IMG/VR virus record: IMGVR_UViG_3300021425_000248 | Coordinates: 1 to 20,044 of that record | Length of the DNA stretch: 20,044 bases | Reading direction: 5' to 3' (one strand) | Origin: a virus | Shown here: positions 1-20,044 of the stretch, piece after piece | How positions within the stretch are numbered: position 1 is the first letter of the stretch | Layout: each line of letters opens with the position of its first letter | The notes under the pieces: model-generated | What the model was told of the DNA's origin: nothing | The model's input: only the letters and a program-made list of their open reading frames with translations | Databases searched by the model: none | Made by a program: the position numbers and the translations under genes

Positions 1-594
1 GCAAAGAAACGCTATATACTTAACGTATATAACAACGAAGGGGTACAATACGCTGAACCCAAACTAAAGATCATGGGCATTGAAGCTGTGAAGTCTTCTA
101 CACCACAAGTGGTTCGTGATAAATTCGTAAAAGCATACCGAATTATGCTTAACTCTACTGAGAAAGAACTACAAGAATTCGTAAAGAATTTTTATGAAGA
201 GTTCAAATCTTTACCACCTGAAGACGTATCGTTTCCTCGTGGTGTCAGTGATATTGAGAAGTGGCAAGATAGAAATACCATCTATAAGAAAGGTACTCCT
301 ATCCACGTCAGAGGCGCACTTCTCTTCAATCAGCAGATCAAGAAACATGGTCTGTCCGTAGAAGAAGTTAAGAATGGCAGTAAAGTAAAATTCTGTTACA
401 TGAAGATGCCTAATCCTCTGATGGAAAACGTAATCTCTTTTCCACAGTTTTTGCCTAAAGAGTTTGGTCTAGATAGTGATGTTGACTATGAAACTCAATT
501 TAACAAAACGTTCAAAGAACCACTGAAGATGGTGTCTGATGCAATCAACTGGGAACTTGAACACATAAACTCATTGGAGGGATTTTTCTCATGA
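1..594 (+). CDS. 43: DNA polymerase, T4 gp43-like (C-terminal part)
   Basis: This is the C-terminal end of a family B replicative DNA polymerase, the enzyme that copies the phage genome together with the sliding clamp. The frame is open from base 1, so the start of the gene lies outside the window and 197 residues are visible. The segment MGIEAVKSSTPQVVR matches the conserved 'KGIE..RSSTP..VR' region of T4 gp43, and a region with PRGVSD, YKKGTPIHVRGALLFN and MKMPNP follows as in T4-type polymerases. The last residues, INSLEGFFS, resemble the short hydrophobic tail by which T4 polymerase binds its clamp (an inference from position and pattern). The stop overlaps the next ATG by four bases, which suggests translational coupling. 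The identification is firm because uvsX and gene 41 follow directly, as in cyanophage and related genomes. Confidence 0.95.
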   Translation, partial: AKKRYILNVYNNEGVQYAEPKLKIMGIEAVKSSTPQVVRDKFVKAYRIMLNSTEKELQEFVKNFYEEFKSLPPEDVSFPRGVSDIEKWQDRNTIYKKGTPIHVRGALLFNQQIKKHGLSVEEVKNGSKVKFCYMKMPNPLMENVISFPQFLPKEFGLDSDVDYETQFNKTFKEPLKMVSDAINWELEHINSLEGFFS

Positions 595-857
595 CAGACG
601 ATTTATTTGATTTTGGCTTTACAGCCGTAGACGAACACGAACTTGAATCAGTTCGAAGAGCAAACGAGGAACACGAAGTTCTTGTAGAAAAGATTAAAAG
701 TGTTGACACACGTGCAAAAACCTTGTATGATAACATCATACCGCTACTGGATAACTTGAAAGCGAATCCAGAGAAAGACTATATTTATTGGCCGAATCGA
801 TATGAAAAGATCGATGCGTTTGCCGATAAGCTTTATAAAATTATGAATGGAGAATAA
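591..857 (+). CDS. Conserved small protein between gp43 and uvsX
   Basis: This gene encodes an 88-residue, acidic, mostly helical protein beginning MTDDLFDFGFTAVDE. The rest is probably a helical hairpin (residues about 16 to 50), followed by a conserved-looking WPNRYEKIDAFADKL segment. I recognise small proteins of this kind at the same place, between polymerase and uvsX, in marine T4-like phages, but I know of no assigned function. It starts within the polymerase stop (ATGA overlap), and its stop lies three bases before the uvsX start, so it is translated as part of the replication operon. A role with the replisome or recombinase is suggested only by position. It has no membrane segment and no metal-binding motif. 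Confidence 0.85.
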   Translation: MTDDLFDFGFTAVDEHELESVRRANEEHEVLVEKIKSVDTRAKTLYDNIIPLLDNLKANPEKDYIYWPNRYEKIDAFADKLYKIMNGE

Positions 858-860
858 AAT

Positions 861-1946
861 ATGACATCGTTAATGGAAAGACTGGCTAAAAACTCAACGA
901 TCAAATCAACTGCGCCTATCATGGACTCAAAAGTCTTTGGTAAGAAAGATATGGCACAAACTTCTGTGCCTATGGTAAATGTCGCATTGTCTGGTCGACT
1001 AGATGGCGGACTAAGTCCAGGCTTGCTAATGTTAGCGGGTCCATCTAAACACTTTAAATCAGCGTTTGCTTTGCTAATGGCAGCCGCACACCAGAAGAAG
1101 TATAAAGACAGTGTAATTCTATTTTATGATTCAGAGTTTGGTACTCCTCCGGAGTACTTTCAGTCGTTTGGTATTGATATGGATCGTGTTATTCATACAC
1201 CGATCACAGATGTTGAACAGTTGAAGTTTGATATTACTAATCAATTGAATGACTTGAACAAAGGTGACAATGTTTGTATTGTTATCGATTCAATTGGCAA
1301 CCTTGCTTCTAAGAAAGAAGTAGATGATGCTATGGATGGTAAATCAGTGGCAGATATGTCACGTGCAAAGCAGATGAAATCTCTGTTCCGTATTGTGACA
1401 CCTCATCTTAATCTGAAAGATATTCCTTTGATCTGTGTCAATCACACGTACAAAGAGATTGGCATGTTCCCTAAAGACATCGTATCCGGCGGTACTGGTG
1501 CATATTATTCTGCCGATGCGATTTGGATTATCGGTCGTAGACAAGAGAAAGAAGGTCAAGAGATTAAGGGCTACCACTTTGTTATTAATATTGAGAAGTC
1601 TCGACATGTACGTGAGAAATCTCAGATACCAATTACCGTTACGTTTGATGGTGGTATTATGAAGTGGTCTGGACTACTTGAAGTGGCAGAGAAAGCTGGC
1701 TTTGTGCATAAGCCTAAAGTTGGATGGTACGAAGCACTCAATCCCGACACTGGTGAAGTCTTAACTGAGAAGTTAATGAGAGCAAAAGAGATCGTTGACA
1801 ATAAAGAGTTCTGGCTGATGATGTTTGAAAAAACTGGTCTTGCCAAACACATTGAAAACGTGTATACTATTGCTTCTAGTGCGGGTCTCATCAATGATGA
1901 CACTCAAGTTGAAATCGCTGATGAGGAGACAGTAGCGAATGATTGA
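861..1946 (+). CDS. uvsX: UvsX RecA-like recombinase
   Basis: This is the phage strand-exchange protein. It polymerises on single-stranded DNA and drives the recombination-dependent replication and repair typical of T4-like phages. The Walker A motif is GPSKHFKS (residues 60 to 67), close to the GPSKSFKS of T4 UvsX, and the Walker B region is NVCIVIDSIGN near residues 137 to 147. The VNHTYKEIGMFPKDIVSGGTG stretch around residues 193 to 213 corresponds to the DNA-binding loop region of RecA family proteins. At 361 residues it is slightly shorter than T4 UvsX. The C-terminus is acidic (ending EIADEETVAND), as is usual for regulatory tails in this family. The start has weak spacing after GGAG (850-853). 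The stop overlaps the helicase gene by eight bases. Confidence 0.96.
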   Translation: MTSLMERLAKNSTIKSTAPIMDSKVFGKKDMAQTSVPMVNVALSGRLDGGLSPGLLMLAGPSKHFKSAFALLMAAAHQKKYKDSVILFYDSEFGTPPEYFQSFGIDMDRVIHTPITDVEQLKFDITNQLNDLNKGDNVCIVIDSIGNLASKKEVDDAMDGKSVADMSRAKQMKSLFRIVTPHLNLKDIPLICVNHTYKEIGMFPKDIVSGGTGAYYSADAIWIIGRRQEKEGQEIKGYHFVINIEKSRHVREKSQIPITVTFDGGIMKWSGLLEVAEKAGFVHKPKVGWYEALNPDTGEVLTEKLMRAKEIVDNKEFWLMMFEKTGLAKHIENVYTIASSAGLINDDTQVEIADEETVAND

Positions 1947-3372
1947 AACCACCGTTCTTGCGGGACTCTTACATAATGAAGACTACATGCGAAGAGTTAT
2001 ACCATTTCTCAGTGAAGATTACTTCGGTGACTTTACTGAGAAAATGGTCTTCAAAAGTATAACACAATACATTGCAGACTATAATAGTATACCAACAAAA
2101 AGCGCCTTAAAGATTGCTATCGATGAAAAAAGCAATATATCAGACGACCAGTATACTACTATAGTTGAAACAATCGAAGGTTTAGAATATGATCCTAAAA
2201 CTGATTTAGAATGGATCGTTGATAAAACTGAGAAGTTCTGCCAAGACAAGGCAGTCTTCAACGCTGTACGTGAATCCATTCTTGTGTTAGATGGCAATCA
2301 CGACAACTTAGATAAGGGTTCTATTCCTGATCTATTGACTAAGGCACTCGGTGTGTCTTTTGATCAAAACATTGGTCACGATTTTCTAGAACAGCCCGAA
2401 GATCGATATGACTTCTATCACACAAAAGAAGACAAAGTAGAGTTTGATTTGGACTTATTCAATAAGATCACTAAAGGTGGTCTATCTCGTAAGTCTCTGA
2501 GTATTGCTCTAGCTGGTACTGGTGTCGGTAAAACTTTGTTCATGACCCACTGTGCATCCGCAAATCTTATGAATGGTAAGAACGTTCTATACATCACTAT
2601 GGAAATGGCAGAAGAAAAGATTGCTGAACGTATTGATGCTAACTTGCTGAATACCACTATTGATGCCTTGCAAGAGATACCTAAAGATGTGTATATGAAG
2701 CGAGTTGGTCGTGTCAAAGGTAAGACCACTGGTAAGTTGATTGTCAAAGAGTATCCAACTGCAAGTGCTGGCTCTGCACATTTTAGACATCTTTTGAACG
2801 AATTAAAGTTAAAAAAGAACTTTCAACCAGATATCGTGTATATAGATTATCTAAATATATGCACAAGTTCTAGATTGAGGGCAGGTGCTAATGTCAATTC
2901 TTACACAATGATTAAAGCAATTGCAGAAGAGTTACGTGGTTTAGCAGTAGAGTTTAATGTGCCAATCTTAAGTGCGACACAGACAACCCGTACTGGCTAT
3001 AGTAGTTCAGATTTGAACTTAGAAGATACTTCTGAATCGTTCGGTCTACCTGCTACTGCTGACTTTATGTTTGGCTTAATCTCAACTGAAGAGTTAGAGG
3101 GTCTAGGTCAACTTATGGTAAAGCAATTGAAAAACAGATGGGGCGACACAAACTATCTGAAACGTTTTGTAATTGGAATTGATCGATCTAAGATGAAATT
3201 GTTTGATGCTGAAGATTCGGCACAAGACTTAGTTGATGATACTCCTGTTGCAGACAAAGGTAACTTTGCTAGTCGCATGAAAGAAGAGCGAAAAGAGGGT
3301 AATGACGATAGTGTTATATCGTACAGAAAAAGAACCGGAGACAAAAAACCAAACTTCGGTGGATTTAAATAA
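1939..3372 (+). CDS. 41: Replicative DNA helicase, T4 gp41-like (DnaB family)
   Basis: This is the hexameric helicase that unwinds the lagging-strand template and works with primase gp61; the start of that gene lies at the right end of this window. The protein has 477 residues. The N-terminal DnaB-like helical domain spans about residues 1 to 140. The RecA-like motor has Walker A AGTGVGKT (192 to 199), an ITMEMAEEKIAERIDANLL helicase segment, Walker B PDIVYIDYLN (297 to 306) and the ILSATQTTR motif near 344 to 351. The C-terminus is charged and probably disordered. The start lies inside the end of uvsX, so the two are probably translated together. No SD is needed to decide the start because the upstream frame is short. 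Confidence 0.96.
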   Translation: MIETTVLAGLLHNEDYMRRVIPFLSEDYFGDFTEKMVFKSITQYIADYNSIPTKSALKIAIDEKSNISDDQYTTIVETIEGLEYDPKTDLEWIVDKTEKFCQDKAVFNAVRESILVLDGNHDNLDKGSIPDLLTKALGVSFDQNIGHDFLEQPEDRYDFYHTKEDKVEFDLDLFNKITKGGLSRKSLSIALAGTGVGKTLFMTHCASANLMNGKNVLYITMEMAEEKIAERIDANLLNTTIDALQEIPKDVYMKRVGRVKGKTTGKLIVKEYPTASAGSAHFRHLLNELKLKKNFQPDIVYIDYLNICTSSRLRAGANVNSYTMIKAIAEELRGLAVEFNVPILSATQTTRTGYSSSDLNLEDTSESFGLPATADFMFGLISTEELEGLGQLMVKQLKNRWGDTNYLKRFVIGIDRSKMKLFDAEDSAQDLVDDTPVADKGNFASRMKEERKEGNDDSVISYRKRTGDKKPNFGGFK

Positions 3373-3379
3373 AGGAAAC

Positions 3380-3460
3380 ATGATAACAAAATATTGGAAA
3401 AAATTCAACTCATTGATGAAATCAGGAAGAATTCATCGAGTAATAAGACTTATTAGTTAG
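3380..3460 (+). CDS. Possible 26-residue basic peptide
   Basis: This short frame begins with ATG four bases after a good ribosome site (AAAGGA, 3370-3375) and ends with TAG at 3458-3460, just before the ribosome site of the next gene. The product, beginning MITKYWKKFNSLMKSG, is very basic and could form one amphipathic helix. Nothing about it is recognisable, and a frame this short can arise by chance. I list it because it fills the gap exactly and has a proper SD. Confidence 0.35.
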   Translation: MITKYWKKFNSLMKSGRIHRVIRLIS

Positions 3461-3469
3461 GAGAAACTT

Positions 3470-3799
3470 ATGTGGTTGTGGATGGTAAGCAGTATTGCGG
3501 GGTCGCTGTTGGGTGCCGCATCAACTAAGTGGTTTAAAGATACGAGGGCTGGCATCTGGTGTTATAATCGTTTTGACGATATTGCAGACTGGGCAACAGA
3601 GAGATATGGCATTGATATTCTCGACAAAGAGAACATTGCTTGGAAGACTAAGTATCCTAACGTGTCTAAAAAGATAGACGAATTAGAACTACGAATACAA
3701 GAGTTAGAGAAGAATAGTCATCCATGTAAAGAACTACATGAGTTTGATGTATGGCCCGAACTAGACCTTAGAATTAAGAAGTTAGAGAATAAAAAGTAA
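3470..3799 (+). CDS. Small protein with N-terminal membrane helix and coiled coil
   Basis: This gene encodes a 109-residue protein. Residues 1 to 18 (MWLWMVSSIAGSLLGAAS) are hydrophobic and glycine/serine-rich and could be a membrane anchor or an uncleaved signal. A charged middle part follows, and the C-terminal half, with KKIDELELRIQELEKN and LDLRIKKLENKK, has clear heptad spacing, so it is probably a coiled coil. The start has a strong ribosome site (AGGAGAAACTT before ATG). Its stop overlaps the next start (TAATG), which suggests coupling. I do not recognise a function. A membrane-tethered oligomer is a reasonable picture; spanin or holin-like roles cannot be excluded, but the sequence does not show them. 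Confidence 0.75.
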   Translation: MWLWMVSSIAGSLLGAASTKWFKDTRAGIWCYNRFDDIADWATERYGIDILDKENIAWKTKYPNVSKKIDELELRIQELEKNSHPCKELHEFDVWPELDLRIKKLENKK

Positions 3800-3978
3800 T
3801 GCTCTACCTTGTAGATAAGGTTAATAAAGAGTTTCACGTGCTAGAGAAGTCTTCTGGATTGAACGTATTCGTCACGACTAGTGCTAAAGAAGCAGAACGA
3901 ATGAAAGTGCTGTTAAACTCTGGTAGTGGCTTCGATGGTCACATACCAAATTTCTTCGTTAAAGAATCCACTCAGTAG
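3799..3978 (+). CDS. Small unknown protein, 59 residues
   Basis: This frame is shorter than 60 residues. It starts at the ATG that overlaps the previous stop (TAATG at 3797-3801) and runs to TAG at 3976-3978. The product begins MLYLVDKVNKEFHVLEKSS and looks like a compact alternating strand and helix fold: strand LYLVDK, strand FHVLEK, strand NVFVTT, then helix AKEAERMKVLLNSG. Its overlap with the upstream gene, even codon content and the exact fill of the space before iscU argue that it is real. I do not recognise the family. Confidence 0.65.
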   Translation: MLYLVDKVNKEFHVLEKSSGLNVFVTTSAKEAERMKVLLNSGSGFDGHIPNFFVKESTQ

Positions 3979-4000
3979 CTAATAGAGGTGCCGGTGCCTT

Positions 4001-4426
4001 ATGGCATACAGTAAGCAAGTATTAGATCATTATGAGAATCCCAGAAATGTCGGCAAGATGGACGAGAACGATCCTAATGTAGGCACTGGTATGGTTGGAG
4101 CACCTGCATGTGGAGACGTTATGCGACTTCAAATTAAGGTAGAAAACAACATTATTACTGATGCCAAGTTTAAGACTTATGGATGCGGTAGTGCTATTGC
4201 GTCTTCTAGTCTTCTGACTGAGTGGGTCAAAGGCATGAATCTTGAGGATGCAAGTCAGGTTAAGAATACACAACTAGCCGAAGAACTTGCTCTCCCACCA
4301 GTAAAGATTCACTGTTCAGTCCTTGCAGAAGATGCTATAAAGACTGCCGTAAAAGATTATCAGACGAAAGTTAGTAAGGAATCTGCCCAAAAGAAAAGGC
4401 AACCAAAAGTTGCCTTCTCTAAATAG
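4001..4426 (+). CDS. iscU: IscU iron-sulphur cluster scaffold protein
   Basis: The product is very close to bacterial IscU, the scaffold on which IscS and its partners build [2Fe-2S] clusters before transfer to target proteins. All key residues are present: C37 and D39 (PACGD), C62 (YGCGSAIASSS), H104 and C105 (KIHCS). The HscA chaperone recognition motif LPPVK (98 to 102) and the opening MAYSKQVLDHYENPRNVG are near identical to the E. coli type as I recall it. The body is full length to about residue 122. After it comes a basic tail (KVSKESAQKKRQPKVAFSK) not expected in cellular IscU, and its last codons overlap a terminator-like hairpin. No iscS, iscA or hscA is near, so it would have to work with host partners. 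It is probably an auxiliary metabolic gene taken from a proteobacterial host. The ribosome site is AGAGGTG ten bases upstream. Confidence 0.95.
   Translation: MAYSKQVLDHYENPRNVGKMDENDPNVGTGMVGAPACGDVMRLQIKVENNIITDAKFKTYGCGSAIASSSLLTEWVKGMNLEDASQVKNTQLAEELALPPVKIHCSVLAEDAIKTAVKDYQTKVSKESAQKKRQPKVAFSK
4396..4416 (+). terminator. Terminator-like hairpin inside the 3' end of iscU
   Basis: AAGGCAAC (4396-4403) and GTTGCCTT (4409-4416) form a perfect 8-bp stem around a CAAAA loop. Three more pairs are possible beyond one mismatch (AGA at 4392-4394 with TCT at 4418-4420). The tail CTCTAAATAGTTTG is only weakly U-rich, so termination may be partial. The stem lies in the codons of the extra IscU tail. 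Confidence 0.55.
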
Positions 4427-4432
4427 TTTGCG

Positions 4433-4477
4433 TGACTGGGAGGAACCCCACCTGCATTCGAGATGCTACCCCAGTTA
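4433..4477 (+). ncRNA. Possible structured RNA element after iscU
   Basis: TGACTGGG (4433-4440) can pair with CCCAGTTA (4470-4477), eight pairs including one G-U. The enclosed segment contains a second hairpin, GCAT (4454-4457) with ATGC (4463-4466) around TCGAG. The shape is a stem, internal loop and hairpin of 45 bases. It is not a tRNA: it is too short and has no CCA end or anticodon arm. It could be a leader or processing element. An imperfect late-promoter box (TCTAAATA, 4418-4425) lies just upstream, so a late transcript might begin with it. Confidence 0.35.
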
Positions 4478-4603
4478 TTCCTTCTGTGAGTTGTTTAAAA
4501 ACGTTCACACTTGCCTCTTGTGTTGTTACACATTCACACGCACCCATGCTGTTATTTATACATTTTATAATCTCATCTATAAACTATGTGAAAACTTCAC
4601 AAA

Positions 4604-4611
4604 AATAAATA
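4604..4611 (+). promoter_or_regulatory. Late promoter, AATAAATA
   Basis: The box matches the T4 late consensus TATAAATA at seven of eight positions and is followed by G, as in most boxes in this window (ATAAATAG core). It lies 33 bases before the start at 4644. In T4 this box is read by the late sigma factor gp55 with gp33 and the clamp gp45. Confidence 0.65.
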
Positions 4612-4643
4612 GCATCACCTACAACAATAAAGGGATGAAATTA

Positions 4644-4982
4644 ATGTTCATGACTCCAGATGAAGGAGTCTTTCTAGATATTGAGGCTATGGAATTAGTA
4701 GACGGATGTATCAGTTCGTCAGTACCTATATACTTGATGGCTCAGTACACAAAAAACATTGAAAACGATCCTATATTATCAGAAAGATACCTCAAAAAAT
4801 TGTCGAAAAAAATGCTTGACAATTGGGACAAAATAGTGCATAATCATAAACATCTAATCAGAGAGGACGATCTACTTAAGGTCAAATTTTCTGGTGAGTA
4901 TCCGAAGCACACCCAAATGGGTGTAGATCAGATGAGGTATGTTTATTATGGTACTAAAAGAAGAAACCATTCGGGAAGTTAA
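4644..4982 (+). CDS. Conserved unknown protein, 112 residues
   Basis: I place the start at the ATG at 4644, nine bases after AAAGGG (4629-4634); the in-frame ATG at 4635 is too close to that site. The protein begins MFMTPDEGVFLDIEAMELV and then has helical segments, including SERYLKKLSKKMLDNWDKI, and ends with a basic tail. It has no membrane segment and no recognised motif. It is the first gene behind the late promoter at 4604-4611 and overlaps the next gene by 35 bases. Position and promoter suggest a late, possibly virion-related role, but the sequence gives no function. Confidence 0.7.
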   Translation: MFMTPDEGVFLDIEAMELVDGCISSSVPIYLMAQYTKNIENDPILSERYLKKLSKKMLDNWDKIVHNHKHLIREDDLLKVKFSGEYPKHTQMGVDQMRYVYYGTKRRNHSGS

Positions 4983-5124
4983 GTACGCACTAGAAGAAGC
5001 GGAAATCCTCGAATCTGGACTCAGTGGCTACGATGCTATGAGAGTTCAGAAAAATGCCAGTAGAATGTCTGGCATACCCATTAAGTGGGTAAAAGAAGTA
5101 TACTCTAAGGAGATGAACCGATGA
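4948..5124 (+). CDS. Small helical protein, 58 residues
   Basis: I choose the ATG at 4948 because GAGG (4934-4937) is ten bases upstream; the earlier in-frame ATG at 4939 is nearly on top of that site. The product begins MVLKEETIREVKYALEEAEI and is wholly helical, with GLSGYDAMRVQKNASRMSG and an IPIKWVKEVYSKE end. The last part looks like a short helix-turn-helix, but it is too short to be certain. The gene overlaps its upstream neighbour by 35 bases and the next gene by four (ATGA), so the three are probably co-translated. The family is not recognised. Confidence 0.65.
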   Translation: MVLKEETIREVKYALEEAEILESGLSGYDAMRVQKNASRMSGIPIKWVKEVYSKEMNR

Positions 5125-5546
5125 GTATGCATATAATTAAAGGTGTTTACGCTCCAAAGTCAAAGAAGCGTAAGCCCAAAAAACTTGACATGAAAAAAGT
5201 CGAAGTTCAGTGGAGACAATACAACAAAGACATGAGACGCAATCACATGCATTCATGTCAGTTCGATACGCTTGATGAATACGTCTTGTATATATCAGGC
5301 AAACTAAAACCAAAGAAAAAGGAGTTTGTACCATATGAACCGACGACAACAGTTTATAAGCAGAATTATCAATCAGTCTCGGAGAAGAGCCCAGTTCATG
5401 GAATTCCAGACGGAGGAAGAAAAAAAGAAAGACAAGTCTACACAGGAGACTACATCGTCGGTATCGCCACAATGCATAAGTCCAATCTCGTTCCGGTCAC
5501 AAGAGATCAAGACCCCGTAGAATATGCTACAATGAGGAGAAACTAA
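5121..5546 (+). CDS. Conserved unknown protein with GDYIVGIATMHKSN motif
   Basis: This gene encodes a 141-residue basic protein. The N-terminus is strongly basic (KSKKRKPKKLDMKK). The middle has WRQYNKDMRRNHMHSCQFDTLDEYVLYISGK, which resembles a small helical domain. The C-terminal part carries YTGDYIVGIATMHKSNLVPV, a motif I have seen in small conserved proteins of many marine phages (VGIATMHKSN followed by VPV), then a terminal MRRN. No function is known to me. It starts in the stop of the preceding gene, as part of a late group. The motif is the strongest reason to call it real and widely conserved. Confidence 0.8.
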   Translation: MSMHIIKGVYAPKSKKRKPKKLDMKKVEVQWRQYNKDMRRNHMHSCQFDTLDEYVLYISGKLKPKKKEFVPYEPTTTVYKQNYQSVSEKSPVHGIPDGGRKKERQVYTGDYIVGIATMHKSNLVPVTRDQDPVEYATMRRN

Positions 5547-5547
5547 T

Positions 5548-5685
5548 ATGAATGATACAGAATTCTGGCTAAAAGTATCATTGACATTCATGATTTTGGG
5601 AATAGTAGTAGCAGTTGTTTATCACCAATGGACTGATTGTTTGGGTGAAAACTCAGTTCTTACGTGTGCAAGAATGCTTAACTGA
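5548..5685 (+). CDS. Small single-pass membrane protein, 45 residues
   Basis: This short gene starts at ATG 5548 behind AGGAG (5534-5538) and stops at 5683-5685. The product begins MNDTEFWLKV and has one clear membrane helix (LTFMILGIVVAVVYH), followed by a short tail with two cysteines (DC and TCAR). The shape, a short N-terminal arm, one hydrophobic helix and a 20-residue tail, is common among phage membrane proteins. It could be holin- or spanin-related, but nothing proves that. The late promoter of the next gene begins six bases after its stop. Confidence 0.65.
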   Translation: MNDTEFWLKVSLTFMILGIVVAVVYHQWTDCLGENSVLTCARMLN

Positions 5686-5690
5686 CAACT

Positions 5691-5698
5691 CATAAATA
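5691..5698 (+). promoter_or_regulatory. Late promoter, CATAAATA
   Basis: The box matches the late consensus at seven of eight positions and is followed by GTAG. It is 31 bases before the ATG at 5730, and a ribosome site (AAGAGG) lies between them. It would drive the nuclease/ligase-like group 5730-8816. Confidence 0.7.
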
Positions 5699-5729
5699 GT
5701 AGATAGAAACAAGAGGAATCTACTATCAC

Positions 5730-6785
5730 ATGAGTATGGAAGTATACGAAAAGATCGGAGAAAACCTGAACTCTATCGTAAAGATAAAGAATTATCAGGT
5801 TGCTCCTTTGTATCCAAAAGGTAAACCAGGAACAAACGACAAGTCTGTTCGTGAGTTTAGGCTTCAACTTATCAATAAGAATGACGATACAAGCCAAGCA
5901 GTAATTGATCATTTAAAGATGCAGTTACGCAAAGATACTAGTCTTGAGAGTGTGACTTTCAATTCCATATCTCCAAATAGTTCTAAGTTTCCTAGCTACA
6001 GTTTCACATTTAACGGTCTGAAGTTTGACATCATCATAGCAAGAGGTGCGAATGCAGGTGAAAAGTTTGAGGTAAGAACAGTTAAGACTCTTGACAACTA
6101 CTTTAAAACTCGCACAGACAATGAAACTTCTGAGGTCGTGAATATGATGAGTGAGTCATATGCTCCCTTTGCTAACGCAGAAATCGTTAGTGCTGTGCAG
6201 AGAACTGGTGCCACTAAGAAAGAAGGCATACCGATAGATAAGCTTGGTGCGATTATCGGTGATATTATACTGACTGATAATCAAGGCAACCCGTGGTACA
6301 TATCTCTCAAAGACATAAACGGTAATACATTCAGTTCGTATTCTGGAGCCGCTTCTTTGTTTGATAGAGAAGGTAATTTACAGCCCAATTCAGCTGGCGC
6401 TACCTTTCTAAAGACATTTGGAGTCGATCTAAACAAGGTCCAAGCTGGGTTTGATGAACGAGGTAATATAAATAAAGTTAGACCGAAACTCGCAGTACCT
6501 AGAGCCAACGCAAGAGAGATCGAAAAGATTTTCAATAGGGCATGGGGTATGAACTATTTTTATGTACGGCGTATGCGAACTGGGTGGAAAGTCTTCTGGT
6601 TAGGCAAAGATAAGCTGGATAAGTTATCTCAAAATATAAAGATTGATGATATAAGATATCCATCTACAAAGTCTAAGCAGATTACGATATTATGTAGTAA
6701 TACTGTTGAAGACTATGTAATTGAGTTAAGAAATTCTAAAGCTGGTGAATACCCAAACGATACTAAATTCAAGGTTAAAAAATGA
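5730..6785 (+). CDS. Possible restriction-like nuclease-fold protein
   Basis: This gene encodes a 351-residue protein. The part from about residue 95 to 200 resembles a PD-(D/E)XK nuclease core: GLKFDIIIARG, a helix with E112 (GEKFEVRTVKTLDNYF), then D178 in AIIGDIILTD, and the strand WYISLKD with S192-x-K194. The usual acidic residue before the lysine is serine here, so it may be an inactive or altered member. A C-terminal domain has FNRAWGMNYFYVRRMRTGWKVFW. Two starts are possible (5730 and 5736); I keep 5730. The stop TGA shares bases with the next ATG (ATGA at 6782). The nuclease idea is an inference from motif order, strengthened by the nuclease-like gene that follows. A DNA-binding structural protein is the main alternative. 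Confidence 0.6.
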   Translation: MSMEVYEKIGENLNSIVKIKNYQVAPLYPKGKPGTNDKSVREFRLQLINKNDDTSQAVIDHLKMQLRKDTSLESVTFNSISPNSSKFPSYSFTFNGLKFDIIIARGANAGEKFEVRTVKTLDNYFKTRTDNETSEVVNMMSESYAPFANAEIVSAVQRTGATKKEGIPIDKLGAIIGDIILTDNQGNPWYISLKDINGNTFSSYSGAASLFDREGNLQPNSAGATFLKTFGVDLNKVQAGFDERGNINKVRPKLAVPRANAREIEKIFNRAWGMNYFYVRRMRTGWKVFWLGKDKLDKLSQNIKIDDIRYPSTKSKQITILCSNTVEDYVIELRNSKAGEYPNDTKFKVKK

Positions 6786-7585
6786 CAGTCAGATTTAAAA
6801 GTTTTATTACCGAATCAGTCGGTGCAAAAGGACTAGCATACGAAAAGAAAGTTTTCGATGCAATGAAGTCTGCTGGAGTGAAGGGATTAGACGTTGGTAG
6901 TAAACCAGGTGCAGGATACAGTAATCAAGGCGCAGGTGATATTGAAGCATTATACAACGGTAAAGAATTCAATATCGAAATCAAATTAGACAAGAATGCT
7001 CAAATGGGCGGTACGTCTATACGAATAGATACATTAAATAAGACCCACACTTTAGTCAAACCGGATGCGGTAGACGATGACGCCATTCCATTTTTTATAG
7101 AAGCGGCAAAAAAGCAAGACAAAGCACTTAAAGAATGGGTCAACTTTATTCGTAAGCAAGAGCCAGTAGCATTTCACAAAAAAACACCATACACAATTCC
7201 TTTCGGTTCAGTCACTAAAGAAGCGTGGTCAGCGGCACAGAAAGCTGGCTATCTTGGTAAGATGAACGCAATCCAATCTTTCGACTCAGCAAAAACAATA
7301 GCTAAAGCATATAACCGAAAGAATGTGTATTATATACAAATCGGTAAAGCAGGTCTTTTTTATCTAGGAAGCAATCCCTTAAAATTAGATGTTCCAGAAT
7401 ATAAAGGATCTGTTAATATCGAATTTAGATTAGGACCATCTGGAAGTAAAGCAAGAAAAATAGAAGGCGAAGACTATCGTGTTGTTGGCGCTGGATATCG
7501 TTGTCAAGGCAGACTGAAGACTAATATCAAGTCTAAGTACAGTCTCGATAATCCCGAAGACGTAAAGAAATTATTTGGAGCATAG
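6782..7585 (+). CDS. PD-(D/E)XK nuclease-like protein with head-targeting-like leader
   Basis: This gene encodes a 267-residue protein. The N-terminus MTVRFKSFITESVG resembles the T4 capsid targeting leader (MKTYxEFIAEA), with a prohead-protease-like site I-T-E before S12. The mature part begins AKGLAYEKKVFDAMKSAG and contains the expected restriction-like nuclease residues: E21 in the first helix, D53 (GAGDIEAL), then E66 and K68 in FNIEIKLD. The order and spacing fit an active PD-(D/E)XK core, which cuts DNA with a metal ion. The remainder (about 90 to 267) is unassigned, with strands near YYIQIGKAGLFYLG and a basic C-terminal half. It overlaps the preceding gene by ATGA, and its end contains the ribosome site GGAG for the ligase-like gene. 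The nuclease call is probable; packaging into the head is an inference from the leader. Confidence 0.75.
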   Translation: MTVRFKSFITESVGAKGLAYEKKVFDAMKSAGVKGLDVGSKPGAGYSNQGAGDIEALYNGKEFNIEIKLDKNAQMGGTSIRIDTLNKTHTLVKPDAVDDDAIPFFIEAAKKQDKALKEWVNFIRKQEPVAFHKKTPYTIPFGSVTKEAWSAAQKAGYLGKMNAIQSFDSAKTIAKAYNRKNVYYIQIGKAGLFYLGSNPLKLDVPEYKGSVNIEFRLGPSGSKARKIEGEDYRVVGAGYRCQGRLKTNIKSKYSLDNPEDVKKLFGA

Positions 7586-7586
7586 A

Positions 7587-8816
7587 ATGCAACGCCTTTC
7601 ATCATTTTTGACTGAAGACAAAAACACTCACATGGAACACCTCGAAGACAACTTGCTAAATGCAGGTGTCGATGGAGCAAGACAGTCTATAAACTATCTA
7701 CGATCTCTACGTGATATGTTGGCAGGTAATTCTCGTTCCGCAGTTAATGTAACTGTCAAATGGGACGGTGCTCCAGCAGTGTTTGCAGGCATTGATCCTT
7801 CAGACGGTAAGTTTTTTGTTGCGAAGAAAGGCATCTTCAATAAGAACCCTAAGGTCTATAAGACTAAAGCGGATGTTGATGCTGATACAAAAGGTGATTT
7901 GAATATAAAAATGAATTTGGCATTGAAACATTTGCCATCTATGAATATTAAAGGAGTGATACAAGGTGATTTCCTATATGCGAAGAAAGATATTAAGAAA
8001 GTGGAGATTGATGGAGAATCGTATATTACTTTTCATCCTAATACGATTGTTTACGCTATACCAGCGAAAAGCCCGCTTGCTTCTAAAATCCTCAGATCCG
8101 AGATCGGTGTGGTTTGGCACACTAACTACAGAGGAAAATCTTTTGAATCAATGTCAGCGTCTTTTGGAGAAAAGATCGCAAGCAATCTCAAAGACACGAG
8201 GTCAGTCTGGTCAGTAGACGCAGTATATAAAGATGTAACTGGTAACGCCACAATGACAAAAACAGAGACAGATGCGGTTACTCTGCTATTATCAGCCGCA
8301 GGTAAACAATTCAATAAAGTAAACAAAGCAACGTTTGATGGCATAACAGAGAACGAAGAGTTGCTTACAAGAGTTAAAACATATCTGAACGTAAAAGTAC
8401 GTGCAGGTGAAAAGATTGCAGATCCTTCTAAGTTTGTTACTGACATGGTAAGCTGGATCTATGAGTACTACCAAAAAGAAATTGACAAACTAAAGTCCGA
8501 AAAAGGTAAAGCCGGTAGAGCGGAAAGACGAAAAGAAGTAATGGCATATTTTTCAAACGTTGACAAGTCTCAAATTGTCGCATTGTTTGAACTGTATAAT
8601 ATGATCGTTGAAATAAAACTACTCATTATCAGTAAGCTAGACAAAGCAAAGGCTATTGGCACTTTCTTAAAAACAAAAGATGGTTATAAAGTCACAGAAC
8701 AAGAGGGCTTTGTTGCAATCGATAGAATGGGTAAGAATGCAGTTAAGCTTGTAGATCGAATGGGCTTCTCAAAAGCAAACTTCTCAGATGAGTTCATCAA
8801 GGGCTGGCAGAAGTAA
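7587..8816 (+). CDS. KxDG ligase/nucleotidyltransferase-like protein
   Basis: This gene encodes a 409-residue protein from ATG 7587, six bases after GGAG (7577-7580). It opens MQRLSSFLTEDKN, again like a head-targeting leader with L-T-E at residues 8 to 10. The motif VKWDGAP (K58, D60, G61) matches motif I (KxDG) of DNA/RNA ligases and capping enzymes, where the lysine carries the nucleotide. Further conserved blocks are GVIQGDFLY (123-131, similar to motif III), ITFHPNTIVYAI, and IGVVWHTNY (173-181, possibly motif IV). A helical C-terminal half follows. I recall this family in marine T4-like phages as an uncharacterised domain (possibly DUF6267; not checked). Joining of DNA or RNA ends is the likely reaction, but substrate and activity are inferred. 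It directly follows a nuclease-like gene. Confidence 0.7.
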   Translation: MQRLSSFLTEDKNTHMEHLEDNLLNAGVDGARQSINYLRSLRDMLAGNSRSAVNVTVKWDGAPAVFAGIDPSDGKFFVAKKGIFNKNPKVYKTKADVDADTKGDLNIKMNLALKHLPSMNIKGVIQGDFLYAKKDIKKVEIDGESYITFHPNTIVYAIPAKSPLASKILRSEIGVVWHTNYRGKSFESMSASFGEKIASNLKDTRSVWSVDAVYKDVTGNATMTKTETDAVTLLLSAAGKQFNKVNKATFDGITENEELLTRVKTYLNVKVRAGEKIADPSKFVTDMVSWIYEYYQKEIDKLKSEKGKAGRAERRKEVMAYFSNVDKSQIVALFELYNMIVEIKLLIISKLDKAKAIGTFLKTKDGYKVTEQEGFVAIDRMGKNAVKLVDRMGFSKANFSDEFIKGWQK

Positions 8817-8873
8817 GTCATTTGCCGCATCACGGGTATTCGGATTTAGCATCACAAAAAATCACTTTTAGTG

Positions 8874-8881
8874 TATAAATA
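8874..8881 (+). promoter_or_regulatory. Late promoter, perfect TATAAATA
   Basis: This is an exact match to the T4 late consensus, 52 bases before the GTG at 8933. An 8-bp inverted repeat (8884-8891 with 8897-8904, TGTCAA/TTGACA core) lies at the expected start of the transcript and may form a leader hairpin. Confidence 0.8.
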
Positions 8882-8932
8882 AATGTGTCAACAAGATTGA
8901 CATAAACACAACATACACATAAGGAGATGAAT

Positions 8933-9184
8933 GTGACGCAAATGGTACTTACTGCCGCAAGCTTTCTCAATCTATCATTCATCGTAGACATTTACATGAA
9001 CGTAATGAAGCGATGGTCTGATCGAAGAGAAGTTAAAAGAACAATCAAAGAATTAAACAAACTTACAGACCGTGATCTAAGAGATTTAGGTATTAGTCGT
9101 GGAGAAATATATTCCGTAGCCACCGGAGCATGGAGCAGAGATTCTGAAATTCGTACAAATGAAAATTTACGGGGGTGGGTCTAA
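8933..9184 (+). CDS. DUF1127-containing small protein
   Basis: This gene encodes an 83-residue protein. I choose GTG at 8933 because it is six bases after AAGGAG (8921-8926); the in-frame ATG at 8927 directly abuts that site and ATG 8942 is too far. Residues about 35 to 65 (VKRTIKELNKLTDRDLRDLG, then ISRGEIYSVATG) match the DUF1127 pattern 'T..EL..L.DREL.DIGISRGEI'. DUF1127 proteins are small arginine-rich bacterial proteins. Some are reported to bind RNA and to affect RNA turnover and metabolism in alphaproteobacteria. The N-terminal part has a hydrophobic helix (MVLTAASFLNLSFIVDIYM). It is probably taken from a host and made late in infection. RNA interaction in this phage is an inference. 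It is joined to the next gene by TAATG. Confidence 0.8.
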   Translation: MTQMVLTAASFLNLSFIVDIYMNVMKRWSDRREVKRTIKELNKLTDRDLRDLGISRGEIYSVATGAWSRDSEIRTNENLRGWV

Positions 9185-9363
9185 TGACAGCTTTAGTAAG
9201 CAACTATGTATTTTCACCTTTATCGGGATTGTGGTCTTCACTAGATCGGTATTCGCAGATGGTGGGTTACTCACGGGCAGCGGCGGAACTCGCAAGGCAG
9301 GGTTACCACGAGGAATCGAAACAGTGCATGATGTATCTCAAAGAGGTCATGTCCAGTAAATGA
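9184..9363 (+). CDS. Small partner protein of the DUF1127 gene
   Basis: This gene encodes a 59-residue protein from ATG 9184, overlapping the DUF1127 stop by one base (TAATG). The ribosome site is the G-rich run GGGGGTGGG (9171-9179). An earlier in-frame GTG at 9175 lies inside that run. The protein begins MTALVSNYVFSPLSGLWSSL, and its second half, GYSRAAAELARQGYHEESK, resembles the 'YxRAAxxLAxxGYHEEAK' segment of small proteins found with DUF1127 genes in proteobacteria. That memory is not checked. The two genes seem to have been acquired as a pair. No catalytic motif is visible; it is probably a helical accessory protein. Confidence 0.7.
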   Translation: MTALVSNYVFSPLSGLWSSLDRYSQMVGYSRAAAELARQGYHEESKQCMMYLKEVMSSK

Positions 9364-9369
9364 TAAATA
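9362..9369 (+). promoter_or_regulatory. Possible late promoter, GATAAATA
   Basis: This box matches the consensus at seven of eight positions, with the usual following G, but it overlaps the stop of the preceding gene and lies only 19 bases before a strong terminator hairpin. It could drive the 9433 gene by read-through, or be a chance match. Confidence 0.4.
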
Positions 9370-9387
9370 GACTATGAAGTCTAACAA

Positions 9388-9416
9388 AAAGCAGGCTTCT
9401 TGCCTGCTTTCGCTTT
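9388..9416 (+). terminator. Rho-independent terminator
   Basis: AAAGCAGGC (9388-9396) and GCCTGCTTT (9402-9410) form a perfect 9-bp stem around TTCTT, followed by CGCTTTTAT. An A-run lies on the left side (AACAAAAA), so it could stop transcription from both directions. It closes the DUF1127 group. Confidence 0.85.
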
Positions 9417-9432
9417 TATAAAGGAGAATATT

Positions 9433-9594
9433 ATGAATTGGTTAAAAAACAGATTAATGGAACGCACATCTTGGGATGGTGGAGTTCTTATCGCAGTTGG
9501 AGTAATCGCTCTTATGTTTCAAGGTTTAATCGGCTGGGCAGCATATGGTGCAATTGCTTATGGTATCTTTACATTAGTTAAATCAGAGGATTAA
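9433..9594 (+). CDS. Small membrane protein, 53 residues
   Basis: The start is ATG 9433, six bases after AAGGAG (9421-9426); the upstream extension of this frame runs through the terminator and is not real. The product begins MNWLKNRLMERTSWDGGVL and then has two short hydrophobic stretches (VLIAVGVIALMFQGLIG and WAAYGAIAYGIFTLV), enough for one long or two short membrane passes. It ends KSED. I recognise the NRLMERTSWDG start from small membrane proteins of marine phages. Function is unknown to me; a holin-like role is possible since a lysin gene is present at 13821. It is followed after two bases by the 9597 gene. Confidence 0.8.
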   Translation: MNWLKNRLMERTSWDGGVLIAVGVIALMFQGLIGWAAYGAIAYGIFTLVKSED

Positions 9595-9596
9595 TT

Positions 9597-10076
9597 ATGG
9601 AATTTGTTGATATGACAAAGAATGAACTTGAGGCATATGGTCGCACAGTTGGCATTGAATTGGATAGAAGACTTACTAAAGCAGTGCTTATTGAACAACT
9701 TAATGAGCATATTGAAAATGCTGAAGTTGAACTTTCAGATGAATTGAGTGATCCTGTATATCTAGATGCAGAGATTGAAGAGGAAGATTTTCCAATAACT
9801 GGTGAAGATCATCCATTAATGCCAAAAGAAATGCCAGCTATTAAAGAAGAGCCTGTAGATCCTTTGGTTGCAATTCAAGCAGAAAAAGACGCAAGGCGTG
9901 GCATTCAAAACTATTCGGAAATGCTACGTCAAGCAGAAGAAAAATATCAGATACTAAAAGATAAGCGTATCAGTGCTGAAGTATTAGAACTAGAAGCACT
10001 TACAGAAGTGGAGGTTGCTAGAAAAAATCTAGCTAGTGTCCAGAAGGCATGGGAAGACAGTAAGGAACTACTGTAA
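9597..10076 (+). CDS. Protein with SAP-like N-terminus and C-terminal coiled coil
   Basis: This gene encodes a 159-residue acidic protein. Residues 5 to 38 (DMTKNELEAYGRTVGIELDR, then RLTKAVLIEQLNEHI) look like a SAP or HeH fold, a short helix-extended-helix domain that binds DNA in many proteins. An acidic, proline-containing linker (about 40 to 90) follows, then a long helix with heptad spacing (AEEKYQILKDKRISAEVLEL to the end). This could be a DNA-associated virion or tail-assembly factor. It has a short gap to the membrane protein before it. The start has no strong SD (TTAATT), so coupling to the upstream gene is likely. The SAP assignment is based on the pattern K-x-E-L-x(n)-G-I-E-L-x(4-6)-K only. 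Confidence 0.7.
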   Translation: MEFVDMTKNELEAYGRTVGIELDRRLTKAVLIEQLNEHIENAEVELSDELSDPVYLDAEIEEEDFPITGEDHPLMPKEMPAIKEEPVDPLVAIQAEKDARRGIQNYSEMLRQAEEKYQILKDKRISAEVLELEALTEVEVARKNLASVQKAWEDSKELL

Positions 10077-10078
10077 TT

Positions 10079-10086
10079 TATAAATA
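10079..10086 (+). promoter_or_regulatory. Late promoter, perfect TATAAATA
   Basis: This is an exact late consensus followed by GTAC, three bases after the preceding stop and 57 bases before the 10143 start. The leader between contains GTAG/CTAC inverted repeats (about 10105-10133) that could form small alternative hairpins. The ribosome site is GAGGAAAA. Confidence 0.8.
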
Positions 10087-10142
10087 GTACATAACACATC
10101 GTTGTAGTAAGACTACGGTAAACCTACGATAGAGGAAAAGAA

Positions 10143-13100
10143 ATGCAAGACGATTCTATGGAAAATCCAGAGGCAAACTCTGGTGAAGAAACGACTTCTA
10201 AAAAGAAGACGGATAAGACAGAGAAGTCAAAGAAGACTTCGAAGAAAGTGAAAGATGAACTCTTAGTGAAGAACGCTATTGAGATCAATCCCAAGCTTGA
10301 AGAAGCTCCAAACAAGACAGTGGTTTTGGGTTGGGGCAGAATGAATCCAATTACTGTTGGACATGAAAAGCTAGTCAACAAAATCAAATCTGTCGCAAGA
10401 TCAGAAGCGGCAACACCACTGATCTATGTTTCTCATAGCCAAGACGCTAAGAAAAATCCTCTAGACTACGATGATAAGATCATGCTTGCAAAGAAAGCAT
10501 TCGGCAACATCATCGTAAAGTCCAATGCTCGTACTATCATCCAAATCATGCAAGAGTTGCAGAAGAAATTCTCTAAGGTAATTCTCGTTGTTGGACAAGA
10601 TCGAATCAAGCAATTCGATGAACTACTCAACAAGTACAACGGTAAAGACTACAACTTCGACAATATCTCTATTGTATCTGCTGGTGATCGTGACCCAGAC
10701 TCAGAGGGAGTTGAGGGCATGTCTGCATCTAAGATGAGAGCCGCAGCCTCGCAAGGCGATTTCAAAAAATTCAAAACAGGTCTACCTCGAAGACTCCAAT
10801 CAGATGCACAAGATGTATATGATATGGTACGTGGTGGCATGAAGATCGCTGAGATGCTAGAACTTGATGAAGCATTAACTATCCAACAAAGACGCATGAG
10901 AGCAATCACAATGCGTAAGTACAAGTCTAAGATTGCTCAAGGTCGCAGACGTATGGCTAAGAAAGCCGCTTCAATGGACAAGTTGAAGTTACGTGCAAGA
11001 AAGGCTGCCATTAAAATCATTCGTAAGAAAGTTGCTGGAAAGAAGGGCGAGAAGTACAATAGCCTATCTCCTTCTGAGAAGATGCTTATTGATAAGCGAG
11101 TGGCAACAAAGAAATCTGCAATCGACAGAATCGCAAAGAAGTTACTGCCAAAAGTCAGAAAAGCAGACCTTGCTAAACTGTCAGGTAAAAAGATAAATGA
11201 AGAGTTTGAATCATTCTTAATGAACGAAGAATTCACTGCACTGTTCGAAGAGCCTACTACAGGACAAGACCCAGATATCAAAGATAAGAAGGGTACACAG
11301 CCTGCAGTATACTACAAGGGTCTGGCAAAGTCAACTAAAGACAAGCGTGACGCACATTTCAAAAAGCATGGCAAAAAAGATGATGACGATAACTCAGCAT
11401 ACAAGCCTGCACCAGGTGATGCAGAAGCAGAGACTAAGCCATCAAAGCACACTAAGCGATATCATCAAATGTTTGGCAAAGAAGGCGCTGTTAAATTAGA
11501 TCGCCGCTTTCGTGCATTCAGACAACGCAAAGAAGAAGTTGAACTAGACGAAATTACTATTAAAACTGATGCGGAAAAACGTCTAAAGACTCAACACAAA
11601 GATGAGAGAGAAAACCTTTCTAAAGAGCATGAGCGTGAAATGGACGCACTGTTGACTAGAGAGTTACGTAAAAAAATTACAAGTATCAACAAAGAAGAGT
11701 TTGATACCGATGATGCTCTAATTCAGTTTATTGAAGAGACTACAAACGACATCTTTGATCAAGTATCACTTGATGAAGCAAAGGGCAATGAAGGTCTAAA
11801 GAAGAAAGCTGAAAAGTCTGGAATGCCACTTAGCATTCTACGTCAAGTATATAACAGAGGCATTGCCGCTTGGAAAACTGGTCATAGACCTGGTACTACT
11901 CCACAGCAATGGGGCTTTGCACGTGTTAACTCTTTCATTACTAAATCATCAGGCACATGGGGCAAAGCAGACGCAGACCTAGCCGCTAAAGTACGTGGCT
12001 CTTCTAAGAAAGAAGAGATAGAAGAAAAGTTAAAAGTATCTGATGGAGTAGGTGCATGGGTTAAGGATTTCCAAAAATCAGACGCACCACAATTTGCAGG
12101 TAAGTCAGATGAGAAGATTCGTCAAATGGCAATCGCCGCTTTCATTGATGCGAAACAAAGCTTAGAAGAAGGTGCGGTATCTCCTGCACAACGTGCCGCT
12201 ATTGCTATCTCTAAGAAAGCAAAAGCCGGCAAGCCTGGATACGACAGTGAAGGTAAATCTTTAAAAGAAAAAGATGATCCTTGCTGGGATTCCCATGAGC
12301 AAAGAGGCATGAAAAAGAAAAACGGTAAGCTAGTGCCTAACTGTGTGCCTAAAAACGAAGAAGTTTCAGTCGATGATATGTTTGAGGAATTCGTAGAGAG
12401 TAAAGATGCGGCTGAAGGATATGTGGTAAATAAAGTTAAGTCTGTTACAGTTAATAAAAAGGCATATCAACATGCACTGAAAACATTAAAAGATTTGATT
12501 ACTCGTAAGAAGAAAGAAGCCGGCGGTAGAGGCATGAAGCATGGATCTGGTTACTATGCTCAACAGATTGCCAAGACTTACAGTAACGTAGATCATAAAG
12601 TACTACACAATATGTTAGGTGAAAAGTATGTTATTGAAGTTGGAGGTGCAGGAGATAGAGGTACTGAAAAAGTTACTAAGCGTTACAAGAAAGATACTCC
12701 TGGTGAAAGCGTATCAGAGAGCGAAGGACCAGTGCCTAAGCCAATCTCTCAGATGACAGATAAGCAGAAAGAGGATCTAAGACACAAGCAAGCCGCAGAG
12801 CGTGAACGCAATCTACGTAGAATCAAGCAAGGCAATACTGAAGCAGAACGTAAGCGTAAAGCCGCTGATCGTGAGCGTAGACTAGCACAGAATATGAAAA
12901 AATTAAAGGATATGCGTAAATCTGATAAGTCTTGGGGTAAATCAAGCGCATTTGATCATCACGAGGAAGTAGAACTTGATGATTTATTCGAATCACATTT
13001 CAGCGAAGAAGTTACACAAAAACAGTTGAACGATTTAGAACGATTCGCTGATAGATTGCTTGACAAGTTTGGCATTGACGTAGAATTCACTAAGCATTTT

Positions 13101-13364
13101 GCAGATAGAATGAATGATGCCCGCAATAAGCCTGCTATCACAATCGCTGAACTTCAGAGAGTGTTTAAAAAGATCGCAAAGAACAAAGCGAAGAACATTC
13201 GTCAAAATCCTGACATTGAAGCAGTGCTTAAAGATATTCAGGCAGACTTGAACTTGCCTATCGTCATTAACTACGATAGTGAAAAGGACGAGTATGAAGT
13301 AGTTAACAAAACTATTATGCGTAAGAAGAACTTTGGTACATCAAGCAAAGTGATTAAGGTATGA
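10143..13364 (+). CDS. Multi-module protein with NMN-adenylyltransferase-like domain
   Basis: This gene encodes 1073 residues in one frame. A charged Lys/Glu-rich lead (1-55) is followed by a nucleotidyltransferase fold (about 57-235): GRMNPITVGHEKL (65-77) carries the (T/H)xGH motif, LVVGQDRIKQFDELL is the middle block, and GMSASKMR (192-199) matches the ISxSxxR end motif. It resembles NMN adenylyltransferase, which makes NAD from NMN and ATP; the true substrate is unknown. Next come separate modules joined by sites like L-D-E: an Arg/Lys-rich block (244-345), a basic module ending RRFRAFRQRKEEVELDE (375-470), a coiled coil (475-510), a GLKKKAEKSG module (546-620) that I recall as DUF5824, PAQRAAIAISKKAKAGKPGY with CWDSHEQRGMKKK (679-735), a helical YYAQQIAKTY module (760-850), a charged helix (870-925) and a C-terminal EFTKHFADRM module (951-1073). 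Probably a packaged, cleaved head protein. Confidence 0.75.
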   Translation: MQDDSMENPEANSGEETTSKKKTDKTEKSKKTSKKVKDELLVKNAIEINPKLEEAPNKTVVLGWGRMNPITVGHEKLVNKIKSVARSEAATPLIYVSHSQDAKKNPLDYDDKIMLAKKAFGNIIVKSNARTIIQIMQELQKKFSKVILVVGQDRIKQFDELLNKYNGKDYNFDNISIVSAGDRDPDSEGVEGMSASKMRAAASQGDFKKFKTGLPRRLQSDAQDVYDMVRGGMKIAEMLELDEALTIQQRRMRAITMRKYKSKIAQGRRRMAKKAASMDKLKLRARKAAIKIIRKKVAGKKGEKYNSLSPSEKMLIDKRVATKKSAIDRIAKKLLPKVRKADLAKLSGKKINEEFESFLMNEEFTALFEEPTTGQDPDIKDKKGTQPAVYYKGLAKSTKDKRDAHFKKHGKKDDDDNSAYKPAPGDAEAETKPSKHTKRYHQMFGKEGAVKLDRRFRAFRQRKEEVELDEITIKTDAEKRLKTQHKDERENLSKEHEREMDALLTRELRKKITSINKEEFDTDDALIQFIEETTNDIFDQVSLDEAKGNEGLKKKAEKSGMPLSILRQVYNRGIAAWKTGHRPGTTPQQWGFARVNSFITKSSGTWGKADADLAAKVRGSSKKEEIEEKLKVSDGVGAWVKDFQKSDAPQFAGKSDEKIRQMAIAAFIDAKQSLEEGAVSPAQRAAIAISKKAKAGKPGYDSEGKSLKEKDDPCWDSHEQRGMKKKNGKLVPNCVPKNEEVSVDDMFEEFVESKDAAEGYVVNKVKSVTVNKKAYQHALKTLKDLITRKKKEAGGRGMKHGSGYYAQQIAKTYSNVDHKVLHNMLGEKYVIEVGGAGDRGTEKVTKRYKKDTPGESVSESEGPVPKPISQMTDKQKEDLRHKQAAERERNLRRIKQGNTEAERKRKAADRERRLAQNMKKLKDMRKSDKSWGKSSAFDHHEEVELDDLFESHFSEEVTQKQLNDLERFADRLLDKFGIDVEFTKHFADRMNDARNKPAITIAELQRVFKKIAKNKAKNIRQNPDIEAVLKDIQADLNLPIVINYDSEKDEYEVVNKTIMRKKNFGTSSKVIKV

Positions 13365-13819
13365 AGAAGTTTAAAAACTTTGTAGCAGAACTTAAGGTCT
13401 ATGAGCCTAAGTCAACTGACACTCTCGGATTTACGAGAGATAAGATGCCACAAGTCCGATCGCAAGATTATGATGGACTGATTAAGCATCTGAAGAAGAA
13501 TAACGTGGGCGTCAGAAAAAGAAAAGTGCCTGCAAAGAGTTTGAAGCCTATTCAGAAAGAGTTTAACAAAGATAAGGTTGTAGGGGCAATCGCTAAGATC
13601 AAGACTCTTGGTCAAGCAAAACCTCTGATTGTGAGCAAAGATAACTATATCATTGATGGTCATCACAGATGGTTAGCCGCTAGAAATGTAGGTGGAGATA
13701 TCGATATCATGCAAGCAGATGTGAAAGTCCATGAATTATTAAAACACGTGTACAGCTACCCAAAGACTTTCACAAAAAAGATACACGAAGGGAATGAAAA
13801 TGTTTTGGAGAAAAAATAA
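13361..13819 (+). CDS. ParB/sulfiredoxin-like protein with head-targeting-like leader
   Basis: This gene encodes a 152-residue protein. It starts MKKFKNFVAELKVYEPK, very close in pattern to the T4 capsid targeting leader (MKTYxEFIAEA), with V-A-E at residues 8-10. Residues about 60 to 125 match a ParB-like fold: KPIQKEFNKDKVVGAIAKIK, then QAKPLIVSKDNYIIDGHHRW, where I98-D99-G100-H101-H102-R103-W104 is the hallmark box of this superfamily. Members bind DNA, hydrolyse CTP or act as nucleases; which applies here is not shown. A basic C-terminal segment follows. It overlaps the modular protein gene by ATGA. A packaged DNA-acting protein is plausible, and a regulator is the main alternative. Confidence 0.75.
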   Translation: MKKFKNFVAELKVYEPKSTDTLGFTRDKMPQVRSQDYDGLIKHLKKNNVGVRKRKVPAKSLKPIQKEFNKDKVVGAIAKIKTLGQAKPLIVSKDNYIIDGHHRWLAARNVGGDIDIMQADVKVHELLKHVYSYPKTFTKKIHEGNENVLEKK

Positions 13820-13820
13820 A

Positions 13821-14675
13821 ATGAGTAAATTTGAATTAACAAAAGAAATGCTAGGAGCAATGATTCCTACTAATAAAGAAGTAGACAAGTGGTATGATGC
13901 AATTGTAGAGATACTTCCTAAGTATGACATCACTACTCCTGAAAGAATTGCAGGCTTTATCGCACAGTGCGCCCATGAAAGTGGAGACTTTAAAAGCCTT
14001 GAAGAGAATCTAAACTATAGCGAAAGTGCATTGACTAGAGTGTTTGGCCGATACTTCGGCAAGCCACCAAAGCGCAGTGCAAAAGAATACGCACGTAATC
14101 CAGAGATGATTGCTAATTATGTATACATGGATGAATTCCGTAAATATAAAATGGGCAATGTTAAAGAGGGTGACGGATGGTTATTTAGAGGTCGTGGACT
14201 GAAGCAACTTACTGGTCGTGATAACTATACTAAGTTTGGTAAGACTGTAGGTATGAGTGCTGAACAAGCCGCTGAGTATGTAGCAACAGAAAAGGGTGCT
14301 ATCGAAAGCGCATGTTGGTTCTGGAAAACTGCTAAATTAAATGCCATCGCAGATAAATGCGATATTGTTAAAATGACTAAGAAGATTAATGGTGGCGATA
14401 TTGGCTTGGCAGATAGAACTAAGCGTTACAATGCCGCTATCGAAATTTTGGGTGGAAAGATTCCTGCTACCAAAAAGTCTAGCGTGAAGCATACGACTGT
14501 AGGTGTTGGAGACAGAGGAGATACTGTTGCGGCTGTACAGAAAGCACTCGGTATTGGAGCTGATGGTATTTTTGGACCTGGTACTAAGCGTACATTAAAA
14601 GCATGGCAAGCCGCAAATGGTTTGACTGCTGATGGAGTAGCTGGTCCTGTAACGTTAAAGAAACTATTAGGATAG
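13821..14675 (+). CDS. Endolysin: GH19 lytic domain plus peptidoglycan-binding domain
   Basis: This is the lysin that cuts peptidoglycan at the end of infection. I choose ATG 13821 (284 residues), ten bases after GGAG (13807-13810); the in-frame ATG at 13794 would add nine basic residues. The N-terminal 210 residues are a GH19 (chitinase-like) domain with FIAQCAHESGDFKSLEENLN, where E53 and E62 are the expected catalytic pair, and GDGWLFRGRGLKQLTGRDNY (117-136). Residues about 226 to 283 are a PG_binding_1 domain (GDRGDTVAAVQKALG, DGIFGPGTKRTLKAWQAANG). No signal peptide is visible, so it would need a holin. It follows the ParB-like gene after one base and precedes small virion-type genes, which is unusual for a lysin. 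Confidence 0.92.
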   Translation: MSKFELTKEMLGAMIPTNKEVDKWYDAIVEILPKYDITTPERIAGFIAQCAHESGDFKSLEENLNYSESALTRVFGRYFGKPPKRSAKEYARNPEMIANYVYMDEFRKYKMGNVKEGDGWLFRGRGLKQLTGRDNYTKFGKTVGMSAEQAAEYVATEKGAIESACWFWKTAKLNAIADKCDIVKMTKKINGGDIGLADRTKRYNAAIEILGGKIPATKKSSVKHTTVGVGDRGDTVAAVQKALGIGADGIFGPGTKRTLKAWQAANGLTADGVAGPVTLKKLLG

Positions 14676-14679
14676 TAAG

Positions 14680-14916
14680 ATGATTAAAAAGTTCAGCGAC
14701 TTTAGAACAGAAGCAAAAGACTCAGGCGAATACGATAACGAAGGTGGTATGGCTAAGACCCAACTGCGTGGTGTTATTGCTGATGCGGATCATATGATCA
14801 AGATGTTTGGTGACGATGACAATTTGCCAGAGTGGGTACAAAACAAGATCACTAAGGCAGCCGATTATCTAAATTCTGCTCATCGATACATGATGAACAA
14901 GGATGGAGAAGAGTAA
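14680..14916 (+). CDS. Small virion-type protein with head-targeting-like leader
   Basis: This gene encodes a 78-residue acidic protein beginning MIKKFSDFRTEAKDSGEY. The first eleven residues fit the same leader pattern as 6782, 7587 and 13361 (F-x-x-F-x-x-E before A). The rest, NEGGMAKTQLRGVIADADHM and DDDNLPEWVQNKITKAADYL, is a module I recognise as a recurring piece of marine T4-like phage proteins, sometimes fused to other modules. It is probably a helical pair with a WVQ turn. No enzymatic motif is present. It lies four bases after the lysin and overlaps the next start (TAATG). A small internal head protein is the best inference. Confidence 0.75.
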   Translation: MIKKFSDFRTEAKDSGEYDNEGGMAKTQLRGVIADADHMIKMFGDDDNLPEWVQNKITKAADYLNSAHRYMMNKDGEE

Positions 14917-15134
14917 TGGCTTGGGTTACAGTTACAAATAACACAGAGTGGGAATACGATAATGCGGCAACAGCATCGGATACGTATTCAGACACTCCTG
15001 GTACTATAAGTGGTGGTATTAGAACGTTTACGTTACCTGGTGGTAACGCTAGACAGACATACATCAAGTGTAGAAAAACTAGTAACCCACCAGGAACAGG
15101 CGAACTAGACAAAACATATTGGGACGCACAATAA
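14916..15134 (+). CDS. Small beta-rich protein, 72 residues
   Basis: The product begins MAWVTVTNNTEWEYDNAATA and is rich in Thr, Ser and Gly, with strands such as IRTFTLPGG and QTYIKCRKT and an ending LDKTYWDAQ. The composition is that of a small beta-sheet structural protein. I recognise the MAWVTVTNNTEWEYDNAAT opening from marine phages but know no function. The start overlaps the preceding stop, with GGAGAAG just upstream, and its own stop overlaps the next start (TAATG). It has no leader, so it may be a virion or tail component rather than internal cargo. Confidence 0.7.
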   Translation: MAWVTVTNNTEWEYDNAATASDTYSDTPGTISGGIRTFTLPGGNARQTYIKCRKTSNPPGTGELDKTYWDAQ

Positions 15135-15490
15135 TGAAAAAGTTTAAAAAATTTAACGAAGATACAATAGATGCCGTATGTGAAGAGTGCGACATTTATG
15201 CAGATTTGGTTTTAGAAGCATCTGAGTATGAAGGAAGAAAGGTTACGCTGAACGACCCTTTCAGACTTCCCAGCGGCTCTAAAAGAAAATTTGGAGTGTA
15301 CGTTAAGAATGAAAAAGGTAATGTAGTGAAAGTGCAATTTGGTGATCCTAACATGGAAATCAAACGTGACGATCCTGCAAGAAGAAAGAGTTTTAGGGCA
15401 AGACATGGATGTGACAATCCTGGTCCAAAATGGAAAGCGAAATACTGGTCATGCTATCAATGGAGAGCAGGCTCAAAGGTCGATAACTAA
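15134..15490 (+). CDS. Small basic virion-type protein with possible leader
   Basis: This gene encodes 118 residues from the ATG that overlaps the previous stop (15134). It opens MKKFKKFNEDTIDAVCEECD, a weaker version of the leader pattern. A site V-L-E before A-S lies near residue 33 (LVLEASEYEGRK). The rest contains PSGSKRKFGVYVKNEKGNVV, KVQFGDPNMEIKRDDPARR and RARHGCDNPGPKWKAKYWSC, a conserved module of marine T4-like phage proteins with strands and two cysteines. It is basic enough to bind DNA. Function is unknown. The late promoter of the next gene starts on its stop codon. Confidence 0.75.
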   Translation: MKKFKKFNEDTIDAVCEECDIYADLVLEASEYEGRKVTLNDPFRLPSGSKRKFGVYVKNEKGNVVKVQFGDPNMEIKRDDPARRKSFRARHGCDNPGPKWKAKYWSCYQWRAGSKVDN

Positions 15491-15496
15491 TAAATA
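15489..15496 (+). promoter_or_regulatory. Late promoter, AATAAATA
   Basis: Seven of eight bases match the late consensus, followed by GTAAC. It overlaps the stop codon before it and lies 29 bases before ATG 15525, which has a strong ribosome site (AAAGGAGAA). Confidence 0.7.
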
Positions 15497-15524
15497 GTAA
15501 CATAATAAATTAAAGGAGAACACC

Positions 15525-16247
15525 ATGTTTAAGAAACCAGAAAACATCAGACCACTACCAGACGGTATGGTAGATGCGTTCACTGCTAAAGTATCATCTC
15601 AGGGATATAAAATGCCTGAAGCAGAGCCTGTCGTAGAAGCTGAAGTTGAAGCACAGCCTGAAGAAGTATCAGAAGCAGTGGCATCACGTAGCGCAGATAA
15701 GACTAAGCCAGGAGATGGTGACACTAAAATGCCTAAAGTTGCAGATGTGACTCCAGAGATTGGCATGATCTCATCAAAAGATAAGGCAGCCAAGTCTGTA
15801 GAAACAGCAGTCAAAGCCGCTTCAAAGTCTCAGCACGAAGGATTTGAGATTATTCAAGATGGCGGTAAAGTAGAACTTGAAGACGTAGTGCAAGAAGCAA
15901 CTATGGATGAGAAAGCTTGCGTTGGCGAAATGAAAAAGTTAAATGCTTCTTCATGCTCAAAGCACGAAATGTACAAGAGAGTGAGCGAGAAGTACGGTTG
16001 TTCAGAGGCAAAGTTTGAAGAACTATATGCTCAATATTGTAAAGAGACTTATGAAGGTGTTCAAGAAGACAACACTAATGACAAGTCAGATGATGGTGAA
16101 GGTATGGACAAAGTTCAACCTAAAGCTGTTAAAAAGAAGTTTGATGATCGTAAAGATAAAGACATCGATAACGATGGCGATGAAGACGAATCTGATGAGT
16201 ACTTACATAAGCGTAGAAAAGCAATCTCTAAAGCGTTGGAGGACTAA
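15525..16247 (+). CDS. Modular acidic protein with Cys-helix module and EF-hand-like loop
   Basis: This gene encodes a 240-residue protein. Residues 1-30 (MFKKPENIRPLPDGMVDAFT) form an N-terminal module, followed by an acidic Glu/Val-rich linker (31-55). The part 104-124 ends VELEDVVQEATMD, where V-Q-E before A125 fits a prohead protease site. Residues 125-172 form a helical module with four cysteines (C132, C144, C159, C172). The last module, KFDDRKDKDIDNDGDEDESD then EYLHKRRKAISKA, holds a calcium-type loop D213-x-D215-x-D217-G with D224 at position 12, like EF-hand and dockerin loops. I recognise this last module from many marine phages. Function is unknown. A scaffold, core or internal virion protein is likely. 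The next gene begins directly after the stop. Confidence 0.75.
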   Translation: MFKKPENIRPLPDGMVDAFTAKVSSQGYKMPEAEPVVEAEVEAQPEEVSEAVASRSADKTKPGDGDTKMPKVADVTPEIGMISSKDKAAKSVETAVKAASKSQHEGFEIIQDGGKVELEDVVQEATMDEKACVGEMKKLNASSCSKHEMYKRVSEKYGCSEAKFEELYAQYCKETYEGVQEDNTNDKSDDGEGMDKVQPKAVKKKFDDRKDKDIDNDGDEDESDEYLHKRRKAISKALED

Positions 16248-17438
16248 ATGTCTGATGAACTAAACGAAAAATTTAGTCCTAAGCAGATCAAGCAAGCGAT
16301 TGGTATTGCGTCTGATAAACGATATGCTGGTGGTAATATGACTGGTGCAACAAAGACTATCGAAAAATTAGCAAGAGGTCTATCAGATCATCCACAAGTT
16401 AGGGCGGTACTTAAGCGTCAAAACGAAGATGTGAATGAGAAGTTCGATCCTGCTGATCTTGACTTAGTTGCAACTGACAAAGATAAGGCTAGTGCTAAGA
16501 TGAACATCATCATGCAGTTACGTAAAGCGGCTGATGTCAGAGGCAATCTACCTATTCAATTTGCTGACGGTAAGAAAGCTAAGTTGCCTCCAAAGGTTAT
16601 TGAACTTGCGCTTAAGAAGTTTGCTTCTTTCCGTAAGCCAGATAGTAAAGAGAAACTTCAAACTGCAATGGGCAAATCATACAAAGATATGGTACATGCT
16701 CTGAAGACTATGCGTGAAGAAGTTGAACTTGACGAAGGCGTAGACAAGGCTAAGATTCAAAAGCAAATCGACCAAGCAGAAAAGTATCTTAAGACTTTCT
16801 TTGGTAACACATCTTCTGTTAAGATGAAGAAAGTTGCTATTCAGAGAAAAATTGATAAGCTGAAAAAGCAACTCAATGAAGCAACTGATGAAGATTACTG
16901 TGACTGTGGTTGCGAGTGTGGTAAAAAAATATGCGAGTCATGCGGTAAGCCACATAAGCCAGAAAACATCAAAGAGTCTAAGATGGCTGGATGGGTAGCA
17001 ATTTATAACGGCAAGAAAGTAGAGATCAAAAAGAGTGAAGCAAATGATCTATACGGAGCCAAAATGAAGGCTGCCAAGATGCTAAAAGTGCCTAAGTCTA
17101 AGATGGGTCTTCTAGCTATCAAGCCTGGTTATAACGAAGAGGTTGTCAATGAAGAAGTCCAACAAGACCTTCAAGAAGCGCCTAATTACAAGCTCTATCA
17201 TAACACTTTTAGTGGTGCAGTGCAAGAAGCAATTGCAGTTGCTAAGAAAAAGGGATTTGATGTTGATGAAGACGATTGGCATGATAAAGTTGCTACTGGC
17301 CCTAGAAAGCCTAGCAAAGATAAGACCAACTCTTACTCAATCAAGTTGATGAAAAATGGCAAGCCAGTTCGTCAAATGCTTCAGATTCAAGTATATAATA
17401 TGGGCGCAAAGTACGAACTGAACACTTACGTACAATAA
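16248..17438 (+). CDS. Modular protein with predicted protease sites and Cys-rich peptide
   Basis: This gene encodes 396 residues, with a ribosome site GGAGG at 16239-16243. Four sites of the type hydrophobic-x-E before A, G or S fall between recognisable modules: L161-D-E|G, L209-N-E|A, I241-K-E|S and L308-Q-E|A. They would release an N-terminal part (with FSPKQIKQAIGIASDKRY and a second helical module), a 48-residue coiled helix pair, a 32-residue peptide with six cysteines in 15 residues (CDCGCECGKKICESC, 218-232), a MAGWVAIYNGKKVEIKKSEA module, and a C-terminal YKLYHNTFSGAVQEAI module ending YELNTYVQ. The last two I recognise from marine T4-like phages. The Cys cluster probably binds zinc or another metal. 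Processing in the prohead is an inference. Confidence 0.75.
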   Translation: MSDELNEKFSPKQIKQAIGIASDKRYAGGNMTGATKTIEKLARGLSDHPQVRAVLKRQNEDVNEKFDPADLDLVATDKDKASAKMNIIMQLRKAADVRGNLPIQFADGKKAKLPPKVIELALKKFASFRKPDSKEKLQTAMGKSYKDMVHALKTMREEVELDEGVDKAKIQKQIDQAEKYLKTFFGNTSSVKMKKVAIQRKIDKLKKQLNEATDEDYCDCGCECGKKICESCGKPHKPENIKESKMAGWVAIYNGKKVEIKKSEANDLYGAKMKAAKMLKVPKSKMGLLAIKPGYNEEVVNEEVQQDLQEAPNYKLYHNTFSGAVQEAIAVAKKKGFDVDEDDWHDKVATGPRKPSKDKTNSYSIKLMKNGKPVRQMLQIQVYNMGAKYELNTYVQ

Positions 17439-17441
17439 ATA
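17434..17441 (+). promoter_or_regulatory. Late promoter, AATAAATA
   Basis: Seven of eight consensus bases match, overlapping the TAA stop of the gene before, 34 bases ahead of ATG 17475 with ribosome site AAAGGAG. Confidence 0.6.
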
Positions 17442-17474
17442 AGATTAAAGAACCATTAATAAAGGAGAAATAAA

Positions 17475-18341
17475 ATGGCACTATGGGGAACAGTTGATAC
17501 TTTAGCGGCAGCGCCGAAGTGGGAAACAACTACTGTAACTTTCGATTCTACGTCTACTAGCGTTGTTGTGGCCGCATCTGATACTATCGTATTATCAGAG
17601 CATGGTTTAGCAACCGGTGACGCAGTAACTTATTCAGATGGCGGCGGCACTGCTGTTGCAGGTCTGACTGATGCTACTGTATACTACGTCAATCACGTAG
17701 ATGCGAATACAATTAAACTATACGATACTATGACGAACGCCGTCGCAGGTGGAAATACTGGCCGATTAGATATCACTGGTGTTGGTGTAGGTACTGCACA
17801 TTCTGTTCAGCGTACACCTTCTGATATCTACTTTGTAGACACTACAGAAGCCGGCATCGCCGCTAACAGAGCAAAGGGTCTTCAAACACCTGGTTGGGTT
17901 GAGTACAATACTAAAACTGTACCTGCTACTGTTGTAACATTTGATGCAACACAAGCAAGCGTGGTTGACATTGCTACTGATGTTATTAATCTCGCAGGTG
18001 GAAGCGAGCATTCATTTGCAACTGGTGAAGAAGTAACTTATGCTGATGGTGGCGGAACTGCAATCACTGGGTTGACTGATGGAGATAACTACTTCGTAAG
18101 TAATGTTGGACCAGGTATGATTAAGCTTTATTCTTCTGCGGCAAACGCAAAAGCAAAAGGCGCAACAGGTCTGGTTAACTTGACTGCTGTTGGTGTGGGC
18201 ACAGCACACACTCTTACCGCAGCCGCTGGAGCAGTAACTCGCAATGTTGTCGAAAACATCTGTCCAATGAAAGTAGCCGCAGGTACTGCTGGTGACGTTG
18301 GTGTTGACGGAACTGATGACGCTGTAGTAGCTGATAGTTAA
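17475..18341 (+). CDS. Probable virion structural protein with two inserted repeats
   Basis: This gene encodes a 288-residue, Thr/Ala/Gly-rich beta protein. It opens MALWGTVDTLAAAPKW, the start of a family of small structural proteins in marine T4-like phages. Its other core parts are TPSDIYFVDTTEAGIAANRA with LQTPGWVEYNT (114-145) and a C-terminal VVENICPMKVAAGTAGDVGV. Two copies of a domain of about 90 residues interrupt this core (residues 21-112 and 153-248), each with VTFD, a GLATGDAVTYSDGGGTA-type block, GLTD, IKLY and GVGTAH. In my memory most relatives lack these, so the repeats look inserted. They resemble surface-exposed beta domains that may bind sugars. It has its own late promoter, consistent with an abundant late protein. 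The exact place in the particle is unknown. Confidence 0.75.
   Translation: MALWGTVDTLAAAPKWETTTVTFDSTSTSVVVAASDTIVLSEHGLATGDAVTYSDGGGTAVAGLTDATVYYVNHVDANTIKLYDTMTNAVAGGNTGRLDITGVGVGTAHSVQRTPSDIYFVDTTEAGIAANRAKGLQTPGWVEYNTKTVPATVVTFDATQASVVDIATDVINLAGGSEHSFATGEEVTYADGGGTAITGLTDGDNYFVSNVGPGMIKLYSSAANAKAKGATGLVNLTAVGVGTAHTLTAAAGAVTRNVVENICPMKVAAGTAGDVGVDGTDDAVVADS
17535..17810 (+). repeat. Internal protein repeat, copy 1
   Basis: Residues 21-112 of the structural protein. This copy aligns with copy 2 at VTFD, ATGDAVTYSDGGGTA, GLTD, IKLY and GVGTAH. Confidence 0.85.
17931..18218 (+). repeat. Internal protein repeat, copy 2
   Basis: Residues 153-248 of the structural protein. It has the same order of blocks as copy 1 (VTFD, ATGEEVTYADGGGTA, GLTD, IKLY, GVGTAH) with clear divergence between the copies, so the duplication is old or under selection for variation. 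Confidence 0.85.
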
Positions 18342-18353
18342 TCCACTGGCAGT

Positions 18354-18361
18354 TATAAATA
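18354..18361 (+). promoter_or_regulatory. Late promoter, perfect TATAAATA
   Basis: This is an exact late consensus. It lies 51 bases before ATG 18413 and is directly followed by a strong hairpin. The ribosome site is AAAGGTGA. Confidence 0.8.
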
Positions 18362-18390
18362 TATTGGAGAGCAATGAAGCTCTCCAGTAT
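18361..18390 (+). terminator. Strong 12-bp hairpin abutting a late promoter
   Basis: ATATTGGAGAGC (18361-18372) pairs with GCTCTCCAGTAT (18379-18390): twelve pairs with one G-U, loop AATGAA. There is no U-tract after it, so it may stop upstream transcripts only weakly. It could instead protect or control the 5' end of the late transcript, which would start inside or just after the stem. Confidence 0.6.
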
Positions 18391-18412
18391 AATAACTAAA
18401 GGTGAATAAACT

Positions 18413-18787
18413 ATGAAACTTGACGAAGACAGCTTTCTGTTGTATGCTGCCAAATATTACGATATTAGAATGGCCGCTTCAGCAGAAGAATTTTATGACG
18501 ATCTAAAACGATTTCAACATTTAAAGAGATTGTTTAAGAGATACGAAGATGACGATGATCTAAAAGTACGTTTGATATTGAATCATCTTACTGTATTATA
18601 TAACTGTTTTGGTCAAGCGGCAACTACAATGTTATTCTTTAAGTTAGAAGACTACCATCAGTATTTAAAACCGTTTGTAGTCTTTCTAGCTTTCATGCCA
18701 GAAGTAGTTGAGTATAGCGACAAAAAAATAATTTCATCTGAAATTCCATTGGATATCAGAATCATAAAAGAGTTAAGAGAGATATGA
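18413..18787 (+). CDS. Conserved phage protein, 124 residues, function unknown
   Basis: The protein begins MKLDEDSFLLYAAKYYDIRM and contains EEFYDDLKRFQHLKRLFKRY, then LKVRLILNHLTVLYNCFG and a helical end LVVFLAFMPEVVEYSDKK-like with several hydrophobic helices. I recognise this arrangement ('FLLYAAKYYD', 'DLKRFQ.LKRL', 'LILNHLTVLYN.FG') from a widely conserved but uncharacterised phage family found well beyond T4-like phages. It is wholly helical and soluble-looking. It heads a late group of three genes and overlaps the next start (ATGA). Its breadth of conservation suggests a general role in particle assembly or late control, but the sequence does not show which. Confidence 0.85.
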   Translation: MKLDEDSFLLYAAKYYDIRMAASAEEFYDDLKRFQHLKRLFKRYEDDDDLKVRLILNHLTVLYNCFGQAATTMLFFKLEDYHQYLKPFVVFLAFMPEVVEYSDKKIISSEIPLDIRIIKELREI

Positions 18788-19350
18788 TAGTCGACCTTTT
18801 TTTAGTTTATCAGTTTATACGTAGACTTGCTACGCCCTTCAAAGAGTGGAAGGCGTATGAGTTGGGTATCATAGACGAAAAAGGTAATCAACTCAAAAAG
18901 CGTAGAGAGTTCACTACACGTGAAGAAAAAGATTCTTATGGCATCTTTGATATTATGATCACAAAACTAAAGAGACTAATCGAAAAAGTGCCTGGTGGTA
19001 AAACGAGATTGGGTTCATATGCAGCCGCTCTATATCTTATCAAAGAGCATAACAGTATTATGGAGAAAGGGGAGACGCTCACGGAAGAGCACCTTGAGTC
19101 AAAATTAAACGAGTACATGACACTCGTTGAAGATAGTCAACTAAGCGTTGACGAACTATTTGAAAGGGCTTTCGAAGAAGATGCACCAGCAAATTCAGCA
19201 GGCGGTGGTAATATCGCAGGCATAGGAGTTGGTCCAGACGGAGAGCCAGGGTTATCAGTATCACAACAGAAGAAAAATCGAAAGAAGAATACTCCTGTTG
19301 TGAAGAGGTTCAAAGACCAAGTTTTGCTTGGATCAAATACTAAAGGCTAA
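18784..19350 (+). CDS. Conserved marine myovirus protein, 188 residues
   Basis: The protein begins MIVDLFLVYQFIRRLATPFK and continues with EWKAYELGIIDEKGNQLKKR, then FGIFDIMI-type and LKRLIEKVPGGKTRLGSYAA segments, an acidic helical region, and a glycine-rich linker (NSAGGGNIAGIGVGPDGEPG) before a basic end (QQKKNRKKNTPVVKRFKDQ). I recall this gene, in this order with its neighbours, from cyanophage and pelagiphage genomes as a hypothetical or structural protein. The loop and basic tail suggest binding to nucleic acid or assembly in the virion. It has no enzyme motif. It is coupled to the preceding gene by ATGA, and the next gene starts two bases after its stop. Confidence 0.8.
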   Translation: MIVDLFLVYQFIRRLATPFKEWKAYELGIIDEKGNQLKKRREFTTREEKDSYGIFDIMITKLKRLIEKVPGGKTRLGSYAAALYLIKEHNSIMEKGETLTEEHLESKLNEYMTLVEDSQLSVDELFERAFEEDAPANSAGGGNIAGIGVGPDGEPGLSVSQQKKNRKKNTPVVKRFKDQVLLGSNTKG

Positions 19351-19352
19351 AG

Positions 19353-19814
19353 ATGAGTGACTTAAATACTGTCAGGACAGATGTAGAGATCCTGAAGAAA
19401 GATGTGTCTAACATACAAGGACTATTATCTAGACTGGACACAGCAATCGATAAGATCGCTGATGCATCTAATGGCATATCTAAAATTTTAGCAGTACACG
19501 AAACTCAGATCAAAGAGACAGAGGCATCACTCGTTGAACGAAAGAGGCTAGCAGAAAAGGAAGTTGAACTTCTACATAGACGCATCTCTGATATGAAAGA
19601 GGAGAGTGTAGAAACGGATAGACGCAATCATAGTGAGATTATATCTAAACTTGACAATATGTCTTCAGAAGTCTCAGGCGAGTTGAAAAGTATGTCTGAA
19701 CGTGTTACAATACTCGAAAGATGGAAGTGGTGGATTATGGGTGGCTCTTGGGTCATCGGATTTGTAATTGCCACTCTACTGCAAGTTGGCGGCATCATAG
19801 AACTTTACAAGTAA
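19353..19814 (+). CDS. Coiled-coil protein with C-terminal membrane anchor
   Basis: This gene encodes 153 residues. From residue 1 to about 125 it is one long coiled coil (SDLNTVRTDVEILKKDVSNI, later KEVELLHRRISDMKEESV and SGELKSMSERVTILERWKW). A single membrane helix follows (WWIMGGSWVIGFVIATLLQV), with a short tail GGIIELYK. The layout, N-terminal coiled coil and C-terminal anchor, is like XhlA-type haemolysin and holin accessory proteins, so a role at the membrane during lysis or injection is possible. I cannot settle it. The ribosome site is AAAGG before ATG 19353. The last gene of its group, it is followed by a sigma70-type promoter. Confidence 0.8.
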   Translation: MSDLNTVRTDVEILKKDVSNIQGLLSRLDTAIDKIADASNGISKILAVHETQIKETEASLVERKRLAEKEVELLHRRISDMKEESVETDRRNHSEIISKLDNMSSEVSGELKSMSERVTILERWKWWIMGGSWVIGFVIATLLQVGGIIELYK

Positions 19815-19822
19815 ATTATGTC

Positions 19823-19850
19823 TTGACACCACGCTCCAATAGTGTATAAT
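19823..19850 (+). promoter_or_regulatory. Consensus sigma70 promoter before primase
   Basis: A perfect -35 box TTGACA (19823-19828) and a perfect -10 box TATAAT (19845-19850) are separated by 16 bases. The expected start is near 19857. It faces the primase gene and is the only full sigma70 consensus promoter I found in the window, fitting early expression by host RNA polymerase. Confidence 0.85.
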
Positions 19851-19885
19851 GACAACTATAGTCTAATATAACACCGGAGCTTCAT

Positions 19886-20044
19886 TTGAACATTACAGAC
19901 CTCAAGTACGCAGGGATCTTATCGACTCGCCTCGAGCGTTTCTCTATCAAATCATACTCACCATATAGAGCAAACATGCGTTGTCCTATCTGTGGTGATT
20001 CCCAAAAATCAAAAACTAAAGCACGTGGTTGGATTCTAGAAAAA
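19886..20044 (+). CDS. 61: DNA primase, T4 gp61-like (N-terminal part, runs off the window)
   Basis: This is the start of the primase that makes RNA primers for lagging-strand synthesis with the gp41 helicase. I choose TTG 19886 because GGAG (19876-19879) is six bases upstream and the frame stays open for all 53 visible codons. The next ATG is 30 codons in, inside the conserved part. The protein reads NITDLKYAGILSTRLERFSI and then RANMRCPICGDSQKSK, where C33-P-I-C36-G is the first half of the zinc-binding site of T4-type primases, followed by ARGWILEK. The other zinc ligands lie beyond the window. It has its own early promoter, and 16 kb separates it from gene 41. Confidence 0.88.
   Translation, partial: MNITDLKYAGILSTRLERFSIKSYSPYRANMRCPICGDSQKSKTKARGWILEK

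Follow-up and report, generated by a model that had tools for sequence, protein, structure and literature searches.

Probable T4-type capsid targeting leaders and candidate fused cargo proteins in a marine T4-like phage

Results

The window, by which we mean the whole stretch of DNA that was analysed, is a 20,044-base IMG/VR record with 30 genes, called by a simple script that set some starts wrongly (later corrected). By its sequence the virus is a marine T4-like myophage: T4-type genes in the window include a RecA-like gene, a primase-helicase and others, and the nearest isolates are C48C1, Stenotrophomonas phage DLP6, Methylophilales phage Melnitz and Pelagibacter phage HTVC008M. The record is a fragment, and no prohead protease gene lies within its 20 kb. 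A 71.9-kb contig (G008) whose DUF6267 gene is 96% identical to that of the window carries a Peptidase S77 gene (E 9e-38), as does every T4-like isolate genome checked, and in relatives leader genes adjoin the prohead protease gene. The features of the window are collected in Table 1; genes are named by the position at which they start.

Table 1. Leaders, bodies, fused proteins and predicted cut sites in the window. The arrow marks the predicted cut; numbers within sites are residues.
Feature	Position	Strand	Basis
CTS-like leader MTVRFKSFITE↓ of 267-aa protein	6782..6814	+	T4-derived pattern match; conserved in distinct homologues
Body, PD-(D/E)XK nuclease-like	6815..7585	+	AlphaFold2 model; invariant E66, K68
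CTS-like leader MQRLSSFLTE↓ of DUF6267 protein	7587..7616	+	Column conservation in 54 homologues
Body, DUF6267, RNA-ligase/nucleotidyltransferase fold, KWDG motif	7617..8816	+	PF19782 E 7e-111; model
1073-aa fused cargo protein (candidate)	10143..13364	+	PF01467, PF19141, phrog_3041; (E)xLxE linkers join domains
Predicted site NPKLEE54↓A before nucleotidyltransferase domain	10302..10304	+	LxE↓A retained where relatives differ at the N-terminus
Predicted site LELDE243↓A	10869..10871	+	Junction tests
Predicted site VELDE470↓I	11550..11552	+	Conserved in close relatives; family outside restricted test
Predicted site VSLDE545↓A before DUF5824	11775..11777	+	Junction test
Predicted site EIEE628↓K	12024..12026	+	Junction test
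Predicted site SLEE676↓G	12168..12170	+	Junction test; stand-alone gene
Predicted site MFEEFVE752↓S, CTS-like F-x-x-F-V + E	12396..12398	+	Junction test
Predicted site LFESHFSE955↓E before phrog_14518 domain	13005..13007	+	Junction test
CTS-like leader MKKFKNFVAE↓ of ParB-like protein	13361..13390	+	T4-derived pattern match
Body, ParB-like, related to DarB-like antirestriction proteins	13391..13819	+	PHROG ParB-like profiles; tblastn
CTS-like leader MIKKFSDFRTE↓ of 78-aa protein	14680..14712	+	Looser pattern only
Small body of 14680 protein	14713..14916	+	Recurs fused in larger proteins after ..E↓AKDPGEYDN
Targeting half-leader MKKFKKF + spacer to predicted site DLVLE28↓A	15134..15217	+	Aromatics 4, 7; family boundary
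Body, HVA1-family-like small domain	15218..15490	+	phrog_7595; tblastn matches annotated HVA1 family protein
Likely fused cargo without N-terminal leader, predicted site VVQE124↓A	15525..16247	+	Domains common to other cargo; inferred
Likely fused cargo, predicted sites LNE7↓K, LDE163↓G, IKE243↓S, LQE310↓A	16248..17438	+	Domains recur elsewhere

Leaders and the T4 pattern

The sequence-only reading had proposed that five genes (6782, 7587, 13361, 14680 and 15134) share a T4-like leader, and all five N-termini were found in place. For the first four, the match to the T4 capsid targeting sequence (CTS) was confirmed in sequence. All four T4 determinants, namely hydrophobic residues at 4 and 7, I/L/V at 8 and E at 10, are present in MTVRFKSFITE↓S (6782, whose register is shifted by one relative to T4), MQRLSSFLTE↓D (7587) and MKKFKNFVAE↓L (13361); the P1′ residue is D at 7587 and L at 13361, where A, S or G is more usual. 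MIKKFSDFRTE↓A at 14680 has the two aromatics and the E, with R where I/L is expected, and 15134, which had rightly been called weaker, has the aromatics of MKKFKKFNED without E at 10. 15134 has the targeting half, and its cut likely lies further in, at VLE28↓A; members of its family conserve a site L-V-[LVT]-E↓A ahead of the body, at residue 28. All five leaders are hydrophobic or aromatic at the targeting residues 4 and 7, again with a shift of one in 6782 and 14680.

Our main pattern was built solely on the T4 IPIII determinant positions, with a register shift of one allowed. It matched three of the 30 window genes, where the rate at internal positions predicts 0.03 (P 6e-6); a looser T4 pattern matched four, with 0.07 expected (P 7e-7). 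Among relatives, the T4-only pattern was observed four times in C48C1 (0.17 expected), three times in Melnitz-3 (0.13) and three times in KVP40 (0.26), whereas the non-T4 phages SPO1, T7 and FelixO1 had no match. Strict leaders were also absent from HTVC008M, phiM9, phiM12 and S-PM2, and the one strict match in each of Syn9 and DLP6 is not significant alone. A PSSM scan agrees with the T4-only pattern; since the PSSM was partly trained on the window, it is circular for the window and T4 and independent only for other phages, and the T4-only pattern was therefore used for the final numbers. An initial loose regular expression matched 1–2% of any position and was discarded as unselective and unconvincing alone.

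The expectation that the leader is conserved while bodies vary was borne out in homologues. In 54 DUF6267 homologues, 52–81% identical to that of the window, residue 4 is F/L in 54/54, residue 7 F/Y in 51, residue 8 L/I in 53 and residue 10 E in every one, while residues 2, 3, 5, 6, 9 and 11 vary freely (entropy >2.2 bits). As only positions 4, 7, 8 and 10 are conserved, the leader follows the T4 pattern of determinants. Cyanophage DUF6267 proteins without the leader begin exactly at the body (MATQNKHLEH, MSKNTHLEH or MAKNTHLEH), so that the leader can, to judge from these starts, be lost. The leader of 13361 is likewise conserved, with variable filler, in 10 of the homologues listed, and homologues of 14680 begin MKSFKELRE↓AKDPGEY or MKTFATFVAE↓AKDPNEY.

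Bodies behind the leaders

The bodies had been called nuclease-like, ligase-like and ParB-like, and our searches agree with all three. Over residues 15–267, the AlphaFold2 model of 6782 resembles HhaI endonuclease at Z 8.9 (181 residues aligned at an rmsd of 5.5) and Hjc resolvases at Z 7.4 (101 residues aligned, rmsd 3.6), both moderate scores, and E66 and K68 are invariant. The matches of the DUF6267 model are Naegleria RNA ligase (Z 8.6; 186 residues aligned at an rmsd of 3.8) and T4 RNA ligase 2 (Z 6.8; 174 residues aligned), again at moderate Z, and the DUF6267 body carries the KWDG motif; a DUF6267 profile search of PDB sequences found nothing. Neither model was assigned a fold by Foldseek alone, and these matches come from a second look with VIA-align. 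The leader is modelled with very low confidence in each case and lies apart from the folded body, with pLDDT <50 at residues 1–13 of 6782. PHROG profiles identify the ParB-like body at 13361, for which tblastn also matched Burkholderia phage proteins annotated DarB-like. The 14680 body had no match in Pfam or PHROG.

Beyond the window, dozens of unrelated bodies in the fetched viral loci carry the leader. Phages freely exchange the gene upstream of DUF6267: its bodies range from 81 to 475 residues, belong to different families and in many cases bear a leader of their own. Altogether 37 body families in these loci include at least one protein with the leader, where chance would give about 6, and in 23 of the 37 the leader occurs in at least half of the members. 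Leader-bearing bodies include HD, HAD-phosphatase-like, zeta-toxin-like and RimK ATP-grasp proteins, and many leader bodies had no family in a Pfam search. The bodies are thus unrelated, as had been noted; the further statement that a common leader is hard to explain by descent was too strong, because a leader can spread by shuffling.

Virion proteomics of relatives

Published virion mass spectrometry detected leader-bearing nucleotidyltransferases in three cyanophages: S-CREM2, with leader MKNFSSFLTE↓A (MKNFSSFLTEADEK; PMC10665884), S-SZBM1, with MRFRQFIIE↓A (MRFRQFIIEAVAA; PMC9146016) and S-SCSM1, with MKSFLQFLKE↓A (MKSFLQFLKEAAES; PMC9602691). As these are orthologues of a different cargo found in three virions, they support the packaging reading. 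Both strict-leader proteins of S-CREM2 were among the virion detections, and a protein with the linker EEVELDE was detected in the S-SCSM1 virion. The leaderless DUF6267 protein whose gene adjoins that of the S-SZBM1 nucleotidyltransferase was absent from the virion detections, and a strict-leader orthologous family of about 105 residues (S-SZBM1_191, S-SCSM1_30) went undetected in the virions of both phages. Over the three cyanophages, four of six strict-leader proteins were detected, compared with a rate of about 18% for proteins overall; a binomial estimate made by hand on this small sample puts P at roughly 0.01. Abundant proteins can contaminate CsCl preparations, as the same papers point out (PMC10665884, PMC9146016, PMC9602691).

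Candidate fused cargo and sites between domains

Three further proteins of the window, those at 10143, 15525 and 16248, look like fused cargo from their domain content. The 1073-residue protein at 10143 combines a cytidylyltransferase/NMNAT-like domain, a Lys/Arg-rich segment, DUF5824, a phrog_14518 domain and other recurring domains, and segments of it are single genes elsewhere, several of them leader-bearing. The boundary E↓ is identical in single leader genes and in fused linkers. Thus DUF5824 stands alone as MLTFKSYLNE↓DATAGLKK and reads VSLDE↓AKGNEGLK in the window; the SPAQ domain is MKSLKDLRE↓AVSPAQQ alone and SLEE↓GAVSPAQR in the window; and the C-terminal domain of the 16248 protein is MKSFKNFIE↓ARGSNYEVYHK alone (locus L108) and LQE↓APNYKLYHN in the window. 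The phrog_14518 domain is a stand-alone gene in Melnitz-3 with the start MKTFLQFE, and the counterpart of the domain behind MFEEFVE752↓S is a frame in locus L054 that begins MFEEFISEKRSTQD.

Junction sites in the window and domain borders of the fused protein were first drawn by eye, and the sites were then tested in other contexts. The test covered seven domain families with 79 mutually dissimilar upstream contexts, considered pre-domain residues only and left the window context out; it replaced a first count in which window boundaries had been set at LxE and close orthologues were included. The motif [LIVMF]xE occurs at 61 of the 79 independent junctions, where shuffles that preserve composition give 21.3 and randomly chosen places 6.4, whereas the controls LxD (4 vs 6.6) and LxK (0 vs 4.9) are not enriched. 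Like sites are found in the gp22/gp23 proteins of relatives, assigned by T4 analogy (NLDLDE↓AKATG, SLLNE↓AAPANATG, FLSE↓AAPTNSTG); gp22 and gp23 are cut in T4.

The nucleotidyltransferase protein of the window (10143) has no N-terminal leader and retains only the LEE↓A part, which counts against the targeting reading. Nucleotidyltransferases of relatives read KGFKEF...TINE↓A, like T4 IPI.

Discussion

The T4 targeting leader has been described on a handful of coliphage internal proteins. Our analysis indicates that the leaders described here are very probably capsid targeting sequences like those of the T4 internal proteins. The T4 CTS itself is already known, from the internal proteins IPI, IPII and IPIII (Mullaney and Black 1996, reviewed in PMC9026906), and the leaders here are a variant of the T4 type. 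According to that review, mutants of T4 IPIII tie targeting to residues 4 and 7 and processing to residues 8 and 10 (PMC9026906). With this T4 CTS, as there described, the window's leaders share a length of about 10 N-terminal residues, the hydrophobic positions 4 and 7, I/L at 8, Glu at 10 and the attachment to unrelated bodies, and a gp21-type protease exists within the lineage of the window phage. Moreover, the T4 IPI variant with a distal site, MKTFKEF...TITE↓A, has counterparts in 15134 and in the nucleotidyltransferases of relatives. Unlike in T4, the cargo set of the marine lineage is far larger and enzymatic, the filler residues are unconserved, and there is candidate fused multi-domain cargo with a predicted cut site between domains. 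A literature search, with subscription papers outside its scope, returned no report of a CTS in marine T4-like phages.

For the window's own proteins we infer targeting, cutting, delivery and function as follows. Hydrophobic residues 4 and 7 would bind the prohead core, so that unrelated proteins would be drawn into the growing head, and a gp21-like prohead protease would cut after Glu 10 and free the mature protein inside the capsid. The mature cargo would then probably enter the next cell along with the DNA. The cargo repertoire would be large and quickly changing, with nuclease, RNA-ligase-fold, ParB-like, nucleotidyltransferase, HAD, HD, ATP-grasp and zeta-toxin-like proteins. Cargo genes would also fuse with the protease site kept between domains, and the fusions would probably be cut into separate products in the prohead. 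At a probability of roughly 0.55, we favour the reading that marine T4-like phages make fused cargo "polyproteins" which, once inside the prohead, the gp21-like protease cuts into as many as nine separate products. Given the shared tag and a giant protein that appears to string such cargo together, the virus would probably deliver a large enzyme toolkit with its DNA.

The strongest competitor, which we consider doubtful though worth weighing, accepts that the leaders target the head and takes the LxE stretches of fused proteins as flexible acidic linkers or core-binding motifs, the fused proteins staying uncut in the virion. The linkers are indeed acidic, the reversed motif E-x-[LIVMF] is enriched as well (31 vs 21.3), F-x-x-F in some linkers could act by binding, and no cut product of any fused protein is known. 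Against this, the boundary at E is the same in single leader genes, LxE and not LxD or LxK is favoured beyond composition, and sites of the same kind occur in gp22/gp23 of relatives. Improbable by comparison is the suggestion that the leader is a localisation helix for something other than the head, for instance one that anchors host-takeover proteins expressed in the cell to a membrane or the replisome, or that it tags them for degradation. The DUF6267 protein has a weak predicted helix at residues 4–13 and several bodies resemble nucleic-acid or nucleotide enzymes, but an invariant E10 and the T4 conservation pattern would be unexpected for a plain anchor, virions contain leader-bearing orthologues, and the leader genes lie next to the prohead protease. 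That the likeness reflects chance and composition can practically be dismissed: basic, aromatic starts are frequent in phage proteins, a loose pattern fits 1–2% of all positions and the single strict matches in Syn9 and DLP6 carry no significance, yet the strict pattern reaches its low P in the window with none in three non-T4 phages, and leader conservation in 54 divergent DUF6267 homologues contradicts it.

Most leader-bearing marine cargo is annotated "hypothetical protein". If the leaders are targeting sequences, a simple sequence rule would predict the dark-matter genes whose products travel in the virion and are the first to act in infection, as well as the positions at which these products are cut. 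The sites between domains suggest that the prohead protease also processes polyproteins. If fused cargo is indeed cut in the prohead, cargo genes could move freely between a single leader-bearing and a fused form.

Several other systems carry, or are proposed to carry, proteins in the head. In phage P1, the antirestriction protein DarB also has an N-terminal head-packaging signal (PMC9024508), and the ParB-like domain of the window matches proteins annotated DarB-like; in contrast, the P1 authors found no consensus among the Dar N-termini, and the signal, which may be a different motif, is longer than 9 and lies within 30 residues (PMC9024508). Inner-body and ejection proteins of phiKZ and SPN3US resemble the window's predicted cargo in that many of them are taken into the head and cleaved after Glu by a prohead protease that relies on few further determinants; they belong to a different phage group, and no shared 10-residue leader of the CTS kind was found in the part of the review available to us (PMC9026906). 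Polyvalent proteins (Iyer et al. 2017, PMC5512222) are likewise large and multi-domain, combine ParB-like with other effector domains and are proposed to travel in the head and to be injected (PMC5512222). Several effector-type domains are also found in the 1073-residue protein (PF01467, PF19141, phrog_14518). Unlike in polyvalent proteins, the domains of the window also occur singly with a CTS, and their junctions carry a site resembling that of the prohead protease.

Leader-bearing proteins and related N-termini

Published virion mass spectrometry of the cyanophages S-SZBM1 and S-SCSM1 did not detect their orthologous ~105-aa leader-bearing proteins (..SESVNISGDFNGNLY); products of the adjoining genes were detected in the virions. 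The full capsid targeting pattern also begins a 54-aa T4 frame which is not among the classical internal proteins, and the C-terminus of the S-SCSM1 virion protein ORF93 (KRTFKEFLEYIE) is CTS-like. In the window, the endolysin lacks a leader and is flanked on both sides by leader-bearing genes.

Three small, closely spaced genes of a different phage (locus L153) start with MKLKSLMKESE, MKKLELRQMIQEA and MKKSELRQMIKEV, and may perhaps share another N-terminal signal. Separately, the window encodes a frame which, by eye, we take to resemble an IscU/NifU-type Fe–S scaffold protein, a gene unusual in phages.

Coordinates of the features discussed
Feature	Location	Strand	Description
~105-aa protein	S-SZBM1 122311-122628		leader-bearing
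Ortholog	S-SCSM1 44215-44535		leader-bearing
54-aa frame	T4 NC_000866 18966-19130	minus	N-terminus MKTFKEFIKEDMVAG
ORF93	L388 (S-SCSM1 locus) 7127-7336		
Endolysin	window 13821-14675		glycoside hydrolase 19 and peptidoglycan-binding domains
Three small genes	L153 6369-7959		
Scaffold-like frame	window 4001-4426		N-terminus MAYSKQVLDHYENPRNVG

Follow-up and report, generated by a model that had tools for sequence, protein, structure and literature searches.

A ligase-like gene of the family DUF6267 appears, from the sequences of related phages, to stay constant in its locus while the nuclease-like gene in the slot beside it is swapped repeatedly. We analysed one such locus, a late operon of a T4-like virus comprising the genes p1, p2 and p3, in a window of 20,044 nucleotides, which is the whole stretch of viral DNA under study (IMG/VR record IMGVR_UViG_3300021425_000248). 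The reading that we favour, and which we consider on balance the probable one, is that a swappable nuclease is paired with the constant ligase-type p3, and that p2 and p3 are preloaded in the head for a conflict that takes place at DNA entry.

Operon layout and the DUF6267 protein

The three genes lie on the plus strand: p1 at 5730-6785 (351 aa), p2 at 6782-7585 (267 aa), joined to p1 by an ATGA overlap, and p3 at 7587-8816 (409 aa), for which the ATG at 7587 replaces the TTG at 7575 given as the start in a mechanical list of open reading frames. A T4-type late promoter, CATAAATA (5691-5698, plus strand; consensus TATAAATA), precedes the p1-p2-p3 operon, with the ATG of p1 39 nt downstream. 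Of 53 distinct regions preceding p1, 37 contain the motif [TC]ATAAATA no more than 120 nt ahead of the gene, mostly 28-43 nt before the ATG, compared with 2% of random stretches; ahead of p3 it was found in 3 of 103. Matches resembling TATAAATA are not enriched across the window as a whole, and consequently the evidence for the promoter is confined to its conserved position upstream of p1. All ten distinct p1-p2-p3 trios are spaced identically, at -4 and +1 nt. Distinct p1..p3 pairs number 38. The initial annotation had described three coupled genes under one late promoter; the coordinates and the conserved promoter position agree with that description, and the co-occurrence across phages on which it depended is present in these trios and pairs. 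PADLOC gave no match for p1, p2 or p3.

Protein p3 is a member of Pfam DUF6267 (PF19782; E 7e-111 over residues 13-400; 371.6 bits against a Pfam cut-off of 27), a family without assigned function for which no paper using the name was found in the open-licence literature. At least 465 records of sequenced phages, almost all cyanophages, contain DUF6267, which is the T4-GC71 of cyanophages. Residues K58-x-D60-G61 (motif I), E373-G374-x-V376 (motif IV) and K387 (motif V) are invariant in 83 sequences, the cyanophage versions retain KxDG and EGxV, and G127-D128 is motif III-like. When the model of p3 (pLDDT 90.7), which has a helical insert at about residues 225-354, was compared with PDB chains by VIA-align, the best 50 were all RNA or DNA ligases or ligase domains, with Z values of 6.0-8.9, which are middling and thus indicate fold similarity, not proof. 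The closest structures were RNA ligases, namely those of Naegleria, TbREL1 and T4 Rnl2. Furthermore, the spacing of 14 between E373 and K387 equals that between E312 and K326, positions that carry mutations in the entries for the RNA ligase of Naegleria. Foldseek gave weak matches against the PDB, none of them confident; against viral models the confident matches were DUF6267 relatives, and RNA ligases appeared only among the weak ones. The sequence profile of p3 returned nothing useful from the PDB, and hhalign detected no significant link from DUF6267 either to T4 Rnl2 or to the second ligase-like family described below, so that fold and motifs are the basis for reading p3 as a ligase. An NCBIfam aminotransferase match, far under its cut-off, was discarded. 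We regard p3 as a candidate covalent nucleotidyltransferase of the ligase superfamily; the KxDG site at K58, from which a ligase had first been proposed, has gained support from its invariance and from the ligase-like predicted model.

Nuclease-like partners in a variable slot

According to its AlphaFold model (pLDDT 90.6, pTM 0.68), the C-terminal domain of p1 (about residues 83-351) has a predicted PD-(D/E)XK fold with S at the position of the canonical E/D. Residues 83-351 aligned with HinP1I (Z 9.0, 174 residues) and residues 49-349 with MspI (Z 8.0, 191 residues; both by VIA-align), two enzymes that likewise lack the canonical ExK glutamate. In the model, D178 lies just ahead of the strand 179-183 and S192-x-K194 closes the strand 188-194, and both elements are invariant in an alignment of 41 homologues. 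The core had been called degenerate at first, which the invariance of S192-x-K194 makes the wrong term: the predicted nuclease core is a conserved SxK variant and not a decayed one. Folds unrelated to nucleases or ligases would have spoken against the trio as first described, and the models of p1 and p3 instead resemble nucleases and ligases, respectively. The sequence profile of p1 returned nothing useful from the PDB, there is no profile similarity between p1 and p2, and an NCBIfam match of p1 to Gins15 was rejected as far under the cut-off. A single scan covering 84,980 genomes of bacteria and archaea yielded 590 pattern matches and no relatives of p1, so that capture of a bacterial restriction enzyme is not shown for this protein; the window proteins scanned, a subset of the open reading frames, included none named as a methyltransferase.

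Residues 1-107 of p1 are predicted to form a Pol-beta nucleotidyltransferase-like fold, with matches to GLD-2 (Z 10.0 over 88 aa, VIA-align) and TUT7 (Foldseek E 7e-4). This domain is probably non-catalytic, because the strand expected to carry DxD, as matched by aligned ranges and not by residue alignment, reads R41-E42-F-R44; R41, R44 and D100 are invariant among the homologues. In p2, the core residues E21, D53, E66 and K68 are invariant in 15 homologues with identity down to 21%, in keeping with the intact core originally ascribed to it. The same four residues align with the core of Holliday junction resolvase 7bgs in a sub-threshold match (E 0.37), and a match to phrog_6591 was also sub-threshold (E 0.14). 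On account of the invariant motif residues and the sub-threshold resolvase similarity, we consider p2 a PD-(D/E)XK nuclease candidate.

When loci were retrieved with p3 as the only query, 50 of 59 non-redundant ones had a nuclease-like gene directly upstream of DUF6267; over all loci the count was 91 of 99. Six families share this slot, mutually undetected at a phmmer threshold of 1e-4. D..(S/E)xK is invariant in every one of them, and those other than p1 are nuclease-like by motifs only. Kinase genes of the P-loop type and HAD genes belonging to a phrog family of polynucleotide kinases also occur in the slot, several of them with leaders, as would be expected of end-healing partners. Furthermore, a second ligase-like family (motifs EKTDG, GEx, EGxVxHP and RFKxT; mostly leader-bearing) occupies the syntenic place of DUF6267, with a p1 homologue or another slot gene as its neighbour, and judging from these sequences it can substitute for DUF6267. 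Each of the two ligase-like families is fused to a cytidylyltransferase in some phages; S-PM2 protein A0A0M6VVW4 is such a fusion with DUF6267, and phrog_455 covers DUF6267 together with the cytidylyltransferase domain. In the window a cytidylyltransferase-like neighbour lies at 10143-13364 on the plus strand (phrog_3041, E 4.6e-93; CTP_transf_like), and one might speculate that this enzyme recycles NMN for an NAD-dependent ligase.

The variable slot favours a conflict role over housekeeping, without choosing among processing, attack and repair. Within repair, p3 might be a preloaded RNA ligase that reseals RNAs (for example tRNAs) cut by host suicide nucleases, with the slot enzymes trimming or preparing the ends. 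RNA ligases are indeed the best structural matches of p3, polynucleotide-kinase phrogs are found in the slot, and the N-terminus of p1 recalls RlaP, a Pol-beta nucleotidyltransferase that accompanies phage RNA ligases (PMC7824862). We nevertheless find this explanation rather unlikely, as the slot partners mostly resemble DNA-type PD-(D/E)XK nucleases, leaving ligatable ends, and the Pol-beta-like domain of p1, with R41-E42-x-R44 in place of the expected DxD, is probably inactive. We think it very unlikely that the slot was filled by selfish endonucleases of the freestanding, homing type, inserted without any functional link to the DUF6267 gene next to them. Such endonucleases are abundant in phages, and many unrelated nuclease-like families do occupy this one site, but the tight translational coupling is the same in every trio, the late promoter upstream of p1 is conserved, the second ligase-like family adjoins the same kinds of gene, and many slot proteins bear leaders although homing enzymes need no head delivery.

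Head leaders and probable delivery with the DNA

Both p2 and p3 begin with leaders of the capsid-targeting, prohead-protease type, as had been claimed for them. That of p2, MTVRFKSFITE (6782-6814, plus strand), carries a motif common to p3 homologues and T4 internal proteins; that of p3, MQRLSSFLTE (7587-7616, plus strand), follows a pattern that 96 of the 105 distinct homologues from IMG/VR share, and residues 1-11 have a pLDDT below 50 in the model. Both leaders have (I/L)xE ends, and ITE is a known gp21 cleavage motif in T4 Alt (PMC5694885). T4 internal proteins are injected, and one of them is an anti-restriction protein (PMC3012670). Among the open reading frames of the loci the leader motif occurred in 366 of 5,475 on the plus strand, a large share of these being DUF6267 and p2 themselves, versus 10 of 6,327 on the minus strand. 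Among cultured phages, Methylophilales phage Melnitz and Stenotrophomonas phage DLP6 bear leaders. Protein p1 is leaderless, and only 3 of its 41 homologues match even a loose pattern within the first 60 residues. The leader is also missing from most cyanophage p3 homologues, which start as MAKNTHLEHLED where the mature N-terminus is predicted; for the nuclease-like as well as the ligase-like partner, the majority of cyanophage versions are leaderless. The earlier suggestion that the trio is delivered together is thus retained for p2 and p3 and dropped for p1. Leaders on two of the three proteins make it probable that the phage sends out its DNA together with a matched set of cutting and joining enzymes; since p1 and most cyanophage homologues do without one, the module does not depend on head loading.

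In the favoured model of a swappable nuclease and a constant ligase-type p3, in which we infer catalysis, packaging, substrate and purpose, p2 and p3 would be produced late and drawn into the prohead core by their T4-internal-protein-type leaders, the prohead protease would trim p2 after E11 and p3 after E10, and on ejection both would pass into the next host along with the DNA. In that cell, p3 would self-adenylylate on K58 and seal polynucleotide ends, being RNA-ligase-like by fold, and the target cut by the nuclease would vary from phage to phage. Most likely, the two enzymes would serve a genome-entry conflict, either as counter-defence or by attacking the nucleic acid of the host or of a competitor. 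It counts against the model that a nuclease enclosed in the head together with the DNA of its own phage must be inert or choosy, and that no methyltransferase is named among the scanned proteins of the window. No precedent for a nuclease-ligase pair in phage heads was found in the open-licence literature. The late promoter, the leaders targeting the prohead core and the weak resolvase similarity of p2 would also suit DNA maturation inside the head, with p2 removing branches and p3 sealing nicks during packaging or in the prohead. This we judge distinctly unlikely: unlike housekeeping packaging enzymes, the slot families change repeatedly between relatives, the cyanophage versions are leaderless, and T4-type phages encode resolvase and ligase functions elsewhere.

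A broader form of the conflict model is possible, and we advance it tentatively, namely that T4-like phages share a widespread virion-delivered system composed of a constant ligase-type enzyme (DUF6267 or the second family) and an exchangeable PD-(D/E)XK nuclease, often D..SxK, in which the ligase would protect the phage's nucleic acid from, or repair it after, cutting by a nuclease of the phage itself or of the host. Together, the ligase-type reading, the rotating nuclease-like neighbours and the T4-type leaders point to a testable function for DUF6267, a core marine-phage gene, and suggest that T4-like virions can carry working DNA- or RNA-processing enzymes, beyond inhibitors. The leader motif may also provide a route to listing further injected proteins from sequence.

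Comparison with known systems

The leader M-x-x-[FY]-x-x-F-[IL]-x-E is shared with T4 IPI, IPII, IPIII and Alt (MKTYQEFIAE in IPII/IPIII), where the cargo likewise varies between phages, and the ITE/LTE cleavage-type motif is as in Alt. Those proteins are small inhibitors or an ADP-ribosyltransferase, whereas the putative cargo here is nuclease- and ligase-like and exists in leaderless versions. With the Rnl2/Rnl5-type RNA ligases (T4 Rnl2, NgrRnl, TbREL1), p3 has in common the predicted fold, KxDG, EGxV and the motif V lysine; it differs from them in lacking detectable profile-level sequence similarity, in a helical insert, about 130 residues long, ahead of motif IV, and in having GD and not GE as motif III. 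Compared with HinP1I and MspI, p1 has the additional Pol-beta-like N-terminal domain, and p2 differs from archaeal-type Holliday junction resolvases in its leader and in a long C-terminal part, about 190 residues in length. As in the loci described here, a ligase-like enzyme is combined with HAD or P-loop kinase-like genes and a Pol-beta fold in the RNA repair operons of phages (ligase, PNK, RlaP). DUF6267 is not given as a ligase in the review passages considered (PMC7824862), and in the present loci the usual partner is a PD-(D/E)XK-like nuclease, and head leaders are present.

Layout and transcription of the trio

The window, a virus contig of 20,044 bases, belongs to a T4-like phage. It carries a UvsX-type RecA with the T4 UvsX C-terminal domain (861-1946), a DnaB-type helicase (1939-3372) and a full-length Fe-S scaffold gene coding for an IscU-like protein (4001-4426; TIGR01999, 218 bits); downstream of the trio lie a cytidylyltransferase-like protein of 1,073 aa (10143-13364) and a GH19-type lysin. 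The trio is on the plus strand: the nuclease-like genes p1 (5730-6785) and p2 (6782-7585) share an ATGA overlap, and the ligase-like p3 starts at the ATG at 7587, one base past the p2 stop. The anatomy given in the initial annotation was correct to the residue.

A late promoter, CATAAATA, is located at 5691-5698, 39 nt ahead of p1. Late-promoter-type matches are no more frequent across the whole window than expected by chance. Of 53 distinct regions preceding p1, 37 contain the motif [TC]ATAAATA in their last 120 nt, in most cases 28-43 nt ahead of the ATG; the corresponding count for p3 is 3 of 103, and about 2% of random stretches contain the motif. This conservation ahead of p1 and rarity ahead of p3 support a single late transcript that would begin before p1. 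Exact TATAAATA late-promoter matches are also present in intergenic plus-strand positions at 8874-8881, 10079-10086 and 18354-18361.

Nuclease-like proteins and the variable slot

The p1 core had been called degenerate, a reading that conservation overturns: across p1 and its aligned homologues (41 sequences, the homologues 48-90% identical to p1), D178 and S192-L193-K194 do not vary. The predicted p1 model (pLDDT 90.6, pTM 0.68) has two parts. Residues 83-351 match HinP1I (Z 9.0, 174 residues) and residues 49-349 match MspI (Z 8.0, 191 residues), two enzymes where the ExK glutamate is likewise replaced, so that the SxK is better regarded as a variant; with this fold and these invariant residues, we rejected a decayed core. 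The N-terminal part, residues 1-107, resembles Pol-beta-type nucleotidyltransferases (GLD-2, Z 10.0; TUT7 by Foldseek, E 7e-4, probability 1.00). By the aligned ranges, R41-E-F-R44 lies on the strand where the catalytic DxD is expected, and this domain may serve nucleic-acid binding instead of nucleotide transfer. One scan of 84,980 bacterial and archaeal genomes found no p1 relative. In p2, E21, D53, E66 and K68 are invariant in 15/15 homologues, some of only 21-26% identity, and the core gave sub-threshold matches to Holliday junction resolvases from two libraries. Judging by fold for p1, and by the invariant residues and sub-threshold matches for p2, both are candidate nucleases that would cut nucleic acid.

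Beyond the initial annotation, p3 proves to be a catalogued domain of unknown function, DUF6267 (E 7e-111), and the slot directly upstream of it varies across phages, its kind remaining mostly constant. Six slot families (p1, 41 sequences; p2, 23; N9, 13; N16, 8; N13, 7; N33, 4) show no mutual match at phmmer 1e-4, and each has an invariant D..(S or E)xK; further members with this motif are singletons or small groups. In cyanophage Sf-CH11 the slot protein is distantly homologous to p1 (hhalign E 2.8e-5, 271 columns) and reads SVK in the SxK position. Among non-redundant loci whose upstream sequence is 1.3 kb or longer, 91/99 have one of these nuclease-like families within 2.6 kb upstream; in the subset retrieved by p3 alone, free of bias towards p1 or p2, the count is 50/59. 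Since the labels were derived from the same loci and all except p1 rest on motifs, this pattern is something to test and no proof. In the other slots there is a HAD phosphatase, a P-loop kinase or an HD hydrolase, several of these with leaders, or nothing that could be recognised.

Leader-bearing, alarmone-hydrolase-like HD proteins (L171, 7447-8001, and L139, 13803-14360; HD_4 E 3.9e-17 for the slot member) are possible injected (p)ppGpp hydrolases. P-loop kinase/zeta-toxin-like proteins adjoin slot genes in L189 (7193-8014) and L019 (8796-9707), the latter with a clear leader.

DUF6267 as a predicted ligase

DUF6267 occurs in at least 465 phage records, most from phages of Synechococcus and Prochlorococcus, in which it is known as gene cluster T4-GC71. 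Aligning 83 sequences shows that K58-x-D60-G61, G127-D128, E373-G374-x-V376 and K387 are among the invariant residues of p3; their order follows ligase motifs I, III, IV and V, and motifs IV and V are 14 residues apart, as are E312 and K326 in Naegleria RNA ligase. The predicted model (pLDDT 90.7, pTM 0.86) is confident except for residues 1-11. Foldseek alone returned no significant match for it, and profile comparisons of p3/DUF6267 with known ligases stayed below significance. With VIA-align, all of the best 50 listed chains are ligases, headed by Naegleria RNA ligase (Z 8.9 over 186 residues), T. brucei REL1 (Z 8.4) and T4 Rnl2 (Z 7.7), with DNA ligases ranking after; Z values below 9 are weak if taken alone, and it is this uniform list combined with the invariant motifs that makes the prediction of a ligase-type enzyme convincing. 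By its fold, p3 would self-adenylylate and then seal ends. With RNA ligases at the head of the list, RNA repair was weighed as the purpose of the trio and given a lower probability than a conflict role.

The best independent argument for the ligase reading is that two ligase-like families occupy a single position among shared neighbours. L082 and L111 each have a p1 homologue and one other gene followed by a leader-bearing ligase-like protein in place of DUF6267. Six members of this second family align (EKTDG, GEx, EGLVxHP, RFKxT), without significant profile similarity to DUF6267. It is fused to a cytidylyltransferase in L219, as DUF6267 is in phrog_455 and an S-PM2 protein.

Short DUF6267 versions of 270-301 aa, lacking much of the helical insert (L211, P-SSM2, 3576-4388; L213, 3495-4400; L210, 3495-4391), would be minimal enzymes suited to structure work.

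Head leaders and the role of the trio

As initially annotated, p2 (MTVRFKSFITE) and p3 (MQRLSSFLTE) carry predicted head-targeting leaders, and p1 alone has none at its N-terminus. Over all loci, the leader motif begins 366/5,475 plus-strand ORFs versus 10/6,327 on the minus strand. Most cyanophage DUF6267 proteins are leaderless and start near the predicted mature p3 N-terminus (M-A-KNTHLEHLED versus ..TE|DKNTHMEHLED), so that by sequence the leader is a detachable module; likewise in N9, where it is present in L127 and absent in Stenotrophomonas phage DLP6.

Elsewhere in the window, a small protein (13361-13819) that starts with the leader MKKFKNFVAE has a ParB-like DGHHRW motif (TIGR00180, E 9.5e-5, well short of the cut-off) and is possible further head cargo, and two more short proteins (14680-14916 and 15134-15490) have leader-like starts (MIKKFSDFRTE, MKKFKKFNED). 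Inside the cytidylyltransferase-like protein (10143-13364) lie a DUF5824 segment and several FxxFxxEE-type sites; this protein may be a polyprotein processed by the prohead protease.

What is established here is the operon, its leaders and motifs, the folds predicted for p1 and p3, and the variability of the slot; the purpose of the trio is the least certain. We chose a conflict role at DNA entry because a constant ligase beside a repeatedly exchanged nuclease resembles an arms race. DNA maturation inside the head, where leaders would direct p2 and p3, seems less probable even than RNA repair. Delivery would follow the T4 internal proteins (IPs), which enter the prohead core via a leader sequence and, like Alt, which is cut after ITE and LTE, are cleaved by gp21 (PMC5694885; PMC3012670). 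The p2 and p3 leaders match those of T4 IPII and IPIII (MKTYQEFIAE), and by analogy both proteins would be taken into the prohead, trimmed of their leader and ejected along with the DNA.
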